This document shows, in pieces, positions 1 through 64,000 of a stretch of DNA of 64,000 nt. A model generated the notes under the pieces. That model did not search any database, was not told the DNA's origin, and was given only the letters and a program-made list of their open reading frames with translations. This DNA comes from Ensifer sp. BR816 (GTDB lineage: Bacteria > Pseudomonadota > Alphaproteobacteria > Rhizobiales > Rhizobiaceae). The translations under genes were made by a program, and so were the position numbers. The stretch covers positions 2,217,830 to 2,281,829 of the forward strand of contig NZ_KB905370.1 in the NCBI RefSeq assembly GCF_000378985.1, given 5' to 3'. Position 1 is the first letter of the stretch, and every line of letters begins with the position of its first letter.

Positions 1-1
1 T

Positions 2-349
2 CCCTATTGGGTTCCGGGGCTGACCCCCGACAAGCCGCATCTCATCATTCCCTATACGCTCGACGCCAACGACATGCGCTTTGCCACCAATCAGGGCTTC
101 AATTCCGGCGACCAGTTCTTCACCTATCTCAAGGACACGTTCGACGTGCTCTATGAGGAAGGCAAGGAAGGCAGTCCGAAGATGATGAATATCGGCCTGC
201 ACTGCCGTCTCGTCGGCCGGCCCGGCCGGGCGGCGGCGCTCGCCCGCTTCATCGATTACGTGATGTCGCACGACAAGGTGTGGGTGCCACGACGCATCGA
301 CATTGCCCGCCACTGGTACGAGCATCATCGACCGGAAGGATTGCGCTGA
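2..349 (+). CDS. puuE: Allantoinase PuuE, C-terminal part (5' end outside window)
   Basis: An open frame enters from the left edge in phase with position 2 and ends with TGA at 347-349, giving the last 115 or so residues. The tail (MNIGLHCRLVGRPGRAAAL, then a basic end) matches the end of the polysaccharide-deacetylase-like allantoinases that replace classical zinc allantoinase in urate catabolism (allantoin to allantoate, cytoplasm). It overlaps the next gene by an ATGA/TGATG junction and is followed by uraD, allA and uraH, which fixes its role better than the fragment alone. The catalytic N-terminal part cannot be inspected. A generic NodB-type deacetylase is the alternative, but the urate operon context makes that unlikely. 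Confidence 0.85.
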   Translation, partial: PYWVPGLTPDKPHLIIPYTLDANDMRFATNQGFNSGDQFFTYLKDTFDVLYEEGKEGSPKMMNIGLHCRLVGRPGRAAALARFIDYVMSHDKVWVPRRIDIARHWYEHHRPEGLR

Positions 350-852
350 TGTTGGAACGCGAGAAGTTCGTTCGCCGCTTCGGCGGCATCTTCGAGCATT
401 CGCCCTGGGTGGCGGAGCGTGCGTTCGATCATGCCGCCGCGTCGGGGTTGACGGAGGGCAACCTCCACTCGGCGCTCTGCAACGCGTTTCGTGCGGCGTC
501 GCCGGCAGAACGCCTCGCGGTCTTGCGCGCGCATCCGGATCTTGCCGGCAAGCTGGCCGTCGCCGGCAAGCTCACCGCCGACTCGAAGTTCGAGCAGGCA
601 TCGGCGGGGCTTGACCGGCTTTCGCCGGAAGAGCATGCCCGCTTCACGGGGCTGAACGCAGCCTATATGAAGAAATTCGGCTTTCCTTTCATCATCGCGG
701 TGAAGGGGCTGACGAAGGACGATATTCTCGCTGCTTTCGAACAGCGGATTGACAATTCGAAGGAAGAGGAATTTGAAACCGCCTGTGCGCAGGTGGAGCA
801 GATCGCCCGGCTGCGGCTCAATTCCATGCTTCCGGGAGAAGATAATGCCTGA
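349..852 (+). CDS. uraD: OHCU decarboxylase UraD
   Basis: 167 residues. It converts 2-oxo-4-hydroxy-4-carboxy-5-ureidoimidazoline to S-allantoin in the cytoplasm, the third step of urate breakdown. The family signature AHPDLAGKLA is at about residues 64-73 and the conserved FGFPFIIAVKG stretch at about 108-118, close to the usual size of single-domain UraD. The ATG at 349 overlaps the puuE stop (TGATG), so the two are translationally coupled; a longer in-frame reading from 280 would run back into puuE and is not preferred. The stop (850-852) overlaps a 28-codon minicistron that leads to allA. Confidence 0.93.
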   Translation: MLEREKFVRRFGGIFEHSPWVAERAFDHAAASGLTEGNLHSALCNAFRAASPAERLAVLRAHPDLAGKLAVAGKLTADSKFEQASAGLDRLSPEEHARFTGLNAAYMKKFGFPFIIAVKGLTKDDILAAFEQRIDNSKEEEFETACAQVEQIARLRLNSMLPGEDNA

Positions 853-931
853 CATAACCGTTGCCGAACCGGCCGCCTGCGGCGTTTCGCGCCCTGGCCT
901 CAACGGCTGGACAGCCGGGTCCCGGGTTTGA
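845..931 (+). CDS. 28-codon minicistron bridging uraD and allA
   Basis: An ATG at 845 lies inside the last codons of uraD, and its frame stays open for 28 codons, stopping at TGA 929-931, which overlaps the allA ATG at 931. The product (begins [14 protein letters not shown]) resembles no family I know. Its position, overlapping both neighbours, suggests a translational-coupling spacer that carries ribosomes from uraD to allA rather than a functional protein. It could equally be a chance open frame in GC-rich sequence. Confidence 0.35.
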
Positions 932-1446
932 TGTCGCATCTCATTTCAATCGAGCCGCTGACGAAGGAAGCCTTCGCTCCGTTCGGCAGCGTCATCGAGG
1001 CCGACCCGGTGTCGGCACGATTCATCAATGGTGGCAATACCGAACGGTTTCATGGGCTTGCAGTGGCCGATGCCGTCGGCGAAGGCGCCAGGGTCATCAT
1101 CAACATCTTTCGCGGCCAGGCGCGGGCCTTCCCCTATAGGCTCGCCATGATGGAGCGCCACCCGCTCGGCAGCCAGAGCTTTTCGCCACTTGACGATCGG
1201 CCCTGGCTGGCCGTCGTCGCCGAGGACGAAGGCGGGCGTCCCGGCCGGCCGCGGGTCTTTCTGGCAAGCGGTCGGCAGGGGGTCAATTACGGTCGCAATG
1301 TCTGGCACCATCCGCTGATGGCGGTCGATGCCGCCAGCGATTTCCTCGTCGTCGATCGCGATGGCCCGGACAACAACCTCGAGGAATTCTTCTACGAGGA
1401 GCCCTTCGTCATCCTCGATCCGTTGTCGAAGGAGAGCACGCGATGA
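931..1446 (+). CDS. allA: Ureidoglycolate lyase AllA
   Basis: 171 residues. Ureidoglycolate lyase releases urea and glyoxylate from ureidoglycolate, the last step of allantoin breakdown. Family features visible are the N-terminal [14 protein letters not shown] segment, the [10 protein letters not shown] motif at about residue 31, and the [15 protein letters not shown] segment at about 114-128 with the cupin-type histidines. The ATG at 931 is preferred over the adjacent in-frame TTG at 928. The last four bases overlap uraH (ATGA at 1443-1446), so puuE-uraD-allA-uraH is one tightly packed operon. Confidence 0.92.
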
Positions 1447-1805
1447 GCAAGACCGGCCGTCTGACGACCCATGTTCTAGACACCGCACTCGGCAAGCCGG
1501 CAGCGGGGCTGCGGATCGACCTCTATCGGCTGGACGGCGGGGAGCGGCAATTGATCCGCACCGTCCGCACGAACAGCGACGGCCGGGTCGACGATCCGCT
1601 CGCCGAGGGTGCGGAATTTGCGGCGGGCCATTACGAGCTGGTCTTTCATGCGGGCGACTATTTGCGTGCGGTCGGCGCGTCGCTGTCGGAACCGGCCTTC
1701 CTCGACCTCATCCCGTTGCGGTTCGGCATCGCCGATGCCGCGAGCCACTATCACGTGCCGCTGCTGCTCTCGCCCTACGGCTATTCGACCTATCGCGGCA
1801 GCTAG
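1443..1805 (+). CDS. uraH: 5-hydroxyisourate hydrolase UraH
   Basis: 120 residues, a transthyretin-related protein that hydrolyses 5-hydroxyisourate to OHCU, the step between PuuD and UraD. The opening [21 protein letters not shown] and the C-terminal tetrapeptide YRGS are diagnostic: the first supplies the active-site His, the second distinguishes the enzyme from true transthyretins. Length is typical of bacterial forms. It is the last gene of the + strand operon and converges on lldD about 55 bp downstream. No clear terminator is visible between them. Confidence 0.95.
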
Positions 1806-1860
1806 AGCAAGGCCCGATCCGGTTGAAGCGCTGCTGCGTGCCGGCACTGCGCTTGGCGCG

Positions 1861-3006
1861 TCACATCGCGTAGTCGGCGATGACGTCGCGGCCCACTTCG
1901 TTGATGTTGCGCTTGCCGCAGAGCGCCATGGTGATGTCCATCTCCTTGCGGATGATGTCGAGTGCCAGGGTCACGCCCTCCTTGCCCATCGCGCCCAGAC
2001 CGTAAAGGAAGGGGCGGCCGATGAAGGTGCCCTTGGCACCCAGCGCGACGGCCTTCAGCACGTCCTGTCCGGAGCGGATGCCGCCGTCGAGATGGACCTC
2101 GACCTGATCGCCGACAGCGTTGATGATCTTCGGCAGCATGCTGATCGAAGACGGCGCGCCGTCGAGCTGGCGGCCGCCATGGTTGGAGACGATGATGGCG
2201 TCGGCGCCGGTCTTCGCCGCCATTTTCGCGTCTTCCGGATCGAGGATGCCCTTCAGGATGAGCGGGCCGCCCCAGCGCTCCTTGATCCACTCGACGTCCT
2301 TCCAGGAGAGCTGCGGATCGAACTGCTCCGCGGTCCAGGCATGGAGCGAGGAGAGGTCGGTGACGCTCTTGGCGTGGCCGACGATGTTGCGGAAGGTGCG
2401 CCGGTTCGTGCCGAGCATCTTCATGCACCAGCCTGGCCGCGTCGCCATCATCCAGAGATGCTTCGGCGTCATGCGCGGCGGCGCCGACAGACCATTGCGA
2501 AGATCCTTGTGGCGCTGGCCGAGGATCTGCAGGTCGAGTGTCAGGACGAGCGCCGAACATTTCGCCGCTTTCGCCCGGTCGATGAGGTTGAGCACGAATT
2601 CGCGCTCGCGCATCACATAGAGCTGAAACCAGAACGGCTTTGTCGTGACCGAGGCGACGTCCTCGATCGAGCAGATGCTCATGGTCGAGAGCGTGAAGGG
2701 GACCCCATGGGCCTCCGCTGCCTGGGCCGCCAGCATTTCCCCGTCGGCGTGCTGCATGCCGGTCAGGCCGGTCGGGGCAAGGGCGACCGGCATCGACACC
2801 TTCTGGCCGATCATCGTCGTTTCGAGCGATCGATTGGTCATGTCGACCAGCACCCGCTGGCGCAGCTTGATCTTCGCAAAATCCTCCTCGTTGGCTCGAT
2901 AGGTGCCCTCCGTCCAGGCGCCGCTGTCGGCGTAGTCGAAGAAGAGCTTCGGCACCCGCCGCCTGGCGAGTTCCTTGAGGTCGCTGATGTCGAGGATTTG
3001 CGCCAT
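1861..3006 (-). CDS. lldD: FMN-dependent L-lactate dehydrogenase / alpha-hydroxy acid oxidase
   Basis: 381 residues. A TIM-barrel FMN enzyme oxidising L-2-hydroxy acids, most likely L-lactate to pyruvate, at the inner face of the membrane. The family active-site block SNHGGRQLDGAPSS (catalytic His and Arg) sits near residues 271-284, followed by the flavin phosphate motifs HLDGGIRSG and GRPFLYGLGA. A GAGGGC ribosome-binding site precedes the ATG. It lies downstream of guaD on the same strand after a 102-bp gap holding an 11-bp inverted repeat. Sequence alone does not separate lactate from glycolate or other hydroxy-acid substrates. Its presence inside a purine cluster is curious, since glyoxylate/glycolate metabolism would also fit. 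Confidence 0.85.
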   Translation of the reverse strand: MAQILDISDLKELARRRVPKLFFDYADSGAWTEGTYRANEEDFAKIKLRQRVLVDMTNRSLETTMIGQKVSMPVALAPTGLTGMQHADGEMLAAQAAEAHGVPFTLSTMSICSIEDVASVTTKPFWFQLYVMREREFVLNLIDRAKAAKCSALVLTLDLQILGQRHKDLRNGLSAPPRMTPKHLWMMATRPGWCMKMLGTNRRTFRNIVGHAKSVTDLSSLHAWTAEQFDPQLSWKDVEWIKERWGGPLILKGILDPEDAKMAAKTGADAIIVSNHGGRQLDGAPSSISMLPKIINAVGDQVEVHLDGGIRSGQDVLKAVALGAKGTFIGRPFLYGLGAMGKEGVTLALDIIRKEMDITMALCGKRNINEVGRDVIADYAM

Positions 3007-3076
3007 GGTTCGCCCTCATCGAATGGAGATTACGGACGCCTTATCATGTTTCGAAAAGGGTTGTAATAGTTGCAAC

Positions 3077-3109
3077 AGAAAAGAGGTAAAAAAAATTGAC
3101 CTCTTTTCT
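3077..3109. repeat. 11-bp perfect inverted repeat downstream of guaD
   Basis: AGAAAAGAGGT at 3077-3087 and its exact complement ACCTCTTTTCT at 3099-3109 flank an 11-nt A-rich spacer. The right arm touches the guaD stop codon. On the - strand it would fold into a hairpin with a U-rich loop; because the T run is in the loop and not after the stem, it is not a textbook terminator. It could equally be a dyad operator in front of lldD. Confidence 0.6.
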
Positions 3110-4425
3110 CAGGCGATGGCGAGCACCGATTTTGCCGGTTTGCCGGCCACATAGGCCTCGACGATCGAGCGGTCGTCGCCCATCGTCTGCAAAAGGAAGA
3201 GCTCGTCGGCGAGCGAGTTGACCACTTCGGCCCTGAGCGCCATGGCCGGCGTCGCCGCCATGTCGAGCACCGTGAGGTCGGCATCCGTGCCCGGCTCCAG
3301 CGTGCCGATGCGGTCGACGAGCGATAGTGCCTCGGCGTTGCCGCGGGTCATCATGTAGAAGCTGTCGAAGGGGTTCAGCCGCTCGCCCTGCAACTGCAGG
3401 ATCTTGTAAGCCTCGTCGAGCGTCTTCAGCATCGAATAGCTGGTGCCGCCGCCGATGTCGGAGGCGACCGAGACGCGCACCGGCTTGTCGCGTCGCGTCA
3501 AAGCGCGAAGCGGAAACAGGCCGGAGCCGAGGAAGAGGTTGGATGTCGGGCAGAAGACGGCGACCGAGCCGGTCTCGCTCATCGCATCGGCTTCGCGCTC
3601 TGAGAGATGAATGCAATGTCCGAAGAGGCTCTTGCGCCCGAGCAGGCCGTGGCGGGCATAGACGTCGGTATAATCCTTGGCTTCCGGATAGAGTTCGCAG
3701 GTGAAGGCGATCTCGTCGCGATTTTCGGAGAGATGCGTCTGCACGTGCAGGTCGGGAAACTCGCGGACCAGCGATTTCGCCACCTCCATCTGCTCCGGCG
3801 TCGAGGTGATCGCGAAGCGCGGGGTGATGGCGACGTGGTTGCGGCCCTTGCCGTGCCAATCGGCAATCACCGCCCGCGTCTCGTCATAGCTCATCTGAGG
3901 CGTGTCGAGCAGGCCCTGCGGGGCATTGCGGTCCATCATCACCTTGCCGGCGACCATGCAGGTGCCGCGTCTGAGGCTCTCGGCAAAGAAGGCATCAGCG
4001 GACGCCTTGTGCACTGAGCAATAGGCCGTCGCCGTCGTCGTGCCGTGGCGAACCATCTCGTCGAAAAAGCGCACCGCGATCCGCTCCGCATGTGCCGTCT
4101 CCACGAAGCGGCATTCCTCCGGGAAGGTGTAGGTGTTCAGCCATTCCAGCAGGTTGGCCGCGTAGGAAGCCATCACCTGCATCTGCGGGAAATGCAGATG
4201 CGTGTCGATGAAGCCCGGCACGATGAGGTGCGGGCGGTGATCGATCTCCTCCACCCCTTCCGGAGCTGCTGCCTTTACGGTCGCGTAAGGGCCGCAAGCC
4301 CTGATCACCCCATCCTCGACGAGCAGCGCGCCGTCGCTTTCATAGGCATAGGCGGCGCTGTCGTCGATGCTCTCCGGCGCCCGGTTGAAGCTCAGCGTGC
4401 GGCCGCGGATGAGGGTGGGTGTCAT
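3109..4425 (-). CDS. guaD: Guanine deaminase
   Basis: 438 residues. A zinc-dependent amidohydrolase converting guanine to xanthine and ammonia. The metal-binding HLHFPQM motif lies at about residues 76-82, with further ligand regions VQTHLSEN near 229-236 and FGHCIHLSE near 268-276, and ASDIGGG near 318. Length fits bacterial GuaD. The ATG at 4425 has a GGGGAG site six bases upstream and overlaps the end of puuD by four bases (4422-4425), so it is co-translated with the urate oxidase. This links guanine salvage to the urate pathway. Substrate assignment rests on family resemblance plus context. Confidence 0.92.
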   Translation of the reverse strand: MTPTLIRGRTLSFNRAPESIDDSAAYAYESDGALLVEDGVIRACGPYATVKAAAPEGVEEIDHRPHLIVPGFIDTHLHFPQMQVMASYAANLLEWLNTYTFPEECRFVETAHAERIAVRFFDEMVRHGTTTATAYCSVHKASADAFFAESLRRGTCMVAGKVMMDRNAPQGLLDTPQMSYDETRAVIADWHGKGRNHVAITPRFAITSTPEQMEVAKSLVREFPDLHVQTHLSENRDEIAFTCELYPEAKDYTDVYARHGLLGRKSLFGHCIHLSEREADAMSETGSVAVFCPTSNLFLGSGLFPLRALTRRDKPVRVSVASDIGGGTSYSMLKTLDEAYKILQLQGERLNPFDSFYMMTRGNAEALSLVDRIGTLEPGTDADLTVLDMAATPAMALRAEVVNSLADELFLLQTMGDDRSIVEAYVAGKPAKSVLAIA

Positions 4426-5654
4426 CGTGTCTCCCCGGCGGCGCTCTCGAACCAGGCTGTGAGCAGCCTGCGTTCGTCCGCCGTCATGTCGGTTATGTTA
4501 CCGGGCGGCATGGCGTGGCTTCGCCCCGCCTGGATATAGATTTCACGCGCCAGCGCGGCAATCTCGGCGTCGCCCTCGAGTATGACGCCCTTCGGGGCGC
4601 GGGCAATGCCCTCGTAGACGGGCTCGGCGGCATGGCACATGGTGCAGCGGGTCGAGATCGTGTTCCTGACTGCGGGGAAATGTTCATTCTCGGCAAAGCG
4701 CTCAAAAGCGGGTGCCGCCCCAGCCCGCTCTTCGCCGGTCAGCACTTTCGGCACGGTCGACAGCCACACGATCAGGATGAAGAGGATTACTGTCGCGAGC
4801 CAGGTCCAGGTCGGCTTGCCCTTGCGCGCATGGGTGGTGTTGAACCAGTGGCGGATCGTCACGCCCATCAGGAGCACCAGGGCCGCGATGATCCAGTTGA
4901 ACGCCGTCGCGAAGGCGAGCGGATAGTGGTTCGACAGCATGAAGAAGATGACCGGCAAGGTCAGGTAGTTGTTGTGCAGCGACCGCTGCTTGGCCTGGGC
5001 GCCGAGCCTCGGATCGGGCGTGCGGCCGGCGATCAGGTCGGCGACGACGATCTTCTGGTTGGGGATGATGATAAAGAAGACGTTGGCAGACATGATCGTC
5101 GCCGTGAAGGCGCCGAGATGCAGGAAGGCCGCGCGGCTGGTAAAGACCTGCGTATAGCCCCAGCCCATGGCGACGAGCACGACATAAAGGAGGGCCATCA
5201 GGCCCCAGGTGTTGTTGCCGATCGGCGACTTGCAGAGAAGGTCATAGAAAATCCAGCCGACACCGAGCGAAGCAAGCGAAATCAGGATCGCCGTTGTGGC
5301 TGAGATATCCAGCACATGCCGGTCGACCAGGAAGAGATCGGCACCGCCGTAATAGACGATGCAGAGCATTGCGAAGCCCGAGAGCCATGTCGAATAGGAC
5401 TCCCATTTGAACCAGGTGAGATGTTCCGGCATCGTGGCCGGCGCCACCAGATATTTCTGGATGTGGTAGAAACCGCCGCCATGCACCTGCCATTCTTCGC
5501 CATAGGCGCCGGGCGGCAGGTGGTCGCGCTTCACCAGGCCAAGGTCGAGCGCGATAAAATAGAAGGACGAGCCGATCCAGGCGATGGCGGTCACCACATG
5601 CAGCCAGCGGACGGCAAAGGCCAGCCATTCCCAGGCGATGGCGAATTCGTACAT
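4422..5654 (-). CDS. puuD: Membrane urate oxidase PuuD with C-terminal cytochrome c domain
   Basis: 410 residues. The N-terminal 300 or so residues carry about eight hydrophobic helices and begin with the AWEWLAFAVRWLHVVTAIAWIGSSFYF segment typical of the PuuD family; the C-terminal region has a single haem-binding CTMCH motif near residue 337 (TRCTMCHAAEP), as in a c-type cytochrome. These proteins oxidise urate to 5-hydroxyisourate at the inner membrane and pass electrons to the respiratory chain instead of using uricase. AGGGGA precedes the ATG. It heads a puuD-guaD unit behind the LysR gene. Confidence 0.93.
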   Translation of the reverse strand: MYEFAIAWEWLAFAVRWLHVVTAIAWIGSSFYFIALDLGLVKRDHLPPGAYGEEWQVHGGGFYHIQKYLVAPATMPEHLTWFKWESYSTWLSGFAMLCIVYYGGADLFLVDRHVLDISATTAILISLASLGVGWIFYDLLCKSPIGNNTWGLMALLYVVLVAMGWGYTQVFTSRAAFLHLGAFTATIMSANVFFIIIPNQKIVVADLIAGRTPDPRLGAQAKQRSLHNNYLTLPVIFFMLSNHYPLAFATAFNWIIAALVLLMGVTIRHWFNTTHARKGKPTWTWLATVILFILIVWLSTVPKVLTGEERAGAAPAFERFAENEHFPAVRNTISTRCTMCHAAEPVYEGIARAPKGVILEGDAEIAALAREIYIQAGRSHAMPPGNITDMTADERRLLTAWFESAAGETR

Positions 5655-5811
5655 TCAGGTCCCCTTTCTCTCCGGTGTCGCAGCTTGCGAGAAAAAACGG
5701 GAGTGGGGAAGGGGTGACACAATCACTCGATCGTAATCCACCGCCAATGCCGGCGCCCTTGAAACCGATTTTGTCCAAAAGGTTAGAGCGGCGTTCTCGG
5801 AAGCCGGTTCA

Positions 5812-6717
5812 TCACTGGCCTGCAATGTCGCCTGGATTGAGCTTGCCAAGGATCCAGTCGCGGAAGGCGCGGATCTTGGGGGTATTGCGGCGGGCATAGG
5901 GATAAACCAGCCAATAGTCGTGACCATCGCTGCAGCGCAGCTCGAATGGCTGGTAAAGCCGCCCAAGGGCAACGTCGTCGCCATAGAATTCCGGCATCAG
6001 GATCGCGACGCCCTGGCCCGCGACCGCTGCCCGCGCCTCGAAGGCTTGGGCGCCGAGCCGGCTCGCCGTGCGGCCAGCCAGATCCGGGTCGTTGACGCCG
6101 GCGGCGCGGAACCATAACTGCCACCAGGGATCTCGCGGGTCGATGATGCGGAGCTTCAGAAGGTCTCGCGGGGAGCGCACGCCGCCGATCGTCGCGGCTA
6201 GGGCGGGGCTGAGCATCGGGGTAAACTCCACCCGCATCAGCTGATGGCTCACAAGGCCCGGCCATTCGCCATTGCCGGAGCGGATTGCCACGTCGACCGA
6301 CTCCTTGTTGAAATCGATGATTGCGTCGTTCGCCACGAGACGTACGGCGATATTCGGGTGTGCGAGCTGGAACGTGCCGATCTCTCGGGCAAGCCATTGC
6401 GAGGCAAAGGTCGCAGTCGAGTTGATGAGCAGAGCCGCTTCCGTGTCGCCGCGCGCCGAGGCGACCGCGTCGTGCAGCAGTTCGAATGCTTCGGTCACCT
6501 TCGGCGACAACCGCTGGCCCACTTCCGTCAACGTCACCTGGCGCGGCTTCCTCAGGAACAGCGGCTCGCCGACGTTCTCCTCGATGAGCTTGATCTGGTA
6601 GCTGACCGCTGTCTGGGTCATGCCAAGCTCCTCGCCCGCCTTGGTGAAGCTGCCGAGCCGGGCGGCGGCCTCGAAGACCCTCAGCGCATTGAGCGGGAAC
6701 TGCTTCGACATCTTCAT
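5812..6717 (-). CDS. LysR-family transcriptional regulator (GcvA-like)
   Basis: 301 residues from the preferred ATG at 6717, which has GAGAG seven bases upstream; an in-frame ATG at 6738 would add seven residues. The N-terminal winged helix-turn-helix (LNALRVFEAAARLGSFTKAGEELGMTQTAVSYQIK) is clear and the remainder is the periplasmic-binding-like effector domain. It is transcribed in the same direction as, and 157 bp upstream of, puuD-guaD, so regulation of purine catabolism is a reasonable inference. The effector is not evident from sequence. Confidence 0.88.
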   Translation of the reverse strand: MKMSKQFPLNALRVFEAAARLGSFTKAGEELGMTQTAVSYQIKLIEENVGEPLFLRKPRQVTLTEVGQRLSPKVTEAFELLHDAVASARGDTEAALLINSTATFASQWLAREIGTFQLAHPNIAVRLVANDAIIDFNKESVDVAIRSGNGEWPGLVSHQLMRVEFTPMLSPALAATIGGVRSPRDLLKLRIIDPRDPWWQLWFRAAGVNDPDLAGRTASRLGAQAFEARAAVAGQGVAILMPEFYGDDVALGRLYQPFELRCSDGHDYWLVYPYARRNTPKIRAFRDWILGKLNPGDIAGQ

Positions 6718-6767
6718 GGATAAGCTCTCTTGATGCATGCAGACGGATGTTCGATTGGAGTTCGAGC

Positions 6768-7022
6768 ATGTTCGGCGGCATGCTGCAAGTCAACTTCACC
6801 GGATTCGAGGGTGCTCAGATGTCCTGCGATGTATTGGAATATGCTGAAAGAAAACCGCTTCTCTCGTTCACAGGAGCAGTCCGGACAGTCACCGTTGCCT
6901 TTCGTCGGATGAGAGGGCGGCGCTTGAATCTCGACCTCGACTCCACGTCCGAATACATGAAAAAGGATCTGGGTTTCCTCGATGGGCGCATGCCACGTTG
7001 CGAGGACGAGATGCGGCGGTAG
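6768..7022 (+). CDS. Small hypothetical protein
   Basis: 84 residues from the ATG at 6768, which has GGAG eight bases upstream; an upstream in-frame ATG at 6747 lacks a good site. It diverges from the LysR gene by 50 bp. The C-terminal half is basic and then acidic (RRMRGRRLNLDLDSTSEYMKK, then DLGFLDGR), faintly like small rhizobial proteins of the DUF1127 type, but I do not assert that family. No signal peptide or membrane segment. The ribosome-binding site and divergent position make a real gene plausible. Confidence 0.45.
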   Translation: MFGGMLQVNFTGFEGAQMSCDVLEYAERKPLLSFTGAVRTVTVAFRRMRGRRLNLDLDSTSEYMKKDLGFLDGRMPRCEDEMRR

Positions 7023-7115
7023 CACACCGCGGTTTCGCAACTGTCCATCCTTTTTCGTGCGAGACCGCCCCCTTTTTCGGGCATTGCGACGGTGCTGGCG
7101 CTTATGCTTCGCGCG

Positions 7116-7748
7116 CTAAACTCCGTCGCGATTTTGGCCTTCCTTATGACGGCGGTAGTAGCGAGCCGACTTCGCCCTACTGCCACAGGCCGCCATGCTG
7201 CACCAGCGACGAGGCTTTCCACGGCCACGATCAATGAAGAGCCAGGAACACCGTTCGCAGTTCCTCATGCGGGGCAGGTCATCACTCCGCAACAGTGATT
7301 CAGTGGCGATCGCAATCCGTGCAAGAAGCAACGCCAAGCCGCATTGTTGGGCCGATGCGGTCCAGAGAAAGCGCTCGTCGCCTCTGTCGAGGCTAGCCTC
7401 GCAGAGCGCAGCCTTGATTTGCTTTTCGACCTTTGACCGTTCGTACCAGGGCCATTCGGATCCCGCCTGTTCGGCCATCAGGCAAATGTGCAACGTCTCG
7501 CGAAATGCCCGCAGAGAATCCAGCGCATGCTGTGCGGTTTGCGGACCCGTATGCGCAAGCCGCGTCAGCTGGCTAGCTTCGTCCTCGGTTAAAAGCTTGG
7601 TAGCCGTACCCCACCGGAGAGCTGCGCCGTAGTCGACAAGCCGCTCCACATCCCGAGCTTTGTTCGCCCCTCCAGCCGTATTCAGGAAGTCAAGGGCGAC
7701 ATGTCCGCCAACAAAATCTTCTTCCTCCCATACCGATCCAGTCGTCAT
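7116..7748 (-). CDS. ABATE/CGNR zinc-finger regulator
   Basis: 210 residues. The N-terminal part (FVGGHVALDFLNTAG) matches the start of the ABATE domain, thought to bind a small ligand, and the C-terminal end carries the CGNR-type zinc finger: CERC near residue 164, then RRWCSMAACGSRAKSARYYRR. In this copy the family's CGNR core reads CGSR. Proteins of this group are regarded as stress- or metabolite-responsive transcription factors. It diverges from an alpha/beta hydrolase across 93 bp that hold a promoter and a palindrome, so it probably controls that hydrolase and itself. Confidence 0.85.
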   Translation of the reverse strand: MTTGSVWEEEDFVGGHVALDFLNTAGGANKARDVERLVDYGAALRWGTATKLLTEDEASQLTRLAHTGPQTAQHALDSLRAFRETLHICLMAEQAGSEWPWYERSKVEKQIKAALCEASLDRGDERFLWTASAQQCGLALLLARIAIATESLLRSDDLPRMRNCERCSWLFIDRGRGKPRRWCSMAACGSRAKSARYYRRHKEGQNRDGV

Positions 7749-7769
7749 TTCTTACCCTTAAATTTTGAT

Positions 7770-7800
7770 TTGACAGTGATATTGGGTGCGTTCACATTAT
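7770..7800 (+). promoter_or_regulatory. Putative promoter of the alpha/beta hydrolase gene
   Basis: TTGACA at 7770-7775 matches the -35 consensus; a -10-like CATTAT lies at 7795-7800, 19 bp away. The -10 region overlaps the left arm of the palindrome at 7798-7829, a layout typical of repression. Confidence 0.5.
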
Positions 7801-7829
7801 CACCGTTTATTGCATCGATAAAGGTGATA
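7798..7829. promoter_or_regulatory. Palindromic operator between the divergent regulator and hydrolase genes
   Basis: TATCACC (7798-7804) and GGTGATA (7823-7829) are perfect complements, and the inner TTTAT/ATAAA pair extends the dyad with one unpaired base. The site ends 12 bases before the hydrolase ATG. Likely the binding site of the adjacent CGNR regulator; this is inference from position and symmetry. Confidence 0.65.
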
Positions 7830-7841
7830 CGGGAGAATGGC

Positions 7842-8657
7842 ATGAGCGATTGGGCACTGACTGAAACCGTCAAGACATCGGCGGGAGTTGTTTCGGCCGG
7901 TCAGACCGGGCAAGGACCGGATCTGGTTCTCGCGCATGGTTGGCCGTGGTCTTCGTTCTCGTGGCACAAGGTTATTCCAACGCTCGCGCAAAGGTATCGG
8001 GTTCACTGGTACGACATGCCCGGCTATGGCCATTCCGAAAAGCGTCCGGATCGCCGCACTTCGCTCGACGTGCAGGGCGAAATATTCGTGGAAATGCTCA
8101 CGCATTGGAGGCTTTGCCGCCCATCCGTCATTGCCCACGATTTCGGTGGAGCGATTAGCTTGCGCGCCCATTTGTTGCACGGTTGTGAGTACGAGCGGTA
8201 TGTGCTCATGAACGTGGTCGCAGTTCGGCCTTGGGGATCGGCGTTTTTTGATCATGTTGGAAGACATGTCGAAGCCTTCCAGGGTCTTCCGCAGCATATT
8301 CATCGTGCAATTGTGGAAGCCTACATCCGGGGCGCCTTGGTCCGTCCGCTCAATGATAGCGATCTCGACAGGTTGATCGAGCCCTGGCTCACCGAGGATG
8401 GCGCACATAGCTTTTATCGGCAATTCGCTCAGGCGGACGAAAAATATACTGCAGAAATAGAGCCATCATTTGGTGCCGTGCGATGCCCCGTTAAGATCAT
8501 CTGGGGCGAAAAGGACCCATGGATTCCGCTTGAGCGTGGAAGGCAGCTTCACCGCTATATTCCGCAAGCCGAGTTCCAGACAATTCCGGAAGCGGGACAT
8601 ATGCCCCAACTCGAAACGCCCGGTGCGCTGCTGGACGCGGTCGGGAAATTATTATGA
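7842..8657 (+). CDS. Alpha/beta hydrolase (haloalkane dehalogenase / epoxide hydrolase-like)
   Basis: 271 residues from the ATG at 7842, which has GGGAG six bases upstream. The oxyanion-hole motif AHGWPWSS is near residue 31. The nucleophile elbow AHDFGGA carries Asp rather than Ser, as in haloalkane dehalogenases, haloacetate dehalogenases and epoxide hydrolases. The acid WGEKDPW and the catalytic His of EAGHMPQLE complete the triad. A cytoplasmic hydrolase of small organic substrates is supported; the substrate is not. It converges on xdhB 13 bp downstream and is divergently controlled with the CGNR regulator. Confidence 0.85.
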   Translation: MSDWALTETVKTSAGVVSAGQTGQGPDLVLAHGWPWSSFSWHKVIPTLAQRYRVHWYDMPGYGHSEKRPDRRTSLDVQGEIFVEMLTHWRLCRPSVIAHDFGGAISLRAHLLHGCEYERYVLMNVVAVRPWGSAFFDHVGRHVEAFQGLPQHIHRAIVEAYIRGALVRPLNDSDLDRLIEPWLTEDGAHSFYRQFAQADEKYTAEIEPSFGAVRCPVKIIWGEKDPWIPLERGRQLHRYIPQAEFQTIPEAGHMPQLETPGALLDAVGKLL

Positions 8658-8670
8658 GGAGAGAACGGAT

Positions 8671-11010
8671 CTATGCTTTCTCTCTCAACCGCTCCACCGC
8701 CATCAGGACCCGTTCAGGTGTCGCCGGCGTATCCAGGCGCGGGCATTCGCGATAGTCGGCGACGCTGGCGACCGCCATCGACAGGGCTTCCAGCACGGAG
8801 ATCGGCAGCATCAGGGGCGGCTCACCCACCGCCTTGGACCGGCCGATCGTCTTTTCGGCATTTTCCGACCATTCGGCGAGGCGGACGTTGAAGATCTTCG
8901 GCCGGTCGGAGGCGAGCGGGATCTTGTAGGTCGAGGGGGCATGCGTCCTCAGCCGCCCCTTCTCATCCCACCAGAGCTCCTCTGTCGTCAGCCAGCCCAA
9001 GCCCTGCACGAAGCCGCCCTCGACCTGGCCGATATCGATCGCCGGGTTGAGCGAGCGGCCGACGTCGTGCAGCACGTCGACCCGGTCGACCAGATATTCC
9101 CCGGTCAGCGTATCGATCGATACTTCCGAGACGGCGGCGCCATAGGCGAAATAGTAAAAGGGCGTGCCGCGCCCGGCGGCGCGGTCCCAGTGGATCTTTG
9201 GCGTCTTGTAGAAGCCAGCGGCCGAGAGTTGCACACGGGCAATATAGGCCTGGCCGACGAACTCGGCGAAGGGCACGAGCTGTTCGCCGATCTTCACATG
9301 GTTCGGCACAAAGGTGACGTTCTCGGCGGTCGTCTGCCAGCGTTCGGCGGCGAAGGCGACGAGGCGTTCCTTGATCTGCCGGGCGGCGTCGAATGCGGCC
9401 ATGCCGTTCAGGTCGGAGCCGGAGGAGGCGGCGGTTGCGGAGGTGTTCGGCACCTTGCCGGTCGTCGTCGCGGTGATCTTCACCCGGTCGATATCGATCT
9501 GGAAACTGTCGGCGAGAACCTGCGCCACCTTGGTGTAGAGGCCTTGGCCCATCTCGGTGCCGCCGTGATTGAGATGGACCGAGCCGTCCTTGTAGATGTG
9601 AACGAGCGCGCCCGCCTGGTTGAGATGGGTCAGGGTGAAGGAGATGCCGAACTTGACCGGTGTCAGGGCGATGCCCTTGCGGATCACCCGGCTCGACCTG
9701 TTGAAGTCGACAATCGCGGCACGCCGCGCCTGGTAGTCCGCGCTTGCTTCCAGCTCCTCGACGATCTGACGGATGATGTTGTCTTCCACCTTTTGGTGGT
9801 AGGGCGTGATGTCGCGGCCCGAATCCTTGTCGCCGTAGAAGTTCAGTTTGCGAATTTCGAGCGGGTCCTTGCCGAGCGCGTAGGCGACCTCCTCGATGAT
9901 TCGCTCGCAGCCGACCATGCCTTGCGGGCCACCGAAGCCGCGAAAGGCGGTGTTGGAAACCGTGTTGGTTTTCAGCGGTTGCGAGGTCAGCTTCACATGC
10001 GGATAGAAGTATGCGTTGTCGGCATGGAACAGCGCCCGGTCGGTGACCGGCCCGGAAAGGTCGGCGGAAAAACCGCAGCGCGCGGCATAGGTCGCCTGCA
10101 CTGCCAGGATGTTCCCGGCATCATCGAAACCGACGTCGTAATCGACGAGGAAGTCGTGGCGCTTGCCTGTGGCCATCATGTCATCGTCGCGGTCGGGCCG
10201 GAACTTGACGGCCCGACGCAGCTTGCGCGCGGCGACGGCGGCGAGTGCAGCGAACTGGTTGCCCTGCGTCTCCTTGCCGCCGAAGCCGCCGCCCATGCGG
10301 CGGACATTCACGGTGATGGCGTTCGACGGGACGCCGAGCACCTGCGCGACCATATGCTGGATCTCGGTCGGATGCTGGGTCGAGACCCAGACGGTCATCT
10401 CGTCGTCCTCTCCGGGAATCGCGAGCGCGATGTGTCCTTCGAGATAGAAATGCTCCTGGCCGCCGATGCGCATCCGACCCTTCAGCCGCCGCGGTGCACG
10501 CTCCAGTTCGCCCTCCGCGTCGCCGCGCTGCAGCGTCAATGGCGGCGTGACGAGCTCGCCGCCTCCGGCCATCGCATCGGCGACATCAATCCTGTGGGGC
10601 AGGTCGCGATAGGTGATCTTCGCCAGCCGCGCCGCGCGGCGCGCAATATCGCGCGTCTCGGCGATTACCGCAAAGGCCGGTTGACCATGAAACTGCACAC
10701 GGCCGTCTGCAAGCACCGGCTCGTCGTGCAGATGTGTGGGGCTGATGTCGTTGGAATGCGGCATGTCCCTGGCGGTCAGCACTGAAACGACCCCGGGGAG
10801 GGCGGCGACCGCGGAGAGGTCCATTTCGAGGATTTCGGCGTGGGCCCGGTCGGTGAGCCCCAGCGCGCCGTGCAAGGTGCCGGCCGGTTCCGGGATGTCG
10901 TCGATATAGTCGGCAGTTCCAGCGACATGCTTGTGGGCGCTGTCGTGGCGCAGTTCGCTGTGCATCGGGCCGGCGATGGTTTGGGGTTCTTCGAACGTGG
11001 ACTTATCCAT
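8671..11010 (-). CDS. xdhB: Xanthine dehydrogenase, molybdopterin-binding subunit
   Basis: 779 residues, the usual size for a separate molybdenum-cofactor subunit. Family landmarks in order: HVAGTADYIDDIPEP at the start, the molybdopterin-contact motif GGGFGGKE near residue 240, the FRGFGGPQGM block carrying the active-site Arg near 345, and a C-terminal GQVEGGFVQGLGW segment near 685. With XdhA it oxidises hypoxanthine and xanthine to urate. An AGGA site precedes the ATG at 11010. It follows xdhA after 180 bp occupied by a mosaic repeat. xdhC, the cofactor-inserting chaperone gene, is not in the window. Confidence 0.94.
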   Translation of the reverse strand: MDKSTFEEPQTIAGPMHSELRHDSAHKHVAGTADYIDDIPEPAGTLHGALGLTDRAHAEILEMDLSAVAALPGVVSVLTARDMPHSNDISPTHLHDEPVLADGRVQFHGQPAFAVIAETRDIARRAARLAKITYRDLPHRIDVADAMAGGGELVTPPLTLQRGDAEGELERAPRRLKGRMRIGGQEHFYLEGHIALAIPGEDDEMTVWVSTQHPTEIQHMVAQVLGVPSNAITVNVRRMGGGFGGKETQGNQFAALAAVAARKLRRAVKFRPDRDDDMMATGKRHDFLVDYDVGFDDAGNILAVQATYAARCGFSADLSGPVTDRALFHADNAYFYPHVKLTSQPLKTNTVSNTAFRGFGGPQGMVGCERIIEEVAYALGKDPLEIRKLNFYGDKDSGRDITPYHQKVEDNIIRQIVEELEASADYQARRAAIVDFNRSSRVIRKGIALTPVKFGISFTLTHLNQAGALVHIYKDGSVHLNHGGTEMGQGLYTKVAQVLADSFQIDIDRVKITATTTGKVPNTSATAASSGSDLNGMAAFDAARQIKERLVAFAAERWQTTAENVTFVPNHVKIGEQLVPFAEFVGQAYIARVQLSAAGFYKTPKIHWDRAAGRGTPFYYFAYGAAVSEVSIDTLTGEYLVDRVDVLHDVGRSLNPAIDIGQVEGGFVQGLGWLTTEELWWDEKGRLRTHAPSTYKIPLASDRPKIFNVRLAEWSENAEKTIGRSKAVGEPPLMLPISVLEALSMAVASVADYRECPRLDTPATPERVLMAVERLREKA

Positions 11011-11036
11011 GCCGATGGTCCTTTTCGAAGAAGACG

Positions 11037-11151
11037 CCCCTCATCCAACTTCCGGCACCTTCTCTCCGCGAGGCGGGGAGACGGGACGTCGCGGCGCCGC
11101 CTCCGTTCCCTCTCCACGCAACCGGGGAGAGTCCTCGGGTTGAACCCGAGG
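11037..11151. repeat. RIME-like mosaic repeat between xdhA and xdhB
   Basis: The gap between xdhA and xdhB holds a CCCCTCATCC start, two paired CTCTCC/GGGGAG stem blocks and, at 11133-11151, a palindrome with arms CCTCGGGTT and AACCCGAGG around one central base. The block composition matches the Rhizobium intergenic mosaic elements; a related element lies at 57719-57828. Its position inside an operon means it would be transcribed and could affect message stability between the two subunits. Confidence 0.65.
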
Positions 11152-11190
11152 AGAGCGGCAATTCCACAACGCCGACATCGAAGACAGCAC

Positions 11191-12678
11191 TCATGCCACA
11201 TCCTCGAAACGCTGAAGCTGCGCCTTTTCGCCGACGTTCTCCAGGAAAAAGCGCATCAGCAGATTCTTCGCCGCCAGCATGCGATAGGCGCTGCTGGCGC
11301 GCCAGTCGGTGATCGGTTGGAAGTCCGTCTCGAAGGCCGCTTGCGCTGCGCGCACCGTCTCCTCCGACCAGGGCTGGCCGATCAGCGCTGCCTCGACGGC
11401 CTTTGCCCGCTTTGGCGTCGCCGCCATGCCGCCAAAGGCGATGCGGGCGGTTTCGACCCGATCGCCCGCGAGCGAGATGCGGAAGGCACCGAGCAGGGCG
11501 GAAATGTCCTCGTCGCGGCGCTTCGTCACCTTGTAGGCGGCAAAGCGGTCGCCCGCCGGCAGCGCCGGGACGAAGATACTCTCGACGAACTCGTCGGGCC
11601 TGCGGTCCTGCTTGCCATAGGCAATGAAGAAATCCTCGAGCGGCAGCGTTCGGCTGCCATCCTTCGACCGCAGGGTGACCGTCGCGCCGAGGGCGATCAG
11701 CGGTGGCGGGCTGTCGCCGATCGGCGAGCCGTTGGCGATGTTGCCGCCGATCGTGCCCATATTGCGCACCTGATCGCCGCCGATGCGGTCGAGCAGCGGG
11801 CCGAAGCTTGGAAAGGCCGAGGAAAGGGCTTCGAAGGCGGATGTATAAGTGACGCCGGCGCCAATGGTCAGGCCGGCTCCAGAGCTTTCGATCCGCTGCA
11901 ATTCGGCGATGCCGCTGATGAACACTGCCGGGTTGATCGGGCGCATCTGCTTCGTCACCCAGAGGCCGACATCGGTCGAGCCCGCGACGATCGTCGCCGC
12001 CGGATTTTCGGCGAGCACCGTTGCGAGGCCGGCTGTATCCGCCGGTACGATAAGACAGTCCTCGCCGGGGCCGATGACGATCGTTTCCGTCGCCTGAAAC
12101 ACCTTGAGCCGGGCCGCTACGGTCTCCCGCGTCCGAGTGATCGGATCGAAAATCGCCGAGGGCCGCTCCTTGGCGGCGGCTTCGGCCGCCCGCACGATCG
12201 GCTCGTAGCCCGTGCAGCGACAGAGATTGCCCTGCAGCGCCTTCTCGATCGCGGCGCGGCTCGGGTTGTCGTTCGTCAGCCATAGCCCATAGAGCGACAT
12301 GACGATGCCGGGCGTGCAGAAGCCGCATTGCGAACCGTGATAATCCACCATCGCCTGCTGCACCGGATGCAGCGCCCCGTCGCTTGCCGCCAGATGCTCG
12401 ACGGTGACGACATGCGTGGCGTTGAGCGAGCCGACGAAGCGGATGCAGGCATTGACGCTCTCGTAGAGGAGACTCTCACCGTTGCGACCGTCGTCAGCAA
12501 GCCGGCCGACGAGCACGGTGCAGGCGCCGCAATCGCCCTCGGCGCAACCTTCCTTGGTGCCGGTGAGGCGGCGCTCGAGCCTGAGAAAGTCGAGCAGCGT
12601 AGCGGCCGGCGCGACCTCGGAAAGGGCGATCTCCGTCTCGTTCAGAATGAAGCGGATGCTGCCGGATGCCTGTGCCAT
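11191..12678 (-). CDS. xdhA: Xanthine dehydrogenase, iron-sulfur/FAD subunit
   Basis: 495 residues from ATG 12678 (AAGGA just upstream; a GTG at 12681 would add one residue). Two [2Fe-2S] domains come first: the plant-ferredoxin type cluster [11 protein letters not shown] near residue 45, then QCGFCTPG and NLCRCTGY near 115 and 150. The FAD domain follows with [18 protein letters not shown] near 320. The protein hands electrons from the molybdenum subunit to NAD. The ATG lies 21 bases after the bdhA stop, so bdhA-xdhA-xdhB read as one operon, a mixed ketone-body/purine arrangement described for S. meliloti. Confidence 0.94.
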
Positions 12679-12699
12679 CACGTCCTTCTCGATCCCGCT

Positions 12700-13476
12700 C
12701 TATTGCGCCGTCCAGCCGCCGTCCATCGAGACATGCGTGCCGGTGATCTGGGCGGCTTCGTCGCTGGCAAGGTAGAGCGCCAGCGAGGCGACCTGCTCGA
12801 CGGTTATGAACTTCTTGGTCGGCTGGCCCTTGAGCATCACCTCGTTGATCACCTGCTCTTCGGTGATGCCGCGAGTCCTCGCCTGGTCCGGTATCTGCTT
12901 TTCCACGAGCGGCGTCAGCACATAGCCGGGGCAGATCGAGTTCACGGTGATGCCGTTTTCCGCCACCTCGAGCGCCACCGTCTTGGTAAGACCCATGATA
13001 CCATGCTTGGCTGCCACATAGGCGGACTTGAAAGGCGAGGCGACCAGGCCATGCGCCGAGGCGATGTTGACGACACGGCCCCAGCCTTGCTGTTTCATGG
13101 CGGGGATCGCCGCTCGGATGGTGTGGAAGGAAGAGGAGAGATTGATGGCGATGATCCGGTCCCATTGCTCGACCGGAAAGTCCTCGATCTTTTCGACGAA
13201 CTGCACGCCGGCATTGTTGACCAGAATGTCGGTGCTGCCGAAGCGCGCGGTCGCGGTCGCGATCAGGTCGGCGATCTCGGCCGGCTTCGTCATGTCGGCG
13301 GGATGGTGAAGCACGGTGCCGGAGCCGAGGCCGGCGACCTCGTCCGTCACGGTCCTTATTTCGTCAGCCGAACCGAAACCGTTCAGCACGATATTGGCGC
13401 CGTTCTTCGCAAAGGCCTTGGCGATGGCGAGCCCTATGCCGCTCGTCGAACCCGTTATGACCGCTGTTTTCGTCAT
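12700..13476 (-). CDS. bdhA: 3-hydroxybutyrate dehydrogenase
   Basis: 258 residues from ATG 13476, with GGGAGAG seven bases upstream; an in-frame extension to 13515 lacks a good start. A short-chain dehydrogenase: NAD motif GSTSGIGLA near residue 7, NNAGVQ near 90, catalytic Tyr/Lys in SAYVAAKHG near 150, and the typical C-terminal [15 protein letters not shown]. The overall pattern and length match D-3-hydroxybutyrate dehydrogenase, which oxidises 3-hydroxybutyrate released from PHB to acetoacetate. It is the first gene of bdhA-xdhA-xdhB and is divergent from glpK across 273 bp. Confidence 0.9.
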
Positions 13477-13655
13477 TCTCGATCTCTCCCTCGGCGCCGC
13501 AGACCCGTGCCGCATTCATACCCGTCCGCGCGCTGGTTTTGCGACGCAACAGCCGCAGCCTACGCGCAAAAGCGCGGCGGTGACAATTGTGTTTTTCGGT
13601 CCGGCGACGCAGATTTGGCGCCGTGCTCAAAAGAGTACGGCAGTTGCGTTTTGTT

Positions 13656-13674
13656 TTCGTTTGACATTCGTTTG
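13656..13674 (+). promoter_or_regulatory. TTCGTTTG direct repeats upstream of glpK
   Basis: TTCGTTTG occurs at 13656-13663 and again at 13667-13674, an 11-bp period that places both on one helix face. A TTGACA at 13661-13666 sits between them, so a bound regulator would cover the -35 box. TTCG-type repeats resemble DeoR-family GlpR operators; the assignment is inference. Confidence 0.45.
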
Positions 13675-13749
13675 CCCATCGTATTGAAGTCTTCCGAAGG
13701 CTGCCTCCAGAGGGAAGGTGGCCGTCTGTTGCGTGCCGAGGAGGGGCAT

Positions 13750-15243
13750 ATGGGCGGATATATTCTCGCGATCGATCAGGGTACGACGTCCACGCGCGCG
13801 ATCGTCTTCGACGGCAAGCAGCAGGTCGCGGGCATCGACCAGAAGGAGTTCAGGCAGTACTTTCCGAAATCCGGCTGGGTCGAGCACGACCCGGAGGAAA
13901 TCTGGGAAACCGTCCTCTCCACCATCCGGCAGGCGATCGAGAAGGCCGGCATTGCCGCAAGTGATCTGGCGGCGATCGGCATCACGAACCAGCGCGAGAC
14001 GGTGGTCGTCTGGGATCGCGAGACCGGCAAGCCGATCCACAACGCTATCGTCTGGCAGGATCGCCGCACCGCCTCCTTCTGCGACAAACTCAAGAAGCAG
14101 GGCCTCGAAAAGACCTTCACCAAAAAGACGGGACTGCTGCTCGATCCGTATTTTTCCGGCACGAAGCTCAACTGGCTGTTGACCAACGTCAAGGGTGCGC
14201 AGGCGCGCGCCGCAAAGGGCGAACTCTGCTTCGGCACCGTCGACACATTCCTCATCTGGCGGCTCACCGGCGGCAAGTCCTTCGCGACCGACGCGACCAA
14301 CGCCTCGCGCACGCTGATCTATAACATCGTCGACAATCTCTGGGACGACGAACTCACCGACATCCTGCGCATTCCGCGCGCAATGCTGCCGGAGGTGAAG
14401 GATTGCGCCGCCGATTTCGGCGTCACGGACGCGTCGATCCTCGGTGCGCCGATCCCCATTCTCGGCGTCGCCGGCGACCAGCAGGCGGCAACGATCGGCC
14501 AGGCGTGCTTCAAGCCGGGCATGCTGAAATCCACCTATGGCACCGGCTGCTTCGCCTTGCTCAATACCGGCAAGGACATCGTCCGCTCGAAGAACCGGCT
14601 GCTCACCACCATCGCCTACCGGTTGAACGGGGAAACCACCTACGCGCTCGAAGGTTCGATCTTCGTCGCGGGCGCTGCCGTCCAATGGCTGCGCGACGGG
14701 CTCAAGGTCATCAAGGCGGCGCCCGACACCGGCACGCTGGCCGAAAGCGCCGATCCGATGCAGGAGGTCTATCTGGTGCCGGCCTTCACCGGGCTCGGCG
14801 CCCCGCACTGGGATCCGGATGCCCGCGGCGCGATCTACGGGATGACGCGCAATACCGGGCCCGCCGAGTTCGCCCGCGCGGCGCTGGAATCCGTCTGCTA
14901 CCAGACGCGCGATCTGCTCGACGCCATGCATAGGGACTGGCACAGCAACGGCAAGGACACCGTGCTGCGGGTCGACGGCGGCATGGTCGCCTCGGACTGG
15001 ACGATGCAGAGGCTCTCCGATCTCCTCGATGCGCCGGTCGACCGGCCCGTCATCCTCGAGACGACGGCGCTCGGGGTCGCTTGGCTCGCCGGCAGCCGCG
15101 CCGGCGTCTGGCCGAACCAGGAGGAGTTTGCCAAGTCCTGGGCGCGCGACCGGCGCTTCGAGCCGAAGATGGACGGAACGACCCGCAAGGGCAAGCTGAA
15201 GGGCTGGCGCAGTGCGGTGAAGCGGACGCTGATGGCCGCGTAG
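13750..15243 (+). CDS. glpK: Glycerol kinase
   Basis: 497 residues from ATG 13750 with GAGGGG four bases upstream. Phosphorylates glycerol to sn-glycerol-3-phosphate in the cytoplasm. FGGY-kinase landmarks: [17 protein letters not shown] (phosphate 1 motif) at residues 5-21, ITNQRET near 79, the glycerol contact region WQDRRT near 104, and [18 protein letters not shown] near 300. Length is normal. It stands alone, without glpD or transport genes, divergent from bdhA. The open frame continues far upstream in phase, but the family N-terminus and ribosome-binding site fix the start. Confidence 0.96.
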
Positions 15244-15481
15244 CTGGGCGGTTTGCCTTTTCCGTAGCTGGTCGCGCTTTCTCCAAGAGGGCCACGGCCC
15301 CGGCATCCGGCACGAAATGCATAGTCAATGGGGGATATCGGGCGCGTCTCGCGCCTGACATCCCGCCATGCGCTCGATGCCTGAATGCATCGCTTGATCC
15401 CGCAAGCTCGCCGCTTCCGGCAGCGCGACCGACAGCCTTGTCCGCACGTTTCCTGAGAGGCTTCATCCGACAAGTGCAGGC
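15244..15481. other. Intergenic region downstream of glpK, no gene seen
   Basis: With the regulatory site that follows, this makes a 300-bp gap before the next gene. I see no convincing ORF, hairpin terminator or RNA gene in it. Confidence 0.5.
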
Positions 15482-15515
15482 TTGACTTACGCATAGCTAA
15501 TTGGCTATACGTCAA
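15482..15515 (+). promoter_or_regulatory. Promoter and overlapping operator of the arsR-SRPBCC operon
   Basis: TTGACT at 15482-15487 and TATACG at 15506-15511 form a -35/-10 pair with an 18-bp spacer. A dyad, ATAGC (15493-15497) with GCTAT (15504-15508), lies in the spacer and touches the -10 box, and TTGAC/GTCAA form an outer pair. The layout suggests autorepression by the ArsR protein encoded just downstream. Confidence 0.6.
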
Positions 15516-15543
15516 CCCATAGTCAAGCAGGTATGGATCTGAC

Positions 15544-15867
15544 ATGTCAGAGGCTCAGGATGTTCTCTTCAGGACGCTTGCCGATCCAACGCGACGGGCC
15601 CTCTTTGAACGACTATGCCGCGAAGGGGAAAGAACGGTCGGAGCGCTGACGGAGCGGGCGGGTGTCTCTCAGCCGGTCGTCTCCAAGCATCTCGGCCTGC
15701 TGAAGCAAGCCGGCCTGGTGCGTGATCGCCATCAAGGCCGCCACACCTATTACAGCGCCCAACTCGGCGCGCTCGCCCCCTTGGTCGACTGGACAAGCGA
15801 GATGGCGGCATTCTGGCAGAACCGTTTCGACGATCTCGAAGCTTTGCTGAAAAGGATGGACCAATGA
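15544..15867 (+). CDS. ArsR-family regulator
   Basis: 107 residues. A winged helix-turn-helix protein: FRTLADPTRRALFERLCREGERTVGALTERAGVSQPVVSKHLGLLKQAGLV is the classical ArsR fold, without the metal-binding cysteines of arsenic or cadmium sensors. It overlaps the following SRPBCC gene (ATGA at 15864-15867). Such ArsR-SRPBCC pairs are common in bacteria and probably sense an organic ligand or stress. The dyad inside its own promoter (15493-15508) supports autoregulation. Confidence 0.9.
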   Translation: MSEAQDVLFRTLADPTRRALFERLCREGERTVGALTERAGVSQPVVSKHLGLLKQAGLVRDRHQGRHTYYSAQLGALAPLVDWTSEMAAFWQNRFDDLEALLKRMDQ

Positions 15868-16283
15868 ACGAAACCCGCACCGTCGTGGTCGAGCGTGACC
15901 TACCGCATCCGCCGGAGAAAATCTGGCGCGCACTCACCCAGCCGCACCTCGTCGAGGAATGGCTGATGAAGAACGACTTTCAGGCCGTCGTCGGTCATCG
16001 TTTCAATCTGCGCGGAGAATGGGGTGGTGTGCTGGACTGCGAAGTCCTCGCCGTGGAGCCGAACAGAAGGCTGACATATACTTGGAATTTCGCGCACGAG
16101 GATGCGGCCTTCGACCTCAAGAGCGTGGTGACGTTCATCCTCACGCCAACGACCACAGGGACCCAGCTACGCATGGAGCAATCGGGCTTCCGTCCGGAGC
16201 AGCGCCAGGCCTTTGGTGGCGCCAAGGCCGGGTGGCAACAGTTCCTTGCAAATCTGGAGCAGGTTCTGGCACGGCTCGATTGA
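15864..16283 (+). CDS. SRPBCC (AHSA1-like) domain protein
   Basis: 139 residues. Begins with the typical VVVERDLPHPPEKIWRALTQPHLVEEWLM segment of the START/SRPBCC hydrophobic-pocket fold and ends with the usual GGAKAGWQQFLANLEQVL helix. These small cytoplasmic proteins bind hydrophobic ligands; no specific ligand can be inferred. Translationally coupled to the ArsR gene through a 4-bp overlap, and followed 44 bp later by a small membrane protein, so the three probably form one operon. Confidence 0.88.
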   Translation: MNETRTVVVERDLPHPPEKIWRALTQPHLVEEWLMKNDFQAVVGHRFNLRGEWGGVLDCEVLAVEPNRRLTYTWNFAHEDAAFDLKSVVTFILTPTTTGTQLRMEQSGFRPEQRQAFGGAKAGWQQFLANLEQVLARLD

Positions 16284-16327
16284 AGCCGGCGAGAACCGTA
16301 TGTCATCGAATTTCCTGGGAGGTTTTA

Positions 16328-16549
16328 ATGAGTGCTTGGATTCGGCAAGTTCACCGCTGGCTGTCGATCATTTTTACGGCGACCGTGATTGCCAACTTCG
16401 TCGCCATGGCGCTGGGCGAGCCGCCCGCCTGGATCGTCTATTCGCCGCTGCTTCCTCTGTTCCTGCTGTTGTTTAGTGGCCTCTATATGTTCGCGCTCCC
16501 CTATGCCACGAGATGGCGGAGTGGTCGTTCCGCCGCTCAAGTGAAGTGA
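16328..16549 (+). CDS. Small two-helix membrane protein
   Basis: 73 residues from ATG 16328, with a strong GGGAGG at 16317-16322. Two hydrophobic stretches (about residues 12-29 and 38-58) are joined by a short [10 protein letters not shown] loop, and the C-terminus is basic ([12 protein letters not shown]). Similar small membrane proteins accompany ArsR-SRPBCC pairs. No function can be assigned. A 10-bp perfect hairpin follows at 16580-16604. Confidence 0.7.
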
Positions 16550-16579
16550 ACACAAGGTCCGCCGACATCGATCGACTTG

Positions 16580-16604
16580 TCCGGGAAACGATGTGTTTCC
16601 CGGA
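16580..16604. terminator. Perfect 10-bp hairpin downstream of the arsR operon
   Basis: TCCGGGAAAC (16580-16589) and GTTTCCCGGA (16595-16604) enclose a 5-nt loop. The stem follows the small membrane gene by 30 bp, but no T run follows it, so it may be a message-stabilising hairpin rather than an intrinsic terminator. Confidence 0.5.
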
Positions 16605-16668
16605 TGAGCATTTGCTGCCCATGCGTGCGCCAACTATCTGTTGTCAAAACAGAAACAGGACGGGCAGC

Positions 16669-17709
16669 ATGGAACTCGGGCTTTACACATTCGCGGACGT
16701 CGATCCGAACGCCGAAAACAAGGGCAGGGAAGGACAACGTCGCCTCAAGAACCTGATCGAAGAAATCGAGCTTGCCGACCAGGTCGGACTCGACGTCTTC
16801 GGGCTTGGCGAGCATCACCGGCCCGACTACGCCGCCTCTGCGCCGGCGGTCATTCTGGCGGCGGCTGCGGCCAGGACGAAGAACATCCGGTTGACCAGCG
16901 CCGTGACGGTTCTGAGTTCCGACGAGCCGGTTCGTGTCTTCCAGCAGTTTGCAACGCTCGATCTTCTTTCCAATGGTCGTGCCGAGATCATGGCCGGGCG
17001 CGGCTCCTTCATCGAATCCTTCCCGCTCTTCGGCCAGTCGCTGGACGACTATGACCAGCTTTTTGCCGAGAAGCTCGATCTCCTGCTGGCGATCCGCGAC
17101 AGCGAGAAGGTCACCTGGTCGGGCGAAATGCGTCCGCCGATCGACGGTCGGGGCGTCTATCCGCGGCCGCTGCAGGATCCGCTGCCGCTCTGGATCGCCG
17201 TCGGCGGCACGCCGCAGTCGGTCGCCCGCGCCGGCGCGTTGGGCTTGCCCATGGCGCTCGCGATCATCGGCGGCGAACCGCGGCGGTTCGCGCCGCTCTT
17301 CGATCTCTATCGCGAGGCGGCGCGCCGCGCGGGGCAGGATGCATCTAGGCTGAAGACGAGCATCAACGTGCACGGCTTCATCGCCGACACAACGGATGAG
17401 GCCGCCGACCAGTTCTACGGGCCGCAGGCGGAGGTGATGAACCGGATCGGCCGCGAGCGCGGCTGGGGGCCGACGAACCGCGCCCATTACGACCAGGCGC
17501 GCAGCCCGACCGGCAATCTCTTCCTGGGCGACCCGGAGACGGTCGCGCAAAAGATCGTCGCGCACCAGAAACTCTTCCGAAACGATCGCTTCCTGCTGCA
17601 GATGGCGATCGGCCCGATGCCGCACGACCAGATCATGCGCGGCATCGAGCTCTACGGCACCAAGGTCGCGCCGCTGGTTCGCGAGATGCTGGCGGAAGCA
17701 AGCGGGTAG
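16669..17709 (+). CDS. Luciferase-like FMN-dependent monooxygenase
   Basis: 346 residues. A bacterial-luciferase-type TIM barrel: [11 protein letters not shown] at the start, then [27 protein letters not shown] near residues 34-60, [24 protein letters not shown] near 75-98, and [20 protein letters not shown] near 103. These match the LLM-class flavin oxidoreductases that use reduced FMN and O2. The substrate is unknown. An AGGA/CGGG stretch lies about nine bases before the ATG. Codon use and GC content match the surroundings. Confidence 0.85.
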
Positions 17710-17774
17710 CGGACCAGCCGCCACTGGTATCCGCCGCGCCGCCACGCTACATGTGGCCGCGAAAGCGAGACACC

Positions 17775-18524
17775 ATGACCCTCAACAACGATGAAGATCT
17801 CGAGCGGCTGAAGGAAATCGGCCGTATCTGCGCCAATGCGCTGCAGGCTATGGGCGCTGCGCTCGAACCGGGCATCACCACGGCTGAGCTCGACGCGATC
17901 GGCCGCAGGGTGCTCGAGGAGGCGGGCGCGCGTTCGGCGCCGGAGCTCTGCTACAAGTTTCCCGGCGCGACCTGCATCAGCGTCAACGAGGAAATCGCCC
18001 ATGGCATTCCGGGCAGCCGGGTGATCCGCGCCGGCGATCTCGTCAACATCGACGTTTCCGCCGAGAAGGATGGCCTCTTTGCCGATACCGGCGCCTCCTT
18101 CCCGGTGCCGCCGGTGACGAGCGCGATCGACCGGCTCTGCCGCGACGGCAAGCGGGCGATGTGGGTGGGCCTGAAGCAGGTGCGGCCGGACCAGGCGCTG
18201 GCGGCGATCGGCAATGCGATCGGCGAGTTCGCCCGCAAGAACCGCTATTCGCTCGTCACCAACCTCGCCAGCCACGGCATCGGCCGGTCGCTTCACGAGG
18301 AGCCGGCCGAGATCGCCACCTGGCCGGATCCTTCGGAGCGTCGCCGCATGAAGGAGGGCATGGTCTTCACGGTCGAGCCGTTCCTCTCGATGGGGGCGCA
18401 CTGGGCCGAGAGCGGCGACGACGACTGGACACTCTACAGCGAACCGCGCGCCCCGACGGTGCAGTACGAGCATACGCTCGTCGTCACCCGCGGCGGACCA
18501 TTGGTCGTCACCCTGCCTGGCTGA
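17775..18524 (+). CDS. map: Type I methionine aminopeptidase
   Basis: 249 residues from ATG 17775. Removes N-terminal methionine from nascent proteins. The five metal ligands expected for the family can be located: Asp in VNIDVS, Asp in FADTGAS, His in ASHGIGRSLHE, Glu in FTVEPF and Glu in QYEHTL. Length is that of the short bacterial form. It follows the monooxygenase by 65 bp. Rhizobia often carry more than one map gene, so this may be a second copy and not the essential one; the window cannot decide. Confidence 0.9.
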   Translation: MTLNNDEDLERLKEIGRICANALQAMGAALEPGITTAELDAIGRRVLEEAGARSAPELCYKFPGATCISVNEEIAHGIPGSRVIRAGDLVNIDVSAEKDGLFADTGASFPVPPVTSAIDRLCRDGKRAMWVGLKQVRPDQALAAIGNAIGEFARKNRYSLVTNLASHGIGRSLHEEPAEIATWPDPSERRRMKEGMVFTVEPFLSMGAHWAESGDDDWTLYSEPRAPTVQYEHTLVVTRGGPLVVTLPG

Positions 18525-18625
18525 GGTGGATATCAGCGCGGCACGGCTGAGATCGTTCGATTCCGTCAATCGAAGCTTCAATTATTATGATTTGTCGCCT
18601 TCTTGCTGCGATGCAATAAGGACGC

Positions 18626-19915
18626 ATGAGCACGCTTCACAGATTGCCGGATCGCAACGAAGACCGGTCGAGGCATGCCGGCACATATCGGGCGGCTCAC
18701 GCCGAGGAGACGTCGTCTCCCGCGCCTGGTGCGGTGTCGGGCGGCAGACTCGCCGCGACGGCGATCGCCGGCGCCATCGCCATGGCCGTTGCCATGGGCT
18801 TCGGCCGTTTCTCCTATACGCCAATCCTGCCGGCGATGATGGCGGATGCGGGGCTGTCTCCGGCGGATGCCGGGCTGATCGCCTCGGCCAATTTCGTCGG
18901 CTATCTCGCTGGTGCCGTGCTTGCCGCTTATGGATGGGCGCATGGTCACGAGCGGCGGATCGGCATTGCGGCGCTCGGTGCGACGACGCTTCTGCTCGCG
19001 GCGATGGGCCTCACCTCGTCTGTTCTCGTTTATAGTCTCATCCGTTTCCTGGCCGGTCTGGCGAGCGCCTTCGCGATGATCTTCGTCTCCGGGATCGTGT
19101 TAGGGCATGGGTTGCGCGCGAAATCCGAGCATGTGCCGTCGGTGCATTTCGGCGGCGTCGGTTTCGGAATCGCGCTTTCCTCGCTTTGCGTCTGGGCGGC
19201 ACCGCTCGCGGGCGTCGCCGGCCTTGCGGCCTCGCAGGCGGATTGGTTCACCGGCGCGCTTGTCGCGCTTGCAGGAACCGTCCTTGTCGCCGTATTGCTG
19301 CCGGGCAGCCATCACGCAGGAAAGGGCGCTGAGCGCGAGGCGCCGCTCGCCTGGACGCGGCCCCTTAGCGTCGTCACGCTCACCTACGGCTTCTTCGGCT
19401 TCGGTTATGTGATTACCGCGACCTTCCTCGTCGCCATGGCGCGCGATGCCAGCGGCGGTCACAGCGTCGAGTTCCTTGCCTGGCTCATCACCGGCGTCAC
19501 GGCTGCGCTGTCGATCTACCTATGGCGTTTCGCCGTGCCGCGCCTCGGGCTCGCAGGCGTCTATGCGGCGGGCCTGCTGGTGGAGGCCGCCGGCCTCGTG
19601 CTGACCGTTTCCTTGCCTTCACCCTATGCGCCGCTCGTCGGCGGCCTGATGCTCGGCGCCACCTTCATGATGGTCACCGCCTATGGCCTGCAGATCGGCC
19701 GTCAGCTTGCGCCTGAAAGCCCGCGCCGGGCCCTCGCCTTGATGACCGCCGCCTTTGGCATCGGCCAGATCATCGGGCCGCTCGTTGCCGGGTGGCTGGC
19801 GGAACGGACCGGAAGCTTCGCCTTGCCGACGCTGGTGGCTGCCGTTGTGCTGTTTGGTTGCGGTGGTGTGGTGGTGCTGGAGATGCGCCGGATCAGGGCG
19901 GCGCTGGGCCGGTGA
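18626..19915 (+). CDS. MFS transporter of the YbfB/YjiJ type
   Basis: 429 residues with a long hydrophilic N-terminus (about 45 residues) and some 12 hydrophobic segments. The first helix contains the YbfB-family-like signature GFGRFSYTPILPAMMADAGLS, followed by ADAGLIASANFVGYLAGA. Probably an inner-membrane efflux or uptake carrier; substrate unknown. AAGGAC precedes the ATG. It is followed by bacA in the same direction after a 160-bp gap, but the two need not be cotranscribed. Confidence 0.85.
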   Translation: MSTLHRLPDRNEDRSRHAGTYRAAHAEETSSPAPGAVSGGRLAATAIAGAIAMAVAMGFGRFSYTPILPAMMADAGLSPADAGLIASANFVGYLAGAVLAAYGWAHGHERRIGIAALGATTLLLAAMGLTSSVLVYSLIRFLAGLASAFAMIFVSGIVLGHGLRAKSEHVPSVHFGGVGFGIALSSLCVWAAPLAGVAGLAASQADWFTGALVALAGTVLVAVLLPGSHHAGKGAEREAPLAWTRPLSVVTLTYGFFGFGYVITATFLVAMARDASGGHSVEFLAWLITGVTAALSIYLWRFAVPRLGLAGVYAAGLLVEAAGLVLTVSLPSPYAPLVGGLMLGATFMMVTAYGLQIGRQLAPESPRRALALMTAAFGIGQIIGPLVAGWLAERTGSFALPTLVAAVVLFGCGGVVVLEMRRIRAALGR

Positions 19916-20077
19916 AGCTCAACGACTTCCGGGCGCTTAGGGGGAATAAACCCGGCGGAGCTTCATGAAATAACAGTAACATTCGCAATGCGTAATTGTT
20001 GCAACAGGCAATTTGCCCTAGTTTCGGCCGCATCAGGAGGCAAGTCCTTGTCCTCCAAATAGCGAGAGTGCCGTCCC

Positions 20078-21340
20078 TTGTTTCAATCCTTCTTCCCCAA
20101 GCCGAAGCTGTTCTTCATCTCCGTCATTGTCTGGTCGCTGATTGCCGTTGCCTTCTGGTACGGCTGGGGTGAAAGCATCGGCGCGCTCGTTGGTTTGCCG
20201 CCGACGCCAGCCGATGCACCGCCGATCGTCGGTATCTCGGCCTTCTGGTCACCTGCCTTCATCTGGTTCTACATCTACTTTGGATTGGTGGTGGCGATTT
20301 TCGCCGCCTTCTGGCAGGTCTATTCTCCGCACCGCTGGCAGAGCTGGTCTATCTGGGGATCGGCTCTCATCCTCTTTGTCACCTATTTCCAGGTGCAGGT
20401 GAGCGTCGCGATCAACAACTGGTACGGTCCGTTCTGGGACCTGATCCAAGCCGCCGTTTCTAAGGCGGCGGTTGTCACGGCGGAACAATTCTACGGTCAG
20501 ATTGGCACCTTCCTCGGAATCGCCATGGTCGCCGTTGCTGTCGCGGTCATGACGCGCTTCTTCGTGAGCCACTACATCTTCCGTTGGCGAACGGCGATGA
20601 ACGAATACTACATGACCAACTGGGGCAAACTGCGTCACATCGAGGGCGCCTCGCAGCGCGTGCAGGAAGACACCATGCGATTCTCCACGACTGTTGAAGG
20701 GCTCGGTGTCAGCCTTATTGACAGTGTCATGACTTTGATCGCCTTCACGCCCGTGCTGATCCGGTTATCGGAGAACGTCACCGAACTACCGATCGTCGGG
20801 ATCATTCCCTACCCGTTGGTCACGGCAGCCGTCCTGTGGTCGCTTTTCGGTACCGTTTTCCTCGCTCTGGTCGGGATCAAGCTGCCGGGACTGGAGTTTC
20901 GCAACCAGCGTGTGGAAGCCGCCTATCGCAAGGAGCTGGTTTACGGCGAGGATCACATGGATCGCGCCCAACCGGAAACGGTGGCGGAGCTTTTCAGCAA
21001 CGTGCGCATGAACTATTTCCGCCTGTATTTCCACTATTTGTATTTCAATATCGCGCGCATTTTCTACCTGCAGATCAACAACATCTTCTCATTGCTGATC
21101 CTGGCGCCTTCGATCATCGCGGGAAAAATTTCGCTCGGGGCGTTGAACCAGATTTCCGGCGCGTTCGGCCAGGTGAGTTCGTCATTCCAATATCTGGTCA
21201 ATTCCTGGCCGACGATCGTCGAGCTTCTTTCAATCTATAAGCGTCTGCGCGCCTTCGAGTCGGTGCTCGACGAGGAGCCGCTGCCCGAGATCGACCAGCA
21301 GTTCATCGAGGCCGGCGGCAAGGAAGAACTTGCCTTGTAA
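20078..21340 (+). CDS. bacA: BacA peptide transporter (SbmA/BacA family)
   Basis: 420 residues from a TTG start at 20078 giving [15 protein letters not shown], the expected N-terminus of sinorhizobial BacA; no ATG or GTG gives a family-like start. Seven or so hydrophobic helices, with the family segments [18 protein letters not shown] near residue 105 and [17 protein letters not shown] near 188, then a C-terminal [17 protein letters not shown]. An inner-membrane protein importing antimicrobial and nodule cysteine-rich peptides and needed for very-long-chain fatty acid modification of lipid A; in S. meliloti it is required for bacteroid survival. An intrinsic terminator follows at once at 21352. 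Confidence 0.95.
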
Positions 21341-21349
21341 CGAATGTCA

Positions 21350-22354
21350 TCAGAAGGCGGAGCGATCCGCCTTCTTTCTCGCATCCTCGATCATCGGCAG
21401 AGCCTCCGCATAGCTGACGCAGGCGACGTCCGGCTTGCCGCAGGTTTCCGTCAGGAAGCGGTCGAGGGCGCGCCAATAGGCGCCGCCATTCATCTCGACG
21501 AAGTGAAAGCCGAGCTGCAGCGGGACGCGCTCGCCGTCATATTCCTTGCGGAATGCCTCCCGGTATGCCGCCAGCGTGCGTTCCTCGAAGCGGGTGCTGT
21601 CCCTTCGGTTTTCGACGCCCATCGAATGGCGGATGAAGAGATTGTAGTCCATGCCGATCACCGGTCGGTGCGAGGGCCCTTCCGGGATGAGCGGCAGGCC
21701 GAAGCGCGGCATGCCGTCCTCGGTTTTGGGCCAGCCCGGCCCCTTGGTGACGAGGCTCGCATCATAGGTGAATTTGAAGGCTTCGAGCGCCGGCAGGAGG
21801 CCGTCGCTCACCGAGAGGTAAGGCGCGCGGAAACCCTTGACGCCGGTGCGGGCGAAGCCCGCCCAGCCTTGCGGCTCCGAGTCCGCCTTGCCGGCCTTTT
21901 TCCAGGCGTCGACGAGTGCCGTGCGGAAGGCGGCGAATTCGCTCTCCCAATCCGCCTCGCTCCAGCCCTTGCCGTCGAAATGGCCGCAGGCATGGCTGCC
22001 GATGTCGTGGCCTTCAACATGCGCTTGCCAGATATGGCCGGCGCGAACGGCGATCTCCTCGCGGCTCTGGGCGAAGCCGACATTGGAGCGGCCGGGCTTC
22101 TGGCCGGGCGCCCTGTAGCTCGCTCTGCCGTCTGCCTTTGTCATCAGGAAGGTGCAGGAGAGGAAATAGGTGAAATGCGCGCCATGCCGCTTGGCCATGG
22201 CGAGGCTCTTTTCCCACAGCGCATTGTCGTGTGCACCGTCGAAGGAGACGATCACGAGTTGCTTTTCCTTGGCGGGCAGGGGCGCCGAAGGCGGATCGGC
22301 GAGCGCCACCGTGGGAAGGAGACAGAGCGAGAGCGCGAGGATCTTGCGGGGCAT
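21350..22354 (-). CDS. Secreted polysaccharide deacetylase family protein
   Basis: 334 residues with a cleavable signal peptide (MPRKILALSLCLLPTVALA, cleavage likely after ALA). NodB-fold motifs are present though divergent: IVSFDGAHD near residue 36 (motif 1) and HDIGSHACGHFDG near 115 (metal-binding HxxxH), then GFRAPYLSVSDG (motif 3 Arg) near 172. A periplasmic deacetylase acting on peptidoglycan or surface polysaccharide is the likely role; the exact substrate is not known. Convergent with bacA with only 9 bp between them. Confidence 0.85.
   Translation of the reverse strand: MPRKILALSLCLLPTVALADPPSAPLPAKEKQLVIVSFDGAHDNALWEKSLAMAKRHGAHFTYFLSCTFLMTKADGRASYRAPGQKPGRSNVGFAQSREEIAVRAGHIWQAHVEGHDIGSHACGHFDGKGWSEADWESEFAAFRTALVDAWKKAGKADSEPQGWAGFARTGVKGFRAPYLSVSDGLLPALEAFKFTYDASLVTKGPGWPKTEDGMPRFGLPLIPEGPSHRPVIGMDYNLFIRHSMGVENRRDSTRFEERTLAAYREAFRKEYDGERVPLQLGFHFVEMNGGAYWRALDRFLTETCGKPDVACVSYAEALPMIEDARKKADRSAF
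21352..21379 (+). terminator. Intrinsic terminator of bacA, embedded in the 3' end of the next gene
   Basis: AGAAGGCGGA (21352-21361) and TCCGCCTTCT (21366-21375) form a perfect 10-bp stem with a 4-nt loop, followed by TTCTC. The stem begins 12 bases after the bacA stop and lies wholly within the last codons of the convergent polysaccharide deacetylase gene, so one sequence serves as coding DNA and terminator. Confidence 0.75.
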
Positions 22355-22598
22355 GGGGACGGCTTCTTGGGAGAATCAGCGGACAAGTTGTATTCGCCGT
22401 CCCTTCTTCAACAATGCGGCAATCCTTTGGTCTCGCCCGAAATTCGCTGTGGATACCGTTATGCGATAGTAAACAAAGGAATAAAGCGGGATGCAGCAGG
22501 TTCGACGCAGGCTATGGCTTGCATCGCGCTCCGAATTGTTGATCGATGCGTTCACAATCCGGATTCCCCGGTTCGATGCAATCTAGCGTGGGTGACTT

Positions 22599-23186
22599 AT
22601 GACTCTACTGGTCCTCGGTATCGTGATCTTTCTGGGCATGCATCTCGTTCGCGTGGTTGCGCCCGGCCTTCGCGCCGGCGTCATCGAGAACCGCGGCAAG
22701 GGTACATGGATGGGGCTCTATGCGGCCGTCAGTTTCGTCGGCCTCTGTCTCATCATTTATGGCTTCGGCCAGGCGCGCGGCGAAACGGGGATGCTCTACG
22801 ATCCGCCGGTCTTCCTGCGCCACATCGCTCTTCTGCTGATGCTCTTTGCCTTTGTCTTCCTTGCCGCGGGCTTCCTGCCGGCGGGGCGCATTGCCGTCGC
22901 GGTCAAGCATCCGCAGATCCTCTCGATCAAGGTCTGGGCCTTGGCGCACCTCCTCGCGAACGGCGAGACCTCTTCCGTCCTGCTCTTCGGCTCGTTTCTC
23001 GCCTGGGCGGTGATCCTGCGCATCTCGCTGAAGCGACGCGAGCGCGCGGGCGAAACCGTGCTTCCCGTGTTCAAGTCGGCGCAGAGCGACGTGCTGGCGG
23101 TGCTCATCGGCCTTGCCGCCTATGTGCTCTTCGTCTGGAAACTGCACGATTGGTTGATCGGCGTCCCGCCTATCGTTATGGGCTAA
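22599..23186 (+). CDS. NnrU family membrane protein
   Basis: 195 residues with about six hydrophobic segments covering most of the chain. The start (LLVLGIVIFLGMHLVRVVAPGLR) and the KHPQILSIKVWALAHLLANGETSS block near residue 105 are characteristic of NnrU, an inner-membrane protein first linked to nitric oxide and nitrite respiration; a related protein (Z-ISO) works in carotenoid isomerisation in plants. No denitrification genes are nearby, so the specific role here is open. Confidence 0.85.
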   Translation: MTLLVLGIVIFLGMHLVRVVAPGLRAGVIENRGKGTWMGLYAAVSFVGLCLIIYGFGQARGETGMLYDPPVFLRHIALLLMLFAFVFLAAGFLPAGRIAVAVKHPQILSIKVWALAHLLANGETSSVLLFGSFLAWAVILRISLKRRERAGETVLPVFKSAQSDVLAVLIGLAAYVLFVWKLHDWLIGVPPIVMG

Positions 23187-23373
23187 ATGTCGCCGGCCCC
23201 CTTACAAGCGGCGCAAAATCGGGTAGAAGGCGCAAAATCCACAAAGAGCGACGCGCGTCCGGCCGGACGCGTAACGGATGCTCGAACAGTTTGAGATTGC
23301 GCGTATCCTTTCCGGACATCGGTGTCGGTTGTCGGGGTTGCGCGCCAGGGTGCAGGGAAGGCCGGGGCGAGAG

Positions 23374-24042
23374 ATGGCAAACCAGGACGACAGCTTTATC
23401 CGCGAGGTAAACGAAGAACTCCGCTCGGATCAGATGAAAGCCATCTGGACGCGGTTCGGTGGCGTCATCATCGGGATCGCAGCGCTCATCGTCCTCGGCA
23501 CCGTCGGCAAGGTCGGCTATGACTACTGGCAGGAGAGTTCCTCGTCGCAGTCGGGAGACGCCTTCCTCGTAGCCCTTGATCTTGCCAAGGAAAACAAGTC
23601 GGAGGAGGCGCTTGCCGCACTCACCAAGCTGGAACAGGAGGGCTACGGCTCCTATCCGGTTCTCGCACGTCTGCGCGCGGCGACGCTGCAGGCCCAGAAG
23701 GGCGAGACCGATGCGGCCGTCGCGGCGTTTTCCGAGATTGGCAAGGACACCCGCATTCCCGCCGCACTTCGCGACGCGGCGCGGCTGCGCGCGGCCTACC
23801 TGCTCATCGACGCAGGCACCTATGACGAGGTCTCGGCCGAGGTCGAGCAACTGGCGGTGCCGCAGAACGCCATGCGCCATTCGGCGCGTGAGGCGCTCGG
23901 TCTTGCAGCGTTCAAGGCGGGTGATTTCGCCAAGGCGAAAGGCTGGTTCCAGCAGATCGCAGACGACACCGAAAGCCCGCGCGGCGTCGTCAACCGGGCG
24001 CAGATGCTGCTCGATGTGATTGCGGCGAGCGGCAAGGCTTGA
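23374..24042 (+). CDS. Membrane-anchored TPR protein (YfgM-like)
   Basis: 222 residues from ATG 23374 (GCGAGAG just before); an upstream in-frame reading exists but lacks the conserved start. The acidic cytoplasmic N-terminus ([23 protein letters not shown]) is followed by one transmembrane helix at about residues 29-50 and a periplasmic region of TPR-like helices. This is the family typified by YfgM, an ancillary factor of the Sec translocon. It overlaps no gene but ends 10 bp before der, matching the usual yfgM/bamB/der neighbourhood, though bamB is absent here. Confidence 0.85.
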
Positions 24043-24052
24043 GGCGTTTGAT

Positions 24053-25477
24053 ATGAGTTTCACCGTCGCCATAGTCGGGCGTCCCAATGTCGGCAAGTCG
24101 ACCTTGTTCAACCGTCTGGTTGGCAAGAAGCTGGCGCTTGTCGATGACACGCCTGGCGTCACGCGCGACCGCCGGCCGGGCGATGCGAAGCTCGTCGATC
24201 TCAAATTCCGTATCATCGATACGGCCGGGCTCGAGCAATCGGCGCCCGACAGCCTGCAGGGTCGGATGTGGGCGCAGACCGAACAGGCGATCGACGAGGC
24301 GGATCTGTCGCTCTTCGTCATCGACGCCAAGGCGGGCCTGACGCCGGCCGATGAGACGCTCGCCGAAATGCTGCGCCGGCGCGGCAAGCCAGTCATCGTC
24401 GTCGCCAACAAGTCGGAAGCGCGCGGTTCCGACGGCGGCTTCTACGACGCCTTCACGCTCGGACTCGGCGAACCCTGCCCGATCTCGGCCGAGCATGGCC
24501 AGGGAATGCTCGACCTGCGCGATGCGATCGTCGTCGCACTCGGCGAGGATAGGGCCTTTCCGCCGGCTGAGGATGTCGCCGAGACCGATGTCGATATCCG
24601 CCCGACGCGGGCAGGCGAGGACGAAGAGGCGGAACCCGCCTATGACGAAACCAAGCCGCTGCGCGTCGCGATCGTCGGCCGGCCGAATGCCGGCAAGTCG
24701 ACGCTGATCAACCGTTTCCTCGGCGAAGACCGGCTGTTGACTGGCCCCGAAGCCGGCATCACCCGCGACTCGATCTCGGTCGAGTGGGATTGGCGCGGCC
24801 GCACGATCAAGATGTTCGATACGGCCGGCATGCGCCGCAAGGCGAAGGTTCAGGAAAAGCTCGAAAAGCTGTCGGTCGCCGATGCACTGCGCGCCATCCG
24901 TTTCGCCGAGACGGTCGTGATCGTCTTCGACGCCACGATCCCCTTCGAGAAGCAGGACCTGCAGATCGTCGACCTGGTTCTGCGTGAGGGCCGTGCAGCG
25001 GTGCTCGCCTTCAACAAATGGGATCTGGTCGAGGACTGGCAGGCGGTGCTTGCCGATCTGCGCGAAAAGACCGAGCGGCTGCTGCCGCAGGCCCGCGGCA
25101 TCCGCGCCGTGCCGATTTCCGGCCACACCGGCTATGGTCTCGATCGGTTGATGCAGGCGATCATCGAGACGGACAAGGTCTGGAACCGGCGTATTTCGAC
25201 GGCGCGGCTCAATCGCTGGCTGGAATCGCAGCAGGTGCAGCACCCGCCGCCGGCCGTCTCCGGCCGCCGCTTGAAGCTCAAGTACATGACCCAGGTGAAG
25301 GCCCGCCCGCCGGGCTTCATGATTTCCTGCACGCGCCCCGAAGCGGTGCCGGAATCCTATGTCCGCTACCTGATCAACGGCCTGCGCAACGATTTCGACA
25401 TGCCGGGCGTGCCGATCCGCGTTCATTTCCGCGCCTCGGACAATCCTTTCGAATCGAAGGCGCGCAAGAGGCGGTGA
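24053..25477 (+). CDS. der: Ribosome-assembly GTPase Der (EngA)
   Basis: 474 residues from ATG 24053. Two tandem GTPase domains are obvious: G1 motifs GRPNVGKST at residues 9-17 and GRPNAGKST at 209-217, G3 motifs DTAGL and DTAGM, and G4 motifs NKSE and NKWD, followed by a KH-like C-terminal domain ending FESKARKRR. Double-GTPase proteins of this kind are unique to Der, which acts in maturation of the 50S ribosomal subunit. Essential housekeeping gene. Confidence 0.97.
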
Positions 25478-25518
25478 TTGGCCGAAACTGTCTTTCACGG
25501 CGCGGACGCGCCGTGGCT

Positions 25519-25666
25519 GGATTCCTGTGATAAGCACAGGAATGAGGGAAGGACAGTGCGGCGCCGCAAAAGAAATTTCCCGCCACGAGACATTTTTGCT
25601 AAGGCTTGAAGGAAGCATCGCCGCTTCACAATCAAGCCCTCATTCCTGTGCTTGTCACAGGAATCC
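25519..25666. repeat. Inverted pair of 30-bp palindromic repeats downstream of der
   Basis: A 30-bp unit at 25519-25548 (starts GGATTCCTGTG) recurs in inverted orientation at 25637-25666 with a single mismatch. Each copy is itself a dyad (ATTCCTGTG / CACAGGAAT), and GC-rich flanking blocks extend the symmetry. About 90 bp lie between the copies. The whole could fold into one long cruciform and may end transcription from der and from the convergent kdgK gene. It looks like a dispersed rhizobial palindromic element. Confidence 0.7.
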
Positions 25667-25759
25667 TGCAGCGCCGCGCGTCTGCGGCGCGGGACACTCT
25701 CCATCCAAAATATTTGGCTCATCGGGGCGGATGGGGTAGAAGGCTCGGTGAAAACCGAC

Positions 25760-26680
25760 TTAACGGACAGTCTCCAACTTCTCCCGCCCGACCAGCGCGC
25801 CATGATGGCCGATCACCGCTGCGGCGACCCGCGCCGCAAAGGCGGCTGCGTCGGCCGGGGTGTCGCCGGCGGCGAGGCGTGCGAGGAAGGAACCGTTGAA
25901 GCTGTCCCCGGCGCTGGTGGTGTCGACGATGCGGGCAACGGGTGCTGCCGGGATATGTAGGCGCTCGCCTTCGCCGAACTGGAGCGTGACGCCGTTGGCG
26001 CCGTCCTTGACGGCGATGTCGGCGACGCCGAGCGCACAGTAGCGTTCGATCGTGTCGCCGACGGACGCATCGCCGAAATGCGTTGCCTCGTCGTCGAAAC
26101 TCGGCAGCAGCAGCGTCGCCGCCCGCGCGCCGGCCCCGATGGTTGCGCGCATCCGTGCCACGTCGTCCCAGAGGCGCGGGCGGATATTCGGATCGAACAC
26201 GACGCGTTTGCCGCCCGCCTTTGCCCGGCGCAGTTCCGACAGCAGGGTTTCGCCCGCATCCGGAGCAAGGATTGCCAGCGTAATCCCGGAGAAGAAGACC
26301 ACGTCCATTGCTTCGATTGCCGCCCGCAGCCGATCGGCGTCGTCGGCGAGCAGCTTTGCGGCCGAGGTGGAGCGCCAGTAGGAGAAGCTGCGCTCGCCGT
26401 CCTTGAGATGGATCATGTAGAGCCCGGGCATCCGGCCCTCGATCCTGGCGATATGCGCGGTACCGACGCCGGTGCCTTCAATGAAGGCGAGCATTTCCTG
26501 CGACACAATGTCGGTGCCGACGGCGGTCAGATATTCGACAGTCCAGTCGGCAGGTGCGAACAGACGCGCGTAATAGGCGGTGTTGAAGGTGTCGCCCGCA
26601 TAACCCTTGCGCAGCAAACCTCCCTCCGCCTGCATCAGTTCGACCATGCATTCGCCGATTGAAAGCATGCTGCCGGCCAT
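25760..26680 (-). CDS. kdgK: 2-keto-3-deoxygluconate kinase
   Basis: 306 residues of the PfkB sugar kinase family. MLSIGECMVELMQ at the start, KGYAGDTFNTAYY near residue 25 (substrate pocket), VVFDPNIRPRLW near 164 and the C-terminal ATP/anion-hole signature DTTSAGDSFNGSFLA near 252 with the catalytic Asp. The GECMVEL/GDTFNTA pattern is that of KDG kinases, which make KDPG for the Entner-Doudoroff pathway. It diverges from the alpha-glucosidase gene. Confidence 0.88.
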   Translation of the reverse strand: MAGSMLSIGECMVELMQAEGGLLRKGYAGDTFNTAYYARLFAPADWTVEYLTAVGTDIVSQEMLAFIEGTGVGTAHIARIEGRMPGLYMIHLKDGERSFSYWRSTSAAKLLADDADRLRAAIEAMDVVFFSGITLAILAPDAGETLLSELRRAKAGGKRVVFDPNIRPRLWDDVARMRATIGAGARAATLLLPSFDDEATHFGDASVGDTIERYCALGVADIAVKDGANGVTLQFGEGERLHIPAAPVARIVDTTSAGDSFNGSFLARLAAGDTPADAAAFAARVAAAVIGHHGALVGREKLETVR

Positions 26681-26818
26681 TCGCGCTTCTCCTCCATTTG
26701 CCTCGCCGCCAATGGGTTAGCGATCTATCGGCTGGCCAGCAAGCGAATGTTGCGAGCGCCGTTTACTCGATGAACGCGCGGCGATACATCTCTTGGTCAA
26801 CAGTTGAAGCGGCGGGGT

Positions 26819-28471
26819 ATGCGGATGGCGGTTGGATCGGGGTCTGGCGACGATTGGTGGCGTGGCGCGGTGATCTATCAGGTCTATCCGCGTTCTTTCC
26901 AGGATACCGATGGCGACGGCATCGGCGACCTGCGCGGCGTCACCCGACGTCTTTCGCATATTGCATCGCTCGGCGTCGACGCCATCTGGCTGTCGCCCTT
27001 CTTCAAGTCGCCGCAGGCGGATATGGGCTACGACGTTTCGGACTATTGCGACGTCGATCCGATGTTCGGCACGCTTGCCGATTTCGACGCCATGATGACG
27101 GAGGCGCATCGGCTCGGGCTGAAGGTGATCATCGACCAGGTGATCTCGCATACCTCCGACCGGCACCCCTGGTTCGTCGAGAGCCGCTCGAGCCGGACCA
27201 ACGCCAAGGCGGACTGGTATGTCTGGGCCGATCCGAAGCCGGACGGCACCGCGCCGAACAACTGGCTTTCGATCTTCGGCGGCCCGGCGTGGGAATGGGA
27301 CGGGGTGCGCAAGCAATATTACATGCACAATTTCCTGTCGTCGCAGCCGGATCTCAATTTTCACGATCCCGACGTCCAGGAGGCCTTGCTCGCGACCGTG
27401 CGTTTCTGGCTGGACAGGGGGATTGACGGCTTCCGGCTCGATACCGTCAACTTCTACTTCCACGATCGGCATCTTCGGGACAACCCGCCGCTCGTGCCGG
27501 ATCCAGATGCGACGAGCAACGATGCGCCGGAGGTCAACCCTTACGGCATGCAGGACCACCTCTACGACAAGACCCAGCCGGAGAATGTCGATTTCCTGCG
27601 CCGCATGCGGGCACTGCTCGACGAATATGGCGGTCGCACGACGGTGGGCGAGGTCGGCGACGGCGCTCGTTCGCTGAAGACCGTTGCCGCCTATACGAGC
27701 GGCGGCGACAAGCTGCACATGTGTTACACCTTCGACCTGCTCGGCCCGGATCTCTCGGCCCGCCATATCCGCCGCTGCGTCGAGAATTTCCAGGCGATCG
27801 TCACCGATGGCTGGGTCTGCTGGGCCTTCTCCAACCACGACGTCATGCGCCATGTCAGCCGCTTTGCACTGCGCGAGGCCGATCGGGTACGGGTGGCGAA
27901 GCTCGCGATTTCCCTGCTCGCCAGCCTGCGCGGCTCGATCTGCCTCTACCAGGGCGAGGAACTGGGCTTGCCGGAGGCGGAACTTACCTATGAGGAACTG
28001 CGCGACCCCTATGGCATCCGATTCTGGCCGGCCTTCAAGGGCCGCGACGGCTGCCGGACGCCGATGGTTTGGGAGAGAGACGAGGCGAATGCAGGCTTTT
28101 CATCCGGGTTTCCCTGGCTGCCGGTGCGCGACGACCAGCGGTTCCTGGCGGTCGATGCACAGGAGGGCGTCGCGGGGTCGGTGCTGGAGCACTACCGCGC
28201 TACGCTCGCCTTCCGTCGCGCGCATGCGGCCCTCCTCGACGGCGACATGGCGTTCCTTGCGACCAATCAGGATGTGCTGGCCTTCACCCGGAAGAAGGGC
28301 GGCGAGACGCTGCTTTTCGTCTTCAATCTGACGGGGGAGCCGCAGGTCGTTCAGCTCGCCGCAGACCTTGCGATCGCCGAGGTGTTGCCGATGCCTGGGT
28401 TTGCGCCCGTCTTCGCTGATAATGCGATCACGCTTGCCGGCTACGACGTTTTCTGCGGAAGGCTGAGGTGA
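26819..28471 (+). CDS. aglA: GH13 alpha-glucosidase
   Basis: 550 residues from ATG 26819 (a second ATG at 26825 is possible). Glycoside hydrolase family 13: WWRGAVIYQVYPRSFQDTDGDGIGDL at the start, conserved region I DQVISHTSD, region II GFRLDTVNFY carrying the catalytic nucleophile Asp, region III acid EVGD, and region IV FSNHD. The pattern fits the oligo-1,6-glucosidase/alpha-glucosidase subfamily, and the length equals that of rhizobial AglA. It stands without the aglEFGK transport genes, so it may be a second, solitary cytoplasmic alpha-glucosidase. Confidence 0.88.
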   Translation: MRMAVGSGSGDDWWRGAVIYQVYPRSFQDTDGDGIGDLRGVTRRLSHIASLGVDAIWLSPFFKSPQADMGYDVSDYCDVDPMFGTLADFDAMMTEAHRLGLKVIIDQVISHTSDRHPWFVESRSSRTNAKADWYVWADPKPDGTAPNNWLSIFGGPAWEWDGVRKQYYMHNFLSSQPDLNFHDPDVQEALLATVRFWLDRGIDGFRLDTVNFYFHDRHLRDNPPLVPDPDATSNDAPEVNPYGMQDHLYDKTQPENVDFLRRMRALLDEYGGRTTVGEVGDGARSLKTVAAYTSGGDKLHMCYTFDLLGPDLSARHIRRCVENFQAIVTDGWVCWAFSNHDVMRHVSRFALREADRVRVAKLAISLLASLRGSICLYQGEELGLPEAELTYEELRDPYGIRFWPAFKGRDGCRTPMVWERDEANAGFSSGFPWLPVRDDQRFLAVDAQEGVAGSVLEHYRATLAFRRAHAALLDGDMAFLATNQDVLAFTRKKGGETLLFVFNLTGEPQVVQLAADLAIAEVLPMPGFAPVFADNAITLAGYDVFCGRLR

Positions 28472-28488
28472 GCGGCCCTCTTTCCCCC

Positions 28489-28689
28489 GTCATCCTCGGC
28501 CTTGAGCCGAGGATCCAGCCACGAGGCCGCAAACCCGAACTGTGGCTTCGAATTTCTCGGGCGTGATGTTTTGGTCGCGCGATCCTCTTGTGTCGTGCGT
28601 CAAGACTTGCGCCTGGATCCTCGGCTCAAGGCCGAGGATGACGAAGCGAGAGGAGAGGGCGGTGCCCGTAGGCTCAAGGCCGAGGATGG
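28489..28689. repeat. Perfect 29-bp inverted repeat pair plus a third partial copy
   Basis: The unit at 28489-28517 (starts GTCATCCTCGG) reappears as its exact reverse complement at 28614-28642. A third partial copy occupies 28671-28689. Each unit contains the dyad CCTCGGC/GCCGAGG. The roughly 280-bp gap between aglA and the convergent ade gene holds nothing else that I can recognise. Confidence 0.75.
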
Positions 28690-28751
28690 CGGCCGGCGAG
28701 CGAAGTATTGGAGGAACGTGGCAAGTTGGCGATGACGGCCCGCAGCCAGTC

Positions 28752-30452
28752 TCACCCGATCAGCGCGAACTTGTCCACATCGACAAGGCCGCGGTCCGAA
28801 ATCTTCAGGTGCGGTATCACCGGCAGCGGCAGGAAGGCGAGTTGCAGGAAGGGTTCCTCCAGCGTCGCGCCCAGCGCAAAGGCCGCCTGGCGCAGATGGT
28901 GGAGGATATCCCGGACCCGCTCGTGAGGCTCAAGGCTCATCAGCCCGGCGATGGGCAATGCGATCTCGCCGGTCACCTTGCCATCCTCGACGACGACGAA
29001 ACCGCCCCTGATTGCGCCGAGGCGGTTTGCGGCAACCGCCATGTCCTCCTCGTTGACGCCGACGACGCAGATATTGTGGCTGTCATGGCCGACAGTTGAG
29101 GCGATCGCCCCCTTCTTCAGTCCGAAGCCCTGGACGAAGCCGTTGGCATGGTTGCCGTTGATGCCGTGGCGCTCGATGACGGCGACCTTGATGATGTCGC
29201 GGCCGAGATCGACGCCAGTCTGGTTGCCTTCGGCGGGAAGACGATAGCGGCGGTGCTCTGTGATGATCTTGCCGGGCAGCACACCGATCACCGAGGTCTC
29301 GCCTTCGCTGTAGGGAACGCCAAAGTCGGCCGCCTTGATCTCGTCGGCCTTGACGCTGTCGAGCCCCACCGGCTCGACCGGCTTGCGCCGGGCAAAGAGG
29401 GCGTCAGTCACGCGTTTTCCACCGGAAAAGACTATCTCGGCCTTGCAGTTCTCCAGACTGTCGATGACGACGAGATCGGCCCGCCAGCCCGGGGCCACGA
29501 GGCCGCGGTCGCGCAGACCAAAGGCGCGCGCCGCGGAGATCGAGGCGGCGCGATAGATCGCCAGCGGCTCGACGCCGGCGGCGATCGCCGTGCGGATCAT
29601 GTGGTCGAGATGGCCCTGTTCGGCGATGTCGAGCGGATTGCGATCGTCGGTGCAGAGCGCCAGATAGGGCGACAGCCGCTCTGTGATGATCGGCATCAGG
29701 GCATGCAGGTCTTTCGACACCGAGCCTTCGCGCACGAGGATATGCATGCCCTTGCGGATCTTTTCGAGCGCTTCCTCGGCGCTGGTGCATTCGTGGTCGG
29801 TGCGGATGCCGGTCGCGAGGTAACCATTCAGTTCCTTGCCCCGCAACAGCGGCGCGTGGCCGTCGATGTGGCCGCCCTGGAAGGCGTCGAGCTTGGCGAG
29901 GCAGAGCGGATCCTTGTGGATGACGCCGGGGAAATTCATGAACTCGGCAAGGCCGATCACCTTGGGATGGTGGCGAAAGGGCGTCAGTCGCTCGATCGGC
30001 AGATCGGCTCCGGCCGTCTCGAGATGCGTCGCCGGCACGCAGGAGGAAAGCTGGACGCGGATGTCCATGATCGTTTCTATCGCGGAGTCCAGGAAGAACT
30101 GTATGCCCTCGGTGCCGAGCACGTTGGCGATCTCGTGCGGGTCGCAGATCGCCGTCGTGATGCCGAGCGGCAGGACGCAGCGGTCGAATTCGTGCGGGGT
30201 GACGAGCGAGGACTCGATGTGCAGATGCGTGTCGATGAAGCCGGGGACGACGATGCGACCGGAGACGTCGATCTCCTCGCGCCCCCGGTAGTCGTCGCCG
30301 CAGGTGCCGACGATCCGGTCGCCGGAAATGGCAATGTCGGAGGCGACGAGTTCGCCGGTAACGAGATCGAAGAACCGCCCGCCCTTGAGGACGATATCGG
30401 CCGGCTTGCGGCCGACGCCTTGATCGATCCACCGTTCCAGCGCCTCGGACAT
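28752..30452 (-). CDS. ade: Adenine deaminase
   Basis: 566 residues, the normal size for bacterial Ade. Converts adenine to hypoxanthine. Amidohydrolase landmarks: [15 protein letters not shown] near residue 70 (metal-binding HxH), CDPHEIANV near 103, GHAPLL near 197, and the family-specific C-terminal [13 protein letters not shown] near 445. It feeds xanthine dehydrogenase and the urate pathway encoded earlier in the window. Downstream of a class III aminotransferase on the same strand, 88 bp away, with a RIME-like hairpin between. Confidence 0.93.
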
Positions 30453-30487
30453 GCCTGCACCTCGCCCCTTCTGTTTATTTTGAGAAT

Positions 30488-30517
30488 AACCCTCTCCCCG
30501 TGCGCGGGGAAAGGGTT
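30488..30517. repeat. RIME-type hairpin between the aminotransferase and ade genes
   Basis: AACCCT-TCCCCG (30488-30500) pairs with CGGGGA-AGGGTT (30505-30517) around a 4-nt loop with one internal mismatch. It matches the half-elements of the RIME-like repeats elsewhere in the window and may end or attenuate the upstream transcript. Confidence 0.55.
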
Positions 30518-30540
30518 CGAGAAATCGCGAGGCTGAATTA

Positions 30541-31869
30541 TCAGATATTGTTCGTCAGGACGTCGCGCAGCTTGTCGAAAAGTTCGTCGATCTGGTGCTT
30601 CTCGATGATCAGCGGCGGTGACAGCGCGATGATATCGCCGGTGGTGCGGATCAACAGCCCCTTCTCGTAGGCCTTCAGGAAGGCGGAGAAGGCGCGCTTC
30701 GTCGGTTCGCCGGCGATCGGTTCGAGCTCGATCGCGCCGATCAGGCCGATGTTGCGGATGTCGATCACATGCGGGCAGTCCTTCAGCGAATGCAGCGCCT
30801 CCTCCCAATAGGGGGCGAGCTCGGCGGCGCGCGTCAACAGCCCTTCTTCCTTGTAGGTGTCGAGCGTTCCGAGTGCTGCGGCGGACGCGATGGGATTGCC
30901 CGAATAGGTGTAGCCGTGGAAGAACTCGATGAGATGCTCGGGCCCGGTCATGAAGGCGTCGTGGATTTCCGACGTGACGAACACCGCGCCCATCGGGATC
31001 ACGCCGTTGGTCAGGCCCTTGGCGGTGGTGATGATGTCCGGTTTGACGTCGAAATATTGCGCGGCAAAGGGCGTGCCGAGACGTCCATAACCGGTGATGA
31101 CCTCGTCGAAGATCAACAGGATGCCGTGCTTGGTGCAGATCTCGCGCAGCTTCTGGAGATAGCCCTTCGGCGGGATGAGCACGCCCGTGGAGCCGGCGAC
31201 CGGCTCGACGATGACCGCGGCGACGGTCGAGGCGTCGTGGAGGGTGACGATCCGCTCCAATTCGCTCGCGAGGTCGGCGCCGTGCTCGGGCTCGCCGCGG
31301 GTAAAGGCGTTCTTCCCCGGCAGGTGGGTATGCGGCAGGTGGTCGACGCCGGTCAGAAGCGTGCCGAACATCTTGCGGTTGGCGACGATGCCGCCGACCG
31401 AAATGCCGCCGAAATTGACGCCATGATAGCCGCGTTCGCGGCCGATGAGGCGGAAGCGCGAGCCGTTGCCTTTGGCGCGGTGATAGGCGAGCGCCACTTT
31501 CAGCGCGGTGTCGACCGATTCCGAGCCGGAATTGGTGTAGAGGACATGGTTCAGCCCTTCGGGTGCGATGTCGACGAGCCGGTTGGCGAGTTCGAAGGCC
31601 TTCGGATGGCCGAGCTGAAAGGCCGGCGCATAATCGAGCTCGCCCGCCTGTTCGCGGATCGCCTCGGTGATCTTCGGCCGACAGTGGCCGGCATTGACGC
31701 ACCAGAGCCCTGCCGTTCCATCGAGCACGGTCCGCCCGTCATGGGTCGTGTAGTACATGTCCTTGGCGCCGACGAACAGCCGCGGCTCCTTCTTGAACTG
31801 CCGATTGGCGGTGAACGGCATCCAGAAGGCGCGGAGATCGTTCGGGGTGGTGTTAAGACGGTCCGACAT
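30541..31869 (-). CDS. Class III PLP aminotransferase (omega-amino acid:pyruvate type)
   Basis: 442 residues. The start ([29 protein letters not shown]) and [17 protein letters not shown] segment are typical of beta-alanine/omega-amino acid:pyruvate aminotransferases. [14 protein letters not shown] near residue 114 binds the cofactor phosphate, [13 protein letters not shown] near 250 holds the PLP-stacking Asp, and [10 protein letters not shown] near 280 carries the Schiff-base Lys. GGAG precedes the ATG. The amino donor cannot be fixed from sequence; beta-alanine, a product of reductive pyrimidine breakdown, would fit beside purine catabolic genes. Confidence 0.85.
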
Positions 31870-32014
31870 GTCCAGTTCTCCTCGGCGGATCCTGTTGCCG
31901 GCAGCGTGAGCCGCCGATCGGATCCGGATTTTTTTACCCGTTGGTCAAATTAACAGCGCCCCTGCGAGCGTCAAGCCTGCCGACGGTCAGCGAAATTTCG
32001 CTCGCGCAATGAAC

Positions 32015-32041
32015 AAGCCCCGCGATTGCTCGACGGGGCTT
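32015..32041 (-). terminator. Hairpin terminator downstream of nolR
   Basis: AAGCCCCG (32015-32022) and CGGGGCTT (32034-32041) form an 8-bp perfect stem with an 11-nt loop, about 33 bases after the nolR stop. The T run on the - strand is short (CTTGTT). Confidence 0.55.
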
Positions 32042-32073
32042 TCGGATTTCGCAGCTTGTCGGCGTCTTGGGAG

Positions 32074-32430
32074 TCAGGCCGACTTGCGGACGAGGGGCTT
32101 TTCCACCACCACGCTCGTGGCCGGGCTGTAAATTTCGGCCAATGCGCCCAAAATCTTCATGACGGCATCGGACGAACTGGAATAGTAGATCGTCTGCGCG
32201 TCACGGCGGGTGCTAACCAGATTCTGGGCACGCAACTTCGACAGGTGCTGGGAAAGAGCGGACTGGCTCAACCCGACCTTGTTGGCCAATGCGCCCACCG
32301 CCATTTCTTCCTTGACCAGAGAGTCGAGAATGAGCAGGCGTTTTGGATTTGCCATGGCCGAGAGGAAACCGGCTGCGATCTCCGCTTCCTCGTGTTTTTC
32401 AGGCGAAAGAGGCTGCATTGCGTGCTCCAT
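32074..32430 (-). CDS. nolR: NolR, ArsR-type repressor of nodulation and other genes
   Basis: 118 residues. The sequence AGFLSAMANPKRLLILDSLVKEEMAVGALANKVGLSQSALSQHLSKLRAQNLVSTRRDAQTIYYSS is, from memory, nearly identical to NolR of S. meliloti and S. fredii, including the VRKSA end. NolR is a dimeric winged-helix repressor of nod genes and a wider regulator of growth and symbiosis. A site fitting the published consensus (A/T)TTAG-N9-A(T/A) lies at 32475-32490, just upstream, which suggests autoregulation. It follows the HugZ-like gene on the same strand after 107 bp. Confidence 0.92.
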   Translation of the reverse strand: MEHAMQPLSPEKHEEAEIAAGFLSAMANPKRLLILDSLVKEEMAVGALANKVGLSQSALSQHLSKLRAQNLVSTRRDAQTIYYSSSSDAVMKILGALAEIYSPATSVVVEKPLVRKSA

Positions 32431-32474
32431 GCGAGAATTACTTCACACGTATTTATGTTTTACGAAGCACGATA

Positions 32475-32490
32475 ATTAGACGTGATGCAT
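32475..32490 (+). promoter_or_regulatory. NolR-box upstream of nolR
   Basis: ATTAG at 32475-32479, nine bases, then AT at 32489-32490, an exact fit to (A/T)TTAG-N9-A(T/A), 45 bp before the nolR start codon. Likely an autoregulatory site. Confidence 0.6.
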
Positions 32491-32537
32491 AAAAGGGCAA
32501 CCACCCACTGCAAGAATTGGGGGTAGCTAAGTGTCGA

Positions 32538-33281
32538 TTAACTGTGAAGTTTTTTCAAAATCGGCCGCAACTGGGCCGTGTCCTCGATAAACGCTTCGAA
32601 TTCGAGACGTTGCAGTCGCTCGCCGTCGGCAAGGTCGAGACCGGCCGCATCGATTCCGACGATCTTCCAGTCGCCATCGCCCGCACGGCAGTGGACGGTC
32701 GCATAGTGTTTCACGGCATCGGCATGATCGGCGTTCATGTGCTCGATCGCGCCCTTCTCCATCTCGGCGAGCGCGGACACGACCGGCGACGCAATGACGA
32801 GATCCTCGGCGGTCAGCACATAGGCACGGCCGAAGCCGCCATTGAGACTGGCACGCAGCGGCATGAGGCGGAAAAAGCCGAAATCCGGAAAATCGACATA
32901 GAGCCGGGCCTTGGGATGGCGGCGAAGGAAACGTTCGCGGATGCGCCCATGCGCGGCGCTGTCGCGTAGAACCTCCTCGGCCTCGCATTGAACGGTGAGG
33001 CGCGGATGGGCGAGGGGATCGCCCTTGCCCGGCTCGCCCGTCAGCAGCGATGCGCGCCGATCGGCAAGGAGCGCTTGGGTATGGGTCGAAAGCCGTGAGA
33101 CGAGAATGACCGGCGCACCGTCGATGTCGATGCCGATCAAGGCACGGCTGACGAAGGGAAAGCCGTTGCCGTCGGGTTCGAGCACTGCGAGCGCGCCGCT
33201 GCGCGCGGACCGGAGCAACACACGGGCAAGCCTGCGCGCTTCGTCGTCTGTCTCACGCAAGACGTTCGGTTTGTCGCTCAT
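32538..33281 (-). CDS. HugZ / pyridoxamine-phosphate-oxidase-like haem utilisation protein
   Basis: 247 residues from ATG 33281. The N-terminal split-barrel flavin-like domain (ARRLARVLLRSARSGALAVLEPDGNGFPFVSRALIGIDIDGAPVILVSRLSTHTQAL) is followed by a DUF2470-like C-terminal domain with IEHMNADHADAVKHYA near residue 172. This two-domain layout is that of HugZ-family haem-degrading or haem-utilisation proteins. The haem receptor gene shmR lies 14 kb away. A terminator separates it from choV, so it is probably transcribed on its own. Confidence 0.82.
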   Translation of the reverse strand: MSDKPNVLRETDDEARRLARVLLRSARSGALAVLEPDGNGFPFVSRALIGIDIDGAPVILVSRLSTHTQALLADRRASLLTGEPGKGDPLAHPRLTVQCEAEEVLRDSAAHGRIRERFLRRHPKARLYVDFPDFGFFRLMPLRASLNGGFGRAYVLTAEDLVIASPVVSALAEMEKGAIEHMNADHADAVKHYATVHCRAGDGDWKIVGIDAAGLDLADGERLQRLEFEAFIEDTAQLRPILKKLHS

Positions 33282-33310
33282 GATGCGCTTCCTCGCGGTC
33301 AGTTCACACA

Positions 33311-33344
33311 AAAAAGCCCGGAGCGGCCGCTCCAGGCTTCTTTT
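33311..33344. terminator. Bidirectional intrinsic terminator downstream of choV
   Basis: The palindrome AAGCC-GGAGCG / CGCTCC-GGCTT spans 33314-33339, with T-rich tails on both strands (TCTTTT on +, TTTTTT on -). It lies 21 bases after the choV stop and ends the choXWV transcript. Confidence 0.85.
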
Positions 33345-33364
33345 GAACCCCACGGCTCGTGGCG

Positions 33365-34414
33365 TCAATCTTTGCTGCGGTGGCGCGTCAGGCCTTCGAC
33401 GATGTTTTGCGCGTCGATCGTCCCGACCACCGCACCGTTGTCGACGACGCCGATGCTCCCCGGCTGGCGGGACATGGCATCGAGGATGTCGACGAGCGGC
33501 GTCGTCGGCTTGGCGGTTGCCGTCACGCCGGTCGTGGCCGCGGTCCGCCCGACACCGGACTGCATCACGTCCTTCGCCGTCAGCATGGTGATCGGGTTCA
33601 TGTGCTGGACGAAATCGGCCACATATTGGTTGGCGGGGTTCTTGACGATCTCCTGCGGCGTACCGCACTGGATGATCCGCCCGCCTTCCATGATGGCGAT
33701 GCGGTTGCCGATGCGGAAGGCCTCGTCGAGGTCGTGGCTGACGAAGATGATCGTCTTCTTCAGCCGCCGCTGGAACTCGAGCAGCTCGTCCTGCAGGCGC
33801 GTGCGGATCAGCGGGTCGAGGGCCGAGAAAGGCTCGTCCATCAGCAGGATGGGGGCGCCGGTGGCGAACGCTCGGGCAAGACCGACGCGCTGCTGCATGC
33901 CGCCCGAAAGCTCGTTGACCTTGCGGTCTGCCCACTTGGTCAGATTGACGAGCTCGAGCTGTTCGCCGACGCGCTTCTTTCGCTCGGCGTCGGCGACGCC
34001 GGCCAGTTCGAGGCCGAAACCGACATTGTCGGCCACGGTGCGCCAGGGCAGGAGGGCGAACTGCTGAAACACCATGGATACGGTGTGCATGCGGAAGTCG
34101 CGCAAGGCCTTGGCGTTGCAACGATAGGGGTTCAGCGGTGCGCTCGAAGTCTTGACCTCGACCTCGCCGCGCACGACCGGGGCCAGGCCGTTGACAGCTC
34201 TCAGCAGCGTCGACTTGCCGGAGCCGGACAAGCCCATCAGCACGAGGATCTCGCCTTCGTGGATCGCCAGCGAGGCGCCGGCGACGCCGAGCACGTGGCC
34301 GGTGGCAGCGCCGATCTCGTCGCGGGTCTTGCCCTGATCGACCATCTGCAGGGCAGGCTGGGGGTTCTTGCCGAAGATGATGTCGACATTCTTGAAAACG
34401 ACGGCTTCGGTCAT
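33365..34414 (-). CDS. choV: Choline ABC transporter ATP-binding protein
   Basis: 349 residues. Walker A GLSGSGKST near residue 61, signature LSGGMQQRVGLARA near 168, Walker B ILLMDEPFSALDP near 190, then a C-terminal regulatory region with a CBS-like segment (TPLVDILDAMSRQPGSIGVVDNGAVVGTID), as in osmoregulated glycine-betaine/choline importers. It energises high-affinity choline import. Its ATG overlaps the choW stop by four bases (34411-34414). An intrinsic terminator follows. Confidence 0.94.
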   Translation of the reverse strand: MTEAVVFKNVDIIFGKNPQPALQMVDQGKTRDEIGAATGHVLGVAGASLAIHEGEILVLMGLSGSGKSTLLRAVNGLAPVVRGEVEVKTSSAPLNPYRCNAKALRDFRMHTVSMVFQQFALLPWRTVADNVGFGLELAGVADAERKKRVGEQLELVNLTKWADRKVNELSGGMQQRVGLARAFATGAPILLMDEPFSALDPLIRTRLQDELLEFQRRLKKTIIFVSHDLDEAFRIGNRIAIMEGGRIIQCGTPQEIVKNPANQYVADFVQHMNPITMLTAKDVMQSGVGRTAATTGVTATAKPTTPLVDILDAMSRQPGSIGVVDNGAVVGTIDAQNIVEGLTRHRSKD

Positions 34415-35256
34415 GCGCCTTCTCCTTCATCCGACGCGCGGAAAAGACGGTCGAGGACGATCGCCAGGATGACGATGCAGAGGCCGGATTCAAACCCTCT
34501 GGCGATGTTGACCGTGTTCAGCGCCCGCAGGACCGGCACGCCAAGGCCATCGGCACCGACGAGCGCAGCAATCACCACCATCGACAGCGACAGCATGATC
34601 GTCTGCGTCAGTCCGGCCATGATCTGTGGCATCGCGAAGGGGATCTCGACCTTGCGCAGCACCTGCCACGGCGTGGCACCGAAGGACTCCGCCGCCTCGA
34701 CCAGCGACGGCGGCGTCGAAATGATGCCGAGACGCGTCAGGCGGATTGGCGCGGGAATGGCGAAAATGACCGTGGCGATCAACCCCGGCACCATGCCGAG
34801 GCCGAAGAGGATCAGCGCCGGAATGAGGTAGACGAAGGTCGGGATCGTCTGCATCAGGTCGAGGATCGGCCGCATGATCGAGTAGACCCAGGCACGCCGC
34901 GCAGCCACGATGCCCAGCGGCACGCCGACCGCCATGCTGACGAAGCTTGCGGCGAGCACCAGCGCAAGCGTCTCCGTCGTTTCCTGCCAGTAGCCCTGAT
35001 TGACGATCAGGAGCAGCCCGAGACAGGTGAAGGCGGCGATGCCGATGGAACGGCGGAACCACCAAGCAAGGGCGGTCACGATTGCGATGACGACGAGCGG
35101 GTGCGGCGTCTGGAGGATGTAGAGCAGGACGGAGATGATCCCCGAGAGCAGATTTGCAAGCTGGTCGAAGAACAGCTCGAAATTCGTCGTCAGCCAGTCG
35201 ACGAAGGCCTTGGCCCAGCCGCCGATCGGGATGCGGTTTTCAGTCAGAAATTCCAC
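34411..35256 (-). CDS. choW: Choline ABC transporter permease
   Basis: 281 residues from a GTG at 35256, with AGAGGG about nine bases upstream; no ATG gives the family length. Six or so transmembrane helices and the EAA-loop region LVEAAESFGATPWQVLRKVEIPFAMPQIMAG near residue 205, as in ProW-type permeases. It pairs with ChoV and ChoX. The gene lies 185 bp after choX with an intrinsic terminator in between (35308-35331), so its expression probably depends on readthrough. Confidence 0.93.
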   Translation of the reverse strand: MEFLTENRIPIGGWAKAFVDWLTTNFELFFDQLANLLSGIISVLLYILQTPHPLVVIAIVTALAWWFRRSIGIAAFTCLGLLLIVNQGYWQETTETLALVLAASFVSMAVGVPLGIVAARRAWVYSIMRPILDLMQTIPTFVYLIPALILFGLGMVPGLIATVIFAIPAPIRLTRLGIISTPPSLVEAAESFGATPWQVLRKVEIPFAMPQIMAGLTQTIMLSLSMVVIAALVGADGLGVPVLRALNTVNIARGFESGLCIVILAIVLDRLFRASDEGEGA

Positions 35257-35307
35257 GAACTGGATCCCTCTTGTCAGGGTCAAACACTCGATCGCATGGA
35301 GCGGTGG

Positions 35308-35331
35308 AAAAAGGCGGGGAGTTTCCCCGCC
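35308..35331 (-). terminator. Intercistronic terminator/attenuator between choX and choW
   Basis: GGCGGGGA (35313-35320) and TCCCCGCC (35324-35331) form a perfect 8-bp stem with a 3-nt loop; on the - strand it is followed directly by TTTTT (complement of 35308-35312). It sits 110 bases after the choX stop and would let most transcripts end after choX, giving an excess of the binding protein. Confidence 0.8.
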
Positions 35332-35441
35332 CGACTGCATGTTTCCTTCAATTCAGAGCCGATTTGAGGACAGAGGCATGCAGCAATTCGAAGTGCTGCA
35401 GCGACCTTTTGCGCCCGATTGGACGCGCGGCGCTACGGCAA

Positions 35442-36401
35442 TCAAAGACCGAGTTCGGACTTCACGGCAGCGAGACCCTCGCCACCATCCTTGGTGGTTA
35501 CGCCGGCAAGCCAGGGCTCGATGGCAGAGGGGTTGTCCTTGAGCCAGGCGGCAGCGGCCTTCTCCGGGTCTTCGCCGTCATTCAGGATCTTGCCCATGAT
35601 CTCGTTTTCCATTTGGAGCGAGAAATTCATGTTCTTGAGCAGGGCGCCAACATTCGGGCATTCGGTCGTGTAGCCAGCACGCACGTTGGTGTGCACCGTG
35701 GCGCCACCGAAGTTGGGGCCGAAGACGTCATCGCCGCCGGAAAGGTAGGTCAGCTTGAAGTTGGCGTTCATCGGATGCGGCTCCCAGCCGAGGAAGACGA
35801 TCGGCTTGCCATCCTTCTCGGCGCGCGCCACCTGCGCGAGCATGCCCTGCTCGGAGGATTCGACGACCTCGAAGCCCTTGAGATCGAACGTACCCTTGTC
35901 GACCATGTCGATGATCAGGCGGTTGCCGTCGTTGCCGGGCTCGATGCCGTAAATCTTGCCCTCGAGCGCATCCTTCTGGGCGGCGATGTCCTTGAAGTCC
36001 TTGATACCGAGCTCGGCACCCTTGGCGTTGGTCGCCAGCGTGTACTTGGCGCCTTCGAGGTTCTGGCGCACGGTTTCGACCGATTTGTCGTCGCGATAGG
36101 GTTTGATGTCGGCTTCCATCGTCGGCATCCAGTTGCCGAGGAAGACGTCGATATCCTTGTTCTTCAGAGACGTGTAGGTAACGGGGACCGAAAGCACCTT
36201 GACGTCCGTCTCATAGCCGAGCGCCTTGAGAATCGTGGTCGCCGTCGCCGTCGTGGCAGTGATGTCCGTCCAGCCGACGTCGGAGAAGCGGACGGTACCG
36301 CAGCTTTCCGCCTCGGCCGCAGCCGCGTTTCCGGCGGTCAGAGCTGCCGCACAGATGGCACCCGCGAGCATGAATTTGAGTGAGAATGTCCTTATCATCA
36401 T
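35442..36401 (-). CDS. choX: Choline-binding periplasmic protein ChoX
   Basis: 319 residues with a signal peptide (FMLAGAICAAALTAGNAAAAEA). GGGGA lies six bases before the first ATG; the second ATG three bases later is also possible. Counted from that second Met, the aromatic-box residues fall at Trp43, Trp90, Tyr119 and Trp205, the positions I recall for S. meliloti ChoX, and all are conserved, which supports choline/acetylcholine binding. Cysteines at about 34 and 250 may pair as in the known structure. First gene of choXWV. Confidence 0.95.
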   Translation of the reverse strand: MMIRTFSLKFMLAGAICAAALTAGNAAAAEAESCGTVRFSDVGWTDITATTATATTILKALGYETDVKVLSVPVTYTSLKNKDIDVFLGNWMPTMEADIKPYRDDKSVETVRQNLEGAKYTLATNAKGAELGIKDFKDIAAQKDALEGKIYGIEPGNDGNRLIIDMVDKGTFDLKGFEVVESSEQGMLAQVARAEKDGKPIVFLGWEPHPMNANFKLTYLSGGDDVFGPNFGGATVHTNVRAGYTTECPNVGALLKNMNFSLQMENEIMGKILNDGEDPEKAAAAWLKDNPSAIEPWLAGVTTKDGGEGLAAVKSELGL

Positions 36402-36687
36402 TGTCGTTCCCCTGCCTGTGTTCTTTTTTTAGCCAAACACCAATGCGCCCCAAATTCAAGGCCTTGGCGTCGAACGAAGTGTATTGTCTCATTCCATTAA
36501 GGGGGTGCACAAAACGACGCTGAATGTCGCAATGCCTGCGAAATGACGCTTCACAAACATCGATAGGCTGACATGCGACGCGGGCCAGACCAAATTCCGC
36601 TAGGGCGAAAATCTGTGGGTCGCGCCGCCGCGCTCTGGTCATGAGCCTTTTGCACGGTCATTTAGCGGAGATCGACGTCTGGAAACC
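36402..36687. other. Divergent intergenic region between choX and tdk
   Basis: 286 bp with no ORF that I trust. It must hold the choX and tdk promoters, but I see no strong consensus pair or clear operator dyad. Confidence 0.4.
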
Positions 36688-36693
36688 GTGATC

Positions 36694-37281
36694 ATGGCCA
36701 AACTCTATTTCAGCTACGCGACGATGAATGCGGGCAAGAGCACGCTGCTGCTGCAGGCCGCCTACAACTATCAGGAGCGCGGCATGCGCGTCGTGATGCT
36801 GATCGCCGCGTTTGACGATCGAGCCGGGGCGGGACGCATCGCGTCGCGCATCGGGCTCCAATCGGAGGGGATCCCGTTCCGTGGAGACGACGATCTTTAC
36901 GGCCTCGTCGAGCGGCTGAACGGCGACGGTTCCGGCGAGATCGCCTGCGTTTTTGTGGACGAGGCGCAGTTCCTCGGGGACGACCAGGTCTGGCAACTGG
37001 CGCGCGTTGCCGACCGCCTCGGCATTCCGGTCATGGCCTATGGCCTGAGAACCGACTTCCAGGGCAAGCTCTTTCCCGGCTCCATGGTCCTGCTGGCGAT
37101 CGCCGATGAACTGCGCGAGGTCAGGACGATTTGCCATTGCGGGCGCAAGGCCACGATGGTCGTGCGCCTCGACGGCGACGGCAAGGTCATGCGCGAGGGG
37201 GCACAGGTCGATGTCGGCGGCAATGAGAAATACGTCTCCTACTGCCGTCGCCATTGGGAAGACGAGATGCTCGACGTCTGA
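36694..37281 (+). CDS. tdk: Thymidine kinase (type II)
   Basis: 195 residues from ATG 36694; a GTG at 36688 would add two. The P-loop reads TMNAGKST near residues 10-17, the Walker B-like FVDEAQFL near 89, and zinc-binding cysteines occur in TICHCGRKA and near the end in YCRRHW. This is the tetrameric, zinc-containing TK1-like enzyme for thymidine salvage. It lies upstream of the five-gene uncharacterised operon with 259 bp between, so they are probably separate units. Confidence 0.94.
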   Translation: MAKLYFSYATMNAGKSTLLLQAAYNYQERGMRVVMLIAAFDDRAGAGRIASRIGLQSEGIPFRGDDDLYGLVERLNGDGSGEIACVFVDEAQFLGDDQVWQLARVADRLGIPVMAYGLRTDFQGKLFPGSMVLLAIADELREVRTICHCGRKATMVVRLDGDGKVMREGAQVDVGGNEKYVSYCRRHWEDEMLDV

Positions 37282-37316
37282 GGACGGCGTGCCGGTCTTC
37301 AACGGGAGGTCCAAGG

Positions 37317-37391
37317 ATGCGGTGCATCGTCCTCGCCATCTGCCTCGCCCTTGTCGCGATGCCCAGCCTAGGCGGATGGCGACACCAATGA
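37317..37391 (+). CDS. Short hydrophobic peptide (24 codons)
   Basis: ATG at 37317 is preceded by GGGAGG with a 7-nt spacer, an unusually good ribosome-binding site. The product begins MRCIVLAICLALVAMPSLGG, a signal-peptide-like hydrophobic stretch, and ends after 24 residues. Either a small membrane/secreted peptide or the surviving start of a truncated exported protein. No family recognised. Confidence 0.35.
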   Translation: MRCIVLAICLALVAMPSLGGWRHQ

Positions 37392-37441
37392 AGGCGCCGC
37401 CCAGCCTCGCCTTACTGCGAAAAAAAGCCCGCCGGCGTCTC

Positions 37442-37472
37442 TTGTCCTGACCTGCTAAACACCCTTTATATA
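37442..37472 (+). promoter_or_regulatory. Candidate promoter of the 37.5-44.3 kb operon
   Basis: TTGTCC at 37442-37447 and an AT-rich TTTATATA at 37465-37472, with 17-19 bp spacing. It lies about 70 bp before the first gene. Confidence 0.35.
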
Positions 37473-37540
37473 ACTGCAATCAAGGGCTGAGCAGTTTGGT
37501 CCGCGGGCACAGCTGCCCGGACGGACGAAGGGGATAGGAA

Positions 37541-38629
37541 ATGGCCACTCTTCAGAATTTTGACGCCGAGATCGCCAAGACGCGGAGCGTCGTCGACGAG
37601 ATGCGCGGCAAGCTCGAACAGTCGGGCGTCGTGCTGGAGCAATTCGCCAAGGCGGACACCAAGCTCGGCGATGTCAATTTCGACATCGAGAACGCCCGCA
37701 TTCAGGACGTCCTCAAGCAGCAGAAGGCGATGGAAGCCAATATCGCCGATCTGATCATCGGCCTCGAAGATGCAACGAACGTCTTCGGTGCCGAGTTCGA
37801 GAGCATGAAGAACTATACGGGGTACGAGAAGTTCATCGGCATGTTCTCCAAGCAGTCGATGCAGCGGATGCGCACCGACCGGGTGCGCAACATGTCGCTC
37901 GCCGGCAACCTCCAGGAGCTGCTCGTCAAGTCCGACACCATCGTCGGCATCCTCAAGGAGCAGAAGGCGATCCTGGATCAGCGCTACAAGACCTCCGAGC
38001 AGAGCCTCATCCAGGTGATCGAGCGCCGCAAGGGCACGATGGCGGCGCTCGTGGAGACCCAGAAGCGCATCGAGGAACTCAATCCGCTGCTGCTCGACAT
38101 CGAGAACCGGATCGCGGCTTCCACCGACCAGACGACCCGCACCGACCTCGAGGCCGAGCGCTCGCGGCTGGCGACGGAATACAACGAGAAGCAGGCCAAG
38201 GAACAGGAACTGCTCGCCGAGAGCCAGACGCTCGAGCGCTATACCGCGATGTTCCAGACCTTCGTCGATTCGCTCAACAACCAGATCGCCGCGCAGAACA
38301 CGCTGATCAACAAGCTGACGATCGATACGGAGCAGCGCATCGTGCTCTACAAATCGCTGGAGGATTCGCTGAAGACAGCGGCGCAGCAGGATGTGGCGCA
38401 CAAGATCAACACGCTCGGCAGCCAGGTCGACACCGCGGCGGAAGAGACCATGGCCGGGATCGGCGCTGCCGCCCAACGCCACATCGGCGATTTGCTCGAA
38501 ATGCATGAAAAGAACATGCTTGCGACGCAGGATATCCAGCGGCGCAAGAAGCTCGCCGACGACGCCTTTGCCCGCCGCTTCCAGTCGGTGATGGACAAGC
38601 ACAATGCCGCAAACTACGTGAAGCAGTGA
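37541..38629 (+). CDS. Coiled-coil protein, TelA-like (toxic anion resistance type)
   Basis: 362 residues, soluble, strongly helical and charged, with no signal peptide or membrane segment. Long heptad-rich stretches cover about residues 130-345. The layout (SLNNQIAAQNTLINKLTIDTEQRIVLYKSLEDSL near 245) resembles TelA-family proteins, which were tied to tellurite and other toxic anions without a known mechanism; the match is by general pattern only. AGGGGATAGGAA precedes the ATG. It is the first gene of a five-gene operon ending with a DUF2333-like membrane protein, so a scaffolding role for the AAA ATPase encoded downstream is possible. Confidence 0.6.
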   Translation: MATLQNFDAEIAKTRSVVDEMRGKLEQSGVVLEQFAKADTKLGDVNFDIENARIQDVLKQQKAMEANIADLIIGLEDATNVFGAEFESMKNYTGYEKFIGMFSKQSMQRMRTDRVRNMSLAGNLQELLVKSDTIVGILKEQKAILDQRYKTSEQSLIQVIERRKGTMAALVETQKRIEELNPLLLDIENRIAASTDQTTRTDLEAERSRLATEYNEKQAKEQELLAESQTLERYTAMFQTFVDSLNNQIAAQNTLINKLTIDTEQRIVLYKSLEDSLKTAAQQDVAHKINTLGSQVDTAAEETMAGIGAAAQRHIGDLLEMHEKNMLATQDIQRRKKLADDAFARRFQSVMDKHNAANYVKQ

Positions 38630-38690
38630 TCGGCAAGGCTGCAATGACCAGCTTTCCGACCGCCTTTCGGCCGTTGCCGGAGGGGTTTAC

Positions 38691-39839
38691 ATGAATACCG
38701 CCGTATCGCCTGCCGTCAGGCAATATTTCACCTCGATCAGGGCCGCATTGGCCGGCCTGGAGCTGTTTCTCGGCGACCGAAATTCGCCGCTCTATCGCAA
38801 CACGGTCGTCGGCGAAGTTATCGTTCCCTATCTCATGCGGCTGAAGGCTTCGGTTGCCTGCTGGGAAAACCGCATCGGCTTCGTCGAGCATTTTCGAATC
38901 TCGCGCGCGGAGAGCGGCTTTCCCGTCTTCCAGAACGTGCTGGAACTTGAAAATGACCGGCAAAGCGCGGAGAAGCGACTGGCGAGCATCCCCTCCGCGG
39001 ATGCGCTGCGAGAGGAGATGGTGGATTTCATACTCCGGCAGAAGGCCTTTCCGGAGGCGCTGCAGGCCCGCATGGCCGAGCGGCTCTATCTCGAGCAGAT
39101 CGGCAAGGGAGATATCTTCTCGCCCTTCATCCTGCCGGAGACGATCCGGGTCGCCGTCAATCCGAAGACGATGCGGCCCTATTACGTCGTCGCCTGGGGT
39201 GCCTTTGACGGCACGCAAACGCTGCCGATGATCTACATGGCGACGATCGAGGACTCTTCGGAAAACATCGTCGAGATGCTGGTTACCGAAGACGGCAAGC
39301 TCAATCCGCAGGTCGACATCCCGCTGCCGGTCGGCGGGCTGCTCAATCCGGAGCTTGCGAGCCGCTTCGACGATTTCGCCTCGAAGAACAGCGCCTATTC
39401 GCTGACGCCGGTGACGATCGCCACCAATCTCGACAAGGATTTTCCGGAACTGCATCCGAAGCAGCTGCGACGCATCGTGCTCGGACCGTTCTATTCGGCC
39501 GGGATCACCGAGAACAATGCCCGGATCAACGACATCCTCTCGAAGGTGCGGAAGACCGAGAATGCATGGCTCTTGACCTGGACGGTGCAGGAAGTCTTCT
39601 CCCAGGCCGAGCGACCGGCCGAGCGCGGCTTCTGGTCGACGACGCCGGCGCAGGAGGAATTTCATATCGACACCGACAATCTCGAAGCCGCGCGCATGGG
39701 CGTCAGCGCCTATGAGAAACATGCCTTGGTGCCGCACGACGCCTATCAGGCGCTCTACGCGGCCGGCGAGGCGGCGCAGGTCTTCGGGGACTACAAGGTG
39801 CATGTGATCTCCGGCAACCAGGTGGTGAGCGAGGTTTAA
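38691..39839 (+). CDS. Uncharacterised protein of the 37.5-44.3 kb operon
   Basis: 382 residues. Not recognised. The first 150 or so residues are helical (RQYFTSIRAALAGLELFLGDRNSPLYRNTVVGEVIVPYL), and the rest looks like mixed alpha/beta (YYVVAWGAFDGTQTLPMIYMATIEDSSENIVEMLV). No signal peptide, membrane helix or nucleotide motif. It ends only 3 bp before the AAA ATPase gene and begins 61 bp after the coiled-coil gene, so it is surely cotranscribed and probably a partner of the ATPase. Confidence 0.8.
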   Translation: MNTAVSPAVRQYFTSIRAALAGLELFLGDRNSPLYRNTVVGEVIVPYLMRLKASVACWENRIGFVEHFRISRAESGFPVFQNVLELENDRQSAEKRLASIPSADALREEMVDFILRQKAFPEALQARMAERLYLEQIGKGDIFSPFILPETIRVAVNPKTMRPYYVVAWGAFDGTQTLPMIYMATIEDSSENIVEMLVTEDGKLNPQVDIPLPVGGLLNPELASRFDDFASKNSAYSLTPVTIATNLDKDFPELHPKQLRRIVLGPFYSAGITENNARINDILSKVRKTENAWLLTWTVQEVFSQAERPAERGFWSTTPAQEEFHIDTDNLEAARMGVSAYEKHALVPHDAYQALYAAGEAAQVFGDYKVHVISGNQVVSEV

Positions 39840-39842
39840 GCG

Positions 39843-41759
39843 ATGACGCTGAATACGGGCCTGACGACACTGCACGAAGATGAGATCGCCAACCATCAGG
39901 CGGTGGCCCAGAGCCTGGTCACCAAGCTCGTCATCCTCGAGCGGGACGAACCCTCGGCGGGCACGCCGATTGCGGGGACGGGCCGCCGCTTCGTCTCGAC
40001 CGTCTCGACCGGCGGTCAGCGCCGCACCCGAGAGGTGGAACTCGCCCGTACGATCCAGTCTGTGCGCGGCGCCGATCCGCTGCTTTCGCCGGCACAGCAC
40101 GCCGTCCTCTATCGAACACGGCGCGGCATTCAGGTGGCGCTCGCCGTTTCCGATGTGTTTGCACGGCAGACGCAACTCGAGCAATTGCAGGCGCGCAACT
40201 CGAGCGCACCGCTCGCCGGCGAGGATGCGGGACATTTCAAGGCGCTGCTCTCGGCCGCCGCCTATATCGCCGCCTTCACGCTTGCCGCCTATCTCGGCGC
40301 GACGTTGCAGGGCGAGGGAGAGCCGGTCGACGATGCCGCCGAGCCGGATTTTCTCTTCGATACGCCCCAGGACGCGCTGAAGAGCATGGTTGCCGGCCTC
40401 GATCGCAGCCTTGCCGGTGCGCCGGACGATCTGGCCCTGACGGCGCGGGCGCGCGCCTTTTCACGCGTCGCGATCGAGGGTCTGCTTGCCCGCAAGGCGC
40501 GCTTCACCGGGCTGCAGAACTTCGAGAATGTCCACATCCGGCTCGACCAGGATGACTTCACATTGAACGGCTTCGATGTCGCCCCCGGGCAGAAGCGCAA
40601 GCCGCTGGTCATGACCTTCAAGAAGCCGGAGGAGATCATCGGCAATCACATCGCCAAGTATCAGGCGCTGAAGCTCGCCAAGATGTTGATGGCCTATGAC
40701 TTCGACCGGCAGATGAATCCCTTTGTCGAGCTTGGCGGCTTCCTCTTCACCTTCATCGGCGACGGCATGCCGGGCACCGGCAAGACGATATTGATCCAGA
40801 TGCTTGCCGGTATGCTCCACGATTATTGCGGTGTCGCCGGATACGCCTTCCATTACGAGAATTTCGGCGTCGACCAGATCTCCTCCTATCAGGGCAAATC
40901 GGGCCAGAACTGCAAGGAGTTCGTCAACAACGTGATGAACCCGCGAGCGATCGGCTTCGGCACGATCGACGACGTCGACCAGGTGACGGCGAAGCGGTCC
41001 GACGATCGCGCTTCCGCCGGCCAGCACGAGGTGACGGCGGTGCTGATGGAGAGCTTCGCCGGCGCTTCGACCGTGGTGCGCGGCAATTGCACCTTCGGCA
41101 TGTTCTCGAACCATCCGGAGAATGTCGACGATGCCCTGCGTCAGAGGGCCGGCGCACGCTGGCTGGTCGACGGACCGCAGACGGAGGCCGACTATATCGA
41201 CATCTTCGCGCTGCTCGTCGGCAAGAACCACAAGATCCCGCTCGGGGGGCACGATCTCTATGCCGGCCAGGAGATCAAGCGCGCCGTCTCGCAATCCTAT
41301 GCGGCCCATGCACGGCCACAGGAGGATGGGCTTGCGGCGGTCTGGGAGCGTTACGAGAAGGAGAAGGGCAAGATCGCCTCCCTCGCCGATGTCGGCGCCT
41401 ATCTGCACATGATCAAGGGGGCGGAACCGCGCTTCACCGGCCGGGCGATCCGCAACATCACCGACGCGATCAAGATGCGGGCGATGGACGTCGAATTGCC
41501 GGACGACTGGTTCAAGGATGCGGGCTCCTTCATGCGCAAGTCCTACGACGAGAAGAAGGCGATGATCGAGGAACTGCGCGGCCCGATCACCATCGAGATC
41601 GTGCTGCAGGAAATCAACCGCTACGCCGACAGCGAATTCCGCTACACCGACAAGTCCGACGACGCGGCCGTCGCCGAGATCATCCGCCGCGAGCGTCAGC
41701 GCGAGAAGGCGATCGGCGAGATCGAGACGATGAAACGCGAGGGCAGGTGGCAGGGATGA
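39843..41759 (+). CDS. AAA-type ATPase with N-terminal extension
   Basis: 638 residues. The ATPase core has Walker A GDGMPGTGKT at residues 306-315, a Walker B-like TIDDVD near 375-379 (Asp-rich, with no DE pair), sensor-1-like SNHPEN with Asn423 and arginines at 433/435 that could act as a finger, and a helical lid rich in FTGRAIRNITDAIK near 533. The first 300 residues are not recognised and include a hydrophobic stretch at about 132-155 (FKALLSAAAYIAAFTLAAYL) that may insert in the membrane. Neighbours are all uncharacterised. Likely an energy-supplying remodelling ATPase; its client is unknown. Confidence 0.85.
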   Translation: MTLNTGLTTLHEDEIANHQAVAQSLVTKLVILERDEPSAGTPIAGTGRRFVSTVSTGGQRRTREVELARTIQSVRGADPLLSPAQHAVLYRTRRGIQVALAVSDVFARQTQLEQLQARNSSAPLAGEDAGHFKALLSAAAYIAAFTLAAYLGATLQGEGEPVDDAAEPDFLFDTPQDALKSMVAGLDRSLAGAPDDLALTARARAFSRVAIEGLLARKARFTGLQNFENVHIRLDQDDFTLNGFDVAPGQKRKPLVMTFKKPEEIIGNHIAKYQALKLAKMLMAYDFDRQMNPFVELGGFLFTFIGDGMPGTGKTILIQMLAGMLHDYCGVAGYAFHYENFGVDQISSYQGKSGQNCKEFVNNVMNPRAIGFGTIDDVDQVTAKRSDDRASAGQHEVTAVLMESFAGASTVVRGNCTFGMFSNHPENVDDALRQRAGARWLVDGPQTEADYIDIFALLVGKNHKIPLGGHDLYAGQEIKRAVSQSYAAHARPQEDGLAAVWERYEKEKGKIASLADVGAYLHMIKGAEPRFTGRAIRNITDAIKMRAMDVELPDDWFKDAGSFMRKSYDEKKAMIEELRGPITIEIVLQEINRYADSEFRYTDKSDDAAVAEIIRRERQREKAIGEIETMKREGRWQG

Positions 41760-41782
41760 CGGAAGAGAACACTGCCCCATGA
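41756..41782 (+). CDS. 8-codon minicistron bridging two operon genes
   Basis: ATG at 41756 overlaps the ATPase stop, and the frame MTEENTAP ends with TGA at 41780-41782, overlapping the ATG (41779) of the next gene. Both junctions are ATGA type. It probably serves reinitiation, since the next gene's own GGAAGAG site is about 12 bases from its ATG, too far to be good. Confidence 0.35.
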   Translation: MTEENTAP

Positions 41783-43068
41783 AGCGCCTTCTCGAAGCCG
41801 AGCTCATCTATGGTCGGCTGCTCGATATTTCCGAGCCGCATCTTGTCGCGCGTTACAACAAGGCGCTCGAAGGCTTCGGGCTGAAGCCGACGGGGCTCTC
41901 GCGGTTCAGCATCGATATGACCGGCTTTTCGCCCGAAATTGCCCAGGAACTCGGAGACCGCGACTATCTCGACCCGAACCGGGTTAATCGGCGATTCATC
42001 ATCCTGACGCCTGCCCAGGCGGACCTGCCGGTGGTCCACACGAGCTTTTCCAACACCGCGGCGCTGATGCATGAGTTCTTCAACGCCAACAGTCGGGCGA
42101 TCAACGCCGTCACCATCAAGGATGCGCTCTATGGCGAGATAGAGGACTCGGTGTCGGTGGTCGAGGACATCGACGATCTGCTGTCGATCAACGAGGTCCG
42201 CTTCCGCGTGCTTTCCGCCGAGGACATGCTCGGCAAGGCGGCGGAACTTCGGGAATTGGTCGATCGACTGAAAAAAGTGCCGAACGCCTGGGCCGATGAC
42301 GCGATGCTGGATCGCATGGTGGAGCTTGCCAAGCTGACCGGCGACATCCGCCAGAATGCGCTGGTCCCCGACGAACTGGTCTTTCGCCACGAGGCCTTCT
42401 GGGCCAATCACTTCGGCGGCGTCTATGTCTTCCTCGACGAGAAGACGACGACGGTGATCTGCGATCCGTCCGTACCCGGCTTCCGGCGTTCGCGCCCATG
42501 GCAGGTGAGCTACATCGCCATCACCGATCATGCACGCATCTACGATTTCCTGGCGTCGACCAATCGGCTGCAACTGCCGCAGGCGTCCTGGGTGCAGGAA
42601 TCGGGGCTGTTCCAGCATCGCGCCGACATGGCCATCCGCGGGTTGATCAATGACACGGATCCTGATGCGGATCTCCTCAACGCCGATCGGATCTGGCTGC
42701 AGACCTGGATCCATCGCAATGCCGCACTCGTCGCTCGCGATGGCAGCTATCCCTTCCTGCAGGAAATGTCCCGGTCGATCGCCGCGACGGGCACGATCAA
42801 GATGCAGGACGTTGCCGCAGAGAATCGATTCCTGCTGGTACGGGCCGCTCCCGACCATCCGGACAGATGGCTCGTCAACCAACTGATTGCACAGCTCGTT
42901 CCGCGCGACTTCGTCTCGCGATTCGTGTTCGACAAGCAGGGATTCTATGGCGCTTACGAGCACTACAGCGAAAAGTTCCGCGAATATGTTGTGGCGACCC
43001 TGACGGGCACATATCTGAAAGACAAGACCACCTTTCGCCACAAGCTTTACGGTCTCAAAGAGGAATAG
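41779..43068 (+). CDS. Uncharacterised protein (probably DUF6638)
   Basis: 429 residues, no signal peptide or membrane helix. From memory of similar rhizobial annotations it is probably the DUF6638 family, whose function is unknown. Visible landmarks are an N-terminal region MKRLLEAELIYGRLLDISEPHLVARYNKALEGFG, a central acidic segment DSVSVVEDIDDLLSINEVRFRVL near residue 118, and a C-terminal LVPRDFVSRFVFDKQGFYGAYEHYSEKF. Its start overlaps an 8-codon minicistron that starts in the ATPase stop, so the two proteins are likely made in fixed proportion. It ends 3 bp before the DUF2333-like gene. Confidence 0.82.
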   Translation: MKRLLEAELIYGRLLDISEPHLVARYNKALEGFGLKPTGLSRFSIDMTGFSPEIAQELGDRDYLDPNRVNRRFIILTPAQADLPVVHTSFSNTAALMHEFFNANSRAINAVTIKDALYGEIEDSVSVVEDIDDLLSINEVRFRVLSAEDMLGKAAELRELVDRLKKVPNAWADDAMLDRMVELAKLTGDIRQNALVPDELVFRHEAFWANHFGGVYVFLDEKTTTVICDPSVPGFRRSRPWQVSYIAITDHARIYDFLASTNRLQLPQASWVQESGLFQHRADMAIRGLINDTDPDADLLNADRIWLQTWIHRNAALVARDGSYPFLQEMSRSIAATGTIKMQDVAAENRFLLVRAAPDHPDRWLVNQLIAQLVPRDFVSRFVFDKQGFYGAYEHYSEKFREYVVATLTGTYLKDKTTFRHKLYGLKEE

Positions 43069-43071
43069 GAC

Positions 43072-44292
43072 ATGCTCGATCCGATCGTTGTGTTTTTTCA
43101 GCGCGTGTTCACGGCGATCGGCCGCGGCATAGGTCTGGCGGTTTCCTGGCTCCTCTGGCCGTTCGTTGCGCTCGCCAACTGGTATCGGGCGCGGGGCTGG
43201 ATCATCAAGGGGCCGATCGGCCTGGTGCTGCTCGGGCTGATTTTCTTCTACGGCTATTTCATCTGGCAGACGCAGGCCTGGACCAATTTCGATCCGGACT
43301 ATGTCAATCGCTACAAGCTCGCCGAGCGCAAGGTGCCGGCGGGTTCGCCGATCAGCGGCCCCGGCGCCACGACGGGACAATCCGGCAGCGCGGCGGCTGC
43401 CAGCCAGGCCGCAGCCGTGGTGCCCCCGAACGGGTCGACCACCGAAGCGCTCGACATGGTGCAGCTGCCTGCCGGCACGGTCTGCCAGACCTCGGCGATC
43501 GTCGATGTCGCGGCCGATCTCATCGACCTCAACGTCAACCAGAACGCCTGGATTTCTTCGATGCTCGCCTACAAGCTCGGTCTGTTCGGGATGGACTGGG
43601 ACGACACGCCCTGGCTCGACAATAAGGCCTCGTTCCAGCGCGGCATCAACCAGGCGGTGCGCCGCACCACCGTCGAACTGGTCGACTCGCTCGGCCGCGT
43701 ACGCGGCACCTCCGGCGTCAACAACGACCTGCAGGCGGCCCGCGGCAACATTCAGTTCGACGAGGAAACCTGGTATTTCGGCATCAATCCGTTCGGTCCG
43801 AAGACTCCGACGCCAAGCTTTTACCGCGCCGCGGAGCGCGACCTTCGGAAGTTCAATGTTTCGCTCGGCAAATGCGAGGCGATCTTCGACGGCCGCTCCG
43901 ACAACATGGTCGAGTTCCTCGACCGCATCGCCAACGACCTCGGCAACACCTCGGCGATCATCCGCGAGCGCTCGGAGTTCCACAATGGCGGCTGGTTCGA
44001 TACGCGCGCCGACGACCGCTTCTGGTTCGCCTTCGGCCAGCTCTACGGCTACTACGGCATTCTCTCGGCGGCCGGTGCCGATTTCGAGAATGTCGTCGCC
44101 CAGCGCGGGCTGATGCCGATCTACACGGAAACGATGAAGCAGCTTCGCTCGGCGCTGCGCATCCAGCCGCTGATCATTTCGAACGGCCGCGAGGACGGCT
44201 GGATCATGCCGACGCATCTGGCGACGATGGGCTTCTATATTCTCCGCGTGCGGTCGAACCTCGTTGAGATGCGCGACATCCTTGCCCGCTGA
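43072..44292 (+). CDS. DUF2333-family membrane protein
   Basis: 406 residues. One strong transmembrane helix at about residues 44-65 ([22 protein letters not shown]), preceded by a second amphipathic or hydrophobic stretch at 19-36, then a proline/alanine-rich linker and a large domain, probably periplasmic. The latter has the recognisable DUF2333 pattern: [31 protein letters not shown] near residue 150 and [25 protein letters not shown] near 315. Function unknown. Last gene of the five-gene operon; it would anchor the complex at the inner membrane. Confidence 0.8.
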
Positions 44293-44422
44293 CGGCCGGC
44301 ATGGCAGCGTAAGCAGAAAGCAACGAAGCGTGCGCATTCCGCAGAGGAGGCGGGATGAGCGGGCGGTCAAACGTGGCGATGGCGGCTTGCGCGGACGCGC
44401 AGCGCTTAAAAGGGGGAGAGCC

Positions 44423-46102
44423 ATGCCGGAGGTCAAGTCCGATATCGAGATCGCGCGCGCAGCGCGGAAGAAGCCGATCCTGGAGATCGGCGCGAAGCTC
44501 GGCATTCCGCCGGAACATCTGCTCCCCTACGGCCATGACAAGGCGAAGGTTAGCGCCGAGTTCATTGCGGCGCAGAAGGAAAAGAGAAGCGGCCGGCTGA
44601 TCCTGGTGACGGCGATCAACCCGACTCCGGCCGGCGAGGGGAAGACGACGACGACGGTGGGGCTCGGCGACGGCCTCAACCGGATCGGCAAGAAGACGAT
44701 CGTCTGCATCCGCGAGGCCTCGCTCGGCCCCTGCTTCGGCATCAAGGGCGGTGCGGCCGGCGGCGGCTATGCCCAGGTCGTGCCGATGGAGGACATCAAC
44801 CTTCATTTCACCGGCGATTTCCATGCCATCACCTCGGCGCACAACCTGCTCGCGGCGCTGATCGACAACCACATCTATTGGGGCAACGAACAGGCGATCG
44901 ATATCCGCCGCATCGCCTGGCGGCGGGTGATGGACATGAACGACCGGGCCCTGCGCCAGATCATCGGTTCGCTCGGCGGCGTCGCCAACGGCTACCCCCG
45001 CGAGACGGGTTTCGACATCACCGTCGCCTCGGAGGTGATGGCGATCCTGTGCCTTGCCGCCGACATCAAGGACCTGGAAAAGCGTCTCGGCAACATCATC
45101 ATCGGCTACAGGCGCGACAAGAGCCCGGTCTATGCGCGGGACATCAAGGCGGACGGGGCAATGGCGGTCCTGCTCAGGGATGCGATGCAGCCGAATTTGG
45201 TGCAAACGCTCGAGAATAATCCGGCCTTTGTTCATGGCGGCCCCTTCGCCAATATCGCGCATGGCTGCAATTCGGTGGTGGCGACGACGACGGCGCTGAA
45301 GCTCGCCGACTATGTCGTGACCGAAGCAGGTTTCGGAGCGGATCTCGGCGCCGAGAAATTCTTCGACATCAAGTGCCGCAAGGCCGGCCTGAAGCCGGAC
45401 GCCGCCGTCATTGTTGCCACCGTCAGGGCAATCAAGATGAATGGCGGCGTGAAAAAGGATGACCTCGGCAAGGAAAATCTTGAGGCGCTGAGGAGGGGGT
45501 GCGCGAACCTCGGACGCCATGTGCAGAACGTCAAGAAATTCGGCGTGCCGGTGCTTGTCGCCATCAACCACTTCACCTCCGACACGGAGGCCGAGGTCCA
45601 GGCGATCAAGGATTATGTCAGAACGCTCGGTTCCGAGGCGGTCCTGTGCAGGCACTGGGCCGAGGGATCAGCCGGCATCGAGGAGCTCGCGCACAAGGTC
45701 GTCGATCTTGCCAATGCGGGACACACACAGTTCTCGCCGCTTTATCCGGACGATATGCCGCTCTTCCACAAGATCGAGACCATCGCCAAGGACATCTATC
45801 ATGCCAGCGAAGTCATTGCCGACAAGCTGATACGGGACCAGTTGAGGACCTGGGAAGACCAGGGCTACGGGCACCTGCCGATCTGCATGGCCAAGACGCA
45901 ATATTCCTTCTCCACCGATCCCAACCTTCGCGGCGCACCGAGCGGCCATGCTGTACCGATCCGCGAGGTCCGCCTTGCGGCCGGCGCCGGCTTCGTCGTC
46001 GTCATCACAGGCGAGATCATGACGATGCCGGGCCTGCCGAAGGTGCCGTCATCGGAGAAGATCCACCTCAACGAAGCGGGCTACATCGAGGGCTTGTTCT
46101 GA
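44423..46102 (+). CDS. fhs: Formate-tetrahydrofolate ligase
   Basis: 559 residues from ATG 44423 with GGGGGAGAG just upstream. Makes 10-formyl-THF from formate, ATP and THF. The ATP-binding loop [17 protein letters not shown] is at residues 66-82, followed by [41 protein letters not shown], the most conserved block of the family. Length is standard. Downstream of the DUF2333-like gene by 130 bp with no terminator between them, so readthrough is possible. I looked for a riboswitch-like structure in the gap and saw none. Confidence 0.97.
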
Positions 46103-46121
46103 CGCCGCGCCGCGCCGATCG

Positions 46122-46631
46122 TCAATCGAGGCGGCCGATGAAATCCGCCTTGCCGATAGGCACACCCCTGTGGCGCAGGATGTCGTAGGCGGTGGTCAAG
46201 TGGAAATAGAAGTTCGGCAGAACGAAACGCAGGAGATAGTCCTCGCCGCTGAAGCTGACCTTCAGATTCGGAAAGTTGAGCGTCACTTCGCGCGTCTCGC
46301 TGCCTTCGAGGTGTTCCGGGGTGACGGTTTCGAAGAACGTCACCGTCTTGGCGATCCGCTCGCGCAGATCGGCGAAGCTCTGCTCGTCGTCGGGAAAGCG
46401 CGGCACCTCGACCGGCGTCAGCCGGGCGATCGCATTCTTGCTGGTGTCGCTCGCCCGCTGGACCTGGCCCGAGAGCGGCAGCATGTCCGGCGCGAGCCGC
46501 GCCCTGAAGAATTCATCGATCGGCGTGCCTGATTCCACGGCAAAGGCCTCGGCCTTGTCGAGGAGCCCTCCGAGTGCGGCAAAGCCGCGGGTGAAGGTAG
46601 GAATGGTGAGCGCGTACATTGTCAGAGGCAT
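46122..46631 (-). CDS. DUF1993 family protein
   Basis: 169 residues from ATG 46631, with AGGA eight bases upstream. Starts MPLTMYALTIPTFTRGFAALGGLLDKAEAFA and contains RLAPDMLPLSGQVQRASDTSKNAIARL and LRFVLPNFYFHLTTAYDILRHRGVPIGKADFIG, typical of DUF1993, a helical-bundle group distantly like the DinB fold. Function unknown. Convergent with fhs, 19 bp away. Confidence 0.85.
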   Translation of the reverse strand: MPLTMYALTIPTFTRGFAALGGLLDKAEAFAVESGTPIDEFFRARLAPDMLPLSGQVQRASDTSKNAIARLTPVEVPRFPDDEQSFADLRERIAKTVTFFETVTPEHLEGSETREVTLNFPNLKVSFSGEDYLLRFVLPNFYFHLTTAYDILRHRGVPIGKADFIGRLD

Positions 46632-46801
46632 GGAACTGTTCCTCGCTGAAGGCGGTGATTGCAGCCGAAGCAGAAGCGGAAGGCTATGGCTTCCGTCGGT
46701 GCTGCTCGATAGATCGTATCGACCTGCTCTGGGTTCAACCGGCAGCGGATATCTTTGCCTCCCTGAAAAAGACTCCGGGCCGAAGCCTCCTCGATTTGTG
46801 C

Positions 46802-47635
46802 CTATCGACAATAGCGATAGCCGTTCTTCCTTTCGATGACGTCGAAATGCAGGTGCGTTTCATGCGCTGCATCGCTGCCCGGATCGAGCACGGTCGTAAA
46901 GTACAAACAGCCGGAGGCCGTCACGGCGCGCTGGAAGGCGCCGGCCAGCGTTCCGTCCTCGTCGCGCGGCTGGATCTCGATGGTCTTGCCATCGGCGAGG
47001 CTGAAGGAGGCAATGTCCACTGCATTGCCGCGTGCGTGCTCGGATATCTTGCCGGTGCTCGCATTGTTTCGCAGCCGGCAGACATAGGTGGACGCCTGGT
47101 TCAAGGCTGAGATGCGGGCTTCGGGTCCGAAAGCGGCCTTCGCCGCCGGAGCGGCGGTCTCCTTGACCCAGCGGGCGAGCGCCAGGGCCGTCTCGCAGCG
47201 CATCACGCCCTCGGGCTTGAGCGCCAGGCCCGGCAATACCGCACTGACACCGATCGGCTTGTCGATCCCGCAACCCTTGCCGTCATCGACGCGGGCGGTC
47301 TCTTTGAACGTGCTGCCGATTTCCTTCAGAGCGGCGAGGCAGGACGCATAGGCTTTCGGGTCTTCCTTCTCGATCTCCAGGATCACCTCTTTCGCCTCGG
47401 GCACGGACCGGAGATCGTCGTCTTTCCAGCCCGGCGGCAAGCCGCCTCTGGGCTGTCCGCTGGCCTTTCCCTGGTCGGGCGCTTGACGATCACTCTGCGG
47501 CACGGCGGGTTTTGGCGTTGGCGTCGGCTGCTCGCCCTCAGCGGCGGGCCTTGCGATCGGCAAGGGGCCCTTCCTCGGAAGACTCGCCCCGGAGAGCATC
47601 AAGGCGGATATCAGGATCACTCCGGCTACGCGCAT
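46802..47635 (-). CDS. Extensin-family (LAS-like) secreted protein
   Basis: 277 residues with a signal-peptide-like start (MRVAGVILISALMLSGASL) and a proline-rich stretch at 24-70, which explains the extensin label. The C-terminal domain has SEHARGNAVDIASF near residue 199 and THLHFDVIE near 260: His, Asp and His-x-His placed like the zinc ligands of LAS/VanY-type peptidoglycan endopeptidases. Several Cys residues probably form disulfides. A periplasmic cell-wall enzyme is plausible; activity is not shown. AAGGA precedes the ATG. Confidence 0.82.
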   Translation of the reverse strand: MRVAGVILISALMLSGASLPRKGPLPIARPAAEGEQPTPTPKPAVPQSDRQAPDQGKASGQPRGGLPPGWKDDDLRSVPEAKEVILEIEKEDPKAYASCLAALKEIGSTFKETARVDDGKGCGIDKPIGVSAVLPGLALKPEGVMRCETALALARWVKETAAPAAKAAFGPEARISALNQASTYVCRLRNNASTGKISEHARGNAVDIASFSLADGKTIEIQPRDEDGTLAGAFQRAVTASGCLYFTTVLDPGSDAAHETHLHFDVIERKNGYRYCR

Positions 47636-47765
47636 GCAGGTCCTTCCCGTTTGTCCTCGCCAAACGCACGAGGGGACAATCCTGTTTCAAATTGTGCTCA
47701 AACTGAGGAGAAAAGCCCTGGTAGTGCCGGAAGAAGGATGTTTTGCCGGTGCCCCTAAAATTATA

Positions 47766-47794
47766 TTGACTTTTTTTGTCATGTTTTTTATGTG
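47766..47794 (+). promoter_or_regulatory. Candidate promoter of shmR with embedded dyad
   Basis: TTGACT (47766-47771), 17 bp, then TATGTG (47789-47794). The -35 region overlaps TGAC-N7-GTCA (47767-47781), a short dyad in an unusually T-rich stretch. Iron control is expected for this gene, but I cannot identify the regulator. Confidence 0.5.
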
Positions 47795-47904
47795 GCCCAA
47801 TTAAGGCGATGACATGACCGTTTTCGCCGATTCCGACACCGCCCAGCCAGCCCTTGAGTGCCGCTCAACAGCAAGCCCGGCCGACAATTTCAAAGGACTG
47901 GTCC

Positions 47905-50022
47905 ATGCTCAACCGGCATCATCGCCTGGCTCTTCTCGCATGCACGGCGACACTCGCGTTGTCCGTCGCTTCCGACAGCTTCGCGCAAAGCGCGACGACC
48001 TCCAAGCAGACGGAGACCGAAGAAGCCGAAGCCGCAAGGAAAGGCGAGACTTATCTCTCGCCGATCGTCGTCAAGGGCGGGCGTGATGCCGATCCCTATG
48101 CGAAACCCGGCCCCTCGAGCGTCGTCGGCACGGACGAAATCGAACTTCAGTCCGGCCAGGAGACCGATGATCTGCTGCGCAGCGTTCCTGGCACTTCGAC
48201 GGCGAACAACCCCCAGAACCCGGGCGTTGCCGTCAACATTCGCGGCTTCGAAGGCTCGGGCCGCGTCAACATGATGATCGACGGGGTGCGCCAGAACTTC
48301 CGCTTCACCGGCCACGAGGCCCAGGGCTTCGCCTATGTCGATCCGGCTTTCCTTTCCGAGATCGACCTGACTCGCGGCGCCGTTACCGGCGTCGGCGGCG
48401 GCGCTCTTGCCGGCTCGGTCAATTTCAAGACCTATGACATCGAGGACCTGATCCAGGACGGCAAGAACTATGGCGGCCAGGCTGTCGCCACCTACGGCAC
48501 GAATGGTGGCGGCTGGTCTGAATCGTTGCTCGGCGCCTATCGCTTCAACGACGTCGTCTCGGTGCTTGGCGGCATCAGCAAGAGCGATCCGGGGAATTAT
48601 GACAACGGCGACGGCATCGAAGTTCCTTTCACCGAAGAGGATCTGCTTTCCGGCCTCCTGAAGGCCGAAATCACGCCGGACAAGGACCATTCCTTCAAGT
48701 TCAGCGCGATGTCCTACGACAATGATTTCTTCGCGAACTCCTATTTCCAGAACGTCAGGAACCAGACGGTCAGCGCGAACTATGCCTACACACCCGACAA
48801 TGAGCTGATCGATTTCCGCGCCAACGCCTACTGGAACCGGCTGCGGATGAAGTACGATACCAACATTCTGGGCGCCGGCGCGGCGGCGGGGCGCCGGATC
48901 ACCGACACCGGCATCGGCTTCGACATCTCGAACACCTCGACTTTCGATCTCGGCGAGGTGGCCGTCCGCTCCAACTACGGCGTCGAGTATTTCCAGGATG
49001 ACTACGATGTCATCAACAGCGCGGCGCAGCCGACTGGCGGCGTCAACGGCAGCGGCAAGAACGCGACGACGGGCATCTTCAATTCGACCACCTTCACCTA
49101 TGGAATCGTCGATTTGACCGCCGGCCTGCGCTATGACCGCTTCACGATCGACGGCTCAGGCTCGGTCAGTGCCGGCAATCCGCTCGGCATGCCGGCGGGC
49201 GCCTATAGCGTCGACGAATCGGACGGCCGCCTCAATCCCAACATCACGCTCGCCGTCAATGCCACCGATTGGCTGCAACCTTACGTGACCTATGCCGAGA
49301 CCTCGCGCGCGCCGACGGTCAACGAAATCTTCGTTGGCGGTTCGCACCCGGGATCCACCCAGATGTTCTTCCCGAATCCTTTCCTCAAGCCGGAGACATC
49401 CAAAGGTTGGGAGTTCGGCGCCAATATTAGTCTTGACGGCGTGCTTGACGCCGGCGACAGCTTCCGGCTGAAGGCGAATTACTTCTACACCAGGGTGGAC
49501 AACTACATCACTGGCGCGATGGCGATGAGCGGGTTTATTCCGCAATTCTTCTTCGTCAACAACCCGGGGACTTCCACGGTAAAGGGCTTCGAGCTGCAGG
49601 CTGCCTATGATGCCGGCTATGTCTTCGGCAATCTCGCCTACACGCATACCGACAGCGAGCTTCCGTCGCAGATCAACGGCTTCGGCGTGCAGAGCTACCT
49701 GCCGGACGACATCTTCAGCGCCACCGTCGGGGCGCGCTTCCTGGAGGACCAGCGTCTGACCGTGGGCACGCGTTTCTATGCCGTTTCGCAGGCCTTCATC
49801 GGCGACGTGAACGTGACGCCGCCTGCTTCGGCTTTCGTCGACGGTTACGGGCTGGTCGACCTCTTCGCCAACTACAAGTTCGAGAACGGTCTCGAACTGA
49901 CCGGCAGCGTGACGAATGTCTTCGACAAGACCTACACCCCGGCGTCGAGCACGATCGCCGGCAGCACGGTTGACACCGGCCGGGGCCGGACGTTCCTCGT
50001 CACGGCGAAGGCGAAGTTCTAA
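47905..50022 (+). CDS. shmR: TonB-dependent haem receptor ShmR
   Basis: 705 residues from ATG 47905 with AAAGGA eight bases upstream; an upstream in-frame TTG is less likely. Signal peptide MLNRHHRLALLACTATLALSVASDSFAQ. The plug domain has IELQSGQETDDLLRSVPGTST and VNIRGFEGSGRVNMMIDGVRQNFRF, then a 22-strand barrel whose end reads GRTFLVTAKAKF with the terminal Phe needed for outer-membrane insertion. TonB-box-like ETYLSPIVVKG near residue 48. The pattern matches rhizobial hemin receptors. It lies 14 kb from the HugZ-like haem gene. Confidence 0.92.
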   Translation: MLNRHHRLALLACTATLALSVASDSFAQSATTSKQTETEEAEAARKGETYLSPIVVKGGRDADPYAKPGPSSVVGTDEIELQSGQETDDLLRSVPGTSTANNPQNPGVAVNIRGFEGSGRVNMMIDGVRQNFRFTGHEAQGFAYVDPAFLSEIDLTRGAVTGVGGGALAGSVNFKTYDIEDLIQDGKNYGGQAVATYGTNGGGWSESLLGAYRFNDVVSVLGGISKSDPGNYDNGDGIEVPFTEEDLLSGLLKAEITPDKDHSFKFSAMSYDNDFFANSYFQNVRNQTVSANYAYTPDNELIDFRANAYWNRLRMKYDTNILGAGAAAGRRITDTGIGFDISNTSTFDLGEVAVRSNYGVEYFQDDYDVINSAAQPTGGVNGSGKNATTGIFNSTTFTYGIVDLTAGLRYDRFTIDGSGSVSAGNPLGMPAGAYSVDESDGRLNPNITLAVNATDWLQPYVTYAETSRAPTVNEIFVGGSHPGSTQMFFPNPFLKPETSKGWEFGANISLDGVLDAGDSFRLKANYFYTRVDNYITGAMAMSGFIPQFFFVNNPGTSTVKGFELQAAYDAGYVFGNLAYTHTDSELPSQINGFGVQSYLPDDIFSATVGARFLEDQRLTVGTRFYAVSQAFIGDVNVTPPASAFVDGYGLVDLFANYKFENGLELTGSVTNVFDKTYTPASSTIAGSTVDTGRGRTFLVTAKAKF

Positions 50023-50048
50023 GCCTTCTTCGCGTCGACGACTGCATG

Positions 50049-50080
50049 GAGGGGCGGCTCGAAAGGGCCGCCTCTTTTCT
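50049..50080 (+). terminator. Intrinsic terminator of shmR
   Basis: A stem of GAGG/CGGC paired with GCCG/CCTC around a TCGAAAGG loop, followed by TTTTCTTT. It lies 27 bases after the shmR stop. Confidence 0.75.
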
Positions 50081-50116
50081 TTCGGGGCGCGCGAACATTC
50101 GGTGCCGTTTTCCCGC

Positions 50117-50145
50117 TTGCGTGCCGCCAAAAGGCACGCTAACAC
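50117..50145 (+). promoter_or_regulatory. trp promoter
   Basis: TTGCGT (50117-50122), a 17-bp spacer, then TAACAC (50140-50145). The first base of the trpL start codon is eight bases after the -10 box, so transcription should begin at or next to the ATG. Confidence 0.7.
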
Positions 50146-50152
50146 TTCGCCC

Positions 50153-50197
50153 ATGGCAAACACGCAGAACATTTCGATCTGGTGGTGGGCTCGCTGA
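50153..50197 (+). CDS. trpL: trp leader peptide TrpL (leaderless)
   Basis: 14 codons encoding [14 protein letters not shown], with three consecutive Trp codons. This is the leader peptide known from S. meliloti, where the mRNA starts at the ATG itself. When Trp is scarce, ribosomes stall on the Trp codons and an antiterminator forms; otherwise the hairpin at 50233-50260 ends transcription, releasing a small RNA (rnTrpL), and the peptide itself has reported regulatory roles in trans. The -10 placement here fits leaderless translation. Confidence 0.93.
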
Positions 50198-50232
50198 GGC
50201 GGCCTTGACCAGTCATGCGTGATTGAGACATG

Positions 50233-50264
50233 AAGCCGCCCGGAGATTTCGAGGCGGCTTTTTT
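50233..50264 (+). terminator. trp attenuator terminator
   Basis: AAGCCGCC (50233-50240) and GGCGGCTT (50253-50260) form an 8-bp stem followed by TTTT. An upstream GGCGGCC at about 50199-50205 can compete for the left arm, giving the expected antiterminator. Confidence 0.9.
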
Positions 50265-50311
50265 CGTATTCGAGCCGCGTGGAATGACCGGGCTTTTACG
50301 GAGCGAGGCGA

Positions 50312-52501
50312 ATGGCAACGGTAATTCTGGAAGACGGCGCGGAGAGTTACACCACGAATGGCGGCATCGTCGTGACGCGGCGGCGGCGCGACGCGTCCTA
50401 TGCGGATGCGATCGCCTCCTATGTGGACAGGCTCGACGAGCGTCGCGGCGCGGTGTTCTCGTCGAACTACGAATACCCCGGCCGCTACACGCGCTGGGAT
50501 ACCGCCGTCGTCGATCCGCCGCTCGCCATCTCCTCCTTCGGTCGCTCGCTCTGGATCGAAGCCTATAACGGGCGCGGCGAGGTGCTGCTGGCGCTGATCG
50601 CCGAGCACCTGAAAACGGTTGCCGACATCACGCTCGGGACGCTGACCGACCGCCGTCTCGATCTCAGCATCAATGAGCCCGATCGCGTCTTTACCGAAGA
50701 AGAGCGCTCGAAGATGCCGACGGTCTTCACGATGCTTCGCGCCGTGACGAACCTCTTCCATTCGGAGGAGGATGCGAGCCTCGGCCTTTACGGCGCCTTC
50801 GGCTACGATCTCGCCTTCCAGTTCGACGCGATCGACCTGAAGCTCGCCCGGCCGGACGACCAGCGCGACATGGTGCTCTTCCTGCCCGATGAAATCCTCG
50901 TCGTCGACCACTATGCCGCGAAGGCCTGGATCGACCGCTACGATTTCGCCAGGGACGGGGTGTCGACCGAGGGCCAGGCGTCGGATATCGCGCCCGAGCC
51001 GTTCCTCACCGTCGACAGCATCCCGCCGCACGGGGACCATCGTCCCGGCGAATACGCCGAGCTTGTCGTCAAGGCGAAGGAAAGCTTCCGCCGCGGCGAC
51101 CTCTTCGAGGTGGTGCCGGGGCAGAAGTTCTACGAGCGCTGCGAAAGCCGTCCCTCGGAGATTTCCAACCGGTTGAAGGCGATCAACCCGTCGCCCTATT
51201 CATTCTTCATCAATCTCGGCAATCAGGAATATCTCGTCGGTGCCTCACCCGAGATGTTCGTACGCGTGTCCGGCCGCCGCATCGAGACCTGCCCGATCTC
51301 CGGCACGATCAAGCGCGGTGACGACCCGATCGCCGACAGCGAGCAGATCCTGAAGCTGCTGAACTCGAAGAAGGACGAGTCCGAACTCACCATGTGCTCG
51401 GACGTCGACCGCAACGACAAGAGCCGCGTCTGCGTGCCGGGCTCGGTGAAGGTGATCGGCCGCCGCCAGATCGAAATGTATTCGCGGCTGATCCACACGG
51501 TCGACCATATCGAAGGGCGGCTTCGCGATGACATGGACGCCTTCGATGGGTTCCTGAGCCACGCCTGGGCCGTCACCGTCACCGGCGCGCCGAAGCTCTG
51601 GGCGATGCGCTTCATCGAAAGCCATGAGAAGAGCCCGCGCGCATGGTATGGTGGCGCCATCGGCATGGTCGGCTTCAATGGCGACATGAACACCGGCCTG
51701 ACCTTGCGCACCATCCGCATCAAGGACGGGATTGCCGAGGTGAGAGCGGGTGCCACGCTGCTCTACGATTCCAATCCGGAAGAAGAAGAAGCCGAAACCG
51801 AACTGAAGGCATCCGCCATGATTGCAGCCATCCGCGACGCCAAAGCCGCCAACAGCGCCAAGGCCGGGCCTGACGTTGCGCCGGTCGGCGCGGGCGTCAA
51901 TATCCTGCTCGTCGACCACGAGGACAGCTTCGTCCACACGCTGGCGAACTATTTCCGGCAGACGGGCGCGACCGTCACCACGGTTCGCACGCCGGTCGCC
52001 GACGAGATCTTCGACCGCGTCAAACCGGACCTCGTCGTGCTTTCGCCCGGGCCGGGCAGTCCGAAGGATTTCGACTGCAAGGCGACGATCAAGAAGGCGC
52101 GGGCGCGTGAGCTTCCGATCTTCGGCGTCTGCCTCGGCCTGCAGGCGCTGGCCGAGGCCTATGGCGGCGATTTGCGCCAGCTGGCGATCCCGATGCATGG
52201 CAAGCCGTCGCGCATCCGTGTTCTGGAACCGGGCATCGTCTTCTCCGGTCTTGGCAAGGAGGTGACGGTCGGGCGCTATCATTCGATCTTCGCCGATCCG
52301 TCGAGCCTGCCGCGCGACTTCATGATCACCGCCGAAAGCGAGGACGGAACGATCATGGGCATCGAGCATGTCAAGGAGCCGGTGGCGGCCGTGCAGTTCC
52401 ATCCGGAATCGATCATGACGCTCGGCGGCGACGCCGGCATGCGGATGATCGAGAACGTCGTGGCCCATCTGGCAAAAAGGGCGAAGGTCAAAGCCGCCTG
52501 A
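50312..52501 (+). CDS. trpE: Anthranilate synthase, fused TrpE(G)
   Basis: 729 residues, the same size as rhizobial TrpE(G). The chorismate-binding TrpE part (to about residue 510) contains [45 protein letters not shown] and [22 protein letters not shown]. The glutaminase TrpG part (about 530-729) has the oxyanion GPGSPKDF, the nucleophile Cys in [13 protein letters not shown], and His/Glu in [10 protein letters not shown]. It makes anthranilate, the first step of tryptophan synthesis. Controlled by the trpL attenuator. Confidence 0.97.
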
Positions 52502-52565
52502 CGGGCCACGGGGGAATTCGCACTCGCCCCTTTGACAAGTTCGCCGACATCGCCCATATGAGCAT

Positions 52566-52604
52566 GAAAACCCGCCTGCGCGAAAACCCGCGCGGGCGGT
52601 TTTG
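52566..52604 (+). terminator. Terminator downstream of trpE(G)
   Basis: AAAACC-GCC-GCGCG pairs with CGCGC-GGC-GGTTTT with one bulge and one mismatch (52567-52603) and ends in TTTT. It lies about 65 bases after the stop. Confidence 0.6.
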
Positions 52605-52657
52605 CGTTTGAATGGGCATGCATTTGCAACTCGTTTGCATCTGCGCGAGGAATGAAG

Positions 52658-53569
52658 ATGACCGCGTCCGACAACCGAACGGTTCTGAAGCTCGCCTTTT
52701 GGGGCATTCCGCTTTCCCTCGGCGTCATGGGGCTGAAGATGCTCGCCTGGTGGATGACGGGGTCCGTGGCGCTCCTCTCGGACGGGCTGGAGTCCACCGT
52801 CAACGTCATCGCTGCGGTAATCGCCTATGCGGTGATCGGCTACGCGGCGAAGCCGGCGGATACCGACCATCCGTTCGGGCATCACAAGGCGGAGTATTTC
52901 TCGGCGGTTGTCGAAGGCGTGCTGATTGTCGTGGCAGCGCTTCTGATCATATGGCAGGCCGTGCCCGAAATGCTGGCGCCGTCCCTGCTGCACGCGCCGG
53001 CGCTCGGTCTTGCGATCAACTTTACCGCCGGCGTCATCAACGCGATCTGGGCCTATGTTCTGATCCGCGCCGGTAGAGCGCACCGCTCGCCGGCGCTGAG
53101 CGCTGATGGGCATCACCTTCTCTCCGACGTCATCACATCGGCGGGCGTGCTTGCCGGCCTTGTTCTTGCCATTGCTACCGGCTATGCGATCCTCGACCCG
53201 CTGTTAGCGGTGGTCGTGGCCGGCAATATCCTGTTCCAGGGCTGGGGCGTCATTTCGCGCTCCATCGACGGGCTGATGGACAGGGCCGTTCCGGCAGCGG
53301 AAGAGGAAGCGATCAAGCAGGCGATCGCCGCGGCTGCAGGCGGATCGCTCGGCGTTCACGACCTGAAGACCCGGCAGGCCGGCTCGGCGACCTTCGTGGA
53401 TTTCCACATGGTCGTGCCCGAGGCGATGCCGGTCGGCGACGCCCATGATATATGCGACCGGATCGAGGATGCGATCCGCGCCGTCCAACCGGGCGCGAGG
53501 ATCGCCATTCATGTCGAGCCGGAAGGCGAAAAGGCGCACGGCGTGCGCGTCAAAACCAGATTGGGCTGA
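52658..53569 (+). CDS. Cation diffusion facilitator, probable Mn/metal exporter
   Basis: 303 residues from ATG 52658, where GAGG sits seven bases upstream (another ATG at 52652 has the site one base away). Six transmembrane helices; TM2 contains LLSDGLEST and TM5 contains ADGHHLLSDVI, the metal-binding helices, and a cytoplasmic ferredoxin-like domain follows with VDFHMVVPEAMPVGDAHDICDRIE. In S. meliloti the CDF protein in the same neighbourhood (next to trpE) has been characterised as a manganese exporter; homology is inferred from context and memory, so metal specificity is likely but not proven here. Confidence 0.88.
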   Translation: MTASDNRTVLKLAFWGIPLSLGVMGLKMLAWWMTGSVALLSDGLESTVNVIAAVIAYAVIGYAAKPADTDHPFGHHKAEYFSAVVEGVLIVVAALLIIWQAVPEMLAPSLLHAPALGLAINFTAGVINAIWAYVLIRAGRAHRSPALSADGHHLLSDVITSAGVLAGLVLAIATGYAILDPLLAVVVAGNILFQGWGVISRSIDGLMDRAVPAAEEEAIKQAIAAAAGGSLGVHDLKTRQAGSATFVDFHMVVPEAMPVGDAHDICDRIEDAIRAVQPGARIAIHVEPEGEKAHGVRVKTRLG

Positions 53570-53625
53570 GGAAAGATATCTGCGGTTTTTCGGCCCGCAT
53601 CGCTTAACTTACGGAATTGAGGAAA

Positions 53626-54090
53626 ATGACGAAGACGGACGTAACAGGACTTTCACAGCTCGGGCAGAAGGTCGACCTGCCGCAGAGCCCGGAGGAGGCG
53701 GTGCTGGAAAGGGTGCCGAGCGGTCATGAGGGCACGGACTTTGTTGTCCGCTTCACCGCGCCGGAATTCACGTCGCTCTGCCCGATGACGGGACAGCCGG
53801 ACTTCGCGCATATCGTCATCGACTATGTGCCGAACGGCTGGCTGGTCGAGTCGAAGTCGCTGAAGCTGTTTCTCCATTCCTTCCGCAACCACGGCGCCTT
53901 CCACGAGGATTGCACCATCGACATCGCCAAGCGGCTGGTGTCGCTGCTTTCGCCGAAGTGGTTGAGGATTGGTGCCTATTGGTATCCGCGCGGCGGCATC
54001 CCGATCGATGTGTTCTGGCAGACCGGCAATCCGCCCGAAGGCGTCTGGCTGCCGGATCAGGGCGTGCCGACCTATCGCGGCCGTGGATAA
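53626..54090 (+). CDS. queF: NADPH-dependent 7-cyano-7-deazaguanine reductase QueF
   Basis: 154 residues (short QueF form) from ATG 53626 with GAGGAAA just before. Reduces preQ0 to preQ1 in queuosine biosynthesis. Landmarks are the catalytic Cys52 in [11 protein letters not shown], Asp59, and the substrate/NADPH motif [22 protein letters not shown], with Glu75. GTP-cyclohydrolase-like fold. It follows the CDF gene by 56 bp and ends with a strong terminator. Confidence 0.96.
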
Positions 54091-54091
54091 G

Positions 54092-54115
54092 GCGACGGGG
54101 AGCCCCGTCGCTTTC
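54092..54115. terminator. Terminator between queF and the HupE/UreJ gene
   Basis: GCGACGGGG (54092-54100) and CCCCGTCGC (54103-54111) form a 9-bp perfect stem with a 2-nt loop and a TTTC tail on the + strand. It separates two convergent genes. Confidence 0.75.
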
Positions 54116-54134
54116 GGCAGCGCAGTCGTGCCTT

Positions 54135-54713
54135 TCAACCGAAGAGCAGCGCAGCTCCGGCCAGCACGGTGGCGCCGCCGAGCAAACGGGCGAGTGCGCC
54201 GTTGCTCGACAGCCGCCGGAGAGCAATGCCGAGACCAACGCCTATGGCGTGCAGCAATGCGGTCGCGATGACGAATCCCGTCGCGAAAGACCAGGCGCCG
54301 GCCGTACCCAACTCGCCGCCATGGGCATGCCCGTGGAAGAGCGCGAAAACGCCGACGACCGCGGCGGCCGAAGCCGCGTCGAGGCGCACGGCCATCGCGA
54401 CGATCAGCCCGAGGGCGACGACCGAGGCGAGGATTGCCGGCTCGACGAAGGGCAGGGGAACGGCGGCAAGCGCAAGTCCGAAACCGACAGCCATCATGGC
54501 GACGAAGGCGGCGGGGACAGCCCAGAGCGCGCGGCCGCCGATCTGCGCGGCCCAGAGGCCCACGGCGACCATTGCGAGAACATGGTCCGCGCCGAAAAGC
54601 GGATGGGAAAGACCCGCCGCCAGCGAGCCGTGCTCGGCCGGATTGAGATGCGCGACGGCGGGCGCGGCGGAAGCGCCGAGCGCCGCGGTGGCAATGAGCA
54701 TGCGTGTCTTCAT
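54135..54713 (-). CDS. HupE/UreJ family nickel/metal permease
   Basis: 192 residues from the ATG at 54713; longer in-frame readings lack the signal sequence. Signal-peptide-like start MKTRMLIATAALGASAAPAVAHLNP, then the family motif HPLFGADHVLAMVAVGLWAAQ with the His-Pro-x5-Asp-His metal-binding signature, and about six transmembrane helices with a His-rich FHGHAHGGE loop. HupE/UreJ proteins take up nickel or cobalt. No hydrogenase or urease genes are in the window, so it is a free-standing copy. Confidence 0.88.
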   Translation of the reverse strand: MKTRMLIATAALGASAAPAVAHLNPAEHGSLAAGLSHPLFGADHVLAMVAVGLWAAQIGGRALWAVPAAFVAMMAVGFGLALAAVPLPFVEPAILASVVALGLIVAMAVRLDAASAAAVVGVFALFHGHAHGGELGTAGAWSFATGFVIATALLHAIGVGLGIALRRLSSNGALARLLGGATVLAGAALLFG

Positions 54714-54935
54714 TCTGGTCCCCACTTGTCGACAGGCCCGGGAGGCGATCCGTCCGCTTTGATGCGCTGATCTTATGGGGCTTTCGTCCGCTGTCCATAC
54801 GGCATTTGACGGTGGTGGCATTTACCATCGCGACAGCGCTGGTGACCCAATCCGGCCGGCGAAGGACGGTTTGCATTGTCTTCGGCGTCGAGTCGCATTA
54901 TCTGACCTTGAGACATTTCATGAGGAGTCCGGAGC

Positions 54936-55526
54936 ATGCGGATGAACGACGACGACCAGGAAGAAAAGAAGACCGAGCTGCCGCTGGGCAAGGAAACCGA
55001 GGCGAACCTCTTCAAGTCGCGTTCGATTTTCATCTACGGAACGATCACCCAGGAACTGGCGCAGAAGGTCTGCTCGCAGCTCGTGGCGCTCGCTTCGGCC
55101 AGCGACGAAGACATCCGCCTTTTCGTCAACTCGCCGGGCGGACATGTCGAATCGGGCGACAGCATCCACGACATGATCAAGTTCGTGAAGCCGAAGGTCT
55201 GGACGATCGGTACCGGCTGGGTCGCCTCCGCCGGCGCGCTCATCTTTGTCGCTCCGCCGAAGGAGCGGCGGATCTGCCTGCCGAACACCCGCTTCCTGCT
55301 CCACCAACCGTCCGGCGGCACCCGCGGCATGGCCTCGGACATCGAGATCCAGGCACGCGAGATCATCAAGATGAATGAGCGGTTGAACAAGATCTTCTCG
55401 GAAGCGACCGGCCAGCCGGTCGAGAAGATCGCCAAGGATACGGATCGCGATTACTGGCTCGGCGCCGACGAGGCGAAGTCCTACGGGCTCGTCTCGCGGA
55501 TCGTCACCTCCGTCGCAGAAATCTGA
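54936..55526 (+). CDS. clpP: ATP-dependent Clp protease proteolytic subunit (ClpP paralogue)
   Basis: 196 residues from ATG 54936, with GAGGAG eight bases upstream; a second ATG at 54942 also has a GGAG. Catalytic triad visible: Ser98 in GWVASAGAL, His123 in FLLHQPSGG, Asp172 in [12 protein letters not shown]. The N-terminal [27 protein letters not shown] and the GWVASAGA motif (not GMAASMGA) differ from the main ClpP, so this is probably a secondary subunit. No clpX or clpA gene nearby. Confidence 0.92.
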
Positions 55527-55640
55527 TTGGATTTTTCTTCCCGGCGGGGCACCATCCAAGGCACCGGCGGAGACGCCGTTGCCTTTTGTACTTCACAGGG
55601 TGCCCTGGGGCGCAGTGGCGAGCGAACCGGCAGTTGCCCC

Positions 55641-55669
55641 TTGCTCCGGGCCGGCGGGCCGTGTATAGG
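55641..55669 (+). promoter_or_regulatory. Candidate leu promoter
   Basis: TTGCTC (55641-55646), 17 bp, TATAGG (55664-55669), eight bases before the start codon at 55677. Spacing from the -10 box to ATG is the same as for the trp leader. Confidence 0.6.
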
Positions 55670-55676
55670 CACTCCC

Positions 55677-55802
55677 ATGACCAAGGCATACGCGCACAAG
55701 ATCGCAGCGATCTTCTCCGGACACGATCACGATCGTGCCCCTTCGCGTGCCTTTGCCTCGCTTCTTCTTCTCGGTCTTACTCGCGGTTGCCGGGTCCGGT
55801 GA
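55677..55802 (+). CDS. Leucine-rich leader peptide upstream of leuA
   Basis: 41 codons, beginning MTKAYAHKIAAIFSGHD and containing the run SLLLLGL near residues 28-34, five Leu codons in seven. The ATG lies eight bases after a TATAGG box and has no ribosome-binding site, so it should be leaderless like trpL. The position, 152 bp before leuA, and the Leu run suggest a leucine attenuation leader. Downstream lie a GAGGAGC/GCTCCTC stem (55801-55842) and a second stem, GCAATA/TATTGC (55888-55914), but no T-rich tail, so the switch may not be classical termination. Confidence 0.65.
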   Translation: MTKAYAHKIAAIFSGHDHDRAPSRAFASLLLLGLTRGCRVR

Positions 55803-55914
55803 GGAGCGCCCGGCGGCCGAAAAGCCTTGCCGGCAGATTGCTCCTCGAATTCCCAAAGCTGAAACAAAACGCGTCGGCATCAGCCTCGCAATATCGCCCG
55901 TGATCGGCTATTGC
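55801..55914 (+). promoter_or_regulatory. Structured leader between the leu peptide and leuA
   Basis: Stem A: GAGGAGC (55801-55807) with GCTCCTC (55840-55846), enclosing an inner CCGGC/GCCGG stem. Stem B: GCAATA-GCC with GGC-TATTGC at 55888-55914. They lie where attenuator helices would be expected, though neither has a downstream T run. Confidence 0.4.
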
Positions 55915-55953
55915 ATCCGGCAAGCTACGCTCCAGTGACGAAGAGAAGCTGCA

Positions 55954-57663
55954 ATGATTTTGAAATCGCATCCCATCAAGACCGGCATGCCCGAGGCCGC
56001 GGTGAAATATCAGCCCTATCCGCAGGTTGGGCTGCCGGATCGCATCTGGCCGTCCAAGACGATCGACAAGGCGCCGATCTGGTGCTCGGTGGACCTGCGC
56101 GATGGCAACCAGTCGCTGATCGACCCGATGGGTCACGACCGCAAGGCGCGCATGTTTCAGCTCTTGCTCGACATGGGCTTCAAGGAAATCGAGATTGGCT
56201 TCCCTTCGGCCTCGCAGACCGACTTCGATTTCGCCCGCTGGTGCATCGAGGAGGGCAATGTCGCCGAAGATGTCTCGCTGCAGGTGCTGGTGCAGTGCCG
56301 ACCGGAGCTGATCACCCGGACCTTCGAGGCGCTTCAGGGCGCCCATAGGCCGATCGTGCATTTCTACAATTCGACGAGCGAGCTGCAGCGCCGCGTCGTC
56401 TTCGGCAAGGACGTCGCCGGCATCAAGCAGATCGCCACCGACGCCGCCAAGATGATCACCGAGATGGCTGCCAAGGCCGGCGGCGGCTACCGTTTCGAAT
56501 ATTCGCCGGAGAGCTTCACCGGCACCGAACTGGAAGTTGCACTAGAGATCTGCAACGCGGTCACCGAGATCGTCAAGCCGACGCCGGACAACAAGCTGAT
56601 CCTCAACCTGCCCTCGACCGTCGAGATGGCGACGCCGAACGTCTATGCCGACCAGATCGAATGGATGTGCCGCAACCTCGACAATCGCGAGAACCTGATC
56701 ATTTCGCTGCATCCGCACAACGATCGCGGCACCGGCATCGCCGCCACGGAACTGGGCTTGATGGCCGGCGCCGATCGCGTCGAAGGCACGCTTTTCGGCA
56801 ATGGCGAGCGCACCGGCAATGTCGACGTGGTGACGCTGGCGCTCAACATGTTCACCCAGGGCATCGATCCGAAACTCGACTGCTCGGATATCGAGCGCAT
56901 CAAGGAAGTCTACGAATATTCGAACCAGATGGTCATTCCGGAGCGCCATCCCTACGTCGGCGAACTGGTCTATACGGCCTTCTCCGGCTCGCATCAGGAT
57001 GCGATCAACAAGGGCATGAAGGCGATCAAGACCGCCAACAAGCCGCTGTGGGAGGTCCCGTACCTGCCGATAGATCCGCGCGACGTCGGCCGCTCCTACG
57101 AGGCGATCATCCGCATCAACTCGCAGTCGGGCAAGGGCGGCATCGCCTATATCCTGCAGGAGGATTACGGCATCAACCTGCCGCGCAACCTGCAGGTGGA
57201 GTTCCGCGAAGACATTCAGCGCATCACCGACCAGGAGGGCAAGGAGCTTCCCTCGAAGCGCATCCATCAGCGCTTCCTGGAGCGCTATGTCGAACAGCCG
57301 GGCGCGCGCATCAGGTTCGTCGATCACCACACCTATCCGGTCGGCGAGCACAAGGGCGTGCGGGTTGTCGCCGCCGAGATCACCGACAACGGCGAGACCA
57401 AGCGGATCGAAGGCAAGGGCACCGGTCCGATCGACGGCTTCATCAATGCGCTGTCGATCTATCTCGGCATCGAACTCTCGGTCGCGGACTATTCCGAGCA
57501 CTCGCTGCAGCACGGCTCGAATGCTGCCGCCATCGCATATGTGGAGGTCGAGTATCCGGGCGGCACGCTGTTCGGCGCCGGCATCAATACCAACATCGTC
57601 GCAGCCTCGCTCGAAGCGATCGTCTCGGCCGCCAACCGGGTGTTGGAGATGACCGGCAAATAA
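55954..57663 (+). CDS. leuA: 2-isopropylmalate synthase (LeuA type 2)
   Basis: 569 residues, the length of LeuA type 2. First enzyme of leucine biosynthesis, condensing acetyl-CoA with 2-oxoisovalerate. The HMGL-like TIM barrel carries WCSVDLRDGNQSLIDPM near residue 43 with the catalytic Arg/Asp, LHPHNDRGTGIA near 252 (metal-binding His-x-His) and GNGERTGNVDVVTLALN near 287, followed by a C-terminal leucine-sensing domain (from about 440). AGAGAAG precedes the ATG. Probably regulated by the upstream leader peptide. Confidence 0.97.
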   Translation: MILKSHPIKTGMPEAAVKYQPYPQVGLPDRIWPSKTIDKAPIWCSVDLRDGNQSLIDPMGHDRKARMFQLLLDMGFKEIEIGFPSASQTDFDFARWCIEEGNVAEDVSLQVLVQCRPELITRTFEALQGAHRPIVHFYNSTSELQRRVVFGKDVAGIKQIATDAAKMITEMAAKAGGGYRFEYSPESFTGTELEVALEICNAVTEIVKPTPDNKLILNLPSTVEMATPNVYADQIEWMCRNLDNRENLIISLHPHNDRGTGIAATELGLMAGADRVEGTLFGNGERTGNVDVVTLALNMFTQGIDPKLDCSDIERIKEVYEYSNQMVIPERHPYVGELVYTAFSGSHQDAINKGMKAIKTANKPLWEVPYLPIDPRDVGRSYEAIIRINSQSGKGGIAYILQEDYGINLPRNLQVEFREDIQRITDQEGKELPSKRIHQRFLERYVEQPGARIRFVDHHTYPVGEHKGVRVVAAEITDNGETKRIEGKGTGPIDGFINALSIYLGIELSVADYSEHSLQHGSNAAAIAYVEVEYPGGTLFGAGINTNIVAASLEAIVSAANRVLEMTGK

Positions 57664-57718
57664 GCTCGGCCGGGAGCCGGCAAACCGTGGCCGAAGGCTG
57701 CGCGCGCTGCGATTGCCA

Positions 57719-57828
57719 CTCGCCCTGACCCTCTCTCCGCAAGCGGGGAGAGGGGGCCTGCAGCAGTGAGGCACGTCACTTTCGCCTCGCTTGCGGGAAG
57801 AAAGGCGGCCGGCCAGGCCGGATGAGGG
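57719..57828. repeat. RIME-type repeat downstream of leuA
   Basis: CTCGCCCTGACCCTCTCTCC at the left and GGCCGGATGAGGGGC at the right bracket internal stems CTCTCTCCGC/GCGGGGAGAG and CTCGCTTGCGGG-type blocks. The block order matches the Rhizobium intergenic mosaic element family. It lies between convergent leuA and the anti-sigma gene. Confidence 0.7.
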
Positions 57829-57848
57829 GCAGAAACCGCGACTCCGAG

Positions 57849-58676
57849 TCAGATGACGGCAGCTACCGTTTGCGCCAGATCCTGCAATTCGGCGGCCGAG
57901 GACGGCCCGACGAAGACGAAGGAGGCGCCCTCCTTTTGCCAGGAGACGAATCCGAGATCGCCGCGAATGGTTTCGCTGAGCTCGGCCGTCCCCGCGCCAT
58001 CGCCGCCTCGTAGGAAACAGATGGCGAAGATCTCGCCTTCCTGGTCACGGTAGACGAGCTGGGCCACCGGCTTTCCATTCGCGACCAGCAGCCTTGCGCC
58101 CACGAAGGCGAGCCCCTTACGCGCGAGATCGGGCACCTTGAACGGAACGCCGACGCTGGACGTCAGCCAACGTTCTATCTCGCCCGCCTGAGCGGCCGGT
58201 ACCTCGACAAGATGCGCCTTCTGACGCGAATAGATGCGGTGGTAGTCGGCAATCTCGTTGATCCAGGGGCTTGCGGCGGTCTCGATCACCGGGTCGACGA
58301 AATTGGTCGTGCTGCCCAGAATGAACCCCGCGATCCCTCCCGCAAGCACCAGGCCTACCGATGCGGCCACCAGGCGTGGCAAGATCCGGACGCTTCGCTT
58401 GGGAAGGTTCGACGTCGTCACCCGCTCCAGTTTCGGGTTGATGCCAGGTCCCTGCTTGATCTGCCGCACCAATGCCAGCGGCACCGGGTCGTGAAGAAAA
58501 TCCTCGAACGCCCTGTTGCCGAATGCGCTGCCTGCCCGCAGTTTATCGAGCAGCCTCCTGGCGTCGTCATCGCGCGCCAAAAGGGCGTCGAGCTCGGACC
58601 TTTCCGCCTCGCCAAGTTCGCCATCGATATAGGCGGACAACCGCACTTCGAGCGCCAGCCCCTTCGTCTGCTGCAA
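57849..58676 (-). CDS. Anti-sigma factor (transmembrane)
   Basis: 275 residues. The N-terminal ASD-like region (LEVRLSAYIDGELGEAERSELDALLARDDDARRLLDKLR) is the pattern of anti-sigma factors. One transmembrane helix at about 98-121 (ILPRLVAASVGLVLAGGIAGFILG) separates it from a periplasmic domain of about 155 residues. It starts 3 bp after the sigma gene, so they are cotranscribed, and it should hold that sigma factor inactive at the membrane until a periplasmic signal arrives. Zinc-binding His/Cys ligands of the ZAS type are not evident. Confidence 0.85.
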   Translation of the reverse strand: MQQTKGLALEVRLSAYIDGELGEAERSELDALLARDDDARRLLDKLRAGSAFGNRAFEDFLHDPVPLALVRQIKQGPGINPKLERVTTSNLPKRSVRILPRLVAASVGLVLAGGIAGFILGSTTNFVDPVIETAASPWINEIADYHRIYSRQKAHLVEVPAAQAGEIERWLTSSVGVPFKVPDLARKGLAFVGARLLVANGKPVAQLVYRDQEGEIFAICFLRGGDGAGTAELSETIRGDLGFVSWQKEGASFVFVGPSSAAELQDLAQTVAAVI

Positions 58677-58679
58677 CGG

Positions 58680-59198
58680 TCAGGCCCTCCTTTCGGTATC
58701 CTCGGACAACATCGCCGCAAGCCGCAGGCGGGCCGTCGAAAGCCTGCTCATCACCGTGCCGATCGGGATGCCGAGGATCGTTGCCGCCTCGCGGTAGCTG
58801 TGGCCCTCGACATTGACCAGCAGGAAGACGCTCGCCAGTCCCTCCGGCATGGAAAGGATCATCTCCTGCAGCTGATTGGCATAGACGGCTTTCTCGGCGG
58901 TGGCTTCGACATTCAGCGTGTCCTGATCGTATATGTCGACCATGCCGCCAGTGCCGCGGACCTTGCGCTTACGAACCTCGTCCACCCAGAGATTGCGTGT
59001 CATGGCGTAGATCCAGCTCTCCAGCCGGCTCTCGCCGTTCCAAAGGTGGCTGCGGCTGATCGCCCGCTCGCAAACCTCCTGGACGAGGTCATCGGCATCG
59101 TTGGCATTGCGCGTCAGCGTCATCGCGAAGCGGCGCAATTTGGGCAGCAGGCTGACCAAATCCCGTCTGAAATCCTTCATCTCTGCCGCTGGGCGCAT
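58680..59198 (-). CDS. ECF sigma factor
   Basis: 172 residues with sigma2 (RRFAMTLTRNANDADDLVQEVCERAISRSHLWNGESRLESWIYAMTRNLWVDEVRKRK) and sigma4 (SMPEGLASVFLLVNVEGHSYREAATILGIPIGTVMSRLSTARLRL). The start at 59198 has GGAAGAG before it; a second ATG at 59180 is possible. Its gene precedes the membrane anti-sigma gene. About 100 bp upstream lies a symmetric GGAAC-N15-CGTT palindrome, a likely autoregulated promoter. The target stress is unknown. Confidence 0.9.
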   Translation of the reverse strand: MRPAAEMKDFRRDLVSLLPKLRRFAMTLTRNANDADDLVQEVCERAISRSHLWNGESRLESWIYAMTRNLWVDEVRKRKVRGTGGMVDIYDQDTLNVEATAEKAVYANQLQEMILSMPEGLASVFLLVNVEGHSYREAATILGIPIGTVMSRLSTARLRLAAMLSEDTERRA

Positions 59199-59295
59199 TT
59201 CTCTTCCAGTGAGACGTGCCGGATCATCCGTCTATTCGCCATGCGAAGGCACGGCCCATGATATGAAACTTGATCCGAAGTCTGCAAGGGAAGAG

Positions 59296-59325
59296 CCGGA
59301 ACGCAAAGAGTTTTTTGCGTTCCGG
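59296..59325. promoter_or_regulatory. Palindromic ECF-type promoter and hairpin upstream of the sigma gene
   Basis: CCGGAACGCAAA (59296-59307) and TTTGCGTTCCGG (59314-59325) form a perfect 12-bp inverted repeat with a 6-nt spacer. It contains GGAAC-N15-CGTT (59298-59321) on the + strand and, by symmetry, the same motif on the - strand, toward the sigma gene. That resembles ECF promoters with a GGAAC -35 and CGTT -10, with a spacer one base short. Confidence 0.45.
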
Positions 59326-59387
59326 ATCCGGATTTTCCGGGGGCTGCTGCACGGCGCTCCTCAGATATCATCCTTGCCGCACGGCCG

Positions 59388-59936
59388 TCAGTATTGACGT
59401 ACACCTCCGAGAGACTGGAGCAGTGCCCTGTATGCCCACGTGCCTTCGCCGCCGCGATCGCGGATTTCGACGAGCTGCACGCGCGCTTCCTCGACCCGTC
59501 CCTGTTCGACCAGAGCCTGTCCCATATAGGAGCGCGCGAGAATGTAGTTCTCGTCGGCCTGAAGTGCACGCTTGTAGTATTGCATGCCGAGTTCCATGCG
59601 CCCGGCCTTGCGATTGGCGTAGCCGAGGTAATTCAGGACGCGAGCGCTTCTCTGCTCCTTCATGGCGCCCAAAACCTTGATCGCATTCTCGTATTGGCCG
59701 GCATAGGCGAGCTCACGTGCCGCGTCGAACAGGATATCGTCGCCGAGGTCGCTCCGCTTCGCTTCGACGCATCTGTTCCTCTTGGCGTCCCAGACCTTGC
59801 CGTCCTTGCACTGGGTGCTCGTCTTCGTCTTCTTCGGCGGTGCGCTGGTATCATCACCGACGGCCCATGCCGCTTGGCCCGCCATTGAGGCAGCAAAGGC
59901 CGCAAGGGTGAAGAGAACTACCTTTCGGTTCATCAT
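59388..59936 (-). CDS. Secreted TPR protein
   Basis: 182 residues with a signal peptide (MMNRKVVLFTLAAFAASMAGQAAWA). Then a short region with two Cys (QCKDGKVWDAKRNRCVEA), probably a disulfide, and TPR-like repeats from about residue 68 (LGDDILFDAARELAYAGQYENAIKVLGAMK and VLNYLGYANRKAGRMELGMQYYKRALQADENY). A periplasmic adaptor of unknown partner. It is transcribed toward the ECF sigma gene, 189 bp away, with a possible sigma promoter between, so it may not be in the same unit. Confidence 0.82.
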   Translation of the reverse strand: MMNRKVVLFTLAAFAASMAGQAAWAVGDDTSAPPKKTKTSTQCKDGKVWDAKRNRCVEAKRSDLGDDILFDAARELAYAGQYENAIKVLGAMKEQRSARVLNYLGYANRKAGRMELGMQYYKRALQADENYILARSYMGQALVEQGRVEEARVQLVEIRDRGGEGTWAYRALLQSLGGVRQY

Positions 59937-60085
59937 GCGTGTCTCCTGTGAACATCGCGGTGGACGCTGACCGGCCGACGCAGGTGTCGCTCCGGCGGCT
60001 GTTGACCTCCCAACGCGAAATAGACGCCGGAGCCTTGCCGATTATTCGGCGGGCATCGAAAAAATCTCTTTCGCTCAGCATTCGC

Positions 60086-60994
60086 TCAAGGGTGGAACTG
60101 GGTCGTTTCGGCAAGCGTGACGGTCTTGGCGTCCGCACCGAGGGCGTAGCGATCGCGGGTCAGCGTCCAGGCGCCCGGTTCACCTCCGATCGAGAAGAGG
60201 TTGTAGGCGGCGACCGGCTTGCTGCCGCCCGGGCCCTGTGAGGCGGAGGCGATGCCGACGACCGGCACCGGCGCCGGATGTCCTCTGAGCCAATAGACCG
60301 TGTTGAAATGGGTGTGGCCGTGGATCACCAATTCGGCACCGCCCGACGAGATGGTCGCGGCGAAGCGGCGGATGCCGATCATGCGCTTGTGCATGGATGT
60401 CGCGCCGCGGATCGGCGGATGATGGATCATGACGACCCGGAACAGGCCGGCCTCGCCGGCTGCGCGCAACAGGTTGACCGTGGCGCGCGCCTGACGCGGG
60501 CCGAAATAGCCGCTGGCTGCGAAGGGGGGCGTGGCCACCGCCGTCGAGCAGCCGATGAGGGCGACCGAGCCACGCACCCGCATGTAGGGAAAGCAGTGGT
60601 GATCCTTCATCCATCCGGACGGTCCGCCGTCATCGCGCATATAGGGATACCAGGCGCGCGCCGTCTTTTCGTAGGCGCCCGGAACATAGGCGTCGTGATT
60701 GCCCGGCACGATGGAAATGTTCTGCGGGTCGCCCGCCTCGGCGAGCCATTCGGTAACCACTTCGATCTCCCGGGAGGAGGCGAGGTTCACGAGATCACCG
60801 GTGATCGCCAGGTGGTCCGGGTCGCGTTTTTCGATGTCGTCCATCAGGCATTCGAGCGTGCCCGGAAAGAGGTGGTGCGCCCGGTTCCTGTGCCAATTGA
60901 CGAAGCCGGTGATGCGCTTGGAAGCGAGCTCGCGAAACGACAGGTCAGGCAGGGGGCCGAGATGGACGTCAGAAATATGCGCAAGTTTGAACAT
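60086..60994 (-). CDS. Metallophosphoesterase
   Basis: 302 residues of the calcineurin-like phosphoesterase superfamily: DVHL near residue 9 (metal ligands), GDLVN near 66, GNHD near 98, HHPP near 191 and GHTHFN near 225, all five conserved blocks in order. It lies alone between convergent and divergent neighbours. The substrate is unknown; cyclic nucleotide or nucleotide diphosphate phosphodiesterase activities are common in the family. Confidence 0.88.
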   Translation of the reverse strand: MFKLAHISDVHLGPLPDLSFRELASKRITGFVNWHRNRAHHLFPGTLECLMDDIEKRDPDHLAITGDLVNLASSREIEVVTEWLAEAGDPQNISIVPGNHDAYVPGAYEKTARAWYPYMRDDGGPSGWMKDHHCFPYMRVRGSVALIGCSTAVATPPFAASGYFGPRQARATVNLLRAAGEAGLFRVVMIHHPPIRGATSMHKRMIGIRRFAATISSGGAELVIHGHTHFNTVYWLRGHPAPVPVVGIASASQGPGGSKPVAAYNLFSIGGEPGAWTLTRDRYALGADAKTVTLAETTQFHP

Positions 60995-61124
60995 CGCGTC
61001 GGTCTAGCGCATATTCGGCGGCAGGGGAATCACTTGTATGGGTTATCCCGACGCGGCGGCGCAGGCCCAATCAGACGTCACCCGGGTTGCTGCCGCATAA
61101 TGAGTTGCCGCGAAGGAGAAACCC

Positions 61125-61613
61125 ATGGACCAGCACCGCCCGCAAGAGGTGCGCAACTGGCTCTGGCCCCTGGCGCGGCTTGCTCACATGTACTTTGCCG
61201 TGTCGCGCGGCATGACGCTTGGCGTGCGGGCAGCCTGCTTCGATGAGGAGGGTCGGGTGTTCCTCGTCAAGCATTCCTATTTGCCCGGCTGGCACTTGCC
61301 CGGCGGGGGCGTCGACCGGCGCGAGACGGCGGTCGACGGGCTCGTCCGCGAACTCCGGGAGGAAGGCAATCTGGAACTGAGTGCGCCGCCGCTGCTCGTG
61401 CAGGTCTACTACAACCCCGGAACCAGCAAGCGCGATCATGTCGTCTTCTTCCGCTGCGACGGCGTTCGCCAGGAAAAGCCGAAAGTTGCAGACCTGGAAA
61501 TCGCCGCCGCCTGCTTTTTCCCGCTCGACGGCCTGCCCGCGGACGTGACGCCGGCGACGCGCCGCAGGCTTGCCGAACTCGCCGGAACGGCGATGCCGGA
61601 TACCGTCTGGTAA
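61125..61613 (+). CDS. Nudix hydrolase
   Basis: 162 residues, ATG with AAGGAG six bases upstream. The Nudix box spans residues 61-83, GGVDRRETAVDGLVRELREEGNL, and fits GX5EX7REUXEEXGU except that the late Gly is Asn82. The ligand Glu residues of the REXXEE core are kept, so activity is likely. Such enzymes cleave nucleoside diphosphate derivatives; substrate unknown. Convergent with the glutathionyl-hydroquinone reductase gene with only one base between stops. Confidence 0.88.
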   Translation: MDQHRPQEVRNWLWPLARLAHMYFAVSRGMTLGVRAACFDEEGRVFLVKHSYLPGWHLPGGGVDRRETAVDGLVRELREEGNLELSAPPLLVQVYYNPGTSKRDHVVFFRCDGVRQEKPKVADLEIAAACFFPLDGLPADVTPATRRRLAELAGTAMPDTVW

Positions 61614-61614
61614 T

Positions 61615-62592
61615 CTAAAGCTTGTCGCGCCCGTGCGGCGCCTGAAGATCGAACTCAGGTCCGACGGGGACGATGCCGGTCGGATTGATCATCCTGTGGC
61701 TGCGGTAATAGTGCTCCTTGATGTGGTGCATGTTGACGGTCCCTGCGACGCCCGGCACCTGATAGAGGTCGCGCAGATAGCCCTGCAGGTTCGGATAGTC
61801 GGCGATCCGGCGGATATTGCACTTGAAGTGGCCGACATAGACCGGATCGAAGCGCAGAAGTGTCGTGAAAAGGCGCCAGTCCGCCTCTGTCAAACGGTCG
61901 CCGAATAGGTAGCGTTGCGCAGCGAGGCGGCTCTCCAGTTCGTCCAGCATGGCGAACAGGGCCGTGACGCTTTCCGCATAAGCCTCCTGGCGCGTGGCGA
62001 AGCCGGCCTTGTAGACGCCATTGTTGACCTTGTCGTAGATGCGGGCGTTCAGCGCGTCGATTTCTTCCCTGAGATCCGCCGGATAGAAGTCCGCCGTCGA
62101 GCCGGTAAGATTGTTGAAGGCGGAATTGAACATGCGGATGATTTCGGCGGACTCGTTGGAGACGATCGTGTCCTTCTTCTTGTCCCAGAGCACCGGTACG
62201 GTGACGCGGCCGGAATAGTTGGAGTCGGCGCGTGCGTAGACCTGCCACAGGGCCTTGGAGGCGAAGAGGTGATCGACGGTGCCGCCGTTCTCGCCCTTGA
62301 ATTCCCAGCCGTTTTCCAGCATCAGCGGATCGACGACGGAGAGCGGGATCAATTCATCAAGCTTCTTCAGCTTGCGGAAGATCAGCGTGCGATGCGCCCA
62401 GGGGCAGGCAAGCGACACATAGAGATGGTAACGATCGGCCTCGGCCTTGAAGCCGCCTTCGCCGGACGGGCCCGGTGAACCGTCGGCGGTGACCCAATTG
62501 CGGAATTGCGACACGCTGCGCTTGAAATGCCCGTTGGTTTCCACGGTATCGTACCAGACGTCCTGCCAGACGCCGTCCACCAGCCTGCCCAT
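61615..62592 (-). CDS. Glutathionyl-hydroquinone reductase (omega-like GST)
   Basis: 325 residues from ATG 62592. The active-site ACPWAHR motif with the catalytic Cys is near residue 63, following YHLYVSLACPW. An N-terminal WVTADGSPGPSGEGGFKAEADRYHLY lead and the C-terminal GST helical domain (RYLFGDRLTEADWRLFTTLLRFDPVYVGHFKCN) match the Xi-class GS-hydroquinone reductases (PcpF/YqjG/ECM4), which reduce glutathionyl-quinones. Cytoplasmic. The start has AGGA about ten bases upstream, somewhat weak. Confidence 0.9.
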   Translation of the reverse strand: MGRLVDGVWQDVWYDTVETNGHFKRSVSQFRNWVTADGSPGPSGEGGFKAEADRYHLYVSLACPWAHRTLIFRKLKKLDELIPLSVVDPLMLENGWEFKGENGGTVDHLFASKALWQVYARADSNYSGRVTVPVLWDKKKDTIVSNESAEIIRMFNSAFNNLTGSTADFYPADLREEIDALNARIYDKVNNGVYKAGFATRQEAYAESVTALFAMLDELESRLAAQRYLFGDRLTEADWRLFTTLLRFDPVYVGHFKCNIRRIADYPNLQGYLRDLYQVPGVAGTVNMHHIKEHYYRSHRMINPTGIVPVGPEFDLQAPHGRDKL

Positions 62593-62850
62593 GAACGTGA
62601 TCCTTCCTGTTCTTTCCAACTCGATAGATAAGGCGCGATCGCCGCGCCGATAGGGGTGAAATTCGGAACAGTGCGTTTTAGGCTTTGACGGTCGGCGATT
62701 TTCTGCTATCGGCGATCCGAAGCTTTTTTCACTCTTGGAAACGATCTGGTCATGATCCTGTCGGGAAGCCTGCGACGACGCTGATGCTGCAAACGCCCCT
62801 TTAGGGCGCGCCATCCCTATTGTCTGTTCGCTTGCCGGTTCTCGACATCC

Positions 62851-63411
62851 ATGAAAAAGCACGATCTCGTCTATCTGATCGAAGACGCATCCCACGACGC
62901 AGCCATCGAAATCATCAATGAGGAAGCCTTCGGGCCGGGTCGGTTTGCCCGTGCGGCTGCGCGAATCCGCGAACAGGGCCCGCACGACCGGTCGCTGTCC
63001 TTCATCTGCACCGACGATGGCGAAACGATTGCATCCGTGCGGATGACGCCGGTGAATGCCGGATCGGTCAAGGGACACCTGCTCGGTCCGCTCGCCGTGC
63101 GGCCGTCGCACAAGAACAAGGGTATCGGTCGGGAACTGGTCCGGATTGCCGTCGAGGCGGCGCGGCGGAAAGGTTCCGAAGCGGTTATCCTGGTTGGCGA
63201 TCCGCCCTATTATCAGCCGCTGGGCTTCGAAAAGGTGCGCTACGCGGCACTTGAATTCCCCGGTCCGGTCGATCCCGCCCGGGTGCTCGTCGTGCCGATC
63301 GCTGCCGATGTTCACAGGCGGCTCGAGGGTGTGATTGCCTGGCGGGAGGACAGCAGCATTGCCCCTGCGGCCGAACTCAGCGCGTGCGCCTCTACGGGCG
63401 CTGCCGCCTGA
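62851..63411 (+). CDS. GNAT-family N-acetyltransferase
   Basis: 186 residues. Acetyl-CoA-binding motif LGPLAVRPSHKNKGIGRELVRIAVEAARRKG near residue 77, with the R/Q-x-x-G-x-G/A pattern, preceded by ASVRMTPVNAG and followed by ILVGDPPYYQPLGFEKV. The pattern LVGDPxYYxxxGF is seen in YhbS-like acetyltransferases. Substrate unknown. No clear ribosome-binding site near the ATG at 62851. Confidence 0.86.
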   Translation: MKKHDLVYLIEDASHDAAIEIINEEAFGPGRFARAAARIREQGPHDRSLSFICTDDGETIASVRMTPVNAGSVKGHLLGPLAVRPSHKNKGIGRELVRIAVEAARRKGSEAVILVGDPPYYQPLGFEKVRYAALEFPGPVDPARVLVVPIAADVHRRLEGVIAWREDSSIAPAAELSACASTGAAA

Positions 63412-63466
63412 TTCTTGGGCGCTGGGCCCCTTGCCGCAGTCAGGCGCTTTTCTTCCTCCTCGTCAT

Positions 63467-63481
63467 CCTCGGGTCAAGCCC
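63467..63481. repeat. Truncated palindromic repeat at the edge of the IS
   Basis: CCTCGGGTCAAGCCC looks like the first part of the window's CCTCGGGCTTGACCCGAGG-type palindromes, but the closing GAGG arm is missing and unrelated sequence follows at about 63482. The break may mark the end of the insertion sequence. Confidence 0.4.
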
Positions 63482-64000
63482 CATACGCGCTAACTTAGTT
63501 GTCGATGCGCAATGGCGCGTCGCCTTCGCGGTGGCTCGCGCAGTCGATGCAGCAACCGGTCGATGGGGATCGCCCGGATAGGCCCGTGCAAGACGGCGAT
63601 GGCGATGTTGGTGATGGCGATGACGACGAGGCGCCAGATCGGCAAGGTGGATCGCTTCAGGCGGCCAGGGGGAGAAAGTCCGGCGCCTCGGGATCGAGGG
63701 CCGGCAGGTCGTCCTCGGCCAACAGGGCGGCCAGCAGGGCGGTGTTGATCCACAGGCGGGCCAGGTCGGCATCCTTTGCGCGGAGGTCTTCCAGTCCCAC
63801 CAGTGACTTCATGCGTTTGAAGGCCAGCTCGATCTGCCACCGCAGGCGATAGGTCGCGGCGAGCCTGCCAGCGACGTCAGCAGCACCAGATGGCCGGCCA
63901 TCTCGATGCCGGCCTGGCTCGGTTGGTATTGCGCCTTCGAGGCCGCCCGGCGCGCCGCCCGCCTGGCCTTCTCGGCCGCCTCGGCCGGCAAGGGCAAGAT
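63482..64000 (-). mobile_element. Part of an IS4-type insertion sequence (continues past the window)
   Basis: The transposase remnant at 63657-64000 and the interrupted palindrome at 63481 suggest an element that starts about 63482 and continues beyond the right edge. I cannot identify terminal inverted repeats with only one end visible, so the left limit is approximate. Confidence 0.55.
63657..64000 (-). pseudogene. IS4-family transposase C-terminal part, frameshifted and cut by the window edge
   Basis: Read on the - strand, the first part has a basic AAEKARRAARRAASKAQ segment and GIEMAGHLVLLTSL; the frame then changes near 63865-63885 and continues as YRLRWQIELAFKRMKSLVGLEDL and RLWINTALLAALLAEDDLPALDPEAPDFLPLAA to a stop at 63657-63659. 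YRLRWQIELAFKRMK fits the IS4 signature Y-x2-R-x3-E-x6-K exactly. The frameshift breaks the gene unless it is a sequencing error. The catalytic N-terminal part is outside the window. Confidence 0.8.

What the first reader, a model, noticed from the sequence alone, without database searches (positions are those of the whole stretch)
37541..44292. Uncharacterised five-gene operon: TelA-like coiled coil, unknown, AAA ATPase, DUF6638-like, DUF2333 membrane protein
Five same-strand genes, four of them with gaps of 3 bp or less or linked by a minicistron, encode a soluble coiled-coil protein, an unknown protein, an ATPase with Walker A at residues 306-315 and a possible membrane segment in an unrecognised 300-residue N-terminus, a second unknown, and a membrane protein with a large, probably periplasmic domain. 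The architecture suggests an ATP-driven complex at the inner membrane. It sits between housekeeping genes (tdk, fhs), without mobile elements or unusual composition, so it looks like an inherited core function and not a defence island. Nothing in the sequence gives its role. The ATPase, the coiled coil and the DUF2333 anchor are the parts most worth testing.
Basis: partly seen in the sequence, partly recalled or inferred. Interest (0 to 1): 0.75.

Follow-up and report, generated by a model that had tools for sequence, protein, structure and literature searches.

The report
AAA operon with swappable toxin slot
Four neighbouring bacterial genes of unknown function, built around an ATP-driven protein machine, travel together across distant bacteria and very often carry a changeable toxin or nuclease gene at one fixed place, which suggests a stress or defence device rather than plain housekeeping.

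Summary
The core is four genes: A (coiled coil), B (no family), C (classical AAA ATPase), D (DUF6638). They occur together, in order, in Rhizobiaceae, other alphaproteobacterial families and a Vibrio megaplasmid. Of 63 Rhizobiaceae genomes without C, D is in 1 and A in 5; four of those A genes are diverged and lack a conserved 22-residue block, the fifth is in an incomplete genome. E (DUF2333) is separate, kept in 27 of the 63; elsewhere DUF1523 takes its place. A is not TelA by the tests run.
Main finding: the C-D junction is a cargo slot, with an insert over 300 bp in 82 of 154 distinct loci against 10, 8 and 0 at the other junctions. Cargo is mostly toxin-antitoxin pairs and DUF559 nucleases, co-directional and often replaced. 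The window's slot is empty. I read it as a membrane-linked AAA machine with exchangeable toxic outputs; function is inferred, not shown.

The parts
37541..38629 (+). Gene A, 362 aa, soluble mostly helical/coiled-coil protein; core gene
   Evidence: ORF and translation; no family above cut-off in four libraries; present in 80 of 80 named relatives; 37-39% identical in Vibrio
38354..38419 (+). Residues 272-293 of A, 22-residue block (SLEDSLKTAAQQDVAHKINTLG), conserved to Vibrio, absent from all five examined A genes that stand beside E without B-C-D
   Evidence: Alignments
38691..39839 (+). Gene B, 382 aa, no family; helical N-terminal part plus alpha/beta part; core gene
   Evidence: AlphaFold2 model mean pLDDT 87.7, no clear fold match
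39843..41759 (+). Gene C, 638 aa, classical AAA ATPase with an unrecognised N-terminal part of about 290 residues; core gene
   Evidence: Pfam AAA 1.3e-10; nearest solved chains AFG2 and proteasome-type AAA, E about 1e-5
40758..40787 (+). Walker A of C, residues 306-315 GDGMPGTGKT, nearly invariant
40884..40895 (+). Putative pore loop 1 of C, residues 348-351 (SYQG); Y349 invariant; motif assignment recalled
   Evidence: Alignment
40953..40982 (+). Walker B region of C, residues 371-380 GFGTIDDVDQ (DD, not DE)
   Evidence: Alignment
41109..41159 (+). Sensor 1 / arginine-finger region of C, residues 423-439; motif assignment recalled
   Evidence: Alignment
41756..41782 (+). Empty cargo slot between C and D; 8-codon minicistron overlapping C's stop and D's start by 4 bases each
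   Evidence: Sequence; slot occupied in 82 of 154 distinct related loci
41779..43068 (+). Gene D, 429 aa, DUF6638; core gene
   Evidence: Pfam PF20343 3.5e-75; AlphaFold2 model mean pLDDT 81.2, no clear fold match
43072..44292 (+). Gene E, 406 aa, DUF2333 membrane protein with large, probably periplasmic domain; optional Rhizobiaceae partner, not core
   Evidence: Pfam PF10095 4.2e-16; most hydrophobic window within the first 62 residues in 21 of 21 aligned rows; retained in 27 of 63 C-less genomes

Best explanation
A-B-C-D is one functional unit: an AAA ATPase (C) with three dedicated partners. Shown: the four genes co-occur, are colinear and are lost together; AAA motifs are intact; the C-D junction is a preferred site for toxin-antitoxin and nuclease genes that nearly always read in the operon's direction and are exchanged often. 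Inferred: C forms a ring that uses ATP to pull on or remodel a partner through its pore; A is the coiled-coil scaffold or substrate, and its 272-293 block is the contact with B, C or D; B and D are adaptors; the lineage-specific membrane proteins (DUF2333, DUF1523, SPFH) tie the machine to the inner membrane. Also inferred: the machine responds to envelope stress or phage attack, and the slot gene is its exchangeable toxic output, dispensable in some hosts, including this one.
For: Co-occurrence: A-E in 80 of 80 named relatives; A-D in 165 of 170 loci examined, which include some genomes twice; of the other five, four are cut by a contig end and one (L249) has D displaced (D found); 11 of 11 further non-Rhizobiaceae loci; in the class sample 7 of 385 genomes have DUF6638 over the cut-off, and the six besides the own genome each have A-B-C-D in order; Vibrio plasmid. 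Co-loss: of 63 Rhizobiaceae genomes without C, D in 1 (an 83%-complete genome; D lies 159 bp from the contig end) and A in 5. Of those 5, G299 is 68% complete; the other four, plus R. leguminosarum pSK03, carry an A directly beside E without residues 272-293, at dN/dS 0.19-0.29 against 0.087-0.16 for A in four full-operon pairs with a defined value. Slot: inserts over 300 bp at C-D 82/154, A-B 10/154, B-C 8/154, D-E 0/146 (Fisher C-D vs A-B 1.9e-20, which ignores relatedness). Cargo labels: DUF559 33, ParE+HTH pair 16, Phd+PIN 13, RHH+ParE 9, MqsR/MqsA-like 3, AbiJ_NTD4 1, DUF3825 1, MazF 1, HicB-like 1, other 4. In C-D of the 80 long loci 79 of 79 probe-matched cargo ORFs are co-directional, and the same 11 probes find none in 431 + 380 kb of flank. 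Turnover: at least 59 state changes on a 154-row tree (300 shuffles: mean 75, minimum 68). The last toxin-antitoxin gene ends within 25 bp of D's start in 38 of 41 loci, and 14 of 74 cargo loci show a 4-base overlap. The window genome has 2 DUF559 and 3 ParE matches in 6.95 Mb.
Against: The slot has no insert over 300 bp in 72 of 154 loci, including the window, so the core does not need cargo. Most toxins come with their own antitoxin and could be self-contained addiction modules. DUF559, the commonest cargo, is mostly not packed against D: 28 of 33 end 18-1536 bp before it, and DUF559 also sits once at A-B and twice at B-C. Some slot genes run the other way: HicB-like genes in L285 and L290, a phospholipase-D-like gene in L098, a transposase in L174. 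Slot state has phylogenetic signal: 59 changes is below every shuffle. No PADLOC model fits A-D beyond weak hits (TRIP13 8e-5, IetA 0.004). No phage or viral relative of C was found. No interaction, ATPase activity or phenotype is tested. The flank control uses probes taken from the inserts, so it under-counts other toxin families. The place between tdk and fhs is inherited in Rhizobiaceae, as for housekeeping genes.
Confidence: 0.42

Rival explanations
1. A-D is an envelope or protein quality-control machine with a housekeeping-like role; the slot genes are passengers that act as addiction modules and protect a loss-prone operon from deletion.
For: No insert over 300 bp in 72 of 154 loci. Toxin-antitoxin pairs carry their own antitoxin. 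A DUF559 Vsr-like protein in Caulobacter is reported to be able to stabilise an unlinked methyltransferase gene (PMC12907096, passages read). C is often lost in the family, 63 of 151. Membrane partners DUF2333, DUF1523, SPFH.
Against: Addiction cassettes do not need the tight packing against D seen for toxin-antitoxin pairs or strict co-direction; unaccompanied HEPN-like, AbiJ_NTD4 and DUF3825 genes also use the slot.
Confidence: 0.35
2. The C-D junction is merely a permissive insertion site: cargo is swapped by recombination between the conserved C and D flanks and has no functional link to the core.
For: In 18 locus pairs with equally long C proteins over 95% identical the slot state differs; similarity breaks near C's stop and resumes at D's start in the junctions printed; 20 of 33 DUF559 inserts carry palindromic repeats.
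Against: Other junctions of the same operon, including the looser A-B spacer, receive few inserts; cargo is mostly of one kind (toxins, nucleases) and was not found antisense in the five main classes.
Confidence: 0.18
3. One reading: all five families form one ATP-driven inner-membrane complex with an ancestral core role.
For: D and E are 3 bp apart in the window and no insert over 300 bp separates them in 146 of 146 distinct loci that have both.
Against: E occurs in 27 of 63 Rhizobiaceae genomes without C, in many genomes with no A-D beside it, and A-D occurs without E beside it in other families and Vibrio.
Confidence: 0.05

Closest known systems
Classical AAA ATPases (AFG2/Cdc48, proteasome-activating nucleotidase, i-AAA protease domain)
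   Same: Walker A, Walker B, SRH-like region and YQG at the pore-loop position (motif names recalled); best PDB sequence matches E about 1e-5 over residues 307-435
   Different: Unrecognised N-terminal part of about 290 residues; Walker B ends DD; fixed partners A, B and D
TRIP13/Pch2-like AAA of HORMA/CD-NTase defence systems (PADLOC TRIP13 model)
   Same: Weak AAA-domain match 8.3e-5; 1.3e-4 for a distant C
   Different: No CD-NTase or other CBASS gene recognised in A-D; B and D models show no clear fold match
TelA/KlaA family (PF05816)
   Same: Helical coiled-coil character; a short local similarity around an EK..G motif
   Different: No Pfam match; profile-profile probability 1.7%
Defence loci with nested or exchangeable effector genes (CBASS, type I restriction, BREX); recalled, not searched
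   Same: A fixed gene core with a variable toxic or nuclease gene at a set place
   Different: No restriction, methylase, cyclase or helicase family recognised among A-D; the slot is empty in about half the loci
Type II toxin-antitoxin modules (ParE/RelE, PIN, MqsR-like, MazF) and DUF559 Vsr-like nucleases
   Same: These are the cargo itself
   Different: Cargo only; they do not explain A-D and are absent from the window's operon

Membership tests
AAA (PF00004) | Profile match over curated cut-off with Walker A and Walker B | tested here: met
   42.2 bits against 21.2; motifs nearly invariant in 20 aligned C proteins
DUF6638 (PF20343) | Profile match over curated cut-off, full length | tested here: met
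   254 bits against 27, model 2-413 of 439
DUF2333 (PF10095) | Profile match over curated cut-off | tested here: met
   59.3 bits against 22 for E
TelA (PF05816) | Profile match over curated cut-off (30 bits) | tested here: not met
   A has no TelA match up to E 1; no TelA match at E 0.001 in the genome, while 3 of 14 control genomes ring; hhalign probability 1.7% against three TelA proteins
TRIP13-HORMA-CD-NTase (CBASS) | TRIP13 AAA plus HORMA and CD-NTase partners | tested here: inconclusive
   Weak TRIP13 hit only; no HORMA or CD-NTase model hit in A-E; fold matches of B and D unclear
Any catalogued anti-phage system (PADLOC 2.0.0, 2023) | Convincing match of core proteins to a system's models | tested here: not met
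   Window A-E: only TRIP13 8e-5 and IetA 0.004 for C; distant relatives: equally weak hits
Anti-phage defence system in function | Protection against phage | not testable with these tools
   Needs a plaque assay
Modular conflict system with exchangeable effectors | Conserved core plus variable toxic gene at a fixed place | tested here: met
   82 of 154 loci have an insert; nine toxin- or nuclease-type labels, some resting on recall
Modular conflict system with exchangeable effectors | Core controls the effector | not testable with these tools

The most novel reading that the evidence does not exclude
A-B-C-D is the sensor-and-switch core of an undescribed class of bacterial conflict (anti-phage or envelope-stress) system: an AAA ATPase that gates interchangeable RNases and nucleases (ParE/RelE, PIN, MqsR-like, MazF, HEPN-like, DUF559) plugged into a single slot between C and D, expressed with D and tied to the membrane by lineage-specific proteins.
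Probability: 0.3. Interest if true: 0.88.

Novelty: new variant of a known kind. Interest (0 to 1): 0.66.

Why it matters
Three of the four core proteins (A, B, D) have no known function in the libraries searched, and the B and D models have no clear fold match. If the slot reading is right, a group of 'hypothetical protein / ATP-binding protein' genes in nitrogen-fixing symbionts and other bacteria becomes a testable conflict system, and the slot is a natural experiment: near-identical cores carrying different toxins. Even if the cargo is only addiction genes, it is an unusual case of toxin-antitoxin pairs repeatedly captured as packed members of one chromosomal operon. The 22-residue block of A gives a concrete contact to mutate.

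Tried and rejected
TelA membership of A: tested and not met. B and D as homologues of each other: profile comparison probability 0.1%. PDB sequence search with profiles of A, B, D, E: nothing better than E 0.39. Fold of B: confident model, but Foldseek best E 0.35 and VIA-align best Z 5.2 (urate oxidase, rmsd 3.7-3.8, 124 aligned), with other beta-beta-alpha-alpha-beta-beta (T-fold, name recalled) enzymes at about Z 3.5-5.2, in the range the tool calls common arrangement; the viral library gave no match at E 0.001 or better. Fold of D: best Z 6.4 over 46-62 residues, not interpreted. Viral or phage origin: none found. C as a membrane protein: hydropathy of the segment varies 0.97-1.91, left open. 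Literature: DUF6638 0 papers; DUF2333 1 paper, a T6SS locus list, passages read; DUF1523 4 and DUF559 14 papers, listings only except PMC12907096, passages read; AAA+TelA+tellurite+SPFH+operon 0; two further combinations 0. So no functional study was found in these searches of the held open library; subscription papers are not covered.

Weak points in my own calls: the fhs query started one base out of frame, so its fhs identities and presences are not used. Start codons of relatives were chosen by a script, so single gap values can be off. One search counts 154 distinct C proteins, not independent lineages; the Fisher values ignore relatedness, hence the tree count (FastTree only). 'Empty' means no insert over 300 bp; some such loci have spacers of 60-300 bp. 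B was not searched in the 63 C-less genomes. For R. leguminosarum pSK03 only 25 kb of one plasmid was read. The flank control used 11 probes taken from inserts (nine from the C-D slot). Cargo names HigBA, MqsR/MqsA and HicB are partly recalled: Pfam gives ParE_toxin plus HTH_3 for the first, no match for the second and only a weak other match for the third. HEPN-like in L324, L328, L329 rests on a DUF4145 match under its cut-off (for L324 and L328) and recalled R-x4-6-H motifs. The phospholipase-D-like and pilin-like labels of two other inserts, the AAA motif names and the naming of group f24 as Rhodobacteraceae-like are recalled.
Full report
What is in the window. Five same-strand ORFs lie at 37541-44292. 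I call them A to E. The window is part of a 6.95 Mb genome whose nearest named relatives are Sinorhizobium and Ensifer. C has an AAA match over the cut-off, D is DUF6638, E is DUF2333; A and B match nothing over a cut-off in Pfam or NCBIfam and nothing in PADLOC or PHROGs.

The unit is A-B-C-D. In 80 of 80 named relatives, the best 80 of 581 confirmed by their C, A to E are present and colinear. In the class sample 7 of 385 genomes have DUF6638 over the cut-off (an eighth match is below it), and the six besides the own genome (four from group f24, one each from f157 and f106) all have A-B-C-D in order with no E within the 20 kb read. Eleven further non-Rhizobiaceae loci (nine f24, one f179, and one f197 from another class of the phylum) also have A-B-C-D and no E within 19 kb. 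In the first six loci one gene cluster follows D; three members tested are DUF1523, and a profile of the six finds the same gene after D in all eleven further loci. Four Vibrio plasmid records of about 0.9 Mb (three V. parahaemolyticus, one V. vulnificus) carry C at about 41% and A at 37-39% identity; the one read has A-B-C-D and no E. A R. leguminosarum plasmid carries A-B-C-D with no E in the 21 kb read.

Position. In Rhizobiaceae the annotated neighbours are the choline transporter, tdk and fhs. Among 19 loci from outside that place, several f24 pairs share flanking genes (up to 24 ORFs between two close genomes), so the position is partly inherited there too; L155, L327, the Vibrio plasmid and the R. 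leguminosarum plasmid share none with the others at E 1e-10.

Co-loss. C is found in 88 of 151 Rhizobiaceae genomes, the window's included. In the 63 without C, D was found in 1, A in 5 and E in 27. The D exception (G333) is 83% complete and its D lies 159 bp from the contig end. One A exception (G299) is 68% complete and has A followed by the start of B. The other four A genes, and one in named R. leguminosarum pSK03, sit directly beside E, are strongly diverged, and all lack residues 272-293, a block kept from rhizobia to Vibrio in the aligned A proteins that accompany C. Their dN/dS is 0.19-0.29, against 0.087, 0.099, 0.121 and 0.159 for A in four full-operon pairs (a fifth pair was saturated), while E beside them is at 0.063-0.084, lower than or like E in the five full-operon pairs (0.083-0.438). 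The simplest reading is that A depends on B, C or D through that block and E does not. The five reduced cases come from few lineages, so the deletion may be one or two events. One C-positive genome (G220) has D about 9 kb away on the other strand.

The slot. In 154 loci with distinct C proteins (165 of 170 loci had A-D), an insert over 300 bp sits between C and D in 82, between A and B in 10, between B and C in 8 and between D and E in 0 of 146. Contents of C-D by label: DUF559 33, ParE-type toxin plus HTH antitoxin 16, Phd plus PIN 13, RHH plus ParE 9, MqsR/MqsA-like 3, AbiJ_NTD4 1, DUF3825 1, MazF (with HicB-like) 1, HicB-like 1, other 4 (a phospholipase-D-like gene on the other strand, two pilin-like genes, a small membrane protein, a short insert), no insert 72. 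DUF559 also sits once at A-B and twice at B-C. In the 11 further non-Rhizobiaceae loci three slots hold a HEPN-like protein (weak match), four a small hydrophobic protein of 95-111 aa and four nothing sizeable. Of 7 more Rhizobiaceae loci fetched with them, at least one of them (L334) a repeat of a locus already counted, four hold DUF559 by reading, one a 225-bp gap without a recognised gene and two are empty. S. meliloti has DUF559 plus an ISRm16 transposase there.

Why this is hard to read as random insertion. With the same 11 probes, 79 of 79 cargo ORFs in C-D of the 80 long loci run with the operon, and none was found in 431 kb upstream and 380 kb downstream. The window genome has 2 DUF559 and 3 ParE matches in all. 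The tree of A plus C needs at least 59 changes of slot state, against a shuffled mean of 75 and minimum of 68, so there is some inheritance and much turnover. Cargo identity follows C identity strongly for nine ParE (Spearman 0.92), moderately for 33 DUF559 (0.55) and weakly for HigB-like (0.11), HTH (0.27) and PIN (0.27). Eighteen pairs with equally long C over 95% identical differ in slot state. In the junctions printed, similarity stops near C's stop codon and resumes at D's ATG. The last toxin-antitoxin gene ends within 25 bp of D's start in 38 of 41 loci, and 14 of 74 cargo loci show the 4-base stop-start overlap; DUF559 is mostly looser, 28 of 33 ending 18-1536 bp before D. The window's minicistron has the 4-base overlap on both sides. 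I take it as the empty state of the slot, not as a gene.

Mechanism. C keeps Walker A, a Walker B region with DD, a YQG motif at the pore-loop position and the arginine-rich SRH region, nearly invariant across 20 aligned sequences (motif names recalled). An ATP-driven ring is therefore likely but untested. B has a confident model without a clear fold match, D a fair one without. E, DUF1523 and the SPFH protein found between A and B in 6 of 154 loci point to the inner membrane. Whether the cargo is the machine's output or a set of addiction genes that keep the operon in the genome is open: the first is my preferred reading because of the direction, the packing of the toxin-antitoxin pairs and the unaccompanied nuclease-type genes; the second is supported by self-contained toxin-antitoxin pairs and by the reported stabilising effect of a DUF559 Vsr-like protein in Caulobacter (PMC12907096, passages).

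Verdict. Function remains inferred.

Noticed in passing
L033 9918-10786; DUF559 slots in general: DUF559 genes in the slot come with GC-rich palindromic repeats in 20 of 33 loci, while 0 of 49 other cargo inserts have them; the window has none. They may mark how these genes move.
   Followed up: partly
A-B junction of L067, L078, L083, L099, L102 and one further locus: An SPFH/Band 7 membrane protein gene sits between A and B in 6 of 154 loci, co-directional.
   Followed up: partly
B-C junction, e.g. L100 and L335: Fic-domain genes sit between B and C in 3 of 154 loci, and in the later locus L335.
   Followed up: no
L249 / G220 contig C14: D lies about 9 kb from A-B-C on the opposite strand, the one clear break of the gene order seen in a Rhizobiaceae genome.
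   Followed up: no
phylum sample: DUF2333 is widespread: 68 of 299 genomes of the phylum sample have a match, and 14 of 14 such loci read from outside Rhizobiaceae had no A-D gene beside it.
   Followed up: partly
L174 (CP090106.1): A 3.7 Mb S. meliloti record titled pSymB carries the choline transporter/tdk/fhs region; by size and content it looks like a mislabelled chromosome.
   Followed up: no
L075: A contig from a MAG named Arenimonas carries a rhizobial operon about 80% identical in C, probably binning contamination.
   Followed up: no
L171 15124-18585: On the Vibrio plasmid the core is followed by a gene annotated mfd (transcription-repair coupling factor).
   Followed up: no
L324-L330, L332, L333 between D and DUF1523: A small hydrophobic ORF (about 73-100 aa) recurs between D and the DUF1523 gene in several non-Rhizobiaceae loci; the one tested has no Pfam match.
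   Followed up: no
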